Positions 1 through 61,687 of a stretch of 61,687 nt of DNA are shown piece by piece (position 1 is the stretch's first letter; the number at the start of each line of letters is the position of its first letter). The stretch spans positions 1 through 61,687 of the forward strand of contig JAEOTS010000028.1 of assembly GCA_016839745.1 (NCBI GenBank), in the 5' to 3' direction. The position numbers and the translations under genes are program-made. The notes under the pieces are model-generated. The model ran no database searches. It saw only the letters and a list, made by a program, of their open reading frames with translations, and was not told the DNA's origin. This DNA is from Promethearchaeota archaeon (GTDB taxonomy: Archaea > Asgardarchaeota > Lokiarchaeia > Sigyniarchaeales > SOKP01).

Positions 1-273
1 AGCGGGATATCTTATAAGCTCGTGAATTGTAGGAATTGCTTGTTTACGAATTGGGTCGTATGGATCGTGGGGATCGATTAAGGATAAGTAATAAGGGGTG
101 ATAGCCATTCTCATCTTTTCCATAATATTAGGATCATCTTCCTCTTTTGTTAAAGGAATGAATTCTTTTAGTTCTTCGAGAGTAATAATTCTATTTCTAA
201 ATTGCCATCTCCAGTTATTCCAATCCTCGTCAGATATTTTCCCAAATAACTCCTTTCGTCTATTTACTTTCAT
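1..273 (-). CDS. kamA: Lysine 2,3-aminomutase, N-terminal part (cut by window start)
   Basis: The first 91 residues are present; the rest lies before the window. The translation starts MKVNRRKELF and carries the family's N-terminal landmarks: DWNNWRWQFRNRI, TPYYLSLIDP and DPIRKQAIP. KamA is a radical-SAM, PLP-dependent enzyme that turns L-lysine into L-beta-lysine. The radical SAM cysteines would lie downstream and cannot be seen. The ATG is at 273, with a 170-base gap to the divergent gene at 447. It is the first step of the 3,5-diaminohexanoate lysine fermentation route, and two later enzymes of that route (kdd, kce) are in this window. A glutamate 2,3-aminomutase is a possible alternative because the specificity residues are not visible. 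Confidence 0.85.
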   Translation of the reverse strand, partial: MKVNRRKELFGKISDEDWNNWRWQFRNRIITLEELKEFIPLTKEEDDPNIMEKMRMAITPYYLSLIDPHDPYDPIRKQAIPTIHELIRYPA

Positions 274-446
274 GATAGTTACCAGAAATCATAATTTACT
301 ATTGTAACTAATTTTTTTTATTTGTTAAAGGTTAGGAGTTTGAATGAGAAATATTAAAAGATCCATGGTCGTCTCACAAATTTTAATTTAAACTAAAGTT
401 TAATACATTTAATATCTCTTACTAAAAAGTTCTTGATTTGATTGAC

Positions 447-1547
447 ATGGACGTACATGAGCGTATACTAAAATCACTAAAGCATGAAGAACCTGACCGT
501 GTTCCCACCTTAGCACAAGTCTTTGAATACCCGTTCACTAAAAAAGTAGCAAATCACATGGGGATTGATAAAAATTCAAAAAGTCCTCTTTCAAAGGATT
601 TTATGTATGAAGCAGCACTTCACATGGGATTTGATTCGATATGGTATCACTACGATCGAATAAGAACCCACTCTCATAAGAAACCCGAAGTTCCAGAGGA
701 AATTTTAAAGAAATATGACATTAAATCCTATACTGAATGGGCACAATATTACGACGGTGAGTGGTATCGAGATGGCGTTTTAAAGACACCAGAATTACTT
801 AAAGAATGGATCTCTTACATAAATACATGGGAACCCGCAGGTGAGATTCATTTTAAATCTTTTAAAAAAATATGGGAAAAATATCTTCAAAAAGGTCTAG
901 TTACAATTCCTACTGGAGGCTCTGTAGCGTTTGCGACTTGGGCAATGATAGGGATCAATCGATTTGCATACATGGTACGAAAACACTTCAATTTAGTTAA
1001 GGAACTTGCTAAAGCTTTAGGGAGAATTACAAAAGAATTACAGAACTGTCTTTTTGAAAAGGGAATTGATTTGGTCTTCATCTGCGACGACTGGGCACTA
1101 AAGGGAAGCACAATTTATAACCCTAAGCATTGGAATGAGATCATAACTCCAGTTTACACAGACCTGGCTAATAATGCTCATAAACACGATGCAAAATTAC
1201 TTATTCACTCCGATGGAGATGTTTCAGGAACTATACCATACCTAATTAATGCTGGAATAGATGGAATCGATCCTTTAGAATACGAGTCGGGTTTGAGGCT
1301 AAAACCACTCAAAGAAGAATTTGGGAAGGAAATTTGTTTAATTGGTAATATTTCCGCCACTTATGAATTAACGTACGGAACTACAAGATCAACAATAAAA
1401 GCGACTAAACAAGCTCTACAAGATGCTGCGGAAGGTGGAGGATACATTATAGGCGCCGGTTCAGATATTTTAGGCACTTGTAAATATGAAAATGTTAAGG
1501 CAATGATTGACACCGTTAAGAAATATGGATCATATCCTATTGGATGA
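447..1547 (+). CDS. Uroporphyrinogen decarboxylase-like (URO-D/MtaA family) protein
   Basis: About 366 residues, a normal length for the URO-D superfamily. It has the N-terminal signature ERILKSLKHEEPDRVP, a central HSDGDV segment, GIDGIDPLE, LIGNIS and a C-terminal GGYIIGAGSDI. In archaea such proteins usually act as methylcobamide:thiol methyltransferases rather than in haem synthesis. In MtaA/MtbA the zinc is held by an HxC...C pattern; here the matching places read HSD and GSD, so that zinc site looks absent and the substrate cannot be named. A TTG nine bases upstream is possible, but the ATG gives the usual family N-terminus. The neighbouring Fe-S protein at 2794 also belongs to a corrinoid-linked family. 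Confidence 0.8.
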   Translation: MDVHERILKSLKHEEPDRVPTLAQVFEYPFTKKVANHMGIDKNSKSPLSKDFMYEAALHMGFDSIWYHYDRIRTHSHKKPEVPEEILKKYDIKSYTEWAQYYDGEWYRDGVLKTPELLKEWISYINTWEPAGEIHFKSFKKIWEKYLQKGLVTIPTGGSVAFATWAMIGINRFAYMVRKHFNLVKELAKALGRITKELQNCLFEKGIDLVFICDDWALKGSTIYNPKHWNEIITPVYTDLANNAHKHDAKLLIHSDGDVSGTIPYLINAGIDGIDPLEYESGLRLKPLKEEFGKEICLIGNISATYELTYGTTRSTIKATKQALQDAAEGGGYIIGAGSDILGTCKYENVKAMIDTVKKYGSYPIG

Positions 1548-1602
1548 TTACCTGAAAAATAATTATTAAAAAAAAAACTGTTTATACTGCTATGTATCAC
1601 TA

Positions 1603-2112
1603 TTAAATTGGTTCAGCATCTATCAAGATTGCAGCTAAAAGAGCCGGTTTGGAGCCTTTATTTACCCATGCATGATTCGTACCGCGTTGAATTACAACAT
1701 CGAATGGTTTTAATTCCACTTCTTCCTCATCCAAAAATAGAGTAACTTCCCCTTTAAGTAAGATAATATAATCAACAGTTTTAGTTTTATGCATACCTGG
1801 GTGCTTAGAAGTATCTGGGCGACAATGGGAAGCATCCATTGCGGCAAATCCGGCGGCATATTCTTTTTCTACATCCTCAGCTGATTTAGAGGGATCTTCA
1901 GGATACACCACGAAGAAAGCAAATTTAGAACCATTTGCGGGGGGCTCAAGTCTTATCCCCAACTTCGCTGCATCATTACTATGCTTATTATCGGCTGGGG
2001 AATTATCAGTAGCCCACATGTACACTTCCTCATAAGGAGAACCATCATAAGCTACAACTGATTTGCCTTCTTCATTATGACCTGTGATTATTCTTCTTAA
2101 CTTTTTTTCCAA
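1603..2112 (-). CDS. Cupin domain protein
   Basis: 169 residues with one cupin barrel in the C-terminal half. Cupin motif 1 is partly degenerate (PGMHKTKTVDYIILLKGEV: one His kept, the second metal His replaced), while motif 2 is clear (FDVVIQRGTNHAWVNKG). The first 90 residues are a conserved-looking extension. Translation probably starts at a TTG preceded by GGAGGAGG about ten bases upstream, which is the only good ribosome site here. Small cupins of this kind bind metals or small carbonyl compounds; the substrate is unknown. The next gene upstream on the same strand, 116 bases away, is a MarR regulator, so the two may be linked in regulation. Confidence 0.75.
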   Translation of the reverse strand: MEKKLRRIITGHNEEGKSVVAYDGSPYEEVYMWATDNSPADNKHSNDAAKLGIRLEPPANGSKFAFFVVYPEDPSKSAEDVEKEYAAGFAAMDASHCRPDTSKHPGMHKTKTVDYIILLKGEVTLFLDEEEVELKPFDVVIQRGTNHAWVNKGSKPALLAAILIDAEPI

Positions 2113-2228
2113 TCTATATCTAACCTCCTCCTAATATATATTCATTCAATTCTGAAATTTTTTAATTAGTTAATTTGAGTGTTTTTCCTCGAAAATTCTT
2201 CTAAGAGTATCAGATTCTCACAATAGAT

Positions 2229-2741
2229 CTAATGTAAATTATTCTTCATTTCTTTACTTTTTAACATTATTTTTTCTAAAATTTTGAAAAATATATTTAA
2301 CTCACTTTCCTCAAATTCCTTCATCATTAAATCAACACCCATTAATTTCCTTTGCAAGAAAGCTGAATGCAATTCCTTTCCTTCATCGCTTAAAGTTATC
2401 CTAATTAATCTACGATCATCATCCGAATTACTTCTTATTATTAGACCAAGTTTCTCAAGTTTATCAACTCTTCTTGTTGCTGTACTAGGAATGACATTAA
2501 GATACTGAATGATATCTTTCATAAAGCAATCTTCCCGTGACCCAATAAAACTAATAAGAAATATTCCCGATCCAACATCTTTTCCTTTGTAGGTAAAATT
2601 TTCGATTCCCTGGGTAAATTGTTGAATAAAACGTGAGAAAATTTCAATGAATCTTTCTTTATCTGTTCTCATTAAATAGTAAATAATATTTCTAGTAGAT
2701 AAATCTTTCCCAAATTGCAATACTTGCATATATGCAAACAT
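2229..2741 (-). CDS. MarR-family transcriptional regulator
   Basis: 170 residues. A winged helix spans about residues 70-125: recognition helix around IPSTATRRVDKLEKLGLI and a classical MarR wing SDDDRRLIRITLSDEG at 107-121. The flanking long helices would form the dimer interface. MarR proteins repress genes and are released by aromatic or oxidised ligands. It lies next to the divergent Fe-S protein at 2794 (52-base gap) and upstream of the cupin on its own strand, so either is a plausible target; that is inference. Two further Met codons, at residues 5 and 24, are alternative starts. Confidence 0.85.
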   Translation of the reverse strand: MFAYMQVLQFGKDLSTRNIIYYLMRTDKERFIEIFSRFIQQFTQGIENFTYKGKDVGSGIFLISFIGSREDCFMKDIIQYLNVIPSTATRRVDKLEKLGLIIRSNSDDDRRLIRITLSDEGKELHSAFLQRKLMGVDLMMKEFEESELNIFFKILEKIMLKSKEMKNNLH

Positions 2742-2793
2742 TTTTATAATCGTTTTAATTCAATAATATTAATTAAACCGATTTCTCAACAAA

Positions 2794-3879
2794 ATGAAAG
2801 CTAGTCAAAATAACGAAAATATAGATATTGAATCTGATGGCAGTGGATATAGGCTACAGGGAAAGGGAGAAAAAGAGTTTTTAAATAAGTGCAGGTCTTT
2901 TCCAGATCTAGTAATAACATCTCATCCAAATTCCCTTCAAGAGGGTTTTGAATACTTTTTTCAAAAATTAGGTGCAAAAAGTCCGATGCAAATGAGAGGA
3001 AGGTCTGGAAGTCTTCGGTTCGTTATTGTATTTGCAAAGTATGGGCGCAAGCTAATGAAGGGAAGGAAAAAATCATATAAAGATATTGAGCCTTATATTT
3101 TGGATTTAGAACAAAACGGAAAATATACTACTAAATCTGAGGGACCAGAACTACTGAAAACATATCCGAATAAAAATTTATGGTCAGAGCTTCTAGATTA
3201 TGCTAAAAATAAATGGAATATTATTAAAATTGGTTTTACGGAATTACCTTCAGAGCTGATTTTTAGAAATAAAATGGTTTTATTTCGGCATGCTCTCGTT
3301 TTTATGCAAGAAATGAAAAAGGATAAAATCGATAAAGCTCCAGGAAAGGAAGCAGGTGATGAAACGATGCGTATTTATGCCGAATTGGGAGAAGCTGTTG
3401 CAGATATTGCAGAATGGCTTCGATCGAAAGGTATAAGATCTCAAGCAGTAAATCCATTAGGGGGTTTAGTTTGTACACCGCCCCTCGCTGGAAAAGCGGG
3501 TATGGGGGGACAAGGAAAACAAGGATGTTTAATTACACCTGAGTTTGGTCCAAGGCAGCGTTTAGCACCGATCTTTATTGAAGAAAAACTATTTGAATAC
3601 ACAGATAATAATGAGCATGAATGGATCGAACAATATTGCAGAACATGCGGAAATTGCCAAAAAAATTGTCCCGCTAAAGCTATATATGATGAAAAAGTGA
3701 TATCTATTGAAAATTTGCCTGGAATTGGAGCAATGAGAACATGTATTGATAAGGATAAATGTTTTCCATATTTCGGAAAAACAATGGGATGTTCAATTTG
3801 CATTAAAGTATGTCCATTTTCAAATGGTCCAAAGACTTATGAAAAACTGAAAAATTTAATTACTCAAAAAGAAAACTAA
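2794..3879 (+). CDS. Reductive dehalogenase/QueG-like double [4Fe-4S] protein
   Basis: 361 residues. The C-terminus has two ferredoxin-type cluster motifs: C282-x2-C285-x2-C288-x3-C292-P and C333-x2-C336-x3-C340-P with a further Cys at 317 or 323. Before them come GKAGMGGQGKQGCLITPEFGPRQRL, shaped like the cobalamin-binding segment of RdhA and epoxyqueuosine reductase (GELGRNGLLITPEYGPRVRL-type). No Tat signal or membrane segment is visible, so it is a soluble cytosolic protein. Residues 1-100 are not recognised. A corrinoid cofactor is inferred from the family. It could reduce a halogenated compound, act on a queuosine-like base, or serve as a redox partner for corrinoid methyltransferases such as the neighbour at 447. 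Confidence 0.7.
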   Translation: MKASQNNENIDIESDGSGYRLQGKGEKEFLNKCRSFPDLVITSHPNSLQEGFEYFFQKLGAKSPMQMRGRSGSLRFVIVFAKYGRKLMKGRKKSYKDIEPYILDLEQNGKYTTKSEGPELLKTYPNKNLWSELLDYAKNKWNIIKIGFTELPSELIFRNKMVLFRHALVFMQEMKKDKIDKAPGKEAGDETMRIYAELGEAVADIAEWLRSKGIRSQAVNPLGGLVCTPPLAGKAGMGGQGKQGCLITPEFGPRQRLAPIFIEEKLFEYTDNNEHEWIEQYCRTCGNCQKNCPAKAIYDEKVISIENLPGIGAMRTCIDKDKCFPYFGKTMGCSICIKVCPFSNGPKTYEKLKNLITQKEN

Positions 3880-4028
3880 TCCTCTTTTTTTTGCTTAAAT
3901 GGTGACTTTATTAGTAGTATGACTTTACCCCTCTAAAAAATTCTCTTAAATATATTTTTCTTCAAAGATTTTCCTTAATTCTTTTGATTCCCGCAATAAT
4001 AATATATTTATACACAAAAAAAAAAGGA

Positions 4029-7000
4029 TTATTTTGATTTTTTATAAAATCTATTATATTTTTTGATAAAGAGTATTATAAAAGCTGCAATTATACCAAT
4101 CATCACTAGTAGATTGAAACTTGGTATTCCAGGAGGGGGTGGAACTGAGGGGGCACTATCTTCGACTGTAATTTTTATTGTAGCAGAGCAGTAATTACCA
4201 TAGGGATCGTATGCTCGTAATTCTATCCAGTATTCACCTACTGATAATGGAACCACATTGATGATCAGGCCAGTGTTATCAATCTGAAAATTAGTCGTGT
4301 CATTTACCCAGAAATTGTCAATTAACGACAAATCTTCCGCGCCCACACCGTAAGCAAACTGGTCGCCATACTCTACAACTTGATCAGTTGGCGTTGAATA
4401 CCAAGTTGGAGGCGTTGTATCCTCAACCGTAGCTTTTATTGTGTAAGTACAGTAGTTATTATAAGGGTCGTAAGCTCTCACTTCTATCCCGTATTCACCT
4501 ACTGACAATGTAACTACGCTGTAAATATTGCCATTGCTTTCAATCTGAAAATTCGTCGTGTCATTTATCCAATAGTGGTCTATTCCCGAAAGATCTGACG
4601 CATCCACACCGCAAGCAACCGGGTCGCCACACTCTACTACCTGATCAGTTGGCGTAGAATCCCAGGTTGGATCTGTAGTATCCTCATTTACGATTTTGAT
4701 TGTAGCAGAGCAGTAGAAACTTCCTGGATTGTATGCTCGTATCTCTATCCAGTATTCACCTACTGACAACGAAACCACATTGGTGATCAAGCCATTACTA
4801 TCAATCTGAAAATTCGTTGTGTCATTTATCCAATAGTGGTCAATTCCAGAAGGATCCGATGCATTTACATCGTACGAGAACGGATCACCATACTCTATAA
4901 CATGATCAGTTGGTGCGAAATCCCAAGTTGGTGCAGTAGTATCCTCAACCGTGATTTTGATTGTAGCAGAGCAATAAAAATTTCCTGGATCGTATGCGCG
5001 TATCTCTATCCAGTATTCGCCTACTGACAACGAAACCGCATTGGTGATCAGACCATTACTATCAACTTGAAAGTTTGTCGTATCGTTTACCCAATAGTGG
5101 TCAATTCCAGAAAGATCTGAAGCATCCACATCGTACGAAAAGGGATCGCCGAGTTCTAAGACCTGATCGGTCGGTGTGGAATCCCAAGTTGGCGTCGTAG
5201 TGTCCTCAACCGTGACTTTGATTGTAGCAGAGCAATATAAACTTCCTGGATCGTATGCGCGGATTTCTATCCAATATTCACCTACTGACAGCGAAATTGC
5301 GTTAGTAATCAAGCCATTGCTATCGATCTGAAAATTAATCGTATCGTCCACCCAATAATGATCAATACCAGAAAGATCTGACGCGTCTACATCGTACGAA
5401 AACGGATCACCATACTCTACAACCTGATCAGTCGGTGTAGAATCCCAAGTTGGCGTCGTAGTGTCCTCAACCGTGACTTTGATTATAGCAGAGCAATACA
5501 AACTTCCTGGATCGTATGCGCGTATTTCTATCCAATATTCACCTATTGACAGCGAAATTGCGTTAGTAATCAAGCCATTACTATCGATCTGGAAATTTGT
5601 CGTGTCGTTTACCCAATAGTGATCAATTCCCGAAGAATCTGACGCGTCTACATCGTACGAAAACGGATCTCCAAACTCTACAACCTGATCGGTTGGTGTT
5701 GAATCCCAAGTAGGGGGATCTGAACCAATGGTTGTAAAAGACCAGGTGGGAGATATTGTATTCATCCAAGTGTCGTCGGCAATTGCGTACCAAGAATATA
5801 ATGTGCCCCCAAGTAAACCAGACCAAGTAATTGAAGCTGTTCCGCCACTGGAAACTCCTAAATCTGTTCCAATTAAATGATTATTTGAGGTATCATAAAA
5901 AGAAACATCCATTGGATCTCCGTCAACATCAACAACATCCACACTAAGCGTTGGATCTGGACTCACATTAGTATCGTCATTTACGGGATTAGGATTACTT
6001 GGGGCGTTTGGGGCGTTCCAAGTTCCAGATTGTCCTGGATTTAGAGAACCAATTGATCCAGAGGCACTAATAGCCCAATCTGAAGCTCTATCAGTATCGT
6101 AATCGTTAATCCTATAAGCGTAATCACTAGTCGTTAGTAATGGGGCATCTTGTATCCATCCAACGCTATATGGAGGTGTTAATACAAAATCACTTGTTTG
6201 AAACCAGTCTTGATTTGTTGTTTCCTTATTATATAATCCGACAGCAAATCTGAAATTTCCGAAATTTAAGTTTCCTCCTGTATATAAAGCAGTATCAGAA
6301 TTAGTACCAGTACTTTCATAAATTGTCGCTACATAGTTACTTCGAAATATCCAACCAAGAGGAAAGTAATATGTGCTATACAAATTTTCACCCGCATAAC
6401 ATTCGACATACCATCCAGTCATATCTCGATCTGGTCCAAAATTATATAACTCAATAGCATCAGGAGCGCCTGAATTGATTTCATTAATTATTATAGGAGA
6501 TCTTGAATATTCGCTATCAGCTCTAGTTGTAAAATCCCATACTGGAGATTGGAGGGTGTAAATTCCATCAGTAACATTAGCGTACCAGGTATAAGTTGTA
6601 TCCCTTGATAAACCAGACCAAAAAATGGATGAAGTTCTTCGGTTAGAAACATTATTAACAGTACCTATTAAACTGTCATCAAGAGCATTATAGAACGAAA
6701 CATTCATGATATCTCCATTAGGATCGAAAGCATCAACACTCAACTGCGCATTTGTACTTATTCCAGTAGATTCATCTGATGGTTTTGGATTGTATGGTTC
6801 AGATGGTGCATCAGATTCTATTAACGAAAGGTGTGGATCTCCAAAAATATGGAATAGTTCAAAGGTATTTTTAGTTTTTGCGGGATATAGTATAGATCCC
6901 CATGGGTAGACAGTGCCTTCAGAACCTACACCTCCCGTGAGAACATACTTATCAAACATAAACATTTTGCCGAAATTTAGAACAGTACCTAATTCGGAAG

Positions 7001-8774
7001 AATGTCCATATCTATTAGTGTAACTAGAAAAATAATCAGGCCATATTGCTGCAATTAATCCCCTATTTAATTCGTCATTGAATCCACTCCAACTACTCCG
7101 CGTAGCTCCAATATATGCAACTGCTCCTTTATTGTTGGCTTTAAGTATCGTTTCTGCTAAACTATCAGCAGTCTCATCAAAATGACCAGTTTGGCAATCA
7201 ACAGAAAACACTACAGGATAGTTATCTACATTACTTAACGAAGAAACATGAGAAGTGTAAAACTCTGGACGTTGCCAGCCATCAGCAATCCCGTGATCTC
7301 TATGATTAACGAAAAATGTACCCGCATTAATATAATTTATAATATCTGTTGTGTCTTGAGCAACAGGAGCACCATCTGGAGCATAAACAGTATTGCAAGT
7401 ATAACCTTCCCCCTCTAAAAATGTTCTGATCGATTCACTTGTATCTACAAAATAACGACCTGCTTGATCATAGGCTGAGAGTAATATTTTCTGGCGCCAT
7501 GCATCTGCTGGATTAAAATTATTAACCCAATTCAGGTTTTTAGCAATAACACTATCTAATTCAACGTCAGTTCGGACGGGAAGCCTCCCGTATAAGAGAT
7601 CTGGAAAAAAATCTTCCCCATCAACTGTTGCATAGTATAGATCAGTAGGTAGTGTACCAGCCTCATTATAAGGTGAATATTTTGTTGGTAGTAGATTTGA
7701 ATCACCTACTAATAGTAAATATGTTGGAGGAATATCCCATGTATCATATGCATTCTGTATATAAGTTTCAATTCCCGACACCGTTGACCCCGTTTCGGTA
7801 AAATTTGCTACTTTCGTTGTTAATCCTTGGTTTTCTTTACTATTTACAAATGGAATTAAGTTATCGCAAAACTGCTCTGGAGTAATTATAAGATAGTCTG
7901 CACCGTTACTGTTAGAATCAGTATCCTCTAATGTATTAATTGGATATTCATAATTTAAATATAAATTACCAAAAAAAGATTGAAAAGAGGAGGAATCAAG
8001 CCTATTGCTTAATCTTTGTTTTTCATTGTTATCTATATCTAGAGATTCAGAATTTGGATAATTTAATTCAATAATAATCTTTGTATAAACTCGGATTTTC
8101 TGAAGTAGGGGATTAAATTGTACCGGGCGTATTATTATAAGCCCAGTGTGATGACCCCGTATTATTCCAATGTCATGAATGCTAACCACATCTGAGGGAA
8201 AATAAGTATTTAATTGATAAACAGTAAGATTTTTTGAAAACTTTAGATTTGCATCATTATCCTGTATATCTAAAGGAATTTCTTGAGCAGGAAAGATATT
8301 ATATCCACATTCTTCATAAAAAACTGACTCTGTTATTTGTAATTCAGGTTGAACCCCAGATGGTAGTTCTAAATATATCCCTTTCGTAGGAAGTTCCGGG
8401 TGACCAATATCAGAGATATGACCACCATCAGTAATACTCATTTTCTGATAAGTTTCGCCATCATCTGCTACCAGATTTTCAACAAATATATCAGATATAC
8501 ATACTTCTATTTTAATTCCGTTCTCATTTGATTCTAATAAGTTTACATCATTTTCGATGGGAGAAGTTTGATCATCCAATACGCAAAGATCTTCCTTAGT
8601 ATAATCACTAAAATGATTTGTCTTAGTCAATACGACATCATCTTGGTTTAAATGGGATAGATTATTAGTAGAAATACATATCGAAGTTAGGCATAGTGTA
8701 AACAAAAACAGTGTCAAAACAGTATTTACTCTAAAAAAATGATTCTTCTTTATTTGTATTCGTGTAAACCTCAT
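4029..8774 (-). CDS. Gingipain-type (C25) surface peptidase with lamin-tail domain and six Ig-like repeats
   Basis: 1581 residues. It has an N-terminal signal peptide (hydrophobic stretch about 17-36), then a propeptide. A C25 peptidase domain follows (about 290-650) with catalytic His494 in NHRDHG and Cys527 in VDCQTGHFD. Next come an Fn3-like module, a lamin-tail-like module (INEINSGAPDAIELYNFGP), a second Fn3-like module, and six 87-residue beta repeats, each with an NDT glycosylation sequon or a close variant. The C-terminus has PSFNLLVMIGIIAAFIILFI followed by KKYNRFYKKSK, a membrane anchor or sorting tail. It should be exported and displayed outside the cell, where it cleaves proteins. 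No partner gene is adjacent. Gene calling is firm; the domain borders are approximate. Confidence 0.9.
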   Translation of the reverse strand: MRFTRIQIKKNHFFRVNTVLTLFLFTLCLTSICISTNNLSHLNQDDVVLTKTNHFSDYTKEDLCVLDDQTSPIENDVNLLESNENGIKIEVCISDIFVENLVADDGETYQKMSITDGGHISDIGHPELPTKGIYLELPSGVQPELQITESVFYEECGYNIFPAQEIPLDIQDNDANLKFSKNLTVYQLNTYFPSDVVSIHDIGIIRGHHTGLIIIRPVQFNPLLQKIRVYTKIIIELNYPNSESLDIDNNEKQRLSNRLDSSSFQSFFGNLYLNYEYPINTLEDTDSNSNGADYLIITPEQFCDNLIPFVNSKENQGLTTKVANFTETGSTVSGIETYIQNAYDTWDIPPTYLLLVGDSNLLPTKYSPYNEAGTLPTDLYYATVDGEDFFPDLLYGRLPVRTDVELDSVIAKNLNWVNNFNPADAWRQKILLSAYDQAGRYFVDTSESIRTFLEGEGYTCNTVYAPDGAPVAQDTTDIINYINAGTFFVNHRDHGIADGWQRPEFYTSHVSSLSNVDNYPVVFSVDCQTGHFDETADSLAETILKANNKGAVAYIGATRSSWSGFNDELNRGLIAAIWPDYFSSYTNRYGHSSELGTVLNFGKMFMFDKYVLTGGVGSEGTVYPWGSILYPAKTKNTFELFHIFGDPHLSLIESDAPSEPYNPKPSDESTGISTNAQLSVDAFDPNGDIMNVSFYNALDDSLIGTVNNVSNRRTSSIFWSGLSRDTTYTWYANVTDGIYTLQSPVWDFTTRADSEYSRSPIIINEINSGAPDAIELYNFGPDRDMTGWYVECYAGENLYSTYYFPLGWIFRSNYVATIYESTGTNSDTALYTGGNLNFGNFRFAVGLYNKETTNQDWFQTSDFVLTPPYSVGWIQDAPLLTTSDYAYRINDYDTDRASDWAISASGSIGSLNPGQSGTWNAPNAPSNPNPVNDDTNVSPDPTLSVDVVDVDGDPMDVSFYDTSNNHLIGTDLGVSSGGTASITWSGLLGGTLYSWYAIADDTWMNTISPTWSFTTIGSDPPTWDSTPTDQVVEFGDPFSYDVDASDSSGIDHYWVNDTTNFQIDSNGLITNAISLSIGEYWIEIRAYDPGSLYCSAIIKVTVEDTTTPTWDSTPTDQVVEYGDPFSYDVDASDLSGIDHYWVDDTINFQIDSNGLITNAISLSVGEYWIEIRAYDPGSLYCSATIKVTVEDTTTPTWDSTPTDQVLELGDPFSYDVDASDLSGIDHYWVNDTTNFQVDSNGLITNAVSLSVGEYWIEIRAYDPGNFYCSATIKITVEDTTAPTWDFAPTDHVIEYGDPFSYDVNASDPSGIDHYWINDTTNFQIDSNGLITNVVSLSVGEYWIEIRAYNPGSFYCSATIKIVNEDTTDPTWDSTPTDQVVECGDPVACGVDASDLSGIDHYWINDTTNFQIESNGNIYSVVTLSVGEYGIEVRAYDPYNNYCTYTIKATVEDTTPPTWYSTPTDQVVEYGDQFAYGVGAEDLSLIDNFWVNDTTNFQIDNTGLIINVVPLSVGEYWIELRAYDPYGNYCSATIKITVEDSAPSVPPPPGIPSFNLLVMIGIIAAFIILFIKKYNRFYKKSK
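4149..5714 (-). repeat. Six tandem 261-bp coding repeats in the surface peptidase
   Basis: Six units of 87 codons, each opening with PTW and closing with VED, lie head to tail. Sites such as the codons for STPTDQVVE recur every 261 bases. Units 1 and 2 (the two nearest 5714) are almost identical in DNA, which points to recent duplication; units 5 and 6 have diverged most and lose residues such as the DPFSYDV motif. Each unit ends in a conserved YCS/YCT cysteine. The pattern is that of expandable stalk domains, not of a CRISPR. Confidence 0.95.
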
Positions 8775-8980
8775 TTAATATCAACACATTGTTATTAGAT
8801 TTTTTATTAGATTTCTCAAAAGAATAAAAAACTAGTATTATATTATGCTGTAATTATATTTAAGCATATCGACAAATATGTGAGATTAGAGTTATTTAAT
8901 TGCCAAAATTGTCAAGAAATTAAATCATAGTATTGCTAAATATAACCAATTATTGTAGGTCATTGTAATCTTGTTAGTTA

Positions 8981-10021
8981 TTATTTTACATACTTTTTTT
9001 CAAATATTTTCTTTAAAATATCAGATTCTCGAAGTAGATTTAGGGTAATCTGGTCATGATTTTTAGTATAACCATTTCCAATTATCATCGTGCAATCTTT
9101 TCCTACACCCTCAGCACCTAAAGCTGCTTTTGTAAAACTTGTGGCCATAGAGAAGAAATATACTATACCTTCATCTCTCACGGGAAGAATTGAAGATAAT
9201 TCCGAATTTGGGATACTTAGGCAATTAATTACAACATCCACTTCATTTCCATCATTAGCTTTGAGTGTTTCTTCTAAAACATTTGTAGGATTTAATACAT
9301 TGGCGATAATCGTTTTGTGGCAAAATTCAGTATCTCTAAGAAATTCAGCTCGAGTCTCGTTTCTAGCTTGCCCTATGACTTTTCCGCTTTCCCCAACCAT
9401 TTTTTTTGCCATATACGAACACATAAGTCCTGATTTGCCTGTTGCACCTAGAATTAATACTCTATCGCCTTCTTTCACTAGTTTCTTTACTTGCGCTGGA
9501 GCTCCAGCAACATCGAGTGCTGCTAACGCTAGAGTTGCTTCCATATCATCAGGCAATTTTGCGTAAATCCCGCTTTCAAAAAGGATAGCTTTTCCTTCAA
9601 TCTCAACACGATCGATATCTGGATTGATTTCTAAAATTTTTTCAATTTTGAGAGGAGTTAACGAAAGAGAAACTAACGAGGCAATTTTATCTCCTACATT
9701 TAATTCAATTTTATCGCGTAAGTCATTACCTATCTTTTCTACTTTACCTATCAGCATCCCGCCAGAACCTGTGACTGGATTTTGCATTTTTCCCCGTTCT
9801 TGAACAATTTCCAAAATTTTAGTTTTTATTTTCTCGACATCTCCTCCCGCTTCTTCCTTTAATTGAGTAAAACTTGCGGAATCGATGTTCAAATAATCTA
9901 CATCTATTAATATTTCGTTGTCGAATATGGTCGTATCATTCGATATCTTAAACGCGGGCTGAGGAAGAGTCCCTTTTGGCTCAATAACTCTGTGATTACC
10001 ATATTTTTTTCCTTTTACCAT
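8981..10021 (-). CDS. kdd: L-erythro-3,5-diaminohexanoate dehydrogenase
   Basis: 346 residues, the usual length. The N-terminus (GNHRVIEPKGTLPQPA, IDVDYLNIDSASFTQLKE) and PVTGSGGMLIG are close to characterised Kdd proteins. A Rossmann NAD-binding loop GATGKSG lies at 192-198. The enzyme oxidises 3,5-diaminohexanoate to 3-keto-5-aminohexanoate, the substrate of Kce, whose gene lies at 20336-21163. GGAG eight bases before the ATG is a good ribosome site. It is transcribed divergently from the histidine operon, with a 186-base shared upstream region. The 5,6-aminomutase genes (kamD, kamE) and the ammonia lyase are not in this window. Confidence 0.9.
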   Translation of the reverse strand: MVKGKKYGNHRVIEPKGTLPQPAFKISNDTTIFDNEILIDVDYLNIDSASFTQLKEEAGGDVEKIKTKILEIVQERGKMQNPVTGSGGMLIGKVEKIGNDLRDKIELNVGDKIASLVSLSLTPLKIEKILEINPDIDRVEIEGKAILFESGIYAKLPDDMEATLALAALDVAGAPAQVKKLVKEGDRVLILGATGKSGLMCSYMAKKMVGESGKVIGQARNETRAEFLRDTEFCHKTIIANVLNPTNVLEETLKANDGNEVDVVINCLSIPNSELSSILPVRDEGIVYFFSMATSFTKAALGAEGVGKDCTMIIGNGYTKNHDQITLNLLRESDILKKIFEKKYVK

Positions 10022-10207
10022 ATGACTTTCTCCATCTATTTCTTAGAGATATAATATTATAGTGACTAGTCTTACTTAAGAATCGTTAGATAAATAAATT
10101 TTTCAAAACAATTAAAAAGAATCGTAAAATGAAAACTAAAATTTATAACTCCACAAGAATAAAGAATACCTATAGATTAATAGAAATTATTTATTGAAAG
10201 GGCTTTT

Positions 10208-11401
10208 ATGTTAAATTTTGAAATTAATATCGGAAAAATCAAATCAAATTATAAAAACCAAGTAAAAAACGATGAGAATTTTATTATTAATTATGCAAGA
10301 AGAATAAGTTATTTTGGTAACATAGTATTGAGTAATTGTACTTCTAATAGCCTCATAAAAGAGATTTGTAACATTGCTGAATGTCATCTAATGATGAGCT
10401 CCCCAAAATTTGAAACAATAAAATCAGTTTTACAGATGGGCGTGAAAAAAGTTATCATTCCTGAGAAAGATATAAAATTTATCAGTCAAAAATTTTCAAA
10501 AAACGTAATTATAGCAAGAATTACGCTCCAAAAAGAATTACTTCTCAATAATGAATTAATAGATCTTAAAGAGCACCTAAAAGTTATATTTGACAGAGTG
10601 GATCCTTATTGTTCAGAATTTTTAATTGATTACGATAAAGATTTAGATATTGATGAAAGTACCGTTCTCACAGTATTAGACTTTCTATCCGACACTGGAA
10701 AATTACCATTAATTTTTCTTGATTCTGATAATAAGTTTACTAAAATACTAGAAAAAAGGGGTGTAGATCCACTAATCAGTTCACAAGATATATATGAAGA
10801 AAAGGAATTGATAAGAATCTTTATGTCTCTAATCGATTTTCAGAAACAGGAAGGCTTAGTGCCTACAATAGTACAAGACGAACATAATCAAATTTTAATG
10901 CTCGCTTTTTCTTCTCAAGATTCTTTAACGCAAGCTTTAATTCAGAAAAAAGGGATATATTACAGTCGTTCTAGAAAATCAATTTGGATTAAAGGAGAGA
11001 CTTCGGGAAATCATCAAACACTGAATCAAGTAAAGTACGATTGCGATCAAGATGCCTTGCTCTTTATTGTTCATCAAGAGGGGGTTGCTTGTCATTTACA
11101 ACGATATTCCTGTTTTGGCAATAAAGAGTTTAAATTATCAGATTTATATGATATCCTTCAGGATAGAATTATAAATCCTGCTTCCAATTCATATACCAGC
11201 AAGATTTCCAAAAATGAGAGTTTAATAATCGAAAAAATAAAGGAGGAAAGTAATGAGGTTATTAATTACACTAACGATGAAAATCTTGTTTGGGAAATTG
11301 CAGATTTATTGTATTTTATTATGGTTTTAATGGCTAAAAAAGATATTAAACTACAAGACATTTTAAACGAATTATGGAGTAGAAGAAATTATGACAACTA
11401 A
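10208..11401 (+). CDS. hisIE: HisI-HisE bifunctional protein with a 210-residue N-terminal domain
   Basis: 397 residues, about twice the length of bacterial HisIE. HisI (phosphoribosyl-AMP cyclohydrolase) covers about 215-305: YYSRSRKSIWIKGETSGN, D278-C279-D280-Q-D282, and C295/C302 in ACHLQRYSCFG for zinc. HisE (phosphoribosyl-ATP pyrophosphatase) covers about 312-397, with E347, E348 and E350 and the WEIADLLYF helix. Residues 1-210 resemble no bacterial HisIE; their pattern (IKSVLQMGVKKVIIPEKD) recalls the N-terminal part of fungal His4, a degenerate barrel-like domain. It is the first gene of the his operon and overlaps hisG by 11 bases. An AT-rich TATA-like stretch lies about 65 bases upstream of the ATG. 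Confidence 0.9.
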   Translation: MLNFEINIGKIKSNYKNQVKNDENFIINYARRISYFGNIVLSNCTSNSLIKEICNIAECHLMMSSPKFETIKSVLQMGVKKVIIPEKDIKFISQKFSKNVIIARITLQKELLLNNELIDLKEHLKVIFDRVDPYCSEFLIDYDKDLDIDESTVLTVLDFLSDTGKLPLIFLDSDNKFTKILEKRGVDPLISSQDIYEEKELIRIFMSLIDFQKQEGLVPTIVQDEHNQILMLAFSSQDSLTQALIQKKGIYYSRSRKSIWIKGETSGNHQTLNQVKYDCDQDALLFIVHQEGVACHLQRYSCFGNKEFKLSDLYDILQDRIINPASNSYTSKISKNESLIIEKIKEESNEVINYTNDENLVWEIADLLYFIMVLMAKKDIKLQDILNELWSRRNYDN

Positions 11402-12401
11402 AAACGAGAGAGAAAATTCAAATTCGCAATTAATCCGAATAGGAATTCCCTCAAAAGGTCGTATGGAATCTGAAACCCAAGAATTTCTTAATTCGTGTGG
11501 TTTCAAAATCAGGAGAAATAGGCAACAATATATCGGATGGTTAGAGGGATTCCCAAATATACAAATAGTATTTCAACGGCAAAAGGACATCATTAATGGT
11601 GTGCTTGAAGGGAATTTAGCATTTGGAATTGTAGGTTTAGATATATTAACTGAGTTGACTTTAGAAGATCCTAATAAAATTGTAATTATTCACAATGATT
11701 TAGGATTTGGAAAATGTACCTTAGAAGTTTCAATACCTGAAAATTGGAAAGAAACTACGATGAAAGATTTGAAGCTACGCAACCAAAATTTACGAATTGC
11801 CTCTAAGTTCCCATTATTAACAAAGGAGTTTTTTAATAGACACGAACTTGATTTTGAATTAATTAAAGCAGAAGGAACTGTAGAGGTTGCTCCTACATTA
11901 GGATATTCTGATATAATTGTGGAGTTAGTCTCCACAGGACAAACGCTCAAAGATAATCGATTAAGGAGATTACAAGATGGTTGTATTCTCCAATCCCAAG
12001 CGTGCTTTATAGCTAATCGGAAAATCTTAAAACGAAATCAGATTGTTTTGGATATATCTCGAACTTTTCTTGAATACTTCGAAGCAACTATAAGAGCAAA
12101 AGACTATGTTTCAGTATTTATAAACATGCGGGGAAAAGATCCTGAAGATATCGCTAAAAAAATGTTTACTAAGGAAAGTCTAAAAGGACTCCAAGGCCCA
12201 ACGATCTCGTCAGTAATTTCTTCAGAAGGGGGATCATGGTTTGCTATTCATATAATCGTTGAAAAAAAGAAACTAACGGAAACTATAAGAGCATTAAGAG
12301 AAATTGGTGGCAGTGGAGTGGTTGTCAGTCCAACTCTATTTATTTTTGAAGAAGAACCAAAGCGTTATAAAGATTTGCTAAAGAATCTGGAGGATAATTA
12401 A
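11391..12401 (+). CDS. hisG: ATP phosphoribosyltransferase (long form)
   Basis: 336 residues, matching the long HisG form with a C-terminal regulatory domain. The catalytic part opens with IRIGIPSKGRM and contains VEVAPTLGYSDIIVELVSTGQTLKDN, the PRPP-binding region. The last 80 residues (GPTISSVISSEGGSWFAIHIIVEKKKL to GGSGVVVSP) form the ACT-like histidine-sensing domain. It performs the first committed step, joining ATP and PRPP, and is probably inhibited by histidine; no HisZ partner is needed. It overlaps hisIE by 11 bases and shares the A of its TAATG stop-start with hisD, so translation is likely coupled. Confidence 0.95.
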   Translation: MTTKNERENSNSQLIRIGIPSKGRMESETQEFLNSCGFKIRRNRQQYIGWLEGFPNIQIVFQRQKDIINGVLEGNLAFGIVGLDILTELTLEDPNKIVIIHNDLGFGKCTLEVSIPENWKETTMKDLKLRNQNLRIASKFPLLTKEFFNRHELDFELIKAEGTVEVAPTLGYSDIIVELVSTGQTLKDNRLRRLQDGCILQSQACFIANRKILKRNQIVLDISRTFLEYFEATIRAKDYVSVFINMRGKDPEDIAKKMFTKESLKGLQGPTISSVISSEGGSWFAIHIIVEKKKLTETIRALREIGGSGVVVSPTLFIFEEEPKRYKDLLKNLEDN

Positions 12402-13723
12402 TGATTCCAATTTATTCTTTAGAGGATGCAAAAAAATCTATATTAATACGAAAATCAATCGTTAATACCTCAGTTTCGCCACAAATTAACGATCAGATCG
12501 TTAATATTTTTGGTAAGTCTTTAACGCCACAAGAAGTTGTTAAGCGAATTATTAGCGATGTAAATAAAAAAGGTGATGTCGCTCTAATTGAATGGACTAA
12601 GAAACTAGATAATACCGATATTTCTAATTCAATTGAAGTCAAAGTAGACCAAATGGAAACGGCATTAAACTCTATCGACGCGAAGATTAAAGAAGTTCTA
12701 GTTAAAACTAGAGATAGAATATTAGCATTTCACAGGAAACAACCTATATCTTCCTGGACTACTAATGATTTAGGAGGAAGTTTAGGACAAATAATAACTC
12801 CAATCCAAAGAGTAGGTTTTTACGTGCCTGGAGGCTCTGCTCCGCTTCCATCGACGGTTATTCATAGCGTTTGTCCTGCAATTATAGCAGGCGTTGAAGA
12901 AATAATAATAGTAAGCCCACCTCCAATTTCCCCCATAATATTAGCTACTTGTAATTTAATGCGTGAGTTTAACATAAAACTTAGAGTGTTTCAGATAGGA
13001 GGAGTTCAAGCAATTGCAGCTCTTGCGTTTGGTACAGAATCAGTCCCAAAAGTCAATAAAATTGTTGGTCCCGGTAATATTTTTGTTACTTTAGCTAAGC
13101 GAGAAGTATATGGGATGGTAGGAATTGATGGTATCACAGGTCCGACTGAAGCGGTTATTTTAGCTGATGGAACAGCAGACTCTGGATTAATTGCGGCTGA
13201 TTTACTCGCGCAAGCCGAGCATGATTTTTTATCAATTCCAATTTTAATAACAACAAGTCCGGACCTAGCAAATATGGTCAAAGATTCAATTGAAGAACAA
13301 ATACCAAAATTATCTCGTGCTGAAAAGGCACAGTATGCGATTGAAAATAATGGTGGAATAATTTTAGTTACTAGTTTTAAGGAAGCTATATCAATAATTA
13401 ACAATTTTGCCCCAGAACACTTATCTATTATCACTAAGGACCCAGAAGAGATTCTATCGCAAATAAAAAATGCTGGAGGTGTTTTTTTGGGCGAATCTTC
13501 TTGTGAAGTGATGGGCGATTATGTTGCTGGTCCCAGTCATGTAATGCCAACAGGTGGTGCGGCAAAATTTTCTTCGCCATTATCGGTATTAGACTTTATC
13601 AAAATTACCAGTCTTGTTGCTTTAGATACGAAAACAGTTAAATCTATAGCGCCATTAGCTGAAATATTAGCTCTTAGTGAAAAACTTACAGCTCATTCAG
13701 AAGCTGCTAGGAGGAGAATCTAA
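12401..13723 (+). CDS. hisD: Histidinol dehydrogenase
   Basis: 440 residues, full length. It contains RVGFYVPGGSAPLPST, GGVQAIAALAFGTESVP, KIVGPGN, the zinc and catalytic segments LLAQAEHD and NFAPEHLSI, and GPSHVMPTGGAA near the C-terminus. It oxidises histidinol to histidine in two NAD-dependent steps. The ATG overlaps the hisG stop codon, and its own stop overlaps the hisC ATG (TAATG at both ends). In fungi this activity is fused to the HisIE domains as His4; here it is separate and lies two genes downstream. Confidence 0.96.
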   Translation: MIPIYSLEDAKKSILIRKSIVNTSVSPQINDQIVNIFGKSLTPQEVVKRIISDVNKKGDVALIEWTKKLDNTDISNSIEVKVDQMETALNSIDAKIKEVLVKTRDRILAFHRKQPISSWTTNDLGGSLGQIITPIQRVGFYVPGGSAPLPSTVIHSVCPAIIAGVEEIIIVSPPPISPIILATCNLMREFNIKLRVFQIGGVQAIAALAFGTESVPKVNKIVGPGNIFVTLAKREVYGMVGIDGITGPTEAVILADGTADSGLIAADLLAQAEHDFLSIPILITTSPDLANMVKDSIEEQIPKLSRAEKAQYAIENNGGIILVTSFKEAISIINNFAPEHLSIITKDPEEILSQIKNAGGVFLGESSCEVMGDYVAGPSHVMPTGGAAKFSSPLSVLDFIKITSLVALDTKTVKSIAPLAEILALSEKLTAHSEAARRRI

Positions 13724-14847
13724 TGACTAAAATTAAAACCGTAGATCATCTCGTTTCAATAAAGTCTTATAATGGAGTTAAACCTTTAGAGGTCATTGCA
13801 GAAGAACTAAATATTCCTGTTACAAAAATAATTAAACTCGATGGCAACGAAAATCCTTACGATCCACTTCCGGAAGTTCTAGCAGCATTAAGCTCTCTTA
13901 AAAATATTAGCAACTATCCAGATATGATGTGCTCAAATTTAATACAGGATTTAGCGAAAAAAGAAAATTTGGATGCTAATAATTTTATCATTAGCGCAGG
14001 ATCTGACGAGTTAATTGAATTACTTATAAAAGCTTACGCGAATCCTTCCGATACAGTACTCTCCGTTTCTCCTACATTTGGTATGATTTCATTTTTAGCT
14101 CAAGTACATGGGATTAAACACGTAGCAGTATCTCAACAACTTGTTAAAAAAGAGTCATTTGCTCATTATGTACTCGACGAGAATCAATTTTTTGATGTTG
14201 CGAAACAGTCAAAAATTGTATTTATCGCTCGTCCAAATAATCCCGATGGATATGTTGTTTCAGAAAAGTTTATTGAACGCTTAGTGGCTCTCCCTGTTTT
14301 AGTGATCATCGATGAAGCTTACATAGAATTCTCAGATTCTCAAAGTCTTGCTAAATGGATTCCTCAATACGATAATCTTGTTATTCTTCGAACATTTAGC
14401 AAAGCTTATGGTTTAGGAGGACTGCGAGTTGGATACGGTATTATGCCAAACGATATCCGAAACATCTTAGTATCAATAAAGCAACCATATAATGTTAATA
14501 TTGCGGGACAAAAAGCTGCTTTTGCTGCATTATCTAGCCCACTAGTGGATCAGAGAATAGTAAAAATGAAAAAAACAAGAGAATGGTTCATAAATCAACT
14601 CAAATTACTTCAAGATCAATATAAGACCTTTTGGATTCACCCAAGCGAAGCCTGTTATGTACTACTCACCTTTGAGTCACCAGAGGTTCCAAAAAACCTT
14701 TATGAACATCTTTATTCAAAAGGAATTCTTGTGCGATATTATTCCTCATCTGATATGATTAACAACCTTAGGATAAGTATCGGACTCCAAGAAAATATGG
14801 TAAAAGTTATTGAGGAACTCAAATTATTTTTAAAAGGAGGAATTTAA
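13723..14847 (+). CDS. hisC: Histidinol-phosphate aminotransferase
   Basis: 374 residues of the fold-type I PLP aminotransferases. Visible motifs are KLDGNENPYDPLPE at the N-terminus, SAGSDELIELL, ARPNNPDG, IIDEAYIEF and the PLP lysine in RTFSKAYGLGGLRVGYG. It converts imidazole acetol phosphate and glutamate to histidinol phosphate. The start overlaps the hisD stop, and the gene ends one base before hisB begins. Some activity towards aromatic amino acids is common in the family. The histidinol-phosphate phosphatase that should follow in the pathway is not in this window. Confidence 0.95.
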   Translation: MTKIKTVDHLVSIKSYNGVKPLEVIAEELNIPVTKIIKLDGNENPYDPLPEVLAALSSLKNISNYPDMMCSNLIQDLAKKENLDANNFIISAGSDELIELLIKAYANPSDTVLSVSPTFGMISFLAQVHGIKHVAVSQQLVKKESFAHYVLDENQFFDVAKQSKIVFIARPNNPDGYVVSEKFIERLVALPVLVIIDEAYIEFSDSQSLAKWIPQYDNLVILRTFSKAYGLGGLRVGYGIMPNDIRNILVSIKQPYNVNIAGQKAAFAALSSPLVDQRIVKMKKTREWFINQLKLLQDQYKTFWIHPSEACYVLLTFESPEVPKNLYEHLYSKGILVRYYSSSDMINNLRISIGLQENMVKVIEELKLFLKGGI

Positions 14848-14848
14848 A

Positions 14849-15454
14849 ATGAATCGTAAATCAGAACAAGAAAGAAAAACAAAGGAATCCACTGTTAATG
14901 TTTCAATTAACTTGGATGGCTCTGGAATTGCTAAAATAGATACAGGTATAGGATTTTTCGATCACATGTTAAATCACATCGCAGTTCATGGAGTCTTTGA
15001 CATTGAACTTAAAGCTAGTGGTGATTTACATGTCGATACCCATCACACCATTGAAGATGTAGGGATAGTGTTAGGGAACGCTTTTAAGCAAGCAATTGGA
15101 GATAAATTGGGAATAAGACGAATTGGATATTCTTATGTTCCTATGGATGAGGCCTTAACATTAGTAGTGGTTGATTTTTCTAATCGCCCTTATTCAATTA
15201 TTGATATCCCCTGGACAGGTAAATACTTTGGAAAAAATCAAGACGAATTGATTCCTCTTACGTTAATAGAGCACTTTTTACAAACTTTTGCTATTAATGC
15301 TAGTATAACACTACACGTGAAAGTGCTTTCTGGAAAAGACGATCATCACATTGCAGAGTCAGTTTTTAAGGCTCTTGGATACTCACTTGATAAAGCATCT
15401 CGATTTGATCCTAAACGAAAAGGCATTGTCCCATCGACTAAGGGAATACTTTGA
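14849..15454 (+). CDS. hisB: Imidazoleglycerol-phosphate dehydratase
   Basis: 201 residues, the single-function form without the phosphatase domain found in enterobacteria. The metal-binding histidine clusters are intact: GFFDHMLNHIAVHG, DTHHTIEDVG, IEHFLQTFA and GKDDHHIAESVFKALG. It dehydrates imidazole glycerol phosphate to imidazole acetol phosphate using a two-manganese site. AAAAGGAGGA just before the ATG, inside the end of hisC, supplies the ribosome site. A 40-base gap precedes hisH. Confidence 0.95.
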   Translation: MNRKSEQERKTKESTVNVSINLDGSGIAKIDTGIGFFDHMLNHIAVHGVFDIELKASGDLHVDTHHTIEDVGIVLGNAFKQAIGDKLGIRRIGYSYVPMDEALTLVVVDFSNRPYSIIDIPWTGKYFGKNQDELIPLTLIEHFLQTFAINASITLHVKVLSGKDDHHIAESVFKALGYSLDKASRFDPKRKGIVPSTKGIL

Positions 15455-15494
15455 GAAAACTACATAGATAGGCTAATTATTTGAGGAACTACTT

Positions 15495-16103
15495 ATGATT
15501 ACAATAATTGACTATGGAGTTGGAAATTTAAGGTCAGTTCAACGAGCAATTCAAAGGTATTATTTGGATGTAATAATATCTAACGAAGAAGAACAAATAA
15601 AAAGAGCAATAGGCATTGTTTTGCCCGGTGTAGGAGCGTTTGGAGATGCTGTTGAAGAATTAAAACGAAATGGGTTATTTAACTTACTGAAACAGATCAT
15701 ACCAACTAAACCAACTTTAGGAATATGCTTAGGAATGCAATTATTACTTAATGAATCGGAAGAAAGCCCGGGAATTGAGGGATTTGGTATCATTCCCGGA
15801 CAAGTTAAGAAGCTAGAAGTCACTAAATCAATTCGAGTTCCGCATACGGGATGGAATCGTGTAATTAGTATCAAAGAACCATATTTTTCCGGTTTTGCTT
15901 ATTTCAACCATACATATTACTGTGATGTAGTAGACAAACATATTGTAACAGCATTTACTTTACATGGCATAAGATTTGGCGTCATTTTTAATTACGGAAC
16001 AATATTAGCAATACAATTTCATCCAGAAAAAAGTAAAGCTATTGGAGAAAATATATTGAAATATTGGGTTAATACATTAGAAAAACGGGTGAATTCAACA
16101 TAA
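15495..16103 (+). CDS. hisH: Imidazole glycerol phosphate synthase, glutaminase subunit
   Basis: 202 residues. A class I glutamine amidotransferase with nucleophile Cys in [10 protein letters not shown], the His-Glu pair in IQFHPEKS, and the N-terminal [10 protein letters not shown] loop that contacts HisF. It releases ammonia from glutamine and passes it to HisF. The gene sits directly before the HisA-HisF fusion; its TAA stop overlaps by two bases the proposed ATA start of that gene. TTGAGGAA before the ATG is a weak ribosome site. Confidence 0.95.
16087..16102 (+). promoter_or_regulatory. Shine-Dalgarno GGGTGA and ATA start codon of hisAF
   Basis: GGGTGA (16087-16092) is followed by seven bases and then ATA at 16100-16102, which overlaps the hisH stop in the string ATAA. 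No ATG, GTG or TTG exists in the hisAF frame between the in-frame stop at 16070 and the first HisA residues. An ATGA stop-start overlap with one G-to-A change would give exactly this ATAA while keeping a stop for hisH. The spacing matches other genes here (GAGGTGA, six bases, ATG before 28384). Confidence 0.6.
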
Positions 16104-17602
16104 AAACAGTCATTCCTGCAATTGATATTCGAGAAGGAAAGGTTATTAGACTCACTCAAGGGGATTTTTCTAAACAAATTACGTATTCTAACGCCCCTGT
16201 AGCCGTTCTAAGACAATTCATAGAAGCGGGTGCTTTATGGATTCATGTGGTTAATTTAGATGGAGCCTTAACAGGCAACTTTCGGGAAAATCTTAGCTAT
16301 CCCGCTATTTTGGATCTCATTACTCTATCAAAACAAGCTGGAATTAAAATTCAAATTGGTGGGGGGATACGAAGCATTGAAATCATTGAGGAATTAATAA
16401 ACAGGGGAACTGACCGAATAATCTTAGGTACCATTGCGTTAGATGATAACAAGCTTTTAGAAATTTTATCCAAACAATATAGAAACAAAATTGCGATCGC
16501 ATTAGATTCCTCTAATAGAACTCTCCGTACTAAGGGATGGCAGTTTGAAACGGATTTAGATCTGTTTAAAGTCCTATCTAAATTGGAGAATAAGGGAATC
16601 CGCGATTTTATTGTAACAGATATAATGAAAGACGGCACTTCGACTGGTCAAGACGCGAATCTTTTCTTAGAATTAAAGGAGAAAAAAAAGGTAAACAGCA
16701 GAATAATTGCCTCAGGTGGAATTTCAAGCATAAGTGATGTAGAAAAAGCATTATCGTACGCTGATGGGGTTATTGTTGGAAAAGCTTTATACGATGGAAG
16801 TATTCCTCCCAAAGTTTTAGGCTCTTTCCTTGATAATCTTCATAATTCTAGATTGGTAAAAAGAATAATCCCCTGTCTGGATGTAAAAAATGGAAGAGTA
16901 GTAAAAGGGGTAAAATTTAAAAATTTACGAGATAGTGGAGATCCCGTTGAATTAGCACGATTTTATAACGAAAATGGGGCAGATGAATTAGTCTTCTTAG
17001 ACATTTCGGCAACCCTAGAAGGACGAAAAAGCATACTTAACACAATTCGATCAGTAGCAGAAGAAATATTTATTCCATTAACCGTTGGTGGTGGAATAAA
17101 AACAATTGAGGATATGACTGCAATTATCAAAGCAGGAGCAGAGAAAGTTAGTATAAATTCAGCAGCTATAAAGGATCCAAACTTAATTACTAAAGGTGCG
17201 AAGAAATTCGGCTCTCAATGCATTGTTGTAGCCATTGATGCTAAAAAAAAAGGGAAATCATGGGAAGTTTATTCGCATAGCGGCACAAAACCTACTGGAC
17301 TCGATGTATTAGAGTGGGTAAAAACAGTCGTAGATAAGGGAGCAGGAGAACTATTAGTTACAAGCATGGATAGAGATGGTACTAACTTGGGATACGATCT
17401 TGATTTAATCCGAGCTATTACTGACATTGTGCCTGTACCTGTGATCGCGTCGGGGGGAGCTGGAAATAAAAAACATTTTATTGAGGCAATCAATAACGGA
17501 GCTGAAGCTGTATTAGCTGCTTCCTTATTTCATTTTAACCTTTTGAGAATCCAGGATTTAAAAGAATTTTTAAATAACAATGGTGTTATGGTAAGAAAAT
17601 AA
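16100..17602 (+). CDS. hisAF: HisA-HisF fusion: ProFAR isomerase joined to IGP synthase cyclase subunit
   Basis: About 500 residues in one open frame. HisA fills 1-251: D9 in IPAIDIR, D136 in IALDSS, T173-D174 in [11 protein letters not shown], and the phosphate loops GGGIRS and ASGGIS. HisF begins at residue 252 with [11 protein letters not shown] and has D261 and D380 (VVAIDAK), SMDRDGT and ASGGAG. Both active sites look complete. There is no linker: HisA's last helix runs straight into HisF's first strand. The TTG at 16853 could be an internal HisF start, but no ribosome site precedes it. A shorter start at the ATG at 16247 would delete the first barrel strand and D9, so it is rejected. 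It closes the his operon after hisH. Confidence 0.9.
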
Positions 17603-17667
17603 TTTACCTTATCATGAGATCAAGAAAAATTTTAAAGTTTTGAAATAAATAATAGAAATGAAGTATA

Positions 17668-18498
17668 ATGTCGGGATTAGATTTAAGCGTAGTTGGGAAA
17701 AAAAATCCAGAAAAAATTTTCGAGTATAATAGTAAAGATGTAATTCTTTATGCATTAGGGATAGGAGCTCAAATTTCTGAACTCCAATTTATTTACGAGG
17801 GAGTTTCAGGAGGATTAAAAGTATTTCCTAGTTTTGCAACAATTCCTAGGCGCGTAGCATTCCCTAAATTAGGTAAAATTAGTTTTCCTAGATTGATCCA
17901 CGGAGAAGAATTAGTAAGGATATATAAACCTTTTCCACCACAAGGAAAAATAATTTGTTTTAGTGAGGTAACAAACATATTTGATAAAGGTAAAGCAGCA
18001 GTAATAAATGTTACAACTACAGGACTTACAAAAGATAGAACTCCTCTATTTGAAATTGAAACTTCATTCTTCTATTTAGGAGGAGGAGGATTTGGAGGCG
18101 AACGAGGTCCTAAGACAGAACCACTAAAACCGCCAGAAGGTATTCCGCCAGATTTTAGCGTTACATATAAAACTACTGAGAACCAAGCGGCTTTGTATCG
18201 CCTTAACGGAGACTTAAATCCTCTCCATATTGATCTTGAAGCTGCTCGTTTTGGAGGTCAAGAAAAACCGATTTTACACGGATTATGCACTTATGGTTTT
18301 GCAGCAAGAGCAATATTATATAGTCTATGCGACGGAGATGTTTCACGCTTTAAAGAATTTAAAGTACGATTTAGTAACATCGTATACCCTGGAGAATCAT
18401 TAACAACAGAAGGGTGGAAAGAGAATGGTCGTTATTTGATACAAGTTAAAACCGAGAGAGCTGTTGTTTTAAGTAATGCTTATGTTATTATAGATTGA
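17668..18498 (+). CDS. MaoC-type (hydratase 2) double hot-dog enoyl-CoA hydratase
   Basis: 276 residues made of two hot-dog domains as in peroxisomal hydratase 2. The C-terminal half carries the active hydratase motif: ALYRLNGDLNPLHID, with Asp and His in the N-x-D-x-NPLHID pattern, followed by PILHGLCTYGFAARAI. The N-terminal half has VFPSFATIPRR and LIHGEELVRIYKPFPP. It should add water to trans-2-enoyl-CoA to give (R)-3-hydroxyacyl-CoA. It starts 65 bases after hisAF and may be read with it, though its role is unrelated. A 3-hydroxyacyl-CoA dehydrogenase and an acyl-CoA ligase elsewhere in the window could share its acyl-CoA pool; that is inference. Confidence 0.85.
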   Translation: MSGLDLSVVGKKNPEKIFEYNSKDVILYALGIGAQISELQFIYEGVSGGLKVFPSFATIPRRVAFPKLGKISFPRLIHGEELVRIYKPFPPQGKIICFSEVTNIFDKGKAAVINVTTTGLTKDRTPLFEIETSFFYLGGGGFGGERGPKTEPLKPPEGIPPDFSVTYKTTENQAALYRLNGDLNPLHIDLEAARFGGQEKPILHGLCTYGFAARAILYSLCDGDVSRFKEFKVRFSNIVYPGESLTTEGWKENGRYLIQVKTERAVVLSNAYVIID

Positions 18499-18531
18499 AA
18501 TACTTAAAGCAAATCATATGTCGTAAAATAA

Positions 18532-18681
18532 TTAGAACTCGCTAAGTAAATTTTGTGCAAACATTTTAGCATTTTCTATATCGTTTTCATTTGGGTGTTT
18601 TATTACTTCTTCTAACAATTCTAACCATTCTTCATCATCTTTTATAAACTGTAAAACACATTGAAGAGATATTAAATGCAA
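18532..18681 (-). CDS. Possible small acidic protein (49 aa), start uncertain
   Basis: The reading frame ends with QFIKDDEEWLELLEEVIKHPNENDIENAKMFAQNLLSEF-like content written here in part: an acidic, helix-forming tail typical of a real protein. From the TTG at 18681 it would have 49 residues. A longer reading starting at 18828 would run antisense through the SMP-30 gene and is unlikely. No ribosome site is clear. It may be a small gene or the remnant of one; function unknown. Confidence 0.3.
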   Translation of the reverse strand: MHLISLQCVLQFIKDDEEWLELLEEVIKHPNENDIENAKMFAQNLLSEF

Positions 18682-18721
18682 AAAGAGTAATTTTATTAAC
18701 AATAGAACTAAATTGATAAAT

Positions 18722-19555
18722 ATGAAAAATGAGCCTAAAATTTTATTGTCGGGTCTTGAGTTCCCTGAAGGACCTAGATGGCGGAACGGAAAGTTGTTCT
18801 TCTCAGATGCTGCTGGAAGAAAGGTCATAGCCGTTGATGAATTAGGTAAATCAGAAATTATCGTAGAAATGCAAGATTTTCCATCGGGATTAGGTTTCTT
18901 AAATGACGGGAGGATGCTTATAGTTTCAATGCAAAATCGCTGTCTAATGCGTTTAGATCCAGAAGGATTGAAGATTCACGCGGATTTAGGCAAATTTACA
19001 GAATTCAACTGCAATGACTCCGTAACTGATACCCATGGACGAACTTACATAGGAAATTGGGGTATTAAATCCCTTAAATCCCCAGCTGAACCCACATGCA
19101 TCATCTTGGTAACTAAAGATGGGGAAGCAAGAATAGTTGCAGAAAATCTTCTTTTTCCCAATGGATGTATTGTGACTCCCGATTGCAAAACTTTTATTGT
19201 AGCAGAAACTTTTGGAAGGAGGTTGACTGCCTTTGATATTGAAAATTCAGGGAATCTAATAAATCGAAGAATTTGGGCGGAAATTAAAGATTTTACACCA
19301 GATGGTATATGTCTTGATGAAGAAGGCGCCATCTGGGTCGCAAATCCAACCAAAGCAGAAGTATTACGTGTTTTGGAAGGAGGTGAAATCACTTCTACTA
19401 TTAAAGTAAAAGATACAAATGTTTACGCGTGCTGTTTAGGTGGAGATGATGGAAGAACTCTTTTTCTTTGCACCAGTCAATCACTCGAGGGTAAAAGATC
19501 AAGTGGGAGAATTGAATTTTTAAAGGTTGAAGTCCCGGGTGTTGAGATTCCCTAA
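18722..19555 (+). CDS. SMP-30/gluconolactonase-family lactonase
   Basis: About 277 residues forming a six-bladed beta-propeller. The divalent-metal ligands of the SMP-30 family can be matched: Glu in LEFPEGPRW, Asn in LFPNGCIVTPD and Asp in FTPDGICLDEEG. Family members hydrolyse sugar or other lactones. No signal peptide is present, so it acts in the cytosol. The ATG at 18722 is preferred to a TTG nine bases upstream because family proteins begin shortly before the first blade. It faces the methyltransferase at 19602-20309 tail to tail. Confidence 0.85.
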   Translation: MKNEPKILLSGLEFPEGPRWRNGKLFFSDAAGRKVIAVDELGKSEIIVEMQDFPSGLGFLNDGRMLIVSMQNRCLMRLDPEGLKIHADLGKFTEFNCNDSVTDTHGRTYIGNWGIKSLKSPAEPTCIILVTKDGEARIVAENLLFPNGCIVTPDCKTFIVAETFGRRLTAFDIENSGNLINRRIWAEIKDFTPDGICLDEEGAIWVANPTKAEVLRVLEGGEITSTIKVKDTNVYACCLGGDDGRTLFLCTSQSLEGKRSSGRIEFLKVEVPGVEIP

Positions 19556-19601
19556 GGGAAGAAGAATAATTTTGATAAAGAACATATCAAACTCATATTT
19601 A

Positions 19602-20309
19602 TTACAATTTTACTCCGATAAACAAACCTCTCTCTTTCATCAATCCGTCTTTTAGAAATTCGGATTTAAAATTAGCTTTTTCCATATATTCGAGAGTTTT
19701 GTCAATTTCAAACAAACCTAATTCATGTATATCGACAAAATGTTTGATATCCTCATTTCTTTCAGCAATTAAGTAATGCATCTCCATTACTGATAAATCT
19801 CCTTCTATTTTTGTGGTATTAAGTCTTGCGATTTTAACGTCTTCTCCATTGTAAGTAGTCATACCAGGCACTCCAACCCAGTAAGTGGATTTAGTAAACC
19901 ATGGTTCAACTATTAGAACGCCCCCCTTTTTCAAATGACTCGCGAAGTTCATTATAGTTTTTTCTAAGTTATCGTACGATTTAACATAGCCTATTGAACT
20001 AAATAAACACAAAATTACATCAAATTCGGTTTTAAGATTAAAATCTATCATATCACCTTGTTCGAAGTTCACATCCGCTACTTTACTTTTAGCAACTTCT
20101 ACCATTTCTTTGTTGATATCAATACCCGTACAGGAAAAATCGTGTTTAAAATATTTTAGATGCATTCCTGTCCCACATCCTACATCGAGTAAATTTTCTC
20201 CACCAGACTTCTTATATTTCTTAATTAAGTCTTTAATCGTACTAGATTCTACCTTATAATCCTTCCAATGATAAATTAAGTCGTAATATTGAGCCAATTC
20301 TTTATACAT
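19602..20309 (-). CDS. Class I SAM-dependent methyltransferase
   Basis: 235 residues. The SAM-binding motif I LLDVGCGTGMHL, the acidic end of strand 2 (CTGIDINKEM), and motif II/III FEQGDMIDF and FDVILCLFSSIGYV are clear. C-terminal features (GGVLIVEPWF, KERGLFIGVKL) resemble N-methyltransferases of the DesVI/glycine-sarcosine type, but the substrate cannot be fixed. It is the last gene of a three-gene run on the minus strand (aminotransferase, kce, this gene) with a 26-base gap to kce, so co-transcription is likely. Confidence 0.85.
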   Translation of the reverse strand: MYKELAQYYDLIYHWKDYKVESSTIKDLIKKYKKSGGENLLDVGCGTGMHLKYFKHDFSCTGIDINKEMVEVAKSKVADVNFEQGDMIDFNLKTEFDVILCLFSSIGYVKSYDNLEKTIMNFASHLKKGGVLIVEPWFTKSTYWVGVPGMTTYNGEDVKIARLNTTKIEGDLSVMEMHYLIAERNEDIKHFVDIHELGLFEIDKTLEYMEKANFKSEFLKDGLMKERGLFIGVKL

Positions 20310-20335
20310 AATATATAACCAATCTGTTTATTTCT

Positions 20336-21163
20336 TTATTTTCTTAAACCTAACATCAATCTGGCTTCATAGGGGGAAGCAATGTCTCTCCCTAATTCTT
20401 TTGAAATTCCAACCACTTTTTCTACTAATTCACTGTTAGATTTAGCTAAGACTCCCTTTGAAATGTATATATTATCCTCTAATCCTACTCGAACATGTCC
20501 TCCTAGAACTATTGACATCGTAACCATAGGAAACTCATGTCTTCCAACAGCACCTACACAAAATGTTGATCCCTTAGGAATGCTGTTTATTAAATAGAGT
20601 AAATCTCGTGGAGTTGCAGAAATTCCACCGATAATTCCCAATATGAAATTAAAATGCATTGGTTCTTTAATATGTCCTTTCTTATGAAGTCTTAACGCCA
20701 TATCGATCATTCCTTTATCAAAGCATTCGAGTTCTGGTTTAATTCCGCGGGAATTCATTTCCTCTACAAAATTAATGATTGTATTTTCTGTATTAACGAA
20801 AATTTTATCACCTCCAAAATTCATTGTGCCCATATCTAGGGTAACTATTTCGGGTTGTGGTTTCATGAAAATAGGTTGTAGTCTTTCTTCATTACTCATA
20901 CCTATGGCGCCCCCAGTAGATGGTAGCACAATGACATCTGGACTTCTTTTTTTGATTTCATCGACACACGCTTGAAATCGTTTTAGATCTTGAGTAGGGG
21001 TGCCATCATCTTCTCTTACATGTAAATGAATAATGCTAGCACCGGCTAAGAACGCTTTTTCTGCTTCGATACCTATTTCTCTAACAGTATAAGGAACATT
21101 CGGATTCTGTTCTTTTGTTACTTCAGCTCCACATATAGCGGCTGTTATAATTAATTTTTTCAT
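20336..21163 (-). CDS. kce: 3-keto-5-aminohexanoate cleavage enzyme
   Basis: 275 residues, full length for the BKACE family. The N-terminus LIITAAICGAEVTKEQNP, the zinc ligands in IIHLHVREDDGTPTQD, PSTGGAIGMSNEERL, NFGGDKIFVNTENTI, FDKGMIDMAL and GGHVRVGLEDNIYI all match true Kce. It condenses 3-keto-5-aminohexanoate with acetyl-CoA to give acetoacetate and 3-aminobutyryl-CoA, in a zinc TIM barrel. The gene lies between a class III aminotransferase and a methyltransferase in one operon. The matching dehydrogenase kdd is 10 kb away, and kamA is at the window start. Confidence 0.9.
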   Translation of the reverse strand: MKKLIITAAICGAEVTKEQNPNVPYTVREIGIEAEKAFLAGASIIHLHVREDDGTPTQDLKRFQACVDEIKKRSPDVIVLPSTGGAIGMSNEERLQPIFMKPQPEIVTLDMGTMNFGGDKIFVNTENTIINFVEEMNSRGIKPELECFDKGMIDMALRLHKKGHIKEPMHFNFILGIIGGISATPRDLLYLINSIPKGSTFCVGAVGRHEFPMVTMSIVLGGHVRVGLEDNIYISKGVLAKSNSELVEKVVGISKELGRDIASPYEARLMLGLRK

Positions 21164-21214
21164 TAGTAAATTTTACTACTTTGTGTTGTTCAATTTCAAA
21201 TAAAGTTATCTTTC

Positions 21215-22459
21215 TTACATTAACTTTCTACATTCTCTTAGTGATTCACTAATCATGTTTACTGCGTTATCTAAATCTTCTTCCGTGTGTCTATAACAAA
21301 TATAACCGTGATGATACGGTTGAAGGAAAATTCTTCGTCTAATCAATTGTCTGTAAAACTCTTCCCTTAGTTCGCGATAAAAATGGTTTGGGTCAGAGTT
21401 AAAAGTTATATACGGCATCCATGGTCCTCCGGAAAATGTACACGGAACACCGCTATCTTCAATGATCTCAGTGATATTTTTAGCAAACTTATCACCTTTT
21501 TGGAGTATACTGCCTAAAACATCATCCCGTTCCATAATTTCTATGGTTTTAAGTGCAGCTACTTGAGGTAAACTATTTGGAAAGAAGGTCGAACTCAGAA
21601 ATACTTCTTCAATTAAAGTATTCATTATCTCTTTTTTGCCCCCGAGAAAGCTAACGGGATACCCATTTGCCATAGCCTTACCGAAAGCTCCGAGATCGGG
21701 TATTACACCTAACTCTTTCTGAGCACCTCCCAGATTGACTCTAAAACCCGTGCGAATCTCATCAAATATTAAAACAGAGCCATAAGTATCTGCTAATTCA
21801 CGGATTCCTTCTAAAAATCCAGGTTTTGGTATTTCTACTTCGTGGGCTCCTGGATGGTTAATAGGAGTAAGAATTATAGCAGCTACTTCGTTGCCAAATT
21901 CTTGCATCATTTTAGTTACTTTGGTAAGGTCATTATATTCAAATTCATAGACATCTTCGTAGAGTTTTTCGGGAATTCCACCTTTATCTTCGACACACCA
22001 TGAATGCCAACCATGGTAACCACATCGTAAAACTTTTAATCGTTTTGTATAGCCACGAGCAACTCGAACTCCAATAGTAGTAGCATCAGATCCAGTTTTT
22101 ACAAATACCATCTTCTCACAGCAGGGAATCAACTCTCTTAATTTCTTAGCTAGCTTGTTTTGTATCTGTTGGGTTAAGGACATACAGAATCCTTTATTTT
22201 TAATTTGATCGATGACAGCGTTGTCGATTTCTTCTTCCCTATGCCCTATAATAATAGGTCCATAGGCGCAAAGCATATCTAAATATTCGTTTCCATCAAC
22301 ATCGATTACTTTTCCCCCTTTAGCGGTCTCAAAAAATATAGGATACTCACCTTCCACAAAGTTATAAGGGCGTCGAATTCCTAAAATAGCTCCAGGGATT
22401 AAATCTAAAGCTTCTTCATATAACCTATTGGAATTATCTAAATTTAATTTGTTTACCAT
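21215..22459 (-). CDS. Class III aminotransferase, glutamate-1-semialdehyde aminomutase-like
   Basis: 414 residues from the ATG at 22459, which has GGAGATT just upstream; a longer start 45 bases earlier has no ribosome site. PLP fold-type I features: VKTGSDATTIGVRVAR, GYHGWHSW, IFDEIRTGFR and the PLP lysine K261 in FGKAMANGYPVSFLGG. The family includes GSA aminomutase (HemL), but the operon with kce, 51 bases downstream, suggests action on a beta- or omega-amino acid or amino ketone of lysine breakdown rather than tetrapyrrole synthesis. That reassignment is inference. Confidence 0.85.
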   Translation of the reverse strand: MVNKLNLDNSNRLYEEALDLIPGAILGIRRPYNFVEGEYPIFFETAKGGKVIDVDGNEYLDMLCAYGPIIIGHREEEIDNAVIDQIKNKGFCMSLTQQIQNKLAKKLRELIPCCEKMVFVKTGSDATTIGVRVARGYTKRLKVLRCGYHGWHSWCVEDKGGIPEKLYEDVYEFEYNDLTKVTKMMQEFGNEVAAIILTPINHPGAHEVEIPKPGFLEGIRELADTYGSVLIFDEIRTGFRVNLGGAQKELGVIPDLGAFGKAMANGYPVSFLGGKKEIMNTLIEEVFLSSTFFPNSLPQVAALKTIEIMERDDVLGSILQKGDKFAKNITEIIEDSGVPCTFSGGPWMPYITFNSDPNHFYRELREEFYRQLIRRRIFLQPYHHGYICYRHTEEDLDNAVNMISESLRECRKLM

Positions 22460-22676
22460 AATTAATCTCCATTTATTTCTGAAATGCAAATAAGTAAGAT
22501 TCATAATTGTTGAAAATTTTTAAATGAAATTCAATAATTGACATCGTTCTAATAATTCACAAACCTTCAAGAACGGAAACTTTATTTTTAAAAAAAAGAA
22601 TTGGTAGATCTTTATATTAAATAAAGAAAGCTTTTTTCTATTCAAATTCTCATCTTTAAGTAAAGAAATATTTGAA

Positions 22677-22865
22677 TTGGAGTTGATAATAATATCAAAG
22701 CTAAAATGTGAAATATGTGGAAATGAAACAGATGTGCCAGTGTGTTGCGAGCAATCAATGATGGTAAAGGATAACTATATGTTATGTTGCTGTAAGTCAG
22801 AAGAGTGTGGTTATCAACCAATTCCAGAGTGTTGCGGTCAAAAAATGAATTACATGGGATCTTGA
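22677..22865 (+). CDS. Small cysteine-rich zinc-ribbon-like protein
   Basis: Up to 62 residues, starting at a TTG (22677 or 22683); the exact start is unsure. It has a CEICG knuckle, then PVCCEQSMM, LCCCKSEECGYQPIPECCGQKM: eleven cysteines in a short chain, with two PxCC-x3-M units that look like a duplicated motif. It probably binds zinc or an Fe-S cluster. It resembles small rubredoxin/desulforedoxin-like proteins but cannot be assigned to one. It stands alone between the aminotransferase and the sialidase. Confidence 0.6.
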   Translation: MELIIISKLKCEICGNETDVPVCCEQSMMVKDNYMLCCCKSEECGYQPIPECCGQKMNYMGS

Positions 22866-22976
22866 ACTATAAAACATAAAAAATAAAGTAAAAAAATTAA
22901 TTTTTATATTATCTTATAAATTTAATATCAATAGAGTTCAAATCTTAAACTAAACCTCAAAAAAAAGAAGATAGTA

Positions 22977-24035
22977 ATGGAAATATCTACTCAAGTCCTA
23001 TTCAAATGTGGTCAGCTGAATTATCATACCTTCCGAATTCCTTCTCTCATTTCACTTCCAAATAATATTTTAATTGCTTTTGTTGAAGGAAGGAAAAACG
23101 ACCAAGAAGATCATGGAGACATCCAGCTAATTATGCGCAAGAGTATTGACGGCGGACTAAATTGGGAGCCTCCGGTTATTTTACTCCATTATGAAGCACA
23201 GCTTTTGTTAAGGAATCCCATTTCAAAGGAATTTGAAGCTATCTCTAAATACGGAGAAATTACATGTGGTAATCCTTGTTCAGTTTATGATAAAACAACT
23301 CAAAGACTGTGGTTATCTTATACATTGGATAATTCATCAATGTGGTTAGTTTACAGTGATAATTTCGGTGTTTCTTGGAGTAAACCTAAAGATGTAACAG
23401 AAGAAGTATTTGGCATAGATTATAAAGTTTGGAGTCATATCGCATCGGGACCAGGACACGGAATTCAATTGAAGAACGGTCGATTAATTATACCATGTGA
23501 CTATCATTTATTTGAGAAAAGTCGTGGTTACTTTTCAATGTTGGTTGTTAGTGATGATCATGGAAAGACTTGGGAAATGGGAACAGTTTCTGATGCTCGT
23601 CTTGATGAATGTGAAGTCTGCGAATTGAAAAATGGAGATATTTATTGGAACATACGTAGTTATCGTAAAAAATACTGTCGAGTTTTTGCGTACTCCAAAA
23701 ATCATGGAGATGATTTTGAAGAATTTAATGATGATCTTGAATTAATTGAACCAGTATGCCAAGCGTCAATCTTAAGATATGATTACAAACAGTATGAAGA
23801 TCAAGACATAGTTTTATTTTCAAATCCAGCGAGTAAAACTCGGGACCATATGACAATCAGAGTAAGCTATAATGGAGCAAGAAAATGGGAAAAGTCAATC
23901 TTATTATATGAAGGCCCCTCTGCGTATTCAGATTTAGCCTATAATCATAAGGGTGAAGTTTGCATATTGTATGAACGAGGAGAGAATAACCCGTATGAGT
24001 CTATCGTTTTTTCTACTTTAAAAATATTTGATTAA
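22977..24035 (+). CDS. GH33-type exo-sialidase (BNR/Asp-box) without signal peptide
   Basis: 352 residues, a six-bladed propeller. R20 in HTFRIPS is the FRIP arginine; EGRKNDQEDHGD holds the likely acid-base Asp45. Asp boxes: SIDGGLNW, SDNFGVSW, SDDHGKTW, with a weaker SKNHGDDF. The catalytic Glu and second Arg lie in ECEVCELKNGD and NIRSY, the third Arg in MTIRVSYNG, and the nucleophile Tyr in GPSAYSDL near the C-terminus. All parts of the sialidase active site can be traced. With no export signal it would act in the cytosol on free sialic-acid-like (nonulosonate) glycosides. It could equally serve another acidic sugar. Confidence 0.85.
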   Translation: MEISTQVLFKCGQLNYHTFRIPSLISLPNNILIAFVEGRKNDQEDHGDIQLIMRKSIDGGLNWEPPVILLHYEAQLLLRNPISKEFEAISKYGEITCGNPCSVYDKTTQRLWLSYTLDNSSMWLVYSDNFGVSWSKPKDVTEEVFGIDYKVWSHIASGPGHGIQLKNGRLIIPCDYHLFEKSRGYFSMLVVSDDHGKTWEMGTVSDARLDECEVCELKNGDIYWNIRSYRKKYCRVFAYSKNHGDDFEEFNDDLELIEPVCQASILRYDYKQYEDQDIVLFSNPASKTRDHMTIRVSYNGARKWEKSILLYEGPSAYSDLAYNHKGEVCILYERGENNPYESIVFSTLKIFD

Positions 24036-24077
24036 TTAAAAAAAAAATTAAAAAACTTAGAAATTTTGTTATTTTTC

Positions 24078-25658
24078 TTACCATACCAAATTGTAGATTA
24101 TCTCTTTATCTCTTTCGGCTTCCTTTTTACCTAGAACTTTTCTAATACGCAAGTCATTGATTGATTCTTCAAGCTTAGTGTCTAAGTTTTTAATTTCCAT
24201 TAAATTACCCGTTTCTCCACCTTTCTCAACCAAGTTTATCATAGCATTGTCTTTATTCATTAAATCCCTTAACTTAGTTCTAAAGGAATCAGTTACTTTT
24301 GTCCTATGAATTCTACCACCCTCAATTAAAATTGGGAAAACGGGAGCTCTTTCAGTTGTTCTGCGAGTGTTTGGGTCTATGAAGTAGAAAATGAACATAG
24401 GTACTCCTACGACAACATCCTTGGTTTTGATTTCAACAGAATAAGTTTTAAAGAAGTCTTGTACGCCAGTCATCTCAACATCTTTAATTCTTTCGATATT
24501 ATCTAAGCAAGATTGTTTTTCCTGTTTGATTCTTGCTACCGTATCTTCAGCTGAGGTAAGATCGCTGCTAAGATCACTATGTTTTGCTTGGATTTTACTC
24601 TCAACTTCAGACTTCTTCCTCTCGAGGTCTCTTATTTTCTGTTGTTTAGTTTTTTCTAAATCGGTCAGTTCCCGTTGCACATTCTTTCTTATTTGAGCTA
24701 ATTCAGTCTGATATCTACTAATAGTATTCCCTAAATCTTTGTATTTAATATTCACATCATTTAATGCTCCTTCCGCTTCAAATAAATCGTTCTTATTAAC
24801 CGCGCTTTTTAATCTGTCAACAGAGTTTTTTGTAGTGCTGAGGTTATTATATAGATCACCTGTCTTATCGCTCATTTTATACTTTCCACTCTTAACTAAT
24901 TCTTCAGGAGACTCTTCTATTGTTCGCGCCTTTTCCGTTTCTAACTCTCTTGTGATCTGACCAAGTTGTTTTTCCTCTTCACTGGTATCGACTTTTCGAT
25001 TTCTCAATTTGTCAGTTTCTTGAGTGCCTTTTTGGATAAATCTATCACACAGTTTTATTATCGTTTGTCCAAAACTATCCAATATCCCGACTTCTCTTTG
25101 AGAGATAAACTCAAACACTTCGGGGACTATTTTCGCTTGGTTAATGCTTTTTGGGATAGGTCCTCCTTCTAAAAGAAAATACGGCTCATTAAATGAACCA
25201 ATATTATATTGATTCAAGAAGAAGTTTTTGAAGTAATCGACCTCACTTGCGCTAAAAAGAGCTTCCTGAATAACTGTGCCTCTTTTATAATTTTTAGATT
25301 TTTTTAGGTAGGTACTATTATAAGACGCTAAAGAATTTAGGAAAGAAACAGGGTCAGCACCTTGAATAACATTATCTGGATTGGGAGGTGGTTGCGAAAA
25401 TTTTCCTACATTTAATTTCTCTTGTTTATTCAGCAAATAACTACAAACACAAGCACGAGTCTCACTTAAAGGAACTAAACGTACGGGCCAAAAACACATA
25501 GAAATTCTATTAACTTTGCCTAGTTTCTTGATAGTCTTTCCATAAATATTTATGCACTCATTTAGTGCCATCGCCATCTCATCTAATAAAGTTGCCTTTG
25601 AGCGTGCTGGAATTACATCCCCTAAATTGATTAGAAAGGGGATAATCTTGTCTACCAT
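24078..25658 (-). CDS. Unrecognised 526-aa protein with a central coiled coil
   Basis: No known family is recognised. Residues 1-210 are globular and hold several Cys (MCFWPVRL, ACVCSYLL). About 215-400 is charged and heptad-like (LTDLEKTKQQKIRDLERKK), a long coiled coil. About 400-526 is again globular, with VVVGVPMFIFYFIDPNTRR and FPILIEGGRIHRTKV. No signal peptide or membrane helix. A GTG 12 bases upstream is possible, but the ATG at 25658 is preferred. The layout (globule-coil-globule) suggests a scaffold or cytoskeletal adaptor, which is speculation. It is a single gene, convergent with the sialidase. Confidence 0.75.
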   Translation of the reverse strand: MVDKIIPFLINLGDVIPARSKATLLDEMAMALNECINIYGKTIKKLGKVNRISMCFWPVRLVPLSETRACVCSYLLNKQEKLNVGKFSQPPPNPDNVIQGADPVSFLNSLASYNSTYLKKSKNYKRGTVIQEALFSASEVDYFKNFFLNQYNIGSFNEPYFLLEGGPIPKSINQAKIVPEVFEFISQREVGILDSFGQTIIKLCDRFIQKGTQETDKLRNRKVDTSEEEKQLGQITRELETEKARTIEESPEELVKSGKYKMSDKTGDLYNNLSTTKNSVDRLKSAVNKNDLFEAEGALNDVNIKYKDLGNTISRYQTELAQIRKNVQRELTDLEKTKQQKIRDLERKKSEVESKIQAKHSDLSSDLTSAEDTVARIKQEKQSCLDNIERIKDVEMTGVQDFFKTYSVEIKTKDVVVGVPMFIFYFIDPNTRRTTERAPVFPILIEGGRIHRTKVTDSFRTKLRDLMNKDNAMINLVEKGGETGNLMEIKNLDTKLEESINDLRIRKVLGKKEAERDKEIIYNLVW

Positions 25659-25833
25659 TTTATTAATCACTTGAGTTGTCTATATTAAATCTTAAAATGA
25701 GCTATATAAATAAATATTTGCTTCTAGTTTTTTTCTAATTAGTGAGTTTTATAATTCAACATATTTTTGTTAGATTCAAAAGATTCCGTGAAAAATAAAC
25801 TCCTTATGCCTGCAGGGGCGACAGCATGATTTA

Positions 25834-26619
25834 TCATTTTATAGGATTTAACTTCCAAATTTTATATGATTCAATAACGAAAATAATTATACCAGCGATC
25901 AATAATAGTAGTAAAAATAGGTTTAGGGGATTCGTTACAAATTCATACCCGCTAATAATAGCAAGGAACAAAAATACCGTAAATCCTAAAATATAGATAA
26001 TTAGGTATAGAGAAATTCGAGGTACCATTCGATTCCCTATTCGAATAAAAAACCTCAGTACTCCCAATTTAACTTCTTTGTTTATCGAATATTTTCCTTC
26101 TATTTCATCTTTCGTTATTATGCCTACCTTCAATAACTTGGTTACTTGATAAGATACCGTTCCAGAAGAGGTAAAATTCAATGCTTTCTGAATTTCTCTT
26201 ATTCCTGCATGATTGTGTGTAAAGATATACCAATATACTTGGAGGGTTTTTCCTTGTAATAAATCGTTAACTACTTCTGGTTGGATCTTCATTATCTGCT
26301 TTATAGATTCTCTGGATTCTTCAGAAATCGCTTTAATATAAGATTTCTGGAGTAAATGAATTGTATATGTAATCGAACCATAAACAATAAACACAATAAG
26401 AGAGAAATATAGATAAAATTCAGTTATTTCGTACCGATTAGCTACTGGAAAAAAAAGAAGCAAAAATAAGATTGTCATTACCCCATGTAAGATAGTTAGG
26501 TAATAAAAAATCCTCTTAAGAATATAAATTACCAGATGTTTCCTTTCATAACCACTGTGTTCGGATTCCGGAGGACCCTTTAGTTCTTTATCTTGATAAT
26601 TTGATTTTTTGAATATCAT
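25834..26619 (-). CDS. Membrane-embedded winged-helix protein
   Basis: 261 residues. Two membrane helices (about 32-55 and 68-90), then a soluble ArsR/MarR-like winged helix (about 105-185: VYWYIFTHNHAGIREIQKALNFTSSGTVSYQVTKLLKVGII, shortened here), then two more helices near the C-terminus (about 200-250). The recognition helix region SSGTVSYQVTKLLKVG is typical for archaeal one-component regulators. A DNA-binding domain held between two membrane hairpins suggests a regulator that senses a signal in the membrane. No ligand can be inferred. It is monocistronic. Confidence 0.7.
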   Translation of the reverse strand: MIFKKSNYQDKELKGPPESEHSGYERKHLVIYILKRIFYYLTILHGVMTILFLLLFFPVANRYEITEFYLYFSLIVFIVYGSITYTIHLLQKSYIKAISEESRESIKQIMKIQPEVVNDLLQGKTLQVYWYIFTHNHAGIREIQKALNFTSSGTVSYQVTKLLKVGIITKDEIEGKYSINKEVKLGVLRFFIRIGNRMVPRISLYLIIYILGFTVFLFLAIISGYEFVTNPLNLFLLLLLIAGIIIFVIESYKIWKLNPIK

Positions 26620-26819
26620 CGTGAGTTATAATTACCCTAATATTGATGATCCATATTCAATTATTAAATATTTTTAAAAAAAAGGAAAATCGTTGAAATT
26701 TCGAGGTGTTCAGAAGTTTGAACAAAATAATGTTTTTAAGTATCAAATTGATCCTTTCTTATGATGATTTTCCAGTGCAATATTTTTTTAAAAATCTTAA
26801 AAATTAAGTGGTTAACCAA

Positions 26820-27317
26820 ATGAATCAAAAAAATATTATACAAAATGAAGATAGGTATCTTGACAATTATCAAAAGAAAATCAGACGGATTAAAACTGGT
26901 GTTATCATAGTAATTATTATTGTAAGCATAATTATAGCCGCTGAAGCTATAAGCGATATCCATTTTAGCGGGATTGATCTTGTCATTCAAGAATACTACA
27001 AAAGATATCAAGAAGGTGCAATTAATTCTGATACTTATTATTCAATAAAACGAAACTTAGAATTTGAACAAGATTTTTTCCGTTGGATAAATTTAATTGT
27101 GACCAATGCTGCAAAGGTTGCTATGAATATTGGTTTTCTTTTCATAATACTTGGTTTCTTATCTATTACTATAGATAGATCTTTTAATAAGAAAATGCGA
27201 AGGATAAGTCTAATTCTTACAGGTATCATATTTATATTTATGATGTATTTGATATTTGAATTCGTGCTACCTAATGCTGACATTATAATATATTATTATC
27301 CAGGATTCATCTACTAA
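26820..27317 (+). CDS. Three-helix membrane protein of unknown function
   Basis: About 165 residues from ATG 26820 (a GTG 12 bases upstream is possible). Hydrophobic segments lie near residues 25-45 (TGVIIVIIIVSIIIAAE), 85-115 and 125-150. The loop after the first helix is acidic and aromatic. No motif is recognised. It lies divergently from the membrane winged-helix gene; the shared 200-base region between them is the natural place for regulation of both. Confidence 0.55.
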   Translation: MNQKNIIQNEDRYLDNYQKKIRRIKTGVIIVIIIVSIIIAAEAISDIHFSGIDLVIQEYYKRYQEGAINSDTYYSIKRNLEFEQDFFRWINLIVTNAAKVAMNIGFLFIILGFLSITIDRSFNKKMRRISLILTGIIFIFMMYLIFEFVLPNADIIIYYYPGFIY

Positions 27318-27546
27318 GTAGTATTAGTGTTAAAAAAGAAAGATTTGATAAATGATTCTAGATTAAAAAGGCGTTCTTAATTAGAACTACATTCATGGGT
27401 TATCAAATATCACTATATTATATTAGGAAAACTAATTTTGATTTTTATTTTCCTCTTTTTTTAATATTCACTACTAGAATTAAAGATTTAAATGATTTAT
27501 CAACAAATAAATCATATAAGATAGTTAATATCAAAGATGAAAAGAT

Positions 27547-28359
27547 ATGGAAGGTAAATTTTTAGAAGGAAAAGGAGCTATAATTACAGGCGGTGCTTCT
27601 GGATTTGGAAAGGGTGTAGCACATGCTTTTGCTGAACGAGGAGCAGATTTAGCTTTAGTAGATATAAATAAAGAGCTTCTAGAAGAGACATCTAAAGGTA
27701 TCGAAAAACAAACTAGCAAAAAGGTAATACCAATAATATGTGATGTTTCAAAATCAGATCAAGTAGAAGCGATGGCAAAACAAGCCTTTCAAGAATTAGA
27801 TAATGTTTTTGTATTATTTAATAACGCTGGTGTCGGATATCCGTATGGAGCTGATTTGTTAAGAACAAAAGAAAACGATTGGGATAGAATTTTAAACATA
27901 AATCTTAAGGGGCAATGGCTAGTGTCCAAATCAGCGTCAAAAAAAATGAAAAAACAAACTTTTAAACCTATAGCAGGAAAAATCATTCATACAGCATCAA
28001 TAGCGGGAATGAAAGTTGATAATAAAACTCCAGTTTATACTATTAGTAAGGTTGGAATCATTGCTATGGTTCAGATGTTGGCTCAAAGTCTTGCTCCAAA
28101 AATTACAGTTAATTCGATATCTCCAGGATACCATATAACTGGTATTTATGATAATAGGGAAGATGCTATCAAAATGATAATGGATGATGGACACGTCAAA
28201 ACTCTTTTAAACCGATTAGGAACAGTTGAGGATGTAGTGAATGTTCTCCTATTTCTAGCTTCCAATTTATCGGATTTTATAACAGGACATAATTTCCCTA
28301 TTGATGGAGGAATAGCTGAAGTTGGAGTTCCAGCATATTATTTTAAATCAGATATCTAA
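27547..28359 (+). CDS. Short-chain dehydrogenase/reductase
   Basis: 270 residues, classical SDR. The NAD(P) loop TGGASGFGKG is at 14-23, the acidic residue after strand 2 (LVDINKE) favours NAD, NNAG starts at N92, the catalytic Ser is in IIHTASIAGM, and Y164-x3-K168 is in VYTISKVG. The C-terminus GHNFPIDGG is typical. The substrate is unknown; the type is used for 3-hydroxyacyl or polyol substrates. It starts a three-gene run with a small membrane protein (24-base gap) and the KDSR-like SDR, so all three may act on one lipid substrate. Confidence 0.88.
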   Translation: MEGKFLEGKGAIITGGASGFGKGVAHAFAERGADLALVDINKELLEETSKGIEKQTSKKVIPIICDVSKSDQVEAMAKQAFQELDNVFVLFNNAGVGYPYGADLLRTKENDWDRILNINLKGQWLVSKSASKKMKKQTFKPIAGKIIHTASIAGMKVDNKTPVYTISKVGIIAMVQMLAQSLAPKITVNSISPGYHITGIYDNREDAIKMIMDDGHVKTLLNRLGTVEDVVNVLLFLASNLSDFITGHNFPIDGGIAEVGVPAYYFKSDI

Positions 28360-28383
28360 TATAATAATAAGAGGTGAAAAAAA

Positions 28384-28779
28384 ATGATAGAAATTATACT
28401 TGCATTATTTCAAATAATTGGAGCCATCGGTATTGGAGGATTCTGGATATACTTTTTCTTAGTCGAGAATAAAAATCCTGAAAATACTGAAGTTTTTCTT
28501 GCTTTTGAAAGATCCTTTCCAATTCCAGACATACTTTGGGCGACACCTGCTCTATTACTGGCAGCAATCGGCCTATTGACTGGTGAAAGGTATGGCGTCT
28601 TTTTTTCCATAGCTGCAGGAAGTGCTATATTATTTCTAGGGCTATTAGACATATCTTTTAACGTTCAAAATGGTGGATATAAGAAGAGTACGTCTGATAC
28701 AATAATGAACTTAGTGATTAACTTATACTGCGTCATTTTTGGGATAATATATATGGTATACGGTTTTATAAATTTTTAA
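28384..28779 (+). CDS. Small four-helix membrane protein
   Basis: 131 residues with hydrophobic stretches near 3-22, 52-70, 75-95 and 108-128. GAGGTGA six bases before the ATG is one of the best ribosome sites in the window. No family is recognised. Its place between two SDR genes, with gaps of 24 and 38 bases, suggests a role as a membrane partner in the same lipid-related pathway; this is context only. Confidence 0.65.
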   Translation: MIEIILALFQIIGAIGIGGFWIYFFLVENKNPENTEVFLAFERSFPIPDILWATPALLLAAIGLLTGERYGVFFSIAAGSAILFLGLLDISFNVQNGGYKKSTSDTIMNLVINLYCVIFGIIYMVYGFINF

Positions 28780-28817
28780 TAAAACTAAAAATGAATAAGA
28801 TTTAAAAAGTGATTCAA

Positions 28818-29672
28818 ATGGTAAAAAAGAAACTAATATTAAGACAGCCGTTTAAAGGAAAATGGGCAATAATTAGTGGTGGTTCAAAAGGGATTGGGAA
28901 AGCCACAGCAAAAATATTCGTGCAACTAGGCGGGAATGTTTGTATAGTAGCAAGGACTTTAGAAACATTAAACATTGCCGCTGAAGAGATTAAAAGCTTG
29001 AGAGTAGATGAGAATCAATTGGTGGAAGTGATTTCCTGCGATATGTCTAATATGGAACAAGTTGAACGGTTATTTAAAGGGTACATTAAAGAGATTGGCG
29101 TTCCAGATTATTCTTTTAACTTCGTAGGTATCTCTTATCCGAATTATACAGATAGATTGACTATCGAAGATTATAAATTTCATATGGATACAAATTTTTT
29201 TGGTCAATTAAATTCAATTTTAACCATATTACCCTATTATATGGAACGAAAAGAGGGTTATTTTATTAACATGTCTTCTCTTGCAGGATATATTGGTGTA
29301 ATGGGGTACGCCGCGTATACACCTACTAAATTTGCAATCGTAGGTCTAAGTGAGGTCTTGAGAAATGAATATAAGGCATATAACATTAAAGTTTCTATAG
29401 TTTACCCTCCTGACACTGATACTTTCGGACTTCACGAAGAAGCAAAGACAAGACCTGAGGAGTTAAACATCATAGCTGAAAAAGCAGGACTTATGCAACC
29501 CGATGAAGTAGCTGAAATTATAATCAAGGGTGTATTGAAAGAGAAACTTTACATTCATGCAGGATCGTCTAAAGTATACTGGAGAATAATGAGATTATTT
29601 CCTAAGCTCGTACATAAATTCACTGATGGCGATCTTAAAAAAGCTCGAAAGAAATTGGGTAAAATTATTTAA
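28818..29672 (+). CDS. SDR resembling 3-ketodihydrosphingosine reductase (KDSR)
   Basis: 284 residues. Cofactor loop SGGSKGIGKA begins at S20; VARTLETL after strand 2, with Arg, points to NADPH. The catalytic Ser is in INMSSLAGYIGVMGYA and Y167-x3-K171 in YAAYTPTKFAIVGLSEVLR. The segment VSIVYPPDTDTFGLHEE matches the hallmark of eukaryotic KDSR/TSC10 (YPPDTDTPG). The C-terminal helix, about residues 245-284, is basic. GTGATT five bases before the ATG supports this start over a GTG nine bases upstream. In eukaryotes the enzyme makes dihydrosphingosine; here it may reduce another long-chain ketone. Confidence 0.8.
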   Translation: MVKKKLILRQPFKGKWAIISGGSKGIGKATAKIFVQLGGNVCIVARTLETLNIAAEEIKSLRVDENQLVEVISCDMSNMEQVERLFKGYIKEIGVPDYSFNFVGISYPNYTDRLTIEDYKFHMDTNFFGQLNSILTILPYYMERKEGYFINMSSLAGYIGVMGYAAYTPTKFAIVGLSEVLRNEYKAYNIKVSIVYPPDTDTFGLHEEAKTRPEELNIIAEKAGLMQPDEVAEIIIKGVLKEKLYIHAGSSKVYWRIMRLFPKLVHKFTDGDLKKARKKLGKII

Positions 29673-29771
29673 TTTTTTTTTTATTTATTATAGAAGAATA
29701 TCCATTATAATCCATTAGAGGTGAGATGAGTCAAAAAACTAAAATTTAAAATATCAATTCCAATAAAAAGT

Positions 29772-30086
29772 TTGCAAAGCGGAAAGGACTACGAACTTGA
29801 GATTAAGGACGATGCAAATTTTATTGAAGCATTAGCCTTAGTTGATAAAATAGAGAGAGAAAGTTCAGAGAACAAAATTTTTCCTCTCTATGACGGGTAT
29901 ATCCACAATTATTTACAATTATTCGTAAATTTGGAAGACGAGACAATTTATGATGATGTTGGTTTATCCCCTTACGCTCCCGATGAACATGGTCTTTATA
30001 GAAAGTTCAATCCTATAAGAGAGGATATTAAATTCAATTTATTTCCTGACACGATTATTGAATTACAACAAGATGTTGGATGTTGA
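29772..30086 (+). CDS. MoaD/ubiquitin-like beta-grasp protein, start damaged
   Basis: At least 104 residues, from a TTG. The open frame continues upstream (to 29730) with KFKISIPIKS, a fitting first beta strand, but holds no ATG, GTG or earlier TTG. A good GAGGTGAG site (29718-29725) and an ATG at 29726 lie in another frame; one extra base in the A-run at 29733-29738 would explain the break. The fold pattern (strand KFKISIPI, strand DYELEIKDD, helix FIEALALVDKIERES, strand LFVNLEDETIYDDVG, end FPDTIIELQQDVGC) fits MoaD/SAMP proteins, but it ends in GC, not GG, so conjugation is doubtful. A sulphur-carrier role is possible. Confidence 0.5.
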   Translation: MQSGKDYELEIKDDANFIEALALVDKIERESSENKIFPLYDGYIHNYLQLFVNLEDETIYDDVGLSPYAPDEHGLYRKFNPIREDIKFNLFPDTIIELQQDVGC

Positions 30087-30095
30087 TGAGAAAAA

Positions 30096-30206
30096 GTGAA
30101 AAATAGATTGGATATAGGAACTTTTAAAAGGACGCTTATGGAGAAATACGGAAAAGAGAACGAAATATTTACTCACTATTTTAAATTAAAAAGGAATAAA
30201 TCTTAA
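30096..30206 (+). CDS. Doubtful 36-residue reading frame in the 30.1-30.37 kb gap
   Basis: From a GTG the frame reads VKNRLDIGTFKRTLMEKYG and ends after KLKRNKS. It is basic and has no recognised family. It begins ten bases after the ubiquitin-like gene, without a clear ribosome site. The rest of the gap to 30369 is AT-rich and shows nothing else. It may be noise or a gene remnant. Confidence 0.2.
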   Translation: MKNRLDIGTFKRTLMEKYGKENEIFTHYFKLKRNKS

Positions 30207-30369
30207 AAAAGAATGAGATCTTCCAGAAAATGATAGTGGAAGATTAACAATAGGATAGTGTCCTTTATATTCCTTAATATTTTGAAGATTTTGAAATTAA
30301 TAAATTCTTTTAACTAAATGAAAGAGAGAGAGGAACTTATGGAGAGATATAATACTCTCTAAGACTAAT

Positions 30370-30996
30370 TTATTTCTTTTGGGCAAAAATATATCTTAGG
30401 ATATGCGAATGTAGACCTAATTCTCCATGATTCTCTGCATCTTCTATTATTCCCGTTTCTATTACTGAATAGTCTTTAAAGTGCTCTTTTAAGTCGTTTT
30501 CTGTGAAATAATGAACCGGCCTCCAAGGTTTACTTTCGTAAGTATTTTTTTCGATCTGTTTTCCCTTTCCAAAACTTCTCTCCATATCAGAAAACACTAC
30601 AAAAAAAGCAAAACCCTTAGTCTTCAATTGCTTATAACATTTCTTCAAGAATGAAATTCGATCGTCCTTTAGAAATAAATGTAATACGTTAAAGCTGTAG
30701 ATACCATCGTATTTTTCATCATTAAAGGGCATATCTAATACTGAACCTTGAAAGAATTGAGTTTTGGGGTTGAAACTTTTTGCGATATCAATGGCAGATT
30801 CAGAAAATTCAATTCCGGCAACTTCTAAATTAGCATCTGTAAACAGTTTCGTATTTCGACCATAACCGGCCCCTGGAACCAATATACTGTTAAGCTCATG
30901 CTTTTTAAAAAGCTTTAGAGCGTAAATGGCGGTCGCACTCGGTTTTTCGCCCCAAATTTTACCACCATCTAAGAAACGCTTTTCCCAATATTCCAT
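30370..30996 (-). CDS. Class I SAM methyltransferase, TehB/TPMT-like
   Basis: 208 residues. N-terminal YWEKRFLDGGKIWGEKPSA is the usual opening of TehB-like and thiopurine-type methyltransferases. Motif I is ILVPGAGYGRNTK, strand 2 ends AGIEFSESAI, and YDGIYSFNVLHLF is motif II. These enzymes methylate thiols, metalloids or small nucleophiles; chalcogen (including selenium or tellurium) methylation is possible, which would fit a selenium-using cell, but it is not shown. It is a single gene, convergent with the ubiquitin-like gene. Confidence 0.8.
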   Translation of the reverse strand: MEYWEKRFLDGGKIWGEKPSATAIYALKLFKKHELNSILVPGAGYGRNTKLFTDANLEVAGIEFSESAIDIAKSFNPKTQFFQGSVLDMPFNDEKYDGIYSFNVLHLFLKDDRISFLKKCYKQLKTKGFAFFVVFSDMERSFGKGKQIEKNTYESKPWRPVHYFTENDLKEHFKDYSVIETGIIEDAENHGELGLHSHILRYIFAQKK

Positions 30997-31066
30997 AGAA
31001 AGAGTAATTTTCCTTGCTAAATATGTTTTTTTTGATTTAAAAATTCTATACTGGCTAATGTCATAA

Positions 31067-31870
31067 TTATTCTTCTTTCAATTTTCGTCGATAAATCTCA
31101 ACTAAGGCTTTTATTGGCAAGATTGCATTGATATAAGTATATTCTCTATCTTTAACATCAGGATCGCTATTTTGAACTGCCAATAATTCCATAAGCTTTT
31201 GTACATGTTCAGTAAATCCCTCTGTCAGTTGATCGTAATATTTTCCACTAAAATAGGCATATGAAAACCAAGGCTCTAATTTGGAAAAATTAAAGTATTT
31301 GTCATATATTTCTTTAGCGGCATCAACATCGTCAAGGTGATCCTCAAAATCATCTAATAGCGGATTTAGTAAATCAAGTAAGAGTTTATACCTATATATA
31401 GTTGCTCGATAGGTTTGAATTTGTTTTTTATAGAATTCAATTAATTCTGAAGGATCGTCGGGGGGTGCTATATTTATGGGGCTATTCTCGACTACCTGCA
31501 GTAACTTACGGTTTTTACTAAATAATTTTGGAGGTATTTTTCCTTGTTGAGTTTTATCGCTTTTCCTTGATAAAATAAGACCATCCTTTTCCATCAACTT
31601 GAGATGTCTGGCTACCGTCGATTTACTTTGTTCTACCATGTTGCTTATTTGAGTTATATTAGCTTCATTATATATTTGTAAAATATTCCAAATGTCGAAT
31701 CTTAAATTATGTTTAGCAAATAAAAGAAACCAATTTTCTACAGTATAAATCTCTCTATCATTGAGATCGACTTTAATCTCTTCCCCACCCCGTAAACTTA
31801 TAGTATATCGCTTTTTATCGTCTACTTTTAATTTATCAGGTCTGACTCTTCGATCTTTTTCTTCAGACAA
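31067..31870 (-). CDS. Winged-helix (ArsR-like) transcriptional regulator with helical C-terminus
   Basis: 267 residues from a TTG start. The winged helix is at about 48-105: FDIWNILQIYNEANITQISNMVEQSKSTVARHLKLMEKDGLI (part), with recognition helix QSKSTVARHLKLM. Residues 130-265 are a helical, acidic domain probably used for dimerisation or ligand sensing. The upstream region (31871-32207) holds three AACCGT-type sites that could be its operators, including control of the divergent gene at 32208. The ligand is unknown. Confidence 0.75.
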   Translation of the reverse strand: MSEEKDRRVRPDKLKVDDKKRYTISLRGGEEIKVDLNDREIYTVENWFLLFAKHNLRFDIWNILQIYNEANITQISNMVEQSKSTVARHLKLMEKDGLILSRKSDKTQQGKIPPKLFSKNRKLLQVVENSPINIAPPDDPSELIEFYKKQIQTYRATIYRYKLLLDLLNPLLDDFEDHLDDVDAAKEIYDKYFNFSKLEPWFSYAYFSGKYYDQLTEGFTEHVQKLMELLAVQNSDPDVKDREYTYINAILPIKALVEIYRRKLKEE

Positions 31871-32207
31871 CCTAATTTACAGCTCAAAATTTCTATAAAA
31901 TAATAATGGAAATATTAAATATCTCTTTTTCTATTTATAAATAACCGTCTCAAATATTTAAACTTATTTCTTCTAAAACGGTTTTTCAATATTCTTAAAA
32001 GCTGATTTTAAAAAGATATAAAACGAAATTATTAGTGTTAATCAAAATAGAAATATTTATATATGAACCGTCCCATAAATATAAATTGTAGACTCTTTGA
32101 TCAGAGATTAATTGTGTTATATAAATATTGAAGAAAAAGCACACAAAGAGGGGGTCAAGGAGTCTAAATTAAAAAAAAAAATTAATTAAATAGAGGTTGA
32201 TATTAAA
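31871..32207. promoter_or_regulatory. 337-base divergent control region with three AACCGT sites
   Basis: It separates the winged-helix regulator (minus) from a small membrane protein (plus). AACCGT occurs at 31943-31948 and 32066-32071 on the plus strand and, in reverse, at 31978-31983 inside the near-palindrome AAAACGGTTTT. The third copy lies between a TATA-like box (ATTTATATAT, about 32055-32064) and the start of a strong RNA hairpin at 32089, where a repressor would block initiation. No gene is seen in it. Confidence 0.45.
32089..32166 (+). ncRNA. Structured 5' leader RNA (14-bp closing stem)
   Basis: TAGACTCTTTGATC at 32089-32102 pairs with GGTCAAGGAGTCTA at 32153-32166 over 14 positions with two G-U pairs. 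Inside it TTGTGT (32112-32117) can pair with ACACAA (32141-32146). A TATA-like box lies about 27 bases upstream of the first stem base, so the transcript would begin at the hairpin. No T-run follows, so it is more likely the leader of the gene at 32208 than a separate RNA. It matches no riboswitch known to me. Confidence 0.45.
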
Positions 32208-32585
32208 ATGGATATTGAGAAATTGACCAAATATTGGTTCCTGTTTTCATTTGTTTTACAACTGTTCTTTGGATTAACATTTATTTTTCTTTTAGAAGTA
32301 TTTTTGGATATGATGTTTTGGCCATATGCTGATCTGGGGATTCCTCGACTTTTTGGAGCATCTCTTCTAGGATTCTCTTTCCTTAACTTACTAGCGTACA
32401 GGAAAAAGGAATGGGAATGTGTGAAAATGGTTGTTTTAACAATGATTGTATGGATTATAATAGAAATAGCAGCTATGTTGTATATTCACTTTGGGCTTCC
32501 CACTCATCCAATTGTTTGGATGAACACAATTATATGGATTGTACAAGTAATAGTTTTTATTTACATATACATTCAACGGAGATAA
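32208..32585 (+). CDS. Small four-helix membrane protein
   Basis: 125 residues, with hydrophobic segments near 10-32, 40-62, 70-92 and 100-121. GAGGTTGAT seven bases upstream of the ATG is a good ribosome site. No family is recognised. The gene follows a structured leader and a divergent regulator with repeated operator-like sites, so it is likely a controlled gene, perhaps a small transporter or stress-related membrane protein. Confidence 0.65.
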   Translation: MDIEKLTKYWFLFSFVLQLFFGLTFIFLLEVFLDMMFWPYADLGIPRLFGASLLGFSFLNLLAYRKKEWECVKMVVLTMIVWIIIEIAAMLYIHFGLPTHPIVWMNTIIWIVQVIVFIYIYIQRR

Positions 32586-32770
32586 TGGCTAGACCGGTTT
32601 CTTGGGTAATAAGAAAATGAGGGTAGAACGCTTTTAAAAAATCAAATTTATTTTTTTTTACTACTTTTTATGATATACTAAATTCTTAGTTAATTTCATA
32701 AACTTCTTTGATTATTAAATAAATAATGGACGCAAAGAACTATAATCATATATAAAGGTATATTAAGAAT

Positions 32771-33877
32771 ATGAAGAAAATTGGTTTTATAGCAAATCCA
32801 ATAGCAGGGATGGGTGGTAGTGTAGGACTAAAAGGAACAGATGGAGAGATAATTAAAGATGCTATTAAATTGGGAGCCAAACCAGTCGTTCCTAAAAGAG
32901 TGGATATGTTTTTAAGCCATATTGAATCGAAAGATGAAATTTTTTTGTTGGTTGCCCCCGGAAAAATGGGAGAAGAATTGGTAAGCGGTAAAGGGCTTAG
33001 ATATGAAGTTGTTGGACGGGTTGATCAACGTACGACTGCAGAGGATACAAAAAGAATTGCAAAGCTAATGGTGGAAGAACAAGTTGAGTTGCTTATTTTT
33101 TGTGGAGGTGATGGAACGGCTAGAGACATATTTGACGCAATCGAATTAAAAATCCCCGTGGTTGCGATTCCATCGGGAGTAAAAATGTTTAGCTCTGTGT
33201 TCGCGTTAAATCCTAAAGCTGCTGCTCAAATTGTAGATAAATTCATAGAAGAAGCGATAGATACGGAAGAAAAAGAAGTTCTGGATATCGACGAGGATGC
33301 GTTTAGAGATAATCGATTAGTTTCGAAATTATATGGGTATCTAGTTGTTCCAAAAATTCAAAACCTTATACAGAACGCGAAAGATAGTTCTAAGGTTGGA
33401 AGGACCATTGACGAAAACAAATTCGAAATAGCTCAGCAGATCATTGAAATAATGGAAAACGATACAATATATTTCTTAGGGCCTGGCACGACAGTTAAAT
33501 CGATTACAGACCAATTAAAGCTAGCTAAATCATTACTTGGCGTTGATGCTATTTACAGCAAATCTCTTGTTGGTGAAGATTTAAATGAGAGCGGTATAAT
33601 TGATCTGTTGGATAAATATCAAAATGGGAAAATCATCGTAAGTCCTATAGGAGGTCAAGGATTCGTATTTGGGAGAGGCAACATACAGTTCACCCCTAAA
33701 ATCTTAAAGCGATTAGGTAAAAAGAATATTATATTCATTGGCACAGAAGAAAAAATAAAAAGTCTAAAATGTTTAATGGTAGATACTGGCGATATTAAGA
33801 CCGACGAAATGTTTAAAGGACTTGCAAAAGTGATAATCGGATACAAGGAGGAACTAATAATAGAAATTGTATGTTAA
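32771..33877 (+). CDS. ATP-NAD kinase-like (AcoX-type) protein
   Basis: 368 residues. The start GFIANPIAGMGG and the kinase motif FCGGDGTARD (GGDGT at 112-116), followed by VVAIPSGVKMFSSVFA, place it in the NAD kinase/diacylglycerol kinase superfamily. The C-terminal half (LGPGTTVKSI, SPIGGQGFVFGRGN) matches the AcoX/ATP-NAD kinase-like subgroup, which is longer than true NAD kinases. The substrate is unproven; phosphorylation of NAD or a small metabolite is likely. It is a single gene with no tight neighbours. Confidence 0.8.
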   Translation: MKKIGFIANPIAGMGGSVGLKGTDGEIIKDAIKLGAKPVVPKRVDMFLSHIESKDEIFLLVAPGKMGEELVSGKGLRYEVVGRVDQRTTAEDTKRIAKLMVEEQVELLIFCGGDGTARDIFDAIELKIPVVAIPSGVKMFSSVFALNPKAAAQIVDKFIEEAIDTEEKEVLDIDEDAFRDNRLVSKLYGYLVVPKIQNLIQNAKDSSKVGRTIDENKFEIAQQIIEIMENDTIYFLGPGTTVKSITDQLKLAKSLLGVDAIYSKSLVGEDLNESGIIDLLDKYQNGKIIVSPIGGQGFVFGRGNIQFTPKILKRLGKKNIIFIGTEEKIKSLKCLMVDTGDIKTDEMFKGLAKVIIGYKEELIIEIVC

Positions 33878-34084
33878 GGACACCCCCTTCTTTTTAATAA
33901 TTAATCCCAGATACCAAAAATTAACATTTATTTAAGATTTTGAATTGGAAAAAAATATTAAAAAAACATTAAAAAATTCACTATTTTTCCAATTTTTCTT
34001 TTTAAATACTTATTTTGCATATATATTTTTAAGGTCTAATTAATTAAGAAACAAAATTGAATTTAAATTGAAAGAAGTGATGAT

Positions 34085-34687
34085 ATGAGCAAAAAAGTAA
34101 AATTTGCACTAATAGCATTTACTCCCCTAATTGCAATCTTAATTGCTATCATTGTATTCATTTTGTTAAATATTTTCAACTTGTTTCTCTTCGCTTTATT
34201 AATCATAATAATTTTTCCCTATTGTATTGCATATTATTCAGAATATTCTTTAAAAGCAGATTATGAAAGAGATGATCTTTCTGCATATGAGTTAAATTTG
34301 ATCCAAGAGAATAAAAATATTATCAAAACTATAGAAGTAATTATCATAAGCTTTTCTCTCCTTTTTGGTCTTTTTACCGCCATAGAATTTGATTTACAAA
34401 TAGCGGGGGTGTCATCCTCTATGTTTAGTCTTCTTGGTCCACCCATCGGAGTAGATTTTTTTATGTCCACATTTGTTTTTATTCAAGTTCAAGTTCTTGG
34501 AAAAGATGCTTATCTAACAGACGCAGAAATCGAAAATTTGACAATTGGTAGTCAGAAAACCGATAAAATCAGGAACCTGATTTCAAAACTTCGCTTAGCT
34601 AACTTTGCCAGAAAAGGTTGTTACTATTCATTATTTATTCAAATATGTCTAATCTATCCATCAGTAAGTTTTACTATTAGTTTTTAG
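34085..34687 (+). CDS. Membrane protein of unknown function
   Basis: 200 residues with hydrophobic segments near 6-32, 34-52, 80-105 and possibly 178-198. Between the last two is a soluble stretch (GKDAYLTDAEIENLTIGSQ). AAGTGATGAT before the ATG is a ribosome site. No family is recognised. It converges on the TIR protein gene, 151 bases away. Confidence 0.55.
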   Translation: MSKKVKFALIAFTPLIAILIAIIVFILLNIFNLFLFALLIIIIFPYCIAYYSEYSLKADYERDDLSAYELNLIQENKNIIKTIEVIIISFSLLFGLFTAIEFDLQIAGVSSSMFSLLGPPIGVDFFMSTFVFIQVQVLGKDAYLTDAEIENLTIGSQKTDKIRNLISKLRLANFARKGCYYSLFIQICLIYPSVSFTISF

Positions 34688-34838
34688 CTTTTGTATCGTT
34701 AATTTTATAATCAAGTAGTAAAACTTATTTTCTTTTTAGAGATCATTCTTTTTTTAAAATTTTAACGGATTCTGAACTTTTTATTAATCTCTAGCTTAAA
34801 AATGTGTTATAGAGATGGTGCTCCATTTTATTTGAATA

Positions 34839-36080
34839 TTATTCAGAAAATCTCCCACATTTCTTTAAAATTAAGCTGTGGAGTTCCAGCACATTCCTAT
34901 CGAGATCATAAAAATCAAACTCCACTCCTAATCGTGATTTCAGCAATGTCGGGATATGATCAACATCATAGAACACTGGGATGATTGGCAAACCGACTGC
35001 TTCAGCCGCCGTCCATTCTTTTTTCACAGGAATAGATTCAAGCGCAGCTTTGGAGCAGAAGAGTATCATGGCATGGCATCTTCCAAGGTTGTCGTTCATA
35101 TATTCGATTATATTATCTCCCATATCTTCTTGCCAATAGAGCACATCCTGAATATCGGTCGATTTTGTTAATTTTTCTGCGATTTCTTTCACTTTGAAGA
35201 AATCCGCATCCTTTGTCGCGTAGCTCATAAAAATTAAAATCTCTTGATTTATTTTGCTCGCTGGAAAAATTTCTCCTTCCAAAGATAAATTTTCTCCTGA
35301 TTTTTTCGATAAATATGAGGCAAATTTTAATTGCATTTTGCTGGGTATTCTTTTCTTCTTAGGACTTTTCTCTCTTACAGGGGTCATTCCGTAAATAAAA
35401 GCAACCCAAATAAATGAAAGAGATACTACAAAATATAAAGCGTAAAGAAATCCTACATTTTGGGAAAATAATTGTGAATACACGAAAATACCCCCAATAA
35501 TATAACCTAAAGCTATGGTTATGTATTTTTTACGAATTTTCCCCCTCATTTTAAGAATCTTCAAAAATATACCTAATCCAACCATAACGAAAACCACGCC
35601 ATAAGGAATTAGGAGATAAAACAAAATGGAATTAAATTTTATATAAATTTTTATAAGATTCTCGCCAAGAAAAGGAGGATATTCTATGACAACGCCGGCA
35701 TTCGGTATAAATGTAGTTGCAATCTGGAAAAATAGCACATATATTGCCAATATTAATAGAAAGATTTTTCTCCTTTCTGATAGAGTCAAGTTAATCCCTA
35801 AGTAAAGAAAGGTTAAAGCACATATTTGAAAGAGGCTAGAAATAATGAAAATATTGAAATCAGATATTAGGATATTCGTACCCGTTAATAAAATATGGAA
35901 AAAATCATATATATAAAAAACATGAGCGATTGCTACTGAAAACATACCTATTGCGGGGAAATATAGCAGTTTAAAATTATTTTTCTTACCTTTAAATATA
36001 ACATATAAGAAGAATATGGTATCAACAACGATTTTAAAAATATAGACAATAGCAACCGACCAGCCATCAAAACTTAGCAT
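34839..36080 (-). CDS. Seven-helix membrane protein with cytosolic TIR domain
   Basis: 413 residues. Seven hydrophobic segments fill about 1-230 (first near 8-30, last near 207-228, LYFVVSLSFIWVAFIYGM), followed by a basic linker KSPKKKRIPSK and a TIR domain at about 277-405. TIR motifs: ILIFMSYATKDADFF (box 1), YWQEDMG, MILFCSKAAL and E355 in VKKEWTAAEAVGLPIIPVF, at the place of the catalytic glutamate of NAD-cleaving TIRs. The basic linker suggests the TIR faces the cytosol. It resembles a receptor-effector protein; no partner gene is adjacent. The NADase activity is inferred. Confidence 0.8.
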   Translation of the reverse strand: MLSFDGWSVAIVYIFKIVVDTIFFLYVIFKGKKNNFKLLYFPAIGMFSVAIAHVFYIYDFFHILLTGTNILISDFNIFIISSLFQICALTFLYLGINLTLSERRKIFLLILAIYVLFFQIATTFIPNAGVVIEYPPFLGENLIKIYIKFNSILFYLLIPYGVVFVMVGLGIFLKILKMRGKIRKKYITIALGYIIGGIFVYSQLFSQNVGFLYALYFVVSLSFIWVAFIYGMTPVREKSPKKKRIPSKMQLKFASYLSKKSGENLSLEGEIFPASKINQEILIFMSYATKDADFFKVKEIAEKLTKSTDIQDVLYWQEDMGDNIIEYMNDNLGRCHAMILFCSKAALESIPVKKEWTAAEAVGLPIIPVFYDVDHIPTLLKSRLGVEFDFYDLDRNVLELHSLILKKCGRFSE

Positions 36081-36204
36081 TTTAGGATTTCACACTGAGT
36101 TCAGTATTGAACATCTAAGTATATTTTAATATTATTTCATAAGAATTTAAACCTTAATATCAATTTAGACAATGATGCTAATAAGATTTTTTTTTGATTA
36201 AGTC

Positions 36205-36384
36205 TTAATTTGAATCCCATTTAGGCTTCTTTACAGAAGCGTCGTCATCTTCGGTGTGAATTTTTAGAGATCCAATTTTACTCCCTATTTTTTGTCTAGA
36301 AACACCCTCTGATGTATCGAGAACTTTTTCCTCTATTAAATCATAAATAGCATGTTTAAGAGTTACTAAAGGGATTTTTTGAGT
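36205..36384 (-). pseudogene. Start-less 59-codon frame downstream of AOR
   Basis: Right after the AOR stop an open frame reads KIPLVTLKHAIYDLIEEKV and ends ASVKKPKWDSN. Its composition looks coding, but it has no ATG, GTG or TTG and begins after an in-frame TAA. It is either a remnant of a small gene once co-transcribed with AOR, where small MoaD-like genes often sit, or uses a rare start codon. No family is recognised. Confidence 0.3.
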
Positions 36385-36398
36385 TTATTTTTTCGATT

Positions 36399-38276
36399 TT
36401 AATAAATGTTAAGTTCTTCGAGTTTTTCTTTTGATGGCCATCCAGTCTCCCAATCCCATCCACGAATTTTATAGTACGATTCTAAGCTCCCTTCCATGTC
36501 TAATTTTACACCCTCAGTTTTACCAGTTTTTAATTCTGCCAGAACGTGATTAGGCAATCTATCGTCTTCTCTAGTAGTTCCGAGTTTACAACTTATAAGC
36601 CTTTTAAGAGTATTTATTCGTTCTCCTACGAGCATCAAAGATTTTTTGTTATAATCGAAGTTTGTGGATGCGTTTATGTACTTTATAATGTGTTCGAGTG
36701 GGGGATTTATGAAATTACAATTAGTAGCAGAATCATCGATAGCCCTTAGATCTTGTAAAGAGATAACGCCCTTCTCTCGACCCTTTATGGTGACCCTATC
36801 ACCTGGTTTTACTCGAATTTTGGGAAATTTAAAAAGCATTAACTCAGCACCAAACCAATCGCACTTTTCGTGATTCGCTCCCATATAGCATGTCATATAA
36901 CTCAACGCTTGTCCAGCAAACGCTCTTGGGTCGTGCATCGGTATTTCCAATCCCTTTACATGGGCGGCTAATTCAGGATCAACTTTGAATTCCTTTGCCA
37001 TTGCTCTTACACCATCAGCGAGAATATTACCTATACCATCTCTGATAGCTATTTTATCGAGTAATTTTAACACAACTTCTCCATTTCCCCATTTTATGTC
37101 TCCAATGTCAATATCGCCTAAGTATTGCTTAATGTTCTCAATCCCTAAGTTATTTTCTACTAAATATATTAGAAATGCGATAGATACTCCACTCGAAATG
37201 GTATCAAAACCATATACATTGCACATGTGATTGGAAAGAATCACAATCTTAGAATCAAACACGCCGCATAAAGGCCCAAATGCAGTAACTGATTCGTATT
37301 CTGGACCGTCTACACTTATCTCTTTGCCCTCGTGCTCTATGATAGTAATTTTACCGCACTTCATAGTACAACCCGCACAACCGTAATCTAAAACGGGATA
37401 TTCTTCTCGTAACGTTTTTCCTGTGAGTTTGTCGGCAAAAAATTCGTTTCTAGTGAAATAATATCCTGGAGTGTCACCCAATGCCATTCCCATATCCAGA
37501 TAACAATTAGTGCCATATAGCGTGAAAAGAAAGGGCACTAATGTTTTGAGCAGGTCATTGCGTTTAATATCTTCTTCCTTCTTTAATAATTCTTTGCCAA
37601 TTGTAGTATCAGCGATTTTAACTCTTTTAGTTCCATGAACTACTAGAGCTTTTAAGTTTTTTGAGCCCATAATGGCACCCATACCTGAACGACCTATAGC
37701 ACGTCCTTCATCGTTAATAATGCCTGCATAATTGACGAGATTTTCACCGGCAATACCGATTGTAGCGATCCGAACTTTATCGTTGTTTAGTTCATTTTTC
37801 AAATATGTCTGGCTTTCGTAGGTATCTTTTCCCCAAAGATTATCAGCGTCATTAAATTCAATGGATTCGTCATGAATGTAGAGATAAGTAGGTTTTTTAG
37901 ATTTTCCGGTAATTATAATCGCATCAAAACCACTATTTCGTAATGAAATAGGAAAGTATCCTCCAGAAGTGCCCTCTCCCCAAATTCCAGTGAGAGGTGA
38001 AATTGCGGTCACTGAATATCTTCCTGAGGATGGTCTGTTCGTTCCTGTTACAGGACCAGTAGCAAATATCAGAGGATTTATCTCAGAATAAGGATCTTTT
38101 TTTAAAGTTTCGTAATCGTTCTCTGACAAAAGATCGTACGTTAATTTAGCGCTTAGTCCCGTACCTCCAAGATAATCTTTCGCGATTTGAAGATTTAACT
38201 CCTTCACATCTACTGTTTCATCAGTTAAGTTAACATATGCAATTTTTCCATTATAACCAATTAAATTTTCACTCAT
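36399..38276 (-). CDS. aor: Aldehyde:ferredoxin oxidoreductase (tungsten enzyme)
   Basis: 625 residues, full family length. The N-terminal domain starts GYNGKIAYVNLTDE and has GGTGLSAKL, SGRYSVTAISPLTG and AIGRSGMGAIMGSKNLKA, the pterin-binding part. Cluster ligands C300-x2-C303-x3-C307 are in CAGCTMKCG, with the late Cys in ISCKLGTTREDDRLP. It oxidises aldehydes to acids with ferredoxin, in the cytosol, using tungstopterin. GAGGG before the ATG is its ribosome site. It follows the alcohol dehydrogenase gene by 24 bases, so the pair can link alcohol, aldehyde and acid. Confidence 0.93.
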   Translation of the reverse strand: MSENLIGYNGKIAYVNLTDETVDVKELNLQIAKDYLGGTGLSAKLTYDLLSENDYETLKKDPYSEINPLIFATGPVTGTNRPSSGRYSVTAISPLTGIWGEGTSGGYFPISLRNSGFDAIIITGKSKKPTYLYIHDESIEFNDADNLWGKDTYESQTYLKNELNNDKVRIATIGIAGENLVNYAGIINDEGRAIGRSGMGAIMGSKNLKALVVHGTKRVKIADTTIGKELLKKEEDIKRNDLLKTLVPFLFTLYGTNCYLDMGMALGDTPGYYFTRNEFFADKLTGKTLREEYPVLDYGCAGCTMKCGKITIIEHEGKEISVDGPEYESVTAFGPLCGVFDSKIVILSNHMCNVYGFDTISSGVSIAFLIYLVENNLGIENIKQYLGDIDIGDIKWGNGEVVLKLLDKIAIRDGIGNILADGVRAMAKEFKVDPELAAHVKGLEIPMHDPRAFAGQALSYMTCYMGANHEKCDWFGAELMLFKFPKIRVKPGDRVTIKGREKGVISLQDLRAIDDSATNCNFINPPLEHIIKYINASTNFDYNKKSLMLVGERINTLKRLISCKLGTTREDDRLPNHVLAELKTGKTEGVKLDMEGSLESYYKIRGWDWETGWPSKEKLEELNIY

Positions 38277-38300
38277 TTTTTTCCCTCGTACAATATTAAT

Positions 38301-39593
38301 TTAAAAATCTATATCTCGCCCATCCCAGGCATATTCAAAAATGGTCCGAAACAATTTTTCGCTCATCGTTCGAAAAGAGGTCAAAGCCACAGCATCATCA
38401 GCGGCATATTCAGTCAACAAGTCAAGTTTGTCAAAGTAATCTTCTTTACTAATTACAGGATTCTTCATGTCTTTTACGCATACTGGTGCATCAAGAGATA
38501 CAATAAAATCTCTTATGGTTTGAAGAAATTCATTAAATAAATCTTTTCTACTCTTATTTTCTTCTTGAATATTGAAAATAGGAAGTAATAATTTCCACCT
38601 GTCAGTAACTTTTGCTTGGAAGGCAATAGAATAAACCAGGAATAATCCTACGCTAAGTCCGTGATGAACATTGAAAATTTTCCCAAAACTGTGCCCTAAC
38701 GAATGATCTATTCCTGGGGTTGTATTACCAAATCCTATTCCCGCCATTAACGAAGCCATTTGCATATGTTCTCTCGCTTCTATATCTTTCGCACCGTATT
38801 TATATGCTCGTGGTAAAAATTTTAGTATTTCTTTTATCGCGGTTGAATTCATCGCGTCAACGTAGGGGCTACCCCAATTCGATACAAAACTCCCAATGGC
38901 ATGAGAAAAAGCATCCAAACCAGTAGCCATAGTCAGAAATGGAGGTAGATCCTTCACAAAATCCGTAAATAAAATAGTGATATCAGCACATAACTCATCG
39001 CTTAGCACTTCAAGCTTTTTTGGAGGATCTCGATCAGTGTCAGTAATTACAGCAACTTGAGTTACTTCAGAACCAGTCCCAGATGTTGTAGGGATTGCTA
39101 TAAAATATTTAAATTTCTTTCGCAATCCTACACACCCAAAATACGGTAGAATCATGAAAAGATTTACATCCGGTTTTTCATACTTAACCATCATCATTTT
39201 TGTAGTATCCATTACACTACCACCCCCTATCGCAATTAACACTTGTGGTTTAAATTCCTCGCAGATCTTAGCACCTTCATAGATACTTGGTATTGGTACC
39301 TCTGGTTCTACACCAGGCCATATTTTATATTCCATTTCAATTAAATCAAGATATTCTGTTATATATTTAGCGAACTTTTGAGTAAACGAATCCGTTATGA
39401 TTAACGCTCGTCTATCTTCTTTATCTATCGTTGCCTCTAATAAATTAGCTACTCGAAGTAATGACGCTTTTCCTTGATAAACTTTAGATGAAATATAGGT
39501 TGACATACCTCCTCTTAGAGCTCTGCCACCCATTAAGCCCATCATATCCTTAATAATGGTCGCTTCATACCAAGCTAGTTTTTTTTCCACCAT
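38301..39593 (-). CDS. Iron-containing alcohol dehydrogenase
   Basis: 430 residues, group III alcohol dehydrogenase. NAD-binding GGGSVMDTTKMM and the TTSGTGSEVT segment are clear; metal ligands lie in DAFSHAIGSF and the GIDHSLGHSFGKIFNVHHG stretch. It has an unusual N-terminus (GGRALRGGMSTYISS). It interconverts alcohols and aldehydes. AAGGAG lies 11 bases before the ATG. It is the first gene of the two-gene operon with AOR; together they would dispose of reductant as alcohol or draw reduced ferredoxin from aldehydes. Confidence 0.9.
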   Translation of the reverse strand: MVEKKLAWYEATIIKDMMGLMGGRALRGGMSTYISSKVYQGKASLLRVANLLEATIDKEDRRALIITDSFTQKFAKYITEYLDLIEMEYKIWPGVEPEVPIPSIYEGAKICEEFKPQVLIAIGGGSVMDTTKMMMVKYEKPDVNLFMILPYFGCVGLRKKFKYFIAIPTTSGTGSEVTQVAVITDTDRDPPKKLEVLSDELCADITILFTDFVKDLPPFLTMATGLDAFSHAIGSFVSNWGSPYVDAMNSTAIKEILKFLPRAYKYGAKDIEAREHMQMASLMAGIGFGNTTPGIDHSLGHSFGKIFNVHHGLSVGLFLVYSIAFQAKVTDRWKLLLPIFNIQEENKSRKDLFNEFLQTIRDFIVSLDAPVCVKDMKNPVISKEDYFDKLDLLTEYAADDAVALTSFRTMSEKLFRTIFEYAWDGRDIDF

Positions 39594-39829
39594 TTTAATC
39601 TAAACTCCTTAAAGAGTCCTTTTTTCTATAAAACTTTTAATTATAATTTATTGGATATGACCTTGAATAAATACTTATTGAGCAATCAGAGTAATTAGAC
39701 ATAATTGTAGATACTTTCAGATCAAAAATCGAAAAAAAATTTGTCTAAATCAAATATGAGTTTAATTAAATTATTATGCGATCTCGTTCAAAATTAAATT
39801 ATCAAAACCAATTTAAATAATGATTATCG

Positions 39830-40642
39830 ATGAGTGAAGATATAAAAATTATTTCCATAATAGGTGTTGGTTATTTAGGTAAACAAATAGCGGAGAAAAC
39901 GGTATTAAAAGAATATACAATCCGTCTATATGATAAAAATGTAGGAGATTTAGAAATATTCTCCAGCAATTTGAAGGGTAAAGAAGAAACTCTAGGAAAA
40001 GTAACGTCACATGAAACAATTGAAGACGCTGTAAAAGACGCAGACTTAATTATCGAAGCAATTCCAGAAATATTAGAATTGAAGCGAGAGATCTTTAAGA
40101 TAATTGATAAAACAGCTCAACCAAAAGCCATTATTGCTACTAATAGTTCATCAATCCCGGTCTCTAAGTTAGAGGATGATGTAGAGCGAAAAGATAAATT
40201 GTTAAACATCCATTTTTACGACCTTTTTGCTATGCCAATGGCAGATATCATGAGAGGAACAAAAACTAGTGATGAAACTTTTGAAAAAGGCAAAAAATGG
40301 GTTGAGAGTATTGAAATAACTCCTTTAATTGTCAAAAAGGAGTGCTATGGGTTTGTATTTAATAGGGTATGGCGCGCGATTAAGAAAGAATGTTTGAAAA
40401 TCTGGGCAGGAGGATATGCTGATTTAGAAGAAGTGGATAAAGCGTGGAGAATATTCCAGAATATGGGAACAGCTCCCTTCGAATTTATGGATAAAATCGG
40501 GTTGGATGTGATTTATGACATTGAAATGTCCTACTTTAAAAACAGTGGCTTAGAAGATGACAAACCTCCTCAAGCTTTAAAAGATATAGTTGATAATGGT
40601 AATCTGGGCCAAAAATCAGGGAAAGGATTTTACACCTATTAA
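39830..40642 (+). CDS. 3-hydroxyacyl-CoA dehydrogenase family protein
   Basis: 270 residues, short form. NAD loop IGVGYLGKQIAEK at the N-terminus; ADLIIEAIPE, ATNSSSIPVS, NIHFYDLFAMPMADI and the C-terminal NLGQKSGKGFYTY are family landmarks. The usual catalytic HFFNP-type segment reads HFYDLFAMP, so the Asn-Pro part differs, which may change the substrate. It oxidises 3-hydroxyacyl-CoA with NAD. Its 3' end faces selenoprotein 1, with the SECIS in the 97-base gap between them. Confidence 0.85.
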   Translation: MSEDIKIISIIGVGYLGKQIAEKTVLKEYTIRLYDKNVGDLEIFSSNLKGKEETLGKVTSHETIEDAVKDADLIIEAIPEILELKREIFKIIDKTAQPKAIIATNSSSIPVSKLEDDVERKDKLLNIHFYDLFAMPMADIMRGTKTSDETFEKGKKWVESIEITPLIVKKECYGFVFNRVWRAIKKECLKIWAGGYADLEEVDKAWRIFQNMGTAPFEFMDKIGLDVIYDIEMSYFKNSGLEDDKPPQALKDIVDNGNLGQKSGKGFYTY

Positions 40643-40673
40643 TTAATTCTTATCTTTTTTTAAAAAATAAAAC

Positions 40674-40739
40674 ACCCCAACCTTAGCAAGGTTGTCCTTA
40701 TGTATCAACTATTTTTATACATAAGTCATCCAAAGGGGT
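40674..40739 (-). promoter_or_regulatory. SECIS element of selenoprotein 1 (3'UTR)
   Basis: Read on the minus strand: ACCCC, UUUGG, AUGA (40726-40729), a perfect 9-bp stem CUUAUGUAU/AUACAUAAG (40717-40725 with 40697-40705) with an 11-nt loop starting AAAAA, then GA (40695-40696), a small hairpin AACCUU-GCU-AAGGUU and closing GGGGU. AUGA opposite GA below the stem, with unpaired As in the loop, is the layout of eukaryotic SECIS kink-turns. It begins next to the stop codon, where archaeal and eukaryotic SECIS lie (3'UTR). Confidence 0.85.
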
Positions 40740-41252
40740 TTATAACTTTTCATCGATTATGGAAGTCATCATTTCTATAGAAGGCCTATCGGTCTTATCT
40801 TTACCAATATAAGTCCATACGATTTTTCTATCCTTGTTTATCAGAAACTTACTTGGTACCGCTTGTTTAATGTTCAATGTTCCTCCTCCGCCAGGAGCAA
40901 ACCAGTAAACATCGTAATCTTTTGCAATTTTTGCTCCACGATCAGAGATTATATCGACAGTAAAATTATTTTCTTCCTTAAAGTTCTTTAGGAGTCTTTC
41001 GCTGTCGCTTGCGATCGATATTAACTTAATATTTCTTTTCTCAAATTCATTGATATTTTCCGTTAGTAGATATAAATGTTTCTTGCAGTGACTTCACCAA
41101 TTTCCCCGAAAAAAATCGATTAAAACTCCATTGTACTCTTTAAGTAAGTTATCTAAATTTATTTCCTTTCCGTAGATATCTTTTGTATCAAATGCAGGTG
41201 CTATAGAATTCTCTGGTAAACCGCTAGGCCTTGGCGGTTCTTCATTGTTCAT
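40740..41252 (-). CDS. Selenoprotein: peroxiredoxin-like UxxC redoxin (UGA = Sec53)
   Basis: 170 residues when the in-frame TGA at 41094-41096 is read as selenocysteine. The active site is FFRGNW-U53-SH-C56-KKHL, where homologous AhpC/TSA-like redoxins have CxxC after FxRGxW. The frame is intact from ATG (41252) to TAA (40740) with no other stop. Other family marks: PAFDTKDIYGKEINL at the start, LISIASDSERLLKNF and VPSKFLINKDRKIVWTYIG. The SECIS follows directly. It likely reduces peroxides or disulfides in the cytosol. A nonsense mutation is unlikely because the flanking motif and the SECIS are both preserved. Plain gene calling splits and loses it. Confidence 0.9.
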
Positions 41253-41375
41253 ATATTTAATAAAATAATCATAAATTTAAAGTGAATGGCTAAAAAATAT
41301 TAACATTTCAAGAAAGAACATGCTTTGATGAGATAATACTATTTTAATAAAAAAAGAAAAAGAAAAATTAAGATA

Positions 41376-42332
41376 TTAGATTAAGTGGGTCCATGGGACA
41401 TTAACTGTTATATTCAAATTAATGAGTATTGCAGCGTAAAGCGTAGCAAATGAGATTTTCAGCGCTAAAGTTGCATCTGTAGTAGCTAATCCTACGATAT
41501 AAGTTGGATCCATTACAATCGTTATGTTATTATTGGTATTATTCGTGAAGGAATGAAACGTACTAAAATAGTTATTTAATGATTCTCCTACTTTAACTCC
41601 CTCAGGAAGTTGTGGCGGATTTGAAGAAGTAACTGTATAAAATTCTGCGTCGATTAAAATATCATAAATAGCGTAGAATCCTTGGTTGTTGAGATCAAAA
41701 GTAACGGTAACATTAATAGTATCGTCACTCGGATTCATAAGTGTACCACCGTCATCCCACCCCAAGACAAATGTATCGCGAAATTGAAACCCAAGATTCA
41801 TTCCACTATATACAATGCTGCCAAGATAGCCAAATATAATAAGACTAAATATCGTGCCTACTACTTTAAAGATTGTACTAAGTTTAAATTTTACGCGATA
41901 TTCTTTACTTTTTCGTAATTCTATCGCTTCGATTAAGTATTGCATTGCTCTAACTCCAGATGAGCCTAATAACAACCAAGCAAATATTTGCAAACCTAAA
42001 AGTACCTGAATAGTAGGTAAACTTATTGAATATGTTCCTAGTGATACTCCTGCTGTAAAACCCCCGAAAAGATAGAACATATATATACCGGAGTATATTG
42101 TAGAGCCAAATGCTATAAGGCGATTTGCTGAGGTATCTTTAGGATAAGCATGCCGTGCCATGGCAAAAACGGTACCGATAATTCCAATAATGATTATGGA
42201 TGTTTTGAATTCTTGGGTAAATGTCATTAGTCCCATTATTGAGACTACTTCAAAGAGAATTAACGGTAAAGCAATGTACATTATCGCATTGAGAATCCCA
42301 TGAAAGATCATTTTAGTTATTTGAATAGCCAT
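41376..42332 (-). CDS. Membrane protein with C-terminal beta-rich (LEA-like?) domain
   Basis: 318 residues. Four hydrophobic segments in 1-130 (near 12-32, 43-58, 72-95, 105-125), a fifth near 152-175, then an extracellular or periplasm-side beta domain: VNVTVTFDLNNQGFYAIYDI and PQLPEGVKVGES. The latter, with several NxT sequons, recalls LEA14/WHy-like domains, but the match is weak. It may have a sixth helix at the end (ATLYAAILINLNITV). Function unknown. It stands upstream of the selenoprotein on the same strand with a 123-base gap. Confidence 0.6.
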   Translation of the reverse strand: MAIQITKMIFHGILNAIMYIALPLILFEVVSIMGLMTFTQEFKTSIIIIGIIGTVFAMARHAYPKDTSANRLIAFGSTIYSGIYMFYLFGGFTAGVSLGTYSISLPTIQVLLGLQIFAWLLLGSSGVRAMQYLIEAIELRKSKEYRVKFKLSTIFKVVGTIFSLIIFGYLGSIVYSGMNLGFQFRDTFVLGWDDGGTLMNPSDDTINVTVTFDLNNQGFYAIYDILIDAEFYTVTSSNPPQLPEGVKVGESLNNYFSTFHSFTNNTNNNITIVMDPTYIVGLATTDATLALKISFATLYAAILINLNITVNVPWTHLI

Positions 42333-42642
42333 AAATTTCGACCTGTTTTTAATAGTAAAAATTGTTATGATAAATTTACTTTAAAGATTTCATAACATTT
42401 CTACTACTTAAATTTCTCTTATTGTAATTATTATACCATTTTTCATTAATAAAATGCAGTTTGTTATTTTAATAGTATAATAAGGGAATGATTTTCCGTT
42501 ATGTAATCTCATTTCTTCTTTTGATCAGATCACATGTCCTTTTAGTGATTTTTTATGTTTATCTTCTCGATTTTTAGAGATCTATATATTCTAAATCTGA
42601 ATATTTATAAAATTAGAACTAAAAAAAAATAATTGATTGATA
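42333..42642. other. 310-base divergent intergenic region
   Basis: AT-rich sequence between the membrane protein (minus) and the epimerase (plus). TATA-like stretches occur near 42581-42592 (TCTATATATTC) and 42604-42611, fitting a promoter for the gene at 42643. No reading frame of note, repeat or RNA fold was seen. Confidence 0.5.
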
Positions 42643-43611
42643 ATGGAAGTATTACTTACGGGAGCTTTTGGAAACATAGGAGAAAGCACGATAATGGCGC
42701 TTTTAGAACGAAATCACAAGATACTGTGTTTTGATTTAAAAACAAAAGAAAACAAGAGAGTGAGAAAAAGACTATTGAAACTTGGAAATTTTGAAACGGT
42801 TTGGGGAGATATCTTAAATAAAAACCCATTAATAGAAATTGTAAAGGGGAGGGAATGCATTATTCATCTAGCAGCAATTATTCCACCTACAAGTGAAAAG
42901 TTTCCTGATCTTTCACGCAGAGTTAATATTGAAGGAACGCGAAATATTGTAGATGCTGCTTTGAAAATGGAAAAAAGACCTAAATTCATATTTATAAGCT
43001 CGATTTCGGCACACGGACCTCGAATGCACGAGCCTCCTCCTCGAAAAGCTAACGGAAAACTGAATCCTACGGATAATTACACTCATTCTAAGGTTGAGGG
43101 TGAGGCAATGGTAAAAGAGAGCGATCTACTCTGGACAATATTAAGGTTGGCAGTGGCTCTTCCGTTAAAAATAAGCTTAGATATTGACGCTTATGTATTC
43201 AACATACCCTTGGATCAAAGGTTTGAGTTTGTACATACTAGAGATGTAGGAGTGGCGATCGCAAATTCTGTAACGACCAACACAGATAACAAGGTGTTAT
43301 TAATTGGGGGAGGAAAAGAGTGCCAGATGTTAAGTCGTGAATATTTAACAAAGATATTTGAAGCCATTGGCATAGGCATGCTTCCAGAGTCTGCATTTAA
43401 AGTGCCTAAAAACAACCTGGATTGGTACTATACTGATTGGATGGATACAAGCGAGGCACAAGAGTTACTACAATTCCAAAACTTAACTTTCGAAGATTAT
43501 ATTGAAGATTTTAAAAAAAACCTTGGTATCATGGGTAAGTTGGCAAAAATGTTTAGATCTTACACTCGAAAAATCCTATTAAAAAATTCACCATATTACA
43601 ACAATTCATAA
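42643..43611 (+). CDS. NAD-dependent epimerase/dehydratase family protein
   Basis: 322 residues, extended SDR. NAD loop VLLTGAFGNIGEST at the N-terminus (GxxGxxG), ECIIHLAAIIPPTSE, the Ser of FISSISAHGP and YTHSKVEGE with the Tyr-x3-Lys pair. The substrate is probably a nucleotide sugar or a ketone; PP-rich HEPPPRKANG in the middle is unusual. The ATG at 42643 begins MEVLLTG directly at the first strand, so it is preferred to a TTG six bases upstream. It is monocistronic. Confidence 0.85.
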   Translation: MEVLLTGAFGNIGESTIMALLERNHKILCFDLKTKENKRVRKRLLKLGNFETVWGDILNKNPLIEIVKGRECIIHLAAIIPPTSEKFPDLSRRVNIEGTRNIVDAALKMEKRPKFIFISSISAHGPRMHEPPPRKANGKLNPTDNYTHSKVEGEAMVKESDLLWTILRLAVALPLKISLDIDAYVFNIPLDQRFEFVHTRDVGVAIANSVTTNTDNKVLLIGGGKECQMLSREYLTKIFEAIGIGMLPESAFKVPKNNLDWYYTDWMDTSEAQELLQFQNLTFEDYIEDFKKNLGIMGKLAKMFRSYTRKILLKNSPYYNNS

Positions 43612-43699
43612 TAAGTTCGTGAAAGCTGAGTTTCACGATTAAATATATGCTCTAACATATTATCTTCATATTATTGAGATATCATGAAAAATATCTATA

Positions 43700-43900
43700 C
43701 TATTTTTTAATTAATAAAATTGCTGCTATGATGATTGGAATAAAAAAAGGGAGTGTCACCGTAAATGCTAAAATCATATATGAAATGTCATTTTGGGCTT
43801 GAGCTACTCCTAAAGCATCTAATAATACAGTTAGATAAAATAAAATAAGCACAATTATCGGGATAAACCTAATTTTCTTTCTATTATTATTTTTTTCCAT
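43700..43900 (-). CDS. Small two-helix membrane protein
   Basis: 66 residues: basic N-terminus MEKNNNRKKIRF, helix IPIIVLILFYLTVLLDALG, a short loop AQAQNDIS, helix YMILAFTVTLPFFIPIIIAA and a Lys-Lys end. It lies 19 bases downstream of the CruF-like gene and is probably co-transcribed with it. No family is recognised. Confidence 0.55.
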   Translation of the reverse strand: MEKNNNRKKIRFIPIIVLILFYLTVLLDALGVAQAQNDISYMILAFTVTLPFFIPIIIAAILLIKK

Positions 43901-43919
43901 TTTAAATCACTTTATTTTG

Positions 43920-44789
43920 TTATGCTAAACCGATTGGTATTAAATTTATTCCTTTAAGAAGAAGATCAATAGTAAGCTGTGAGACAAATATAAATCCAAT
44001 ACATATGGCTAAAGTAATTGGAATTAGATAGAAAAATATTCCAGCAGATTTTTTAATCCCTTTCTCTTCAATTTTTTTATTGCGAAAAACAAATCCATAC
44101 AAGATTGCAAATAATGCTATAACCATACACCATCCAAAGAAGTTTGAAAATGGTATCGAAAAGATTGAAAACCTATCGCTAATATCGGTTAACCAAACCC
44201 ATAAACCAAGTGAATCAGAAAAAACTGAACTAGAACCTCGATTTATCATTACAGGATCGATAAACATATCAAGAGAAGTCGCCATTATTCCTGCAATTAT
44301 TGCGTGAAATATGTAATTTCGATTACGAAAGACTATTTGGGCAACATTTACACAAGACCATGCCAATATATACCACCCTAGACAAGTATAAAGAGGTATT
44401 TCTAAAAACCATAACCCCCCTCTAGTAAAATAATAAGATTCTTGAGGAAATACACCAAACCTACCAGTTAAAATCCAAAAACATTCTTGGAGTCCCGTGA
44501 ATATTATTGAACCATATAAAAAGCAAGTACTCTTAATCAAACCCACAGTTTTAAGGCTATGATAAAAAACTAGTGCCGAAAGTGATAAGGTCATCACATC
44601 TGCTATAATTAATTCAAATAGAATATTATTGGAAGAGTAAGGACCGCGAGTATTGGGAACATTCAATACATCAGGAAATATGTGGTGTAATATTGTTGTA
44701 AAGATTATAAAAATAACCATTAATATCGTTGTAAATGTAAAAAATTTATGCTTGTATTCCAATTTAGTAGCAACTCGGTTGGATTTCAT
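43920..44789 (-). CDS. CruF-like (carotenoid biosynthesis family) membrane protein
   Basis: 289 residues with about seven hydrophobic segments. Conserved polar residues lie in the membrane: QECFWILTGRFGVFP, LWFLEIPLYTCLGWYILAWS, MATSLDMFIDPVM and IPFSNFFGWCMVI. The order E, IP, W, DP, NFFGW matches the bisanhydrobacterioruberin hydratase (CruF, formerly DUF422) family. In haloarchaea it hydrates C50 carotenoids; no other carotenoid gene is nearby, so here an isoprenoid or other lipid substrate is only inferred. Confidence 0.65.
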   Translation of the reverse strand: MKSNRVATKLEYKHKFFTFTTILMVIFIIFTTILHHIFPDVLNVPNTRGPYSSNNILFELIIADVMTLSLSALVFYHSLKTVGLIKSTCFLYGSIIFTGLQECFWILTGRFGVFPQESYYFTRGGLWFLEIPLYTCLGWYILAWSCVNVAQIVFRNRNYIFHAIIAGIMATSLDMFIDPVMINRGSSSVFSDSLGLWVWLTDISDRFSIFSIPFSNFFGWCMVIALFAILYGFVFRNKKIEEKGIKKSAGIFFYLIPITLAICIGFIFVSQLTIDLLLKGINLIPIGLA

Positions 44790-44860
44790 TAATTCGATAT
44801 ATTATAATTATATTCAACTTATATTTAAATAATTAATTAGAGCGGGATAGATTATTTATT

Positions 44861-45066
44861 TTATTCTTCTGAGAGCTGGTTTTTTCCCTTCAGAAATGGT
44901 TTTACAAATGCCCATCGCCATAAGATAAATATAAGTGAGAAAACGATTGCTGAAAGAAGAGGGAGTATTTGGGGAGGGAAATATTTTAGGATTAATCACC
45001 CAAGTATAGGTGTTACTATCTGAGCGATACTATGAAGCGAATTATTTACACCTAATAAACTCCCAG
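44861..45066 (-). pseudogene. Broken 3' end of an MFS transporter gene (copy 1)
   Basis: In one frame this reads TGSLLGVNNSLHSIAQIVTPILG, TGA, LILKYFPPQILPLLSA and ends QLSEE. It matches the last 70 residues of the intact MFS gene at 50606-51841 (TGSILGVNTSLYSIAQI). A G-to-T change makes a stop (44996-44998, GGA to TGA) and the frame breaks upstream at 45066. Nothing remains of the first 340 codons. It is a dead fragment, not a selenoprotein: the family has Gly at that position. Confidence 0.85.
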
Positions 45067-45131
45067 TTTATTAGTATAGTCTCATATTATTGTTTATCAT
45101 TCGTTAATAAATTATTAAATTGGATTTAAAA

Positions 45132-45212
45132 ATGCTTTCTTTTCTTGGATGGCTAAACGGACTATTAGCAATTGGAATTTTAGCTTTTGTATATCTCCTC
45201 AAAACTTTTTAA
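45132..45212 (+). CDS. Possible 26-residue single-helix peptide
   Basis: ATG to TAA gives MLSFLGWLNGLLAIGILAF and VYLLKTF: one membrane helix. No ribosome site is obvious, and it ends 21 bases before the LamG surface protein. It may be a leader peptide, a membrane microprotein or chance. Confidence 0.25.
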   Translation: MLSFLGWLNGLLAIGILAFVYLLKTF

Positions 45213-45233
45213 AAATGATCATTTTAGAAATAC

Positions 45234-48110
45234 ATGAGGAAATTATTTTACAAACTTGGAAAAACTTCGAGAACTTTAATAATAATTATATCACTTATAA
45301 TAATCCCTTTTATAATTTCAAGTTTTAACCTTGAATCATGCATTAGGAATGGAAAGGAAGGCAAGTACCCAGAGACCAGCGAACCTGAGCCGGTCTTATT
45401 TTTTGAGCCTCCCACGCCCGCCAATAATACTAATTTAATAAATAAAAATTGGGCCGGAATAAATGTCTCGATTTCAGAAGAAAATCTTTCTACATTTAGA
45501 TTCGGTTGGAATGAAGAAGACTATGATATTTATGGAGATAATTTAGTGCTTGGCATGAATTTAGATGAAAATACTAATTTAGGTGAGAATTCTACATTTG
45601 CACATGATTTTTCAAAAAACCAAAATCATGGAACACTACTTAGTGGCGCACAGTGGAGCACGGGTAAATATGGAAAGGGTCTTAGCTTTGATGGATCGGA
45701 CGCTTACATGGATTGTGGGACGAAGGATAGTTTCATATCCACACGGGGAACGATTCAGTTTTGGTTTAAAGCTACTACGTTTTATGAGCGCTTAGATATA
45801 ATTAATATTTATGAAAATGATTATCAGGATTTCTTACTTATATGTAGAACTGTGGAAAATAGAATTTGTTTACGCATCGAAGATGATGATATTGGAGTTA
45901 CTGAAGTTAAAACTATTAGAACAATTAGCGACACAGATTTTCATCATGTCATAGTTACTCAAGACGGATCTGGTATTAGGATTTTTATCGATGGTAAAGT
46001 GGAAGAACTTGAAATATATGCAAATTCGGGATACTGGACCAATCATCTAACCTCCGCACGTTGTTGGATTGGTAAGGGTCATTGGACTCATTTTAAAGGC
46101 ATGATCGATGAGGTAATGATTTATTCAGAGGCTATTGAGTTTTTAAATAGCATAGATGAAAAGAATTATGATGGCTATGGAGCGGATGTAAATCCTACAG
46201 GAAATCCAATTGGTGGAGGAACTGGTTATAAAGATATTATAAATTCAGCTGATGCTGATCATTTTGTAACAAATAAAGCAGAATTACTTGCAGCCTTAGC
46301 AATTGCGACCTCTGGAGAAATAGTATATATAGATGATAGTGCAGAAATTAACATGACAGGCACGGAAGATACTGTCATACCTGTGGGTGTCACTTTAGCT
46401 AGCGGGCGTGGTAATAGTGGTTCAGAGGGCGCCTTACTTCACTATGATACGAAGAACTTATGGGCGCCTTACTTCACTTATGGGTATTGTCAACCATCAG
46501 ATAATGTCCGAATTACAGGGCTTCGTATACAAGGTCCACATAATGGAACCGATGAATCAGACGACTCATGTGCTATTTATACCCATGATGTCTCTAATGT
46601 TGAGATTGATAACTGTGAATTATATGCTTGGGGTTATACTCCCGCTTATTTCTTGAGAACATCAGGAGGTCATGTTCATCACAATTATATACATCATAAT
46701 CAGCGTTCAGGATTAGGTTACGGAGTTATCATGGGTCAGGATGCTTATACTCTAATTGAAGCAAATCTTATGGATTTTTGCCGCCATCATATTGCAGGTT
46801 CAGGAAATCCTGGCTGCGGTTATGAAGCACGTTATAATGTCGTGCTTGAAAACGATGGAGAGAGTCATTGTTTTGACATGCATGGTGCCCGTGATTTTGA
46901 GAAGAGATACCGCGTGTCTCATTGGCGTTTTGATGAAGGAAGCGGGCCCAGCGCAGCAGATAGTGCGATAAGTATATACAATAATGCAAATGATGGAACG
47001 CTCACAAATATGGATGCTGACACTTGCTGGGTCAATGGAAAGATTAAAAATGGACTTCGATTTGATGGAATAAATGATCATGTTAATTGTAATGATGACA
47101 CAACATTAGGTATTACAGCGGAAATAACAATTGAAGCATGGATAAAAACTAGCGTGAATCCGGAAGATAACAATCAAGTTATTCTTAGCAAGGGTACCTT
47201 TTCAAGCTCGCAAGCCTACTCCTTGTATTTAAATGGCGATGATGATAAAATCTATTTCTGCATCGATGATGGCGTGAATGTTTCCTGGGCAATGCCCGCG
47301 GGGCTTCAGGATAATTGGCATCATGTATTGGGAACGTTTGATGGAAATAAAATAAGATTATATTATGACGGGGTACAAAAAGCTAGCAAAGAACACGCGG
47401 GCAGTATTGGCACGAATTCACGGGATCTATGCATCGGCGCAACATCAAGCGGGACGTTACCTTTCAATGGAATCATCGATGAGGTTCTTGTTTATGACAG
47501 GGCTTTAGATAATGACACGATTTACCTCCATCATGAAGGTTTTACGGATATAGCAGGAGATTCAATAAAAATTCATCATAACACCTTTAAAGTAAACACT
47601 GAAAAATCTGTTCAAATTAGAGGAATATCTCATTATACAAGTGAGATATATAGGAATGTATTTTATCACGATAATCCTGAACAGGCTGTAGCACAAACAA
47701 ATGCTTTCGGGAACTTGGATATTTACGACAACTATTATTTTAGACAAAGAAATCATCTTAAAGACATTAGGTTCAAGAAACATGACTCAACTCGATGGGG
47801 TTTTTTCTTTAATGCAACAGATCTTTCAGCAGGTATTTATACTTACTATGGATGGGCAAATGATACGGATGGAAACGAGGGTTATACTCATGGTAGTATT
47901 GATGGATATTGCTATGACTCAGTAAATCCTCGATATCTTATCATTGTTTCAGAGGAAATCCCCGATTCAAAGGATTTACAAATCATTCTCCTCATAATAA
48001 TAAGCATTGCATTTATTGGAATAATTGCATCTATTAAGAAGATGAAAACAACTAAAAAATTAGAAAAAGTCCGCGTGAAAAAAAATAAAAAAGCAAATCA
48101 AGAAATTTAA
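45234..48110 (+). CDS. Surface protein with LamG domains and an interrupted beta-helix
   Basis: 958 residues. Signal peptide (hydrophobic about 15-32), LamG/concanavalin-like domain 1 (about 110-300: HGTLLSGAQWSTGKYGKGLSF, then IDEVMIYSEAI). A right-handed beta-helix follows (about 341-556: VRITGLRIQGP, VSNVEIDNCELYAWG, GGHVHHNYIHHNQRSGLG). LamG domain 2 sits at about 560-769 (VSHWRFDEGSG, IDEVLVYDRAL), and the helix resumes at 776-843 (SIKIHHNTFKV, LDIYDNYYF). A membrane anchor (about 914-936) and a Lys-rich tail end it. It should stand on the cell surface and bind or cleave polysaccharide; pectate-lyase-type activity is possible but not proven. Confidence 0.85.
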   Translation: MRKLFYKLGKTSRTLIIIISLIIIPFIISSFNLESCIRNGKEGKYPETSEPEPVLFFEPPTPANNTNLINKNWAGINVSISEENLSTFRFGWNEEDYDIYGDNLVLGMNLDENTNLGENSTFAHDFSKNQNHGTLLSGAQWSTGKYGKGLSFDGSDAYMDCGTKDSFISTRGTIQFWFKATTFYERLDIINIYENDYQDFLLICRTVENRICLRIEDDDIGVTEVKTIRTISDTDFHHVIVTQDGSGIRIFIDGKVEELEIYANSGYWTNHLTSARCWIGKGHWTHFKGMIDEVMIYSEAIEFLNSIDEKNYDGYGADVNPTGNPIGGGTGYKDIINSADADHFVTNKAELLAALAIATSGEIVYIDDSAEINMTGTEDTVIPVGVTLASGRGNSGSEGALLHYDTKNLWAPYFTYGYCQPSDNVRITGLRIQGPHNGTDESDDSCAIYTHDVSNVEIDNCELYAWGYTPAYFLRTSGGHVHHNYIHHNQRSGLGYGVIMGQDAYTLIEANLMDFCRHHIAGSGNPGCGYEARYNVVLENDGESHCFDMHGARDFEKRYRVSHWRFDEGSGPSAADSAISIYNNANDGTLTNMDADTCWVNGKIKNGLRFDGINDHVNCNDDTTLGITAEITIEAWIKTSVNPEDNNQVILSKGTFSSSQAYSLYLNGDDDKIYFCIDDGVNVSWAMPAGLQDNWHHVLGTFDGNKIRLYYDGVQKASKEHAGSIGTNSRDLCIGATSSGTLPFNGIIDEVLVYDRALDNDTIYLHHEGFTDIAGDSIKIHHNTFKVNTEKSVQIRGISHYTSEIYRNVFYHDNPEQAVAQTNAFGNLDIYDNYYFRQRNHLKDIRFKKHDSTRWGFFFNATDLSAGIYTYYGWANDTDGNEGYTHGSIDGYCYDSVNPRYLIIVSEEIPDSKDLQIILLIIISIAFIGIIASIKKMKTTKKLEKVRVKKNKKANQEI

Positions 48111-48158
48111 TAGTCTAATTAAAAAGTGTCGTGAATTAAATCAATAATAATAATTCAA

Positions 48159-48297
48159 TTAAAAATTAGAATCTAGTCCCTTTGACTCTTTTGGTTGCTG
48201 TTTTTCACTTTGAAAAGGCTTAACAAATGCCCATTGCCATAAGATACATATAAGCGAGAATACGATTGCTGACAAGAGAGGGAGTATTTGCCCTCCC
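48159..48297 (-). pseudogene. Broken 3' end of an MFS transporter gene (copy 2)
   Basis: Only about 45 codons remain: QILPLLSAIVFSLICILWQW and AFVKPFQSEKQQPKESKGLDSNF. This matches the C-terminus of the transporter at 50606-51841 (QILPLLSAIVFTLIFLLWRW). Homology stops at about 48297, where an AT-dinucleotide-rich run (48302-48332) begins. With copy 1 it brackets the LamG gene. Confidence 0.8.
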
Positions 48298-48447
48298 TCA
48301 TTATATATAATATATATATTATATAATATATCCTTATTTTTTTTTTGTATAGTATAATTCATTATTACATCACTTCTAGGCTTAATACATTAGAAATTCA
48401 TAGGAAGTTATAAAAGGGAGTAAATACATTATATCTATAAGAATAAC

Positions 48448-48606
48448 ATGACCGTGAAGAAAAAAACCCGATCTCCGATCTATGTAACTCTTTCAGATAT
48501 AGAAAGGGCGTATAAAAAAGTAGAAGAATTTCAACGCTTAATTGAGCGAGGAAAAACCAAAGAACAGATCTTTAAAGATTTACTCAAGTTGATTCAAGTT
48601 GAATAG
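48448..48606 (+). CDS. Small basic protein, putative antitoxin partner
   Basis: 52 residues: MTVKKKTRSPIYVTLSDIER, then AYKKVEEFQRLIERGKTKEQIFKDLLKLIQVE in two helices. The N-terminal strand (SPIYVTLSDIER) followed by helices fits a ribbon-helix-helix or similar small DNA-binding or antitoxin protein. It overlaps the nucleotidyltransferase gene by eight bases (TTGAATAG), so translation is coupled. Its small size made it easy to miss. Confidence 0.6.
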   Translation: MTVKKKTRSPIYVTLSDIERAYKKVEEFQRLIERGKTKEQIFKDLLKLIQVE

Positions 48607-49195
48607 TGATCTTCTTCAAATAATTTTAAAAACAGCAGCTTCTTGCAACATACCTACCGTAATTATAGGGGGTTTGGCACTTCCAGCTTATAATATAGCG
48701 AGATCAACCTTAGATCTCGATATTTGTATCTATATTAAAAATCAAGAGGAATTAGATGAATTCATTAACATATTAAAAAAAAAAGAGATTTCAACTATTC
48801 AAACACCTAAAATAAATCACAATTTGTTTACTGTATTCGGAAAGGGTGGAGAAGCAGAAATCTGGCTACAACCTTGTGACATATTTCATTGGGATGAAAA
48901 AATGGTAAGTAGTATCCAAAATTTCTATTCTAATGTTTATGTGTTAGCCGTTGAGGATTTTATCTTAACAAAACTAGGGAGATCTGATCGTAGTTCAACA
49001 GATATAAACGATATCTTACAAATTTTAATAGCTAATACGAATACAATAGATTGGGAATATCTTATTTATCGATTAAAATGGGTTGATTTAGAAAAAGAAT
49101 TCAGCGAGGTTTTAAAAGGATTTAAATCAGATTTTACCAATAACATGCGAAATATCTCAAAAGACATTTGGGAGAAGTTTAAAAATAAAGCTTAA
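48599..49195 (+). CDS. Nucleotidyltransferase (AbiEii/MNT-type), putative toxin
   Basis: 198 residues from a TTG start. The polymerase-beta-fold signature is clear: VIIGGLALPAYNIARSTLDLDICIYI, with GG, then Asp-x-Asp as the metal ligands, and a later strand GGEAEIWLQPCDIF holding the possible third acidic residue. The C-terminal half is helical (VEDFILTKLGRSDRSSTDINDIL). Such stand-alone nucleotidyltransferases modify tRNA or proteins in AbiE and MenT-type toxin-antitoxin pairs. Its coupled 52-residue partner supports this reading. Confidence 0.75.
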   Translation: MNSDLLQIILKTAASCNIPTVIIGGLALPAYNIARSTLDLDICIYIKNQEELDEFINILKKKEISTIQTPKINHNLFTVFGKGGEAEIWLQPCDIFHWDEKMVSSIQNFYSNVYVLAVEDFILTKLGRSDRSSTDINDILQILIANTNTIDWEYLIYRLKWVDLEKEFSEVLKGFKSDFTNNMRNISKDIWEKFKNKA

Positions 49196-49220
49196 ATAAT
49201 TTAAAGGTAAAAAAGTGAAT

Positions 49221-50474
49221 CTATTCTAAATTAATAACTTGTTCTTTCGTCTCTATTAATTGCTCTTTATCTTCTTTGCCAGACTTAATAATCAACCATC
49301 TCCATAGGGCAATTATAAGGACAAAAATTATTGCTGAAATGGTTGGAAGTGTTTGTGCGGGTAGAAATTGTAAGATCAATCCACCGAGAATTGGTGATAT
49401 TATTTGACCAATACTGGTTAACGAGTTATTAACACCTAATAAGCTACCAGTTTCCTCCTTTTTAACAGCTTTAGTCAATTTGCTTGTAAGAATAGGACGA
49501 ACAACTCCAGTTCCAAATGCTAAAAAGAAAAAAGGAATATAGGCTATCCAATAGCTAGTAGAAAAAATAAAAAACACCATCGCAAAAATCATCGCAAAAA
49601 CACCTATTCCTAAAGTTTTGTTTTCACTTACTTTTTTCAATAAAGGATTGATGAGAACACTTTGGAAAATGACCCTAAGCACGCCAAGCCAAGCCATATA
49701 AAATGCAACTTCTTGCGGAGTAGCGTGAATTTGTTTTTCAGCAAATAAGGCAGATGTATGAATAAAGAGAAAAAAACCGAAATTATAGATGAAAAAAACA
49801 AAAATTACTCCCCGAATCTTAGCAGATTTAAAGAAATGTTTGGCTTCTTTGATGGGAATTATATCTCCAAACTTAAAGGCCAATTTATCTTCTTTTTTAT
49901 TTAGTGATTCGGGTAAGAATATTATTACTAATATTATAGAAAGAAGGCTAATTCCCGCAGCAAAAAAAAAAGGAGCTGAAAAGTTAATTGATAATAATAA
50001 CCCTCCAATCACTGGTCCAAAAATTAATCCAGCACCAAAAACCGCGCTTGAATAACCATAAACTTTAGTTCGAGACTTGGGATCTGTCATATCGCTAATA
50101 ACCGCTTGACTAACTGTCATATTACTCCCTAATAGTCCGTCTACAAGACGAGCTGCTATCAATATCCAGACATTAGAAGCCATTCCAAGAAGTAAAAATC
50201 CTATCAAAGTACTCGTTTGACTGAATAGAAGTAATGGTTTTCTTCCGAACCTATCGCTTAGTTTACCGGTAATTGGACTAGCGAAAAGTTGACATAAGCT
50301 AAAAATACTAAGAACTAGTCCAACTTGAAATGCGTTTAAACCTAAAGATAACCCTAAAAATGGAATGATTGGCATCACACTGCTAAATCCTAAGACTTCC
50401 GTAAATTGAATCAGAAAAACGATTAATAGGCGTTTATCAAATTTTATTTCTTGAGCTGTCAGTTTCGAACTAAT
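49221..50474 (-). CDS. MFS drug/metabolite transporter (TetA-like), paralog A
   Basis: 417 residues if started at ATT 50474; a later ATG at 50378 would remove the first half of helix 1. Twelve membrane helices; motif A GKLSDRFGRKPLLLF between helices 2 and 3, and GYSSAVFGAGLIFGPVIGG (motif C) mark an antiporter of the DHA1 type. GTGA lies six bases before the ATT, exactly as in paralog B. Codons upstream of the first ATG differ from paralog B mostly at third bases, so they are translated. The cargo is unknown. Confidence 0.85.
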   Translation of the reverse strand: MSSKLTAQEIKFDKRLLIVFLIQFTEVLGFSSVMPIIPFLGLSLGLNAFQVGLVLSIFSLCQLFASPITGKLSDRFGRKPLLLFSQTSTLIGFLLLGMASNVWILIAARLVDGLLGSNMTVSQAVISDMTDPKSRTKVYGYSSAVFGAGLIFGPVIGGLLLSINFSAPFFFAAGISLLSIILVIIFLPESLNKKEDKLAFKFGDIIPIKEAKHFFKSAKIRGVIFVFFIYNFGFFLFIHTSALFAEKQIHATPQEVAFYMAWLGVLRVIFQSVLINPLLKKVSENKTLGIGVFAMIFAMVFFIFSTSYWIAYIPFFFLAFGTGVVRPILTSKLTKAVKKEETGSLLGVNNSLTSIGQIISPILGGLILQFLPAQTLPTISAIIFVLIIALWRWLIIKSGKEDKEQLIETKEQVINLE

Positions 50475-50605
50475 GAATCTTCACTTTATCAAATGCTAAT
50501 TGTTAAATATACCTTTCATTTAAGAGAGATGAAAATCATATAAGCTTTATTTCTATATATTATAAAACTTATGTCTAAAATAAAAAGTATCACGATTAAA
50601 TAAAT

Positions 50606-51841
50606 CTACTCTTCTGATTTTATTAACAGACTTTTATTTTCTTGAAAAGGCTTAATAAATGCCCAACGCCATAAAAGAAAAATAAGTGTGAAAACGATTG
50701 CTGATAAGAGAGGGAGTATTTGCGGAGGTAAATATTTTAAGATTAATCCACCAAGAATTGGGGTTATAATCTGAGCAATACTATATAATGAAGTATTTAC
50801 TCCGAGTATACTACCAGTTTCTTCTCTTTTAACCACTTTCGTTAACTTACTTGTGAGAATGGGGCGAGTTACGCCTGTTCCAAAAGCCAAAAAGGAAATA
50901 GGAATAAACGCGATCCAAAAGTTAGTGGTGAATATAAGAAATACCATAGCCAAAACCAGCGCAAAAATACCTAATTTCAGAGTCGTATTTTCGCCCACTT
51001 TCTTCATTATTGGGTTGATTAGAAAGCTTTGAAATAAAACTCTAAAAATGCCTAACCAAGCCATATAAATAGTGAGTTGTTGGGCTGACACAAGCATATA
51101 GATTGTGGAATATAGAGGAAAGGTTGAAATAAAAATATAAAATCCGAAACTATAAAGGAAGAATTCTATTAGAATACCTCGAGTTTCTCCGGATTTGAAG
51201 AAATGTTTAGTTTCCTTAATAGGTATTATCTCTCCAAACTTTAAGCGAAACTTGTTCTTTTTTTCTGTTATTGATTCAGGTAGAAAAATTACTACTAAAA
51301 CAATTGAAACAAGGCTAATGCCAGCTGCGAAGAAAAAGGGAGCTGAAAAACTAACTAATAATAGGACACCTCCAATCATAGGACCAAAAATTAATCCCGC
51401 ACCAAAAACTGCGCTTGAATAACCGTATGTTTTAGTTCTTTGCTTATGAGTTGTTACGTCACTAATATATGCTTGAGTAACTGTCATATTACTTCCTAGA
51501 AGACCATCTACTAGACGTGCAGCAACTAGTATCCAAACATTACTTGATATTCCAAGGAGAAGAAATCCTACAAGAGTGCTCGTTTGACTAAATAATAACA
51601 ATGGTTTTCTTCCAAACCTGTCGCTAAGCTTCCCTGTAATTGGACTGGCGAAAAGTTGACATAAGCTAAAAATACTTAGAATTAATCCTACTTGTAACTC
51701 ATCCAAACCTAATTCTATTCCTAAAATGGGAATCAAGGGCAGCACGCTACTGAATCCCAAAACTTCTGTAAACTGGATCATAAAAATAATAAGAAGGCGT
51801 TTGTTGAATTTTTCCTTTTGAGCTGTAGGTATCGAACTAAT
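50606..51841 (-). CDS. MFS drug/metabolite transporter (TetA-like), paralog B
   Basis: 411 residues from ATT 51841 (an ATG at 51781 is the first usual start but lies inside helix 1). It is close to paralog A throughout: TEVLGFSSVLPLIP, LFASPITGKLSDRFGRKPLLLF, SSAVFGAGLIFGPMIGG. The N-terminus ISSIPTAQKEKFNKRLLIIF parallels ISSKLTAQEIKFDKRLLIVF in A. GTGA is six bases before the ATT. Its C-terminus is the best match to both broken fragments at 44861 and 48159. The two intact genes are a tandem pair, 131 bases apart. Confidence 0.85.
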   Translation of the reverse strand: MSSIPTAQKEKFNKRLLIIFMIQFTEVLGFSSVLPLIPILGIELGLDELQVGLILSIFSLCQLFASPITGKLSDRFGRKPLLLFSQTSTLVGFLLLGISSNVWILVAARLVDGLLGSNMTVTQAYISDVTTHKQRTKTYGYSSAVFGAGLIFGPMIGGVLLLVSFSAPFFFAAGISLVSIVLVVIFLPESITEKKNKFRLKFGEIIPIKETKHFFKSGETRGILIEFFLYSFGFYIFISTFPLYSTIYMLVSAQQLTIYMAWLGIFRVLFQSFLINPIMKKVGENTTLKLGIFALVLAMVFLIFTTNFWIAFIPISFLAFGTGVTRPILTSKLTKVVKREETGSILGVNTSLYSIAQIITPILGGLILKYLPPQILPLLSAIVFTLIFLLWRWAFIKPFQENKSLLIKSEE

Positions 51842-51970
51842 AATGTGTCACATCAATAATTAAAATCTAAAATTAGCTTTTATAGGAAAGAGATGTAAAT
51901 AAATTAAGGTTTATGTCTAGATATTTTCAATTTTATAGCCGTTATATAAATAAAAAAAGAATTAAGTATT

Positions 51971-52900
51971 TTATTTTGATTTAGCTTTTTGAGTCTTTTT
52001 TTCTTCTTTTGCTCTTTTTTCTTCTTCAGTTAGACCTGTGAGAGTTTGTTCGCCGTATAGTTTCACAAGAATTATCGCGATTCCCCAAGTAATTAAAGCT
52101 ACGATAACTCCTCCCATACTATCTATCACACCACCCATTATGACTTGGGGTATAAAATTCATTAAACCATGGAAGAGAATAGCCATGAAAACACTCTTTG
52201 TATTGTTGTAAACCCAACTAAATAAAATTGACCCTCCAACAGTGCTGGCTGTAAATCCTATTATCGCTAACGCGCTTAAAAACGCACCAGTACCCAATTG
52301 AACAAAATTGAGGTAAACTAGAAATGGATAATGCCATATTGCCCATACTATCCCTAAAATTATACTCGATTTATTTGCAGTGTAATTTTCTTGCAATTTT
52401 GGTAATGCATAACCTCTCCAACCAGGTTCTTCTAAACCACTCGTTAAAGTATTGTTTATAAACATTAGTAAAACTAATAGTGGAGCCATTCCGGGATTAA
52501 ATAAATTTGTAAGATCTGTCCCATATAAAAGGCTAATACCAGCAGAGGCTAACGTAATAACTAAAGGAAGTAGAATTATCGCCCCATACCATTTCAGTTT
52601 CACATTTACTTTACCCATGCTTTTTAAAAGTTCTACAACCCCTACCTTTTTTCTAGTAATTGCCAAGACTATAAAAGCAGCAATCATTGGGCCGTAAACT
52701 CCAAGTTGATTTATAACAAAGACGAGTACGTGAAAGTTGTCAACAAAACCTTCAGAGATTAGAACATTGAAGGTTAGAATACTTGGCACAAAATAATTAT
52801 TGATAGAAGAAATGATTAGAGTAGGAATCCAAAGTAGCCATGTAATACTAATTGCTAAGATAAAATAGAGAATTAATGGTTTGTCAATATTAAGTTTCAT
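51971..52900 (-). CDS. CPBP-family intramembrane metalloprotease
   Basis: 309 residues with about eight membrane helices. The three CPBP motifs are complete: E157-E158-x3-R162 in LEEPGWRGYA, H190 in AIWHYPFL, and His in ILFHGLMNF. The family includes the CAAX prenyl protease Rce1 and bacteriocin-immunity proteases. The C-terminus is highly charged (EEEKRAKEEKKTQKAKSK), cytosolic. The substrate is unknown. It lies 130 bases upstream of the MFS pair on the same strand. Confidence 0.85.
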   Translation of the reverse strand: MKLNIDKPLILYFILAISITWLLWIPTLIISSINNYFVPSILTFNVLISEGFVDNFHVLVFVINQLGVYGPMIAAFIVLAITRKKVGVVELLKSMGKVNVKLKWYGAIILLPLVITLASAGISLLYGTDLTNLFNPGMAPLLVLLMFINNTLTSGLEEPGWRGYALPKLQENYTANKSSIILGIVWAIWHYPFLVYLNFVQLGTGAFLSALAIIGFTASTVGGSILFSWVYNNTKSVFMAILFHGLMNFIPQVIMGGVIDSMGGVIVALITWGIAIILVKLYGEQTLTGLTEEEKRAKEEKKTQKAKSK

Positions 52901-52978
52901 TATAATATTTTGAAATAATAAAAAATAATGAAACTTTAGTTTATGAATTATAAAATATTTCTGGTTAAAAACTTATAT

Positions 52979-53356
52979 TTATCCTTTCGTGACATTTCCC
53001 TTAAAAGATGAAAATTGATTAAAAATTTTTGCATCTCCTTCAATTTTGGCAAAGATGTTCACTGGTGACGCTGCTTTTGGTTTTTCATCCTTACTCGCAG
53101 GAGTAGGACCAAAAAAAATGCAGAAACCATTCCCATCAGGCCAATAGCCAATATCTCCGACTTCACAATCAATTTGGGCATTTTCCTTACCTATAGCAAC
53201 GGGTATTTCTCCATAGAGCTCCTCGCCCCATCTTGCTAGGTTTAGATCGAAAGGTATATTATCCCAGATGGCTTTACATGTTTCAGGGTTTCTATCAGGA
53301 AGCAATCTGGCTTTGATTTGACCTATTTGCTCATTTTCAATAATAATATAATTCAA
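52979..53356 (-). CDS. Cyclophilin-like fold protein (TM1367/DUF3830-like)
   Basis: 125 residues from a TTG. ARLLPDRNPETCKAIWDNIPF, ARWGEELYGEIPV, DIGYWPDGNGFCIFFGPTP and the C-terminal VNIFAKIEGD are characteristic of the small bacterial and archaeal cyclophilin-like family of TM1367. These lack the usual prolyl isomerase site, and their role is unknown. It is separated from the neighbouring genes by 78 and 132 bases. Confidence 0.8.
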   Translation of the reverse strand: MNYIIIENEQIGQIKARLLPDRNPETCKAIWDNIPFDLNLARWGEELYGEIPVAIGKENAQIDCEVGDIGYWPDGNGFCIFFGPTPASKDEKPKAASPVNIFAKIEGDAKIFNQFSSFKGNVTKG

Positions 53357-53488
53357 AGAATAATCACTAATTTAAGATAAATCAAATTAGATAATTTTCA
53401 TTCATATTTAAACAGAGTTTTAATAAACAATAACACTATTAAACATAATAAAAAGAAGATAATAAGCGAATTTTAAGTATATTTATAG

Positions 53489-54190
53489 TTAAAATAAAAG
53501 CTCTTCGCCTACTTTAATTTCATGATATTTTTCAGGATATTTTACCCTTAATATATCATTATATTTAGTACAATGGCAAGCTCCAATAAATTTCAATGAA
53601 TCTAAACTCGAAAAGACTCTGATATTGTGAAGCCCTCCTATAATTGCTTCAATATTACCTCGATTTGAAAAAGCATTGAAAATTTCATTCAAGCCAGGAT
53701 GGCAACAACCAACAAGTAGGATTCCCTTTTCTTCGCGTGTTTTTAAGAGCATTGCTTGTTCCTTTAAATAATTTCCCAATTGACCAGTTAAATAGACATT
53801 CTTCTCAATCTCAGTTTGTTCACTAACGCCGAAAACCTTAGACAATGGATATTTTCTATTGTACGTAATTTGATTTTCTATAGGAACATAGATTTCTAAA
53901 TCATTATTTTTATTATAAATACTTTCTAAACCTTTAGTATGCTCTGGGTGATTATGTGAAATAACTACTTTTGAGATTTCAGTAACATCAATACCTAGTT
54001 GGCTTAGGTTATGAAGTAAAATATCTCCATCACTACCTGTATCAAAAAGAATATAACTACCTGTTTCTACATTATAAATTAAGGCAGCAAATCCGTAAGA
54101 GGAGATAAATCCTTCAAGACTTTCACCCTGATTGAAGAGAATGTTAACATAAAAATTTTCTAAATCTAAGAATTTTTTAGTGATCTGCAT
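53489..54190 (-). CDS. Metallo-beta-lactamase-fold hydrolase
   Basis: About 233 residues from MQITKK (a Met nine residues upstream is possible). The metal motif reads SHNHPEHTKGLE: HxHxxH is kept, but the usual Asp of HxHxDH is Glu. Downstream ligands are in GCCHPGLNEI and GGLHNI, and the end has GACHCTKY. This arrangement resembles the archaeal dihydropterin ribofuranosyl-aminobenzene phosphate synthase-like group. The Asp-to-Glu change is a second-metal ligand swap. Function unknown beyond hydrolase. Confidence 0.75.
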   Translation of the reverse strand: MQITKKFLDLENFYVNILFNQGESLEGFISSYGFAALIYNVETGSYILFDTGSDGDILLHNLSQLGIDVTEISKVVISHNHPEHTKGLESIYNKNNDLEIYVPIENQITYNRKYPLSKVFGVSEQTEIEKNVYLTGQLGNYLKEQAMLLKTREEKGILLVGCCHPGLNEIFNAFSNRGNIEAIIGGLHNIRVFSSLDSLKFIGACHCTKYNDILRVKYPEKYHEIKVGEELLF

Positions 54191-54353
54191 TATAATTATA
54201 ATTTTGAAAAAATCCATTAGTAGTTTTTTAATACGAACTGTAAATGGAATCTTAGACTTTTATCGAATTTTATATTCATCTTCTTGTTTTCTAATACTTT
54301 TAAAAAATTTTTAATTAGAAGCTTTAAGTATATGTATAACGGTCGATAAGATA

Positions 54354-54797
54354 ATGGTTCAAAAAAAATCACAAAAATTACCGAGTAACCCAATAGAAGC
54401 TCAAGGCTTACTGATAAAAGAATTTTACAAAAAATTCGGAGAGGAAGCACTTCCTATTATAAAAAAAGTTTGTGGAAAACAAGGTCGTGCTTTAGGCTTT
54501 AAAATAATGAAAAAGTTACCAAATAAAAAATTGACTACAGTAGCACGGGCCTTCTCAAAGAGTTATAATCCTGATTTTGTTAAGATAATTTCTATTTCAG
54601 ATGAAAAGTTTCACATTCAAGGTACCATGTGCCCTTTTGGTCTTGAGAATACATCTAGATCATTATGTGAAGCTGTTATGGCAATCGATCGTGAGTATTT
54701 TCGCGAAGCAGTGAGCGATAAGATCGAACTTAAGATTCTTAAAACTGTTGCGGCAGGAGATTTACATTGTGATACAGTTTACACTCTTAAAGAATAA
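54354..54797 (+). CDS. ATC-hydrolase-like (L-2-amino-thiazoline-4-carboxylate hydrolase family) protein
   Basis: 147 residues, helical N-terminus (LLIKEFYKKFGEEALPIIKKV), then the family core IQGTMCPFGLENTSRSLCEAVMAID and LKTVAAGDLHCDTVY. The three Cys positions in CPF, SLCEA and LHCDT match the ATC hydrolase family pattern, in which they form a ligand or metal pocket. Many archaeal members are of unknown function. The 5' region lies antisense to a spurious frame at 54217-54450. It converges on selenoprotein 2. Confidence 0.7.
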   Translation: MVQKKSQKLPSNPIEAQGLLIKEFYKKFGEEALPIIKKVCGKQGRALGFKIMKKLPNKKLTTVARAFSKSYNPDFVKIISISDEKFHIQGTMCPFGLENTSRSLCEAVMAIDREYFREAVSDKIELKILKTVAAGDLHCDTVYTLKE

Positions 54798-54844
54798 CTT
54801 ACACATAGAAGATTAAAAAATAAAAGGAATAATAAAAAAAATTT

Positions 54845-54913
54845 GTTTGGTGAGATGTGGCTAACCTTCTAAAAGTAAATATCATTTATATTTTCAATTT
54901 ACTTTTTCCAAAC
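54845..54913 (-). promoter_or_regulatory. Candidate SECIS of selenoprotein 2 (3'UTR)
   Basis: On the minus strand, eleven bases after the stop: outer stem GUUUGG (54908-54913) with CCAAAC (54845-54850) and a 10-bp inner stem AAAAGUAAAU/AUUUACUUUU (54897-54906 with 54871-54880) with a 16-nt A-rich loop. GAA follows the inner stem on the 3' side, as in archaeal SECIS cores, and a 3' branch AGAAGGUUAGCC-like segment precedes the outer stem. The AUGA/GA core seen in SECIS 1 is not evident, so this is less certain. Confidence 0.55.
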
Positions 54914-54923
54914 ATATTATTTA

Positions 54924-55391
54924 TTATATTTTTTCTAATATTTCAAATAGAATTTCATTTTTAGGGATGTCTTGCATGCTATCTCCATAATAAGCGAATT
55001 GAATAATACCTTGCTTATCAATGATTAACATTCCAGGCATCCTTCCTCCTTTGGATAACTTTATCTCTTGATTCAACATTTTGGGAACCTTTTTCGAAGG
55101 ATCATAGTATATTGGATATTTTCGGGCGTATTTTTCTTCCAATTTTTTTGCGTTTTTTTCAGAATCTGCTAAGATTGGATAAAGTACGGTTTCCATCTGC
55201 TCAAACTTCTCGAAATCTTTTCTTAAATGTGCCGCGTGCCATCTACAGTAAGGTCAATTAATGTTTCGAAATAATATGACAACAACTTTTTTTTTACCTT
55301 CAAGAGCTCTTATATTTAGTACCCCGCCTCTCGAATCTGGGAGGGAAAATTCTTGAATTTTCGTACCAACGAGTTGAAATTTATCCTTCAT
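54924..55391 (-). CDS. Selenoprotein: AhpC/TSA-type peroxiredoxin-like protein (UGA = Sec46)
   Basis: 155 residues with the in-frame TGA at 55254-55256 read as Sec. The site is ILFRNIN-U46-PY-C49-RWHAAHL, the place of CPYC or CxxC in related redoxins. The frame is open before it from ATG 55391 (GTG 55400 also possible) and after it to TAA 54924. Other marks: GTKIQEFSLPDSRGG, VLYPILADSEKNAKK, YYDPSKKVPKMLNQEI and GMLIIDKQGIIQFAYYG. A hairpin candidate SECIS follows. It probably reduces peroxides. Read as an ordinary gene, only the C-terminal 90 residues would be called. Confidence 0.85.
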
Positions 55392-55504
55392 CTTCTTCAC
55401 TTTTTTGTAGAATTCTATTATAATTTAATCAGAATTGAATAAATAGTTGCTTTTTATAGATTAAAAAAGAATAAATGTAAAAAAAGAAAAATTTTTAGTA
55501 AAGA

Positions 55505-57265
55505 TTATTGTTTCGCTCCATATTTAGCCTTCCACAAAGGATCTTCAATCTGTAATTGTCTTCTCTGAACTTTCCCTACCATAGATTTAGGAATTTCTTC
55601 TATTATTTCTATTTGTTTTGGGCATTTATAATGAGTTATATTTTCTTTACTCCATGCAATTAATTCTTCAGAAGTAATTTTACCTACTGAATCGTCTTGT
55701 AATTGGACCCAAGCTTTTACCATTTCTCCTGTTTCAGCATCAGGTAATCCAGCAACAGCTACTTCCATTACGGCAGGGTGCGATCCTAATAAGTCTTCTA
55801 CTTCCTTTGGAAAAACGGAATAACCTTTATATTTAATCATCTGTTTCTTTCGATCTCGAATAACCATTTGTCCGTGTTCGTCCATGTATCCAATATCTCC
55901 TGTAAGGCACCAAATACGCCCATCCCACTCCTTCAGAGTCTCTGCTGTAGCTTCAGGCCTATTCAAATAGCCTTTCATCACTTGTGGACCGCATACACAA
56001 ATCTCTCCAGTATTATCGATTCCATAACCTTGTAATGGTCCTTTACTAAAATCTTCTGAATCGAAAATTGCCCATTCAACACCTGGTAATGGTAAACCAA
56101 TAGTCCCGGGAGTATCAGTTCCGTCAAATGGGCCTACGCTTACTGCAGTTGTGCATTCCGTAAGTCCGTAGGCCTCAACAAGGGTTCCGTTACTGACTGC
56201 TTCAAACGCATCCTTTACAGGTTTGTGAAGGGGTCCCGCACCACTAACACATAAACGAAACATATTTTCTAATCTAGGCTCGGGATTTGCTTTTAAGTAT
56301 CGAGTTAGTCCAATAAAAAGATTTTCAACACCAGGAAGAATAACACCACCATCAGGACCAACCTCTATAATCATATCTACAACTTCTTTTAAGTCAAGTT
56401 CTCTCTTTGCGTAAAGGATGTTAAAGTCTCCTCCTTCTATTACCACATTCTGAACGATTGTCATTCCAAAAGCGTGGAACATAGGTAAGATACCGACACA
56501 CGCCATTGGATGTTGAGCATCAGGCATCCACATAACATTTTGTTTTGCATTAGTAACGGCGTTATAGTGAGTAATAATCGCAGGTTTTGGAACACCTGTA
56601 GTCCCCCCAGTCATCAAATAAACTGCCGTATCATTTAAAGGATCAATTTCGACTTCTGGAATATCAACTTCGCCCCGTTTTTGAGATACATCTAAAAACT
56701 CAATAGCCCCAGGAACTTCCCCTTTAGGAATTGTTCCGTCTGCAATTAATTGCTCTTTAACGGCAGGAGGAATAGCTGCTAAATCTACAATACACGTCGA
56801 AATAACAAATTCAAACTTATACTTCTCTTGTATAGGTTTAATTAATCCATACATGACATCCATGCATACAAGCCCTTTTGGTTTCACTTGCTGTAGTACA
56901 TGGAGAATTTCTAAAGGTTTATATGTAGGATTAATCGGAATTACTATTCCCCCTAATTTAACAGTCGCAAAATAAGTTATTGTATATTGAAAGCAATTTG
57001 GTAAAAGAATAGCGATAACATCTCCTTTCTTCACCCCTAGTCTAGATAATGATGTAGCAAGAGAATCCGTATGTTTTCGTAATACTCGATAATTCATGAA
57101 TGTTTTTGAGAAATATATAGCCTTATTCTTAGCAAATTCTTCGGTCTTTTGGTCAAACCAATCCCCTAAGCTTATCACCGGAAACTCTGGATGCTTAGGG
57201 ACGCCTTCTTGGTATTTTTTAAACCAAGGTTTACTATCATCAACATACCATTTAGGTACTGTCAC
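55505..57265 (-). CDS. Acyl-CoA synthetase (AMP-forming)
   Basis: 586 residues from a GTG; GAGGT lies shortly upstream. Motifs: AMP loop YLMTGGTTGVPKPAIITH (about residue 218), VEAYGLTECTTAVSVGPF, WCLTGDIGYMDEHGQMVIRDRKKQMIKYKG and YSVFPKEVEDLL, with the C-terminal lysine in IPKSMVGKVQRRQL. It activates a fatty or other carboxylic acid with ATP and CoA, most like long-chain (FadD-type) members. It is a single gene. It could feed the MaoC hydratase and the 3-hydroxyacyl-CoA dehydrogenase in the window, though they are not linked in operons. Confidence 0.92.
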   Translation of the reverse strand: MTVPKWYVDDSKPWFKKYQEGVPKHPEFPVISLGDWFDQKTEEFAKNKAIYFSKTFMNYRVLRKHTDSLATSLSRLGVKKGDVIAILLPNCFQYTITYFATVKLGGIVIPINPTYKPLEILHVLQQVKPKGLVCMDVMYGLIKPIQEKYKFEFVISTCIVDLAAIPPAVKEQLIADGTIPKGEVPGAIEFLDVSQKRGEVDIPEVEIDPLNDTAVYLMTGGTTGVPKPAIITHYNAVTNAKQNVMWMPDAQHPMACVGILPMFHAFGMTIVQNVVIEGGDFNILYAKRELDLKEVVDMIIEVGPDGGVILPGVENLFIGLTRYLKANPEPRLENMFRLCVSGAGPLHKPVKDAFEAVSNGTLVEAYGLTECTTAVSVGPFDGTDTPGTIGLPLPGVEWAIFDSEDFSKGPLQGYGIDNTGEICVCGPQVMKGYLNRPEATAETLKEWDGRIWCLTGDIGYMDEHGQMVIRDRKKQMIKYKGYSVFPKEVEDLLGSHPAVMEVAVAGLPDAETGEMVKAWVQLQDDSVGKITSEELIAWSKENITHYKCPKQIEIIEEIPKSMVGKVQRRQLQIEDPLWKAKYGAKQ

Positions 57266-57402
57266 TTTTAATAACCTCTTTTTAACAATTGAATTACTAT
57301 TGATGTGAATATATTTGATTTCGAGATATATAAATCTATTTTTAAAACCAAAAAAAGAATTGAAATAACTAATTTAAGTTATTTTAATGTTACCTTGTAT
57401 TT

Positions 57403-58827
57403 TTATATAATTTGCTTACTATAATAGGAATCTTTGGAGAGTTTTATTCTCTTTACAAATACAAATGCGATGAGATAAAAGACACCTAAAGATATGAATA
57501 AAAAGATAATTACATATGGATTTTCTTCGTTTGGACCAGAAAGAATGCTTCCTACCAACAATGAAGCAAATGCAGGGCCCATTGATCGTACGAATGATTC
57601 TAAACCGTAATAGGATCCAGATATTTTCGCCATTGACTCATCGATATTAGACACTTTATCATTTTCAGCTGCTTCATGAACAAGTGAAGCCATTATTGGA
57701 ATAGAAAACAGAGGATATGCGTACATAGACCCAAGAACTGTGCTCCATGATACTATATATAATACTAATTTTATCCCATATGGAAGACCACTAAGTAAGT
57801 AAAATATATCTATAAAGGAAGTTATAACAGCTAAAAGTATACAAATCGAGTAGGAATTAACAATATTATTCCTCTTGAGAATCTTTTTCCATATAAAAAA
57901 CCATCCAAATTTCCCAAAAATGGAGATTAGAATATAAATGAAAAACTCTGACGATTGAAATTGCAATAAATAAGTTTGGAAAGGGAACACTAACAATGCT
58001 ACAATTTTACCACTGACCCAAATGAAGAATCCTGCTAAGATTAGTTTAAGGAAATTTCTATCTTTAGCAGGAATTGACATACGCTTAAATGTTTCTGTTA
58101 TCTTAGTTTTCTGGTATTTTAAATTTGAGTCTGTATTATGGAAGCTTTCGTCTACTGAAATATAGATTATAATTACAGTAATTAATCCAAAAGCAGTAAA
58201 GATTATTCCTACCAAAGGAATATATAGTAGCATTATTTCTCCAGATGGTTCCCACCATTTAACATTTGAAGGATCACTTAATAAACTATGAACAAATAAG
58301 GGAAGAAACATAGCTATGACTGAAGCGAGAATAGAAAAAGCGGATCGAAGCGAGGCAACTTTTTCTCGATTCTTTAGTGTCTGTGACTGTTCAGGAAGCA
58401 TAGAATTATAAACGTTTAATATAAGTGCTCGAAAGATTGACCTAACCATCATCATACCCCAGAAAAAAAAGGCAGTGGGTAAATAGAGAGAATTATCTTG
58501 GGGACAAAGAGGTGGAAACCATATCACAATCGTTGTAATACACCATACCGGCAAACTAAGTAACAAAAATGGGCGCCTTTTTCCCAATTTTCCCGGCTTT
58601 TTATTATCGATAATAACACCAAAAATAATTGCAGCGATAGCACCGAAAAGTAATTGCGCTGTGACACCAATTGATACCAAAAGAGCATTTAAATTAATAG
58701 TATAGACATAATATTGGAAAATAAATACCTCTGTAAACATATTAGGAAGAGTAAATCCTAGATCTCCAAGAGAATATCCAAATAATCGTTTTCCATGCAA
58801 CTCACGGGGAGTTGTGTTTGTACTCAT
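57403..58827 (-). CDS. MFS/GPH-type (sugar:cation symporter-like) transporter
   Basis: 474 residues, twelve helices. RLFGYSLGDLGFTLPNMF opens like GPH-family (melibiose carrier-type) proteins; VIIDNKKPGKLGKRRPFLLL is their signature loop between helices 2 and 3 (D-x7-G-x-R-RP). It likely moves a glycoside or other polar solute by Na+ or H+ symport. A TTG 30 bases upstream is possible; the ATG begins MSTNTTPREL. No sugar-metabolism gene is adjacent. Confidence 0.82.
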   Translation of the reverse strand: MSTNTTPRELHGKRLFGYSLGDLGFTLPNMFTEVFIFQYYVYTINLNALLVSIGVTAQLLFGAIAAIIFGVIIDNKKPGKLGKRRPFLLLSLPVWCITTIVIWFPPLCPQDNSLYLPTAFFFWGMMMVRSIFRALILNVYNSMLPEQSQTLKNREKVASLRSAFSILASVIAMFLPLFVHSLLSDPSNVKWWEPSGEIMLLYIPLVGIIFTAFGLITVIIIYISVDESFHNTDSNLKYQKTKITETFKRMSIPAKDRNFLKLILAGFFIWVSGKIVALLVFPFQTYLLQFQSSEFFIYILISIFGKFGWFFIWKKILKRNNIVNSYSICILLAVITSFIDIFYLLSGLPYGIKLVLYIVSWSTVLGSMYAYPLFSIPIMASLVHEAAENDKVSNIDESMAKISGSYYGLESFVRSMGPAFASLLVGSILSGPNEENPYVIIFLFISLGVFYLIAFVFVKRIKLSKDSYYSKQII

Positions 58828-58935
58828 TATAAAAATGATTGTGATGTTTGGTATCAAAAAAGTGTATAACTGAAATAGTTTGCGTTAAGAACTTATTTTA
58901 TGTTATTAGAACGATAATAATATCAATTATTAAAT

Positions 58936-60156
58936 TCAATTACTTAGGAGAAAACCGCAACAATTTTTGAATTTCTTCCCACTACCGCAAGGGCATAATT
59001 CATTTCTCCCAAATTTGGGAAATTTAAATAGATAAGGCTCAGTCAGACTATTCTCCTTTTTAAACTTATCAGCAATGGATTTAAAACGAGGTAATGTTTT
59101 TGTGTAAAACATTTTCCAGCCTTGACATAAATTACTTAATCTATTAGGAGAGGTTGGTGCTCCATAACGAAATTTTTGGCAATCACCATGACAGAGCCTA
59201 AGATATGGGCATAAATTGCATTCTTCGTTCCAATTTGATTTTTGTATTCCAAAGGATTGGTAAATTTTAGAATTAAATAGTTCTTCCCATGAATTATTAT
59301 TAATGTTTCCTAAGAGAAGGTTATCTTGGACAAAAAAATCACACGGATAAACCCCTCCATCATGTTCTACAACAAAATATTGGACACAGTTATCTTGCAT
59401 ATAACAGACATTATAACGACCGTATACTAAATACTCCATAATAGAATCAAACAATCTAATGGATACCTTGTTAACATCTTGTTTTATCCATTCGTTAAAT
59501 AATTCCGTTAGAAATATTCCCCAATCTTTTCCTGTGATCGAATATGGCTTAAGTTGGCCACTTTTATCAAATTCAACGCACGGGATATACTGATGGAATA
59601 AAAAACCATTATCGCGATGATAGTGGTAGATTTCTTTCGCTTTTTTTACCGTTTTGTTGTTAATTAAAGATAGTATATTAAATTCTATGCCATTTTGCTT
59701 AAGATGTTCAATTCCGCGCATAACTAACGCATGAGTTGGTTTTTGACCAAGAGTTTTTCTATAATAATCGTGAAGATATTCTGGTCCGTCAAGACTTACT
59801 CCAACAAGAAATTTGTATTCTCCAAAAAACTTAGCTATTTCTTCTGTAATTAATGTTGCGTTAGTTTGAATTCCATTACTAATTGATGAACCCGGTTGAG
59901 CATATTTCAGCTGGAATTCTACGACTTTCTTAAAGAAATCTAAACCCATTAAAGTTGGTTCTCCACCTTGCCATCCGAAAGCATATTGTTTGTTTTGATC
60001 TGTTTTCATATATTTTTTTATCATAACTTCTAATGTCTCATCAGTCATTCGAGGTTTATCATTTCCATTTTCAAGATGATCTATGTAAAAACAGTATTCA
60101 CATCTTAGGTTACAATCTGCCGAAGCGGGTTTGATTAATAAGGAAAAAGGTTTCAT
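58936..60156 (-). CDS. Anaerobic sulfatase maturase-like radical SAM/SPASM protein with SEC-C tail
   Basis: 406 residues. Radical SAM cluster C15-x3-C19-x2-C22 in DCNLRCEYCFY, GWQGGEPTLMGLDFFK, and the VGVSLDGPEYLHD strand typical of anSME. SPASM cysteines: CYMQDNCVQYF, CDFFVQ and CNLCPYLRLCHGDC bind two further [4Fe-4S] clusters. The last 20 residues, CPCGSGKKFKNCCG, form a SEC-C zinc motif. It should turn a Cys or Ser of a sulfatase into formylglycine. No sulfatase is in this window, so the client lies elsewhere or differs. Confidence 0.88.
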   Translation of the reverse strand: MKPFSLLIKPASADCNLRCEYCFYIDHLENGNDKPRMTDETLEVMIKKYMKTDQNKQYAFGWQGGEPTLMGLDFFKKVVEFQLKYAQPGSSISNGIQTNATLITEEIAKFFGEYKFLVGVSLDGPEYLHDYYRKTLGQKPTHALVMRGIEHLKQNGIEFNILSLINNKTVKKAKEIYHYHRDNGFLFHQYIPCVEFDKSGQLKPYSITGKDWGIFLTELFNEWIKQDVNKVSIRLFDSIMEYLVYGRYNVCYMQDNCVQYFVVEHDGGVYPCDFFVQDNLLLGNINNNSWEELFNSKIYQSFGIQKSNWNEECNLCPYLRLCHGDCQKFRYGAPTSPNRLSNLCQGWKMFYTKTLPRFKSIADKFKKENSLTEPYLFKFPKFGRNELCPCGSGKKFKNCCGFLLSN

Positions 60157-60232
60157 GAGATCTTTCTAATAAAATATATTATTGCTGATTAAGAATTTTA
60201 TCCTTAAAATCTTTAAATGTCCATTAAAAAAG

Positions 60233-61687
60233 TTAAGTATATTTTCTTCCCGGAACCGGTTTAAATAATTCTTTAATAGTTGCTTTTAGTTTATTAAAAG
60301 GTCTTAAGTTTCCAGAAAAGGGGGTGTCTATTCCATGGTATAAAATAGGCTCTAATTGAGCTTCAACCTTATCTATCTTCTGTAAATTTCCTTCTGATAT
60401 GCAAGAAAGGAAATAGTCATTTTTATATTTTTTAAAAGTTAAGAAACGATATTTTTGAAATCCTAATTTAACAGCTATCCAACGAGGGTAAGCTCCTGTA
60501 TTTCCTAAAGTATTTGCCGCAATCGCTTCCACTTGCGCTGTCAGACGCGATTCTTTCATTTCCGCTTCTTCAGCTGGATCCTCAAATTCTCCGGGTACTT
60601 TAATATTCAATTGATTTTCGTCATCGAGTAAAATTGATATCACACCAATTGACATAGAAGATAAACCAATATAATCTAATCTAATCCAATCCTCTACATA
60701 AGGAATCTCTTGATCTGTAAATACATCTTCTAATTGCATGTATTCTTTAAAAATAAAAAGAAGATGCCCTTTAAACTTCTTCTCAATATCAAATTTATCT
60801 ATTTTGCTTAATTTGTTCACATCTTTTCCACCAACTAATTCTGAGAAATAATTCGCCATTTGCTCGAGAACCCATTTACCTTTTTTGTCTGGAAATCTTC
60901 CGTAAAGGATGTAAATTATATTATTCTTTTCAAGGAATTGACAGTTCTCTATTTCTTCGTTTTCAGATTTGAGGAGCATTTTGTCAAGGTCTCCACCTAA
61001 AATACTCGTGGCTATGAAATCTAAATTATTGGTTAATTCCAATAAATAAAGGAGTCTTTTGTTGCTTGCAAATAATGGAGTTCTATCAACTGAGGTTATT
61101 CCACAAAATTTTACGTACTCATTTCCTCCTTTTAGATCGATTTTATCAGCATCTAATGAAATAGCGGTCGTCCTCCCTTTTTTTCGTACACCTTGTATTT
61201 TTGAAGAAGCCGTTATGATTTTGGGTTTAAATGATTTAGGTTCGAGTTTTTTTGATTCAACATATGTGTAATCAACATATTGGAAAAGATTAGGTAAAAA
61301 TTTATTACATTTTGGGCAAAGCTGGTCTTTTGGATAAGGTTTTACGATCGTATATCCACAATTTACACATGCAACTTGATCTCCCATAATCGAGAATATT
61401 GGATTTAATCGGGTTGATCCCCGATCGAATTTCGGTTCAGCTTTAATTCTTTTCACTTTATTAGAGATAATAGGAATAGCGGTTTTTTCTTCAAGTGCGA
61501 CAGATTTATGGATTTCTGTTAGTTCACTTTCTTGATTTTTTAGTATTTTATTGCCACATTTGCTACAGTACAGATAATCATAAGAGAATATTGCTCCACA
61601 TACATTACAAACAAGTAAATCATTAGAAGTTGAAGTTTGTTCATCGGATAAAAATTTAATAACCGAATCTGGTTTCGTAAGATAATC
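60233..61687 (-). CDS. Double zinc-ribbon protein of unknown function (5' end beyond window)
   Basis: At least 484 residues; the frame is open to the last base of the window. Two zinc ribbons are visible: CNVCGAIFSYDYLYCSKCG (near 61600-61540) and CVNCGYTIVKPYPKDQLCPKC (near 61370-61310). A GTG at 61456 would drop the first ribbon and is not favoured. The remaining 330 residues have no recognised family; strands such as IIYILYGRFPDKKGKWVLEQM hint at a longin/roadblock-like or sensor domain, unproven. It may be a membrane-trafficking-like or ribbon-linked adaptor, but that is speculation. Confidence 0.7.
   Translation of the reverse strand, partial: DYLTKPDSVIKFLSDEQTSTSNDLLVCNVCGAIFSYDYLYCSKCGNKILKNQESELTEIHKSVALEEKTAIPIISNKVKRIKAEPKFDRGSTRLNPIFSIMGDQVACVNCGYTIVKPYPKDQLCPKCNKFLPNLFQYVDYTYVESKKLEPKSFKPKIITASSKIQGVRKKGRTTAISLDADKIDLKGGNEYVKFCGITSVDRTPLFASNKRLLYLLELTNNLDFIATSILGGDLDKMLLKSENEEIENCQFLEKNNIIYILYGRFPDKKGKWVLEQMANYFSELVGGKDVNKLSKIDKFDIEKKFKGHLLFIFKEYMQLEDVFTDQEIPYVEDWIRLDYIGLSSMSIGVISILLDDENQLNIKVPGEFEDPAEEAEMKESRLTAQVEAIAANTLGNTGAYPRWIAVKLGFQKYRFLTFKKYKNDYFLSCISEGNLQKIDKVEAQLEPILYHGIDTPFSGNLRPFNKLKATIKELFKPVPGRKYT

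Follow-up and report, generated by a model that had tools for sequence, protein, structure and literature searches.

The DNA analysed here, a stretch of 61,687 nucleotides referred to below as the window, comes from a Lokiarchaeal MAG that is 89.2% complete and 5.8% contaminated. On its minus strand lies prxL (40740..41252), a gene assigned by a Pfam match and by relatives with TGA to a predicted Prx-like selenoprotein of 170 amino acids, followed by a TAA stop codon. As a preliminary description of this DNA had stated, the frame from 41252 to 40740 is open save for a single TGA, at codon 53 (41094..41096, minus strand), and the terminal TAA (40742-40740). The TGA, a predicted selenocysteine codon, stands in the context FFRGNW-U-SHC, and the UxxC partner of U53, Cys56, is encoded at 41085..41087 (minus strand). 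A predicted SECIS element (40670..40743, minus strand) directly follows the stop codon. A second, distinct gene for a Prx-like selenoprotein, of 158 amino acids and named here UPYC after its active site, is found at 54924..55400 on the same strand.

The prxL product and the conservation of its UGA

The readthrough product of prxL matched the Pfam family AhpC-TSA (PF00578) with E=1.2e-23 and 83.8 bits, for a cut-off of 26, over residues 17-146 and thus on both sides of the TGA. It also matched the Pfam family Redoxin with E=3e-18 over residues 16-160, again spanning the TGA, so that the family-like character previously noted before and after this codon was borne out. No ORF of at least 60 amino acids is present over the prxL span in the standard ORF list of the window, in agreement with the earlier remark that standard gene calling loses this gene. 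A paralogue 73% identical to the window gene lies on contig C28 of the same genome (L111, G000:C28:3000-8000). It is flanked by a gene that, as judged by eye, resembles that of a 3-hydroxyacyl-CoA dehydrogenase, and by related membrane-protein genes, in the same order as between 39830 and 42332 of the window, apparently the result of a block duplication.

A lone in-frame stop in a MAG may raise the suspicion of a sequencing error, with TGA in place of TGC or TGT, or of a pseudogene whose protein stops at codon 52. We therefore give the state of this codon in relatives. Among 58 related genomes, 39 contained some redoxin match. All 27 strong matches (E<=2.5e-19) had one or two in-frame TGA codons, and the weaker ones (E>=3e-7) were mostly ordinary redoxins without TGA. 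Of 23 loci that were decoded, 21 were PrxL, the window included, with 15 UxxC and 6 UxxU sites; the other two (L033 and L036) were UPYC genes. GTDB was also scanned with peptide patterns that avoid the active site. The 32 loci obtained all bear the title of a Candidatus Lokiarchaeota or Lokiarchaeia MAG, and in each of the 32 codon 53 was TGA (27 UxxC and 5 UxxU), followed by conserved protein; this count and the 27/27 above are not independent, because several contigs occur in both sets, and most of the relatives belong to one genus or family. An error or a pseudogene is hardly conceivable in view of this conservation at one and the same codon.

A different amino acid at UGA was also considered, the codon being read genome-wide as tryptophan (code 4) or as another ordinary residue. 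A search of the protein database returned 218 homologues of PrxL. Among the 120 of them that were listed, 40 covered codon 53 and all 40 had Trp there (29 WxxC and 11 WxxW) and none Cys, the other 80 being without the position. This Trp probably arose because the TGA had been translated with the code-4 table. In the window and 28 loci, UGA ends 7 of 86 ATG-started ORFs of at least 100 amino acids by a crude count, and the site matches the Cys, not a Trp, of CxxC redoxins: in seven distant redoxins inspected by eye, it reads GCPxC in three and NTPGC in four. Together with the Sec machinery and the SECIS elements described below, these observations make a reassigned UGA very improbable, and selenocysteine remains the preferred reading of the codon.

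The AF2 model of PrxL, calculated with 25 sequences, had a pLDDT of 91.3 and placed U53 after strand 42-47 and directly before helix 54-65. The top Foldseek matches of this model include Bcp4, PrxQ, AhpE and ResA. PrxL has the fold and the location of the active site in common with BCP/PrxQ and ResA proteins (PDB 2ywn, 3hjp, 2cx3, 4nmu and 1st9), but Sec occurs in neither alignment: position 53 corresponds to the Thr of the BCP/PrxQ TxxC, whose Cys aligns with C56, and to the first Cys of the ResA-type Cys-x-x-Cys. The preliminary description, which placed the TGA at the first Cys of a CxxC, is supported, with the nuance that this Cys is that of ResA-type oxidoreductases and has a Thr in its place in BCP/PrxQ. 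The peroxidatic Cys of true peroxiredoxins is preceded by Thr at a distance of three residues, a place that PrxL fills with Sec in the alignments to 2ywn and 2cx3. Because U53 aligns with the BCP Thr and with the first Cys of ResA, PrxL is more likely a Prx-like selenol/thiol oxidoreductase than a classical peroxiredoxin. The SelL-related redox protein model of NCBIfam (NF040769) was the second-best match of PrxL and the best match of the UPYC protein, but PrxL, which scored 52.6 bits where 120 are required, is not a member by that model.

Selenocysteine machinery of the same genome

The genes to be expected of an archaeal Sec machinery, SepSecS, SelD, EFSec and tRNA-Sec, were found in the genome of the window, EFSec by similarity below the model cut-off; the preliminary description had proposed such a search as a check. 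The SepSecS gene (C150:5822-6766, plus strand) is cut by the contig end. The EFSec-like gene (C150:1367-2257, minus strand) scored 228.6 bits, for a TIGR00475 cut-off of 242. Two tandem selD genes lie on C158 (L112, G000:C158:13000-21000), each with a UGA in the motif [FY]GU[NS]CK, and a SECIS-like hairpin overlaps each of their ends.

The tRNA-Sec gene was identified by DNA similarity directly upstream of SepSecS (C150:5449-5595, plus strand; L110). The Rfam tRNA-Sec model found only tRNA-Gly in this genome, and a genus-level pattern gave no match there, but an 89-base DNA query detected the gene as two pieces. Its anticodon loop is interrupted by 27 nt and its T-loop by 30 nt, with inferred exon borders; without these inserts, 90 nt remain, which form a 9/4 cloverleaf with the anticodon UCA. 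The Rfam model apparently missed the gene because of its two introns. Elsewhere in the genus, the inserts of tRNA-Sec lie in the D-arm and the T-loop instead. A single T-arm intron is known in tRNA-Sec of Lokiarchaeota from the available text of PMC9499178 and PMC5330540, and that of PMC9723677 mentions unusual tRNA-Sec insertions and deletions in some Lokiarchaeia. Neither a two-intron tRNA-Sec nor the combination of D-arm and T-loop inserts is described in the accessible portions of these three articles.

Predicted three-armed elements behind prxL and other genes

From the stop codon onwards, the prxL element consists of CCCC, UUUGG, AUGA, CUUAUGUAU, the loop AAAAAUAGUUG, AUACAUAAG, GA, C, AACCUU-GCU-AAGGUU and GGGG. 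The kink-turn arm (40697..40729, minus strand) starts with AUGA (40729-40726) and has a 9-bp upper stem closed by the apical loop AAAAAUAGUUG; the GA partner is at 40696-40695. This GA is followed by a third, accessory arm, AACCUU-GCU-AAGGUU (40679..40693), and then by GGGG (40675..40678), the 3' half of the lower stem, which pairs with CCCC (40738-40735). The element is a textbook AUGA_GA/AAAAA SECIS with a third, covarying hairpin whose loop contains GC, and is predicted to form a three-way junction. Its 9-bp upper stem, 11-nt apical loop and GA_GA core fall within the definition of a type I eSECIS-like element by Huang 2024 (core 5'-GA_[G/A]A-3', upper stem of 7-15 bp, loop of 8-20 nt), and it likewise shows the AUGA_[G/A]A core of a 3' UTR SECIS and an apical loop rich in A. 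An AUGA scan of the window also returned an AUGA-like hairpin at 30213 on the plus strand, for which no SECIS claim is made.

An Rfam search over the whole window gave no match, and the folding energy of the prxL hairpin alone was weak (z -1.1 to -2.0). We hold the hairpin to be real because of covariation, not folding energy. A covariance model (R1), built from eight relatives with the window sequence left out, was run on 22 sources. It detected the prxL element of the window (E=9.3e-10) as well as others in another 18 PrxL-bearing sources, without a match in two distant PrxL loci (L029 and L031) and the selD locus L112. In the window, only the prxL element was matched up to E=1, and in the whole genome five matches were obtained up to E=10: behind prxL, the C28 paralogue, frhD and two tiny ORFs. 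Of the 20 matching sequences, eight had been used to build R1. In this set of 20, changes on both sides were seen in 18 of 22 pairs, and none of 500 shuffles attained the covariation score. The AUGA_GA core, the 9-bp stem and this covariation support the SECIS-type hairpin reported earlier behind the stop codon. In the third arm, 93.3% of the cells were paired and three of five pairs were doubly changed; the arm is weak in L012. Pair counts were taken from the model-fitted alignments A5, A7 and A10, because in the MAFFT alignments A1 and A2 the arms were shifted by one column from one subgroup to another; the RNA alignments consist of sequences detected by our own models and fitted to these, and lean towards the structure.

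The UPYC product matched AhpC-TSA with E=1.9e-20, and its in-frame UGA (codon 49, 55254..55256, minus strand) stands in the context RNIN-U-PYC. U is present at this site in 26 of 27 decoded loci, the window included; in L058 and L060 the motif is UPYA, and U is lacking in L059. In the SECIS-like element of this gene (54835..54921, minus strand), a lower stem and an A-rich hairpin are accompanied by a third arm, whose loop reads UAGCCA. Within 500 nt of the stop codon of the window gene, no AUGA or GUGA with a GA or AA core was found with up to two mismatches, which sets the element outside the type I eSECIS-like definition; the A-rich apical loop is present. The covariance model of this element (R2) gave 22 matches in 21 of 27 sources at 1e-5, the six without a match being L059, L062, L063, L065, L067 and L068. 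Nineteen of 22 pairs were doubly changed, including all four of the third arm. In 22 of the 27 UPYC loci, UAGCCA is found close to where the gene ends. The 20 sequences of A2 contain it by choice, since they were picked by this motif, and it is also present in two R2 matches outside the picked set, that of L064 and the second of those in L051. R2 found nothing in ten loci with PrxL or selD genes, and R1 found only prxL in the window; the two element classes are therefore distinct at model level.

A third model (R3), made of 20 sequences, was counted at E<=0.1. It gave matches in 48 of the 58 genomes, the ten others being G037, G039, G041, G042, G045, G047, G053, G055, G056 and G057. An R3 element follows the PrxL gene in 31 of the 32 named loci, L266 stopping inside the gene. 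A second SECIS-type element was observed upstream of UxxU PrxL genes in L027 (2099-2173, minus strand), where it lies behind a zinc-ribbon ORF, and in L265 (303-379, plus strand), where it lies behind a tandem PrxL copy. Sixty regions, 59 selected by us from the R3 match list and one from the R1 matches of the window's genome, were classified by pattern according to the gene before the element: 35 FrhD, 10 zinc ribbon, 9 one-helix membrane protein, 4 VhuU and 2 unclassified, of which L234 reads as SelD and L224 stays unclassified. The 61 matches in these regions, one of which (L231) is also a training locus, had a covariation score of 0.721, as compared with 0.210 after shuffling (reached by 0/500) and at most 0.139 after sliding. 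All 22 pairs were doubly changed, a weak measure with a shuffled mean of 20.0 and reached by 9 of 500 shuffles. In the third arm, all five pairs were doubly changed and 83.7% of the cells were paired, and its loop contained GC in 57 of 61 matches and GU in the other four. By inspection, both selD genes of the window's genome have a CCGUU-GCAC/GCUC-AACGG hairpin at the position of the third arm, which was scored by neither R1 nor R3.

Tested one sequence at a time, the third arm was mostly not significant, with p<0.05 in 5 of 21 PrxL-type and selD elements and in 6 of 22 UPYC elements; the case for it is therefore made from covariation and loop conservation. Sec might be inserted while this hairpin serves outside the SECIS, as a transcription terminator or as a stem for mRNA stability, as could be suspected from the T-rich stretch behind the element in many loci, including the window. 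Yet the arm is enclosed by the lower stem and does not adjoin the T-run, its loop keeps GC, and the UPYC arm covaries in every stem pair and holds UAGCCA, also in R2 matches not picked for it. We consider such a separate role unlikely and prefer to regard the arm as part of the SECIS.

Two kinds of very small ORFs precede such elements. The first encodes a zinc ribbon of roughly 37 amino acids (MIxCxxC...CxxC...FK-UGA) and was found before a SECIS-type element in 14 genomes, which do not represent 14 independent events, since 12 of them are from one genus; one example, L143, has its element at G000:C46:57042-57120. The search pattern required FKU and left the next codon free. This codon was TAA in 11 genomes and TAG in the other 3, as compared with a stop in one of seven ordinary ORFs ending in TGA. 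A stop directly after UGA in all 14 suggests that the UGA is a sense codon and Sec the last residue. The second kind, found in 10 loci, encodes about 45-75 amino acids with one hydrophobic stretch and U near the end, with a Cys at most four residues from U in all nine loci read. In most of them U comes after a Gly-rich segment, and the SECIS lies directly behind the ORF; a member in the window's genome is L144/L231 (element at G000:C37:442-495). In layout, these ORFs are reminiscent of eukaryotic SelK/SelS. A search of the protein database with one of the zinc ribbons yielded no homologue at the required word level. Two zinc ribbons and two membrane proteins were compared with NCBIfam, and two of the former and one of the latter with Pfam, in each case without a family match above cut-off. 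Both proteins are absent from the seven Asgard families given in the available text of Huang 2024 (PMC11227280), and the FK-U-stop zinc ribbon and the one-helix membrane protein are apparently undescribed candidate selenoproteins.

Interpretation and comparison with known systems

Based on the conserved frame and UGA, the covarying RNA helices and the Sec machinery genes, we consider it highly probable (about 0.9) that the UGA of prxL is translated as selenocysteine, likely directed by the three-armed SECIS in its 3' UTR. Ser-tRNA-Sec would be converted into Sec-tRNA-Sec by a putative PSTK and SepSecS, with selenophosphate provided by SelD, and would be carried by the EFSec-like factor. Recognition of the 3' UTR element at the ribosome would then place Sec at UGA41094. 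The AUGA_GA kink-turn and the apical A's resemble two features bound by eukaryotic factors, and the GC-loop third arm may offer a further contact, either fixing the junction or binding an archaeal adaptor; the latter is proposed because no SBP2 homologue is known in archaea. In the protein, U53-x-x-C56, located where the predicted helix 54-65 begins, would serve as a selenol/thiol redox centre, in which U53 would attack a disulfide or peroxide and C56 resolve the product.

Going further, we lean slightly towards the view that Lokiarchaeal SECIS elements are three-way junctions with a shared GC-loop second hairpin (the third arm above), that this arm is more universal than AUGA_GA, since the UPYC class keeps it without the AUGA_GA quartet, that it is a possible docking site of an archaeal SECIS-binding factor, and that the elements reveal at least two undescribed families of micro-selenoproteins. 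If true, the three-way junction contradicts the published view, stated in the available text of the review PMC9499178, that Lokiarchaeota SECIS have one apical loop only. According to the accessible part of PMC11881835, archaea have no known homologue of SBP2, their SelB does not bind the SECIS, and the SECIS of a Lokiarchaeal vhuU failed in Methanococcus maripaludis. The conserved arm would be a concrete candidate binding site for archaeal SECIS recognition, and may help to explain this failure if the arm was missing from the construct or its reader from the host. It would also bear on the origin of the eukaryotic SECIS. The element models moreover reach genes that homology-based selenoprotein surveys would easily miss, because the micro-proteins are very small and terminate at the UGA or shortly behind it.

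The gene class itself is not new, since the Prx-like selenoprotein family has already been reported for Lokiarchaeia, in line with the selenocysteine use ascribed to this group in the preliminary description. In the available text of Huang et al. 2024 (PMC11227280), Prx-like is one of five widespread Asgard selenoprotein families, and its first report is credited to a 2016 paper. The Lokiarchaeia PrxL described there is from the same lineage and is likewise peroxiredoxin-like, with a type I eSECIS-like AUGA_GA core and an AAAAA apical loop. The SECIS model of that text runs from an upper stem through the core and an internal loop to a lower stem and, unlike the structure proposed here, mentions no third arm. 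Provisionally, and with PMC11291895 included in the comparison, the third arm of the Lokiarchaeal SECIS is not described in the accessible text of the literature searched. A bacterial Prx-like thiol:disulfide oxidoreductase (PMC13188914, available text) belongs to PF00578 and has Sec in UxxC or UxxU, as do the archaeal relatives considered here, but the bacterial SECIS stands directly behind the UGA, inside the gene (PMC9499178, in the part available), whereas that of prxL is in the 3' UTR. With the eukaryotic type I SECIS, as presented in the available text of PMC11227280, the prxL element shares the AUGA...GA core and the unpaired apical A's; it differs in lying directly behind the stop codon and in carrying an extra hairpin arm on the 3' side of the internal loop.
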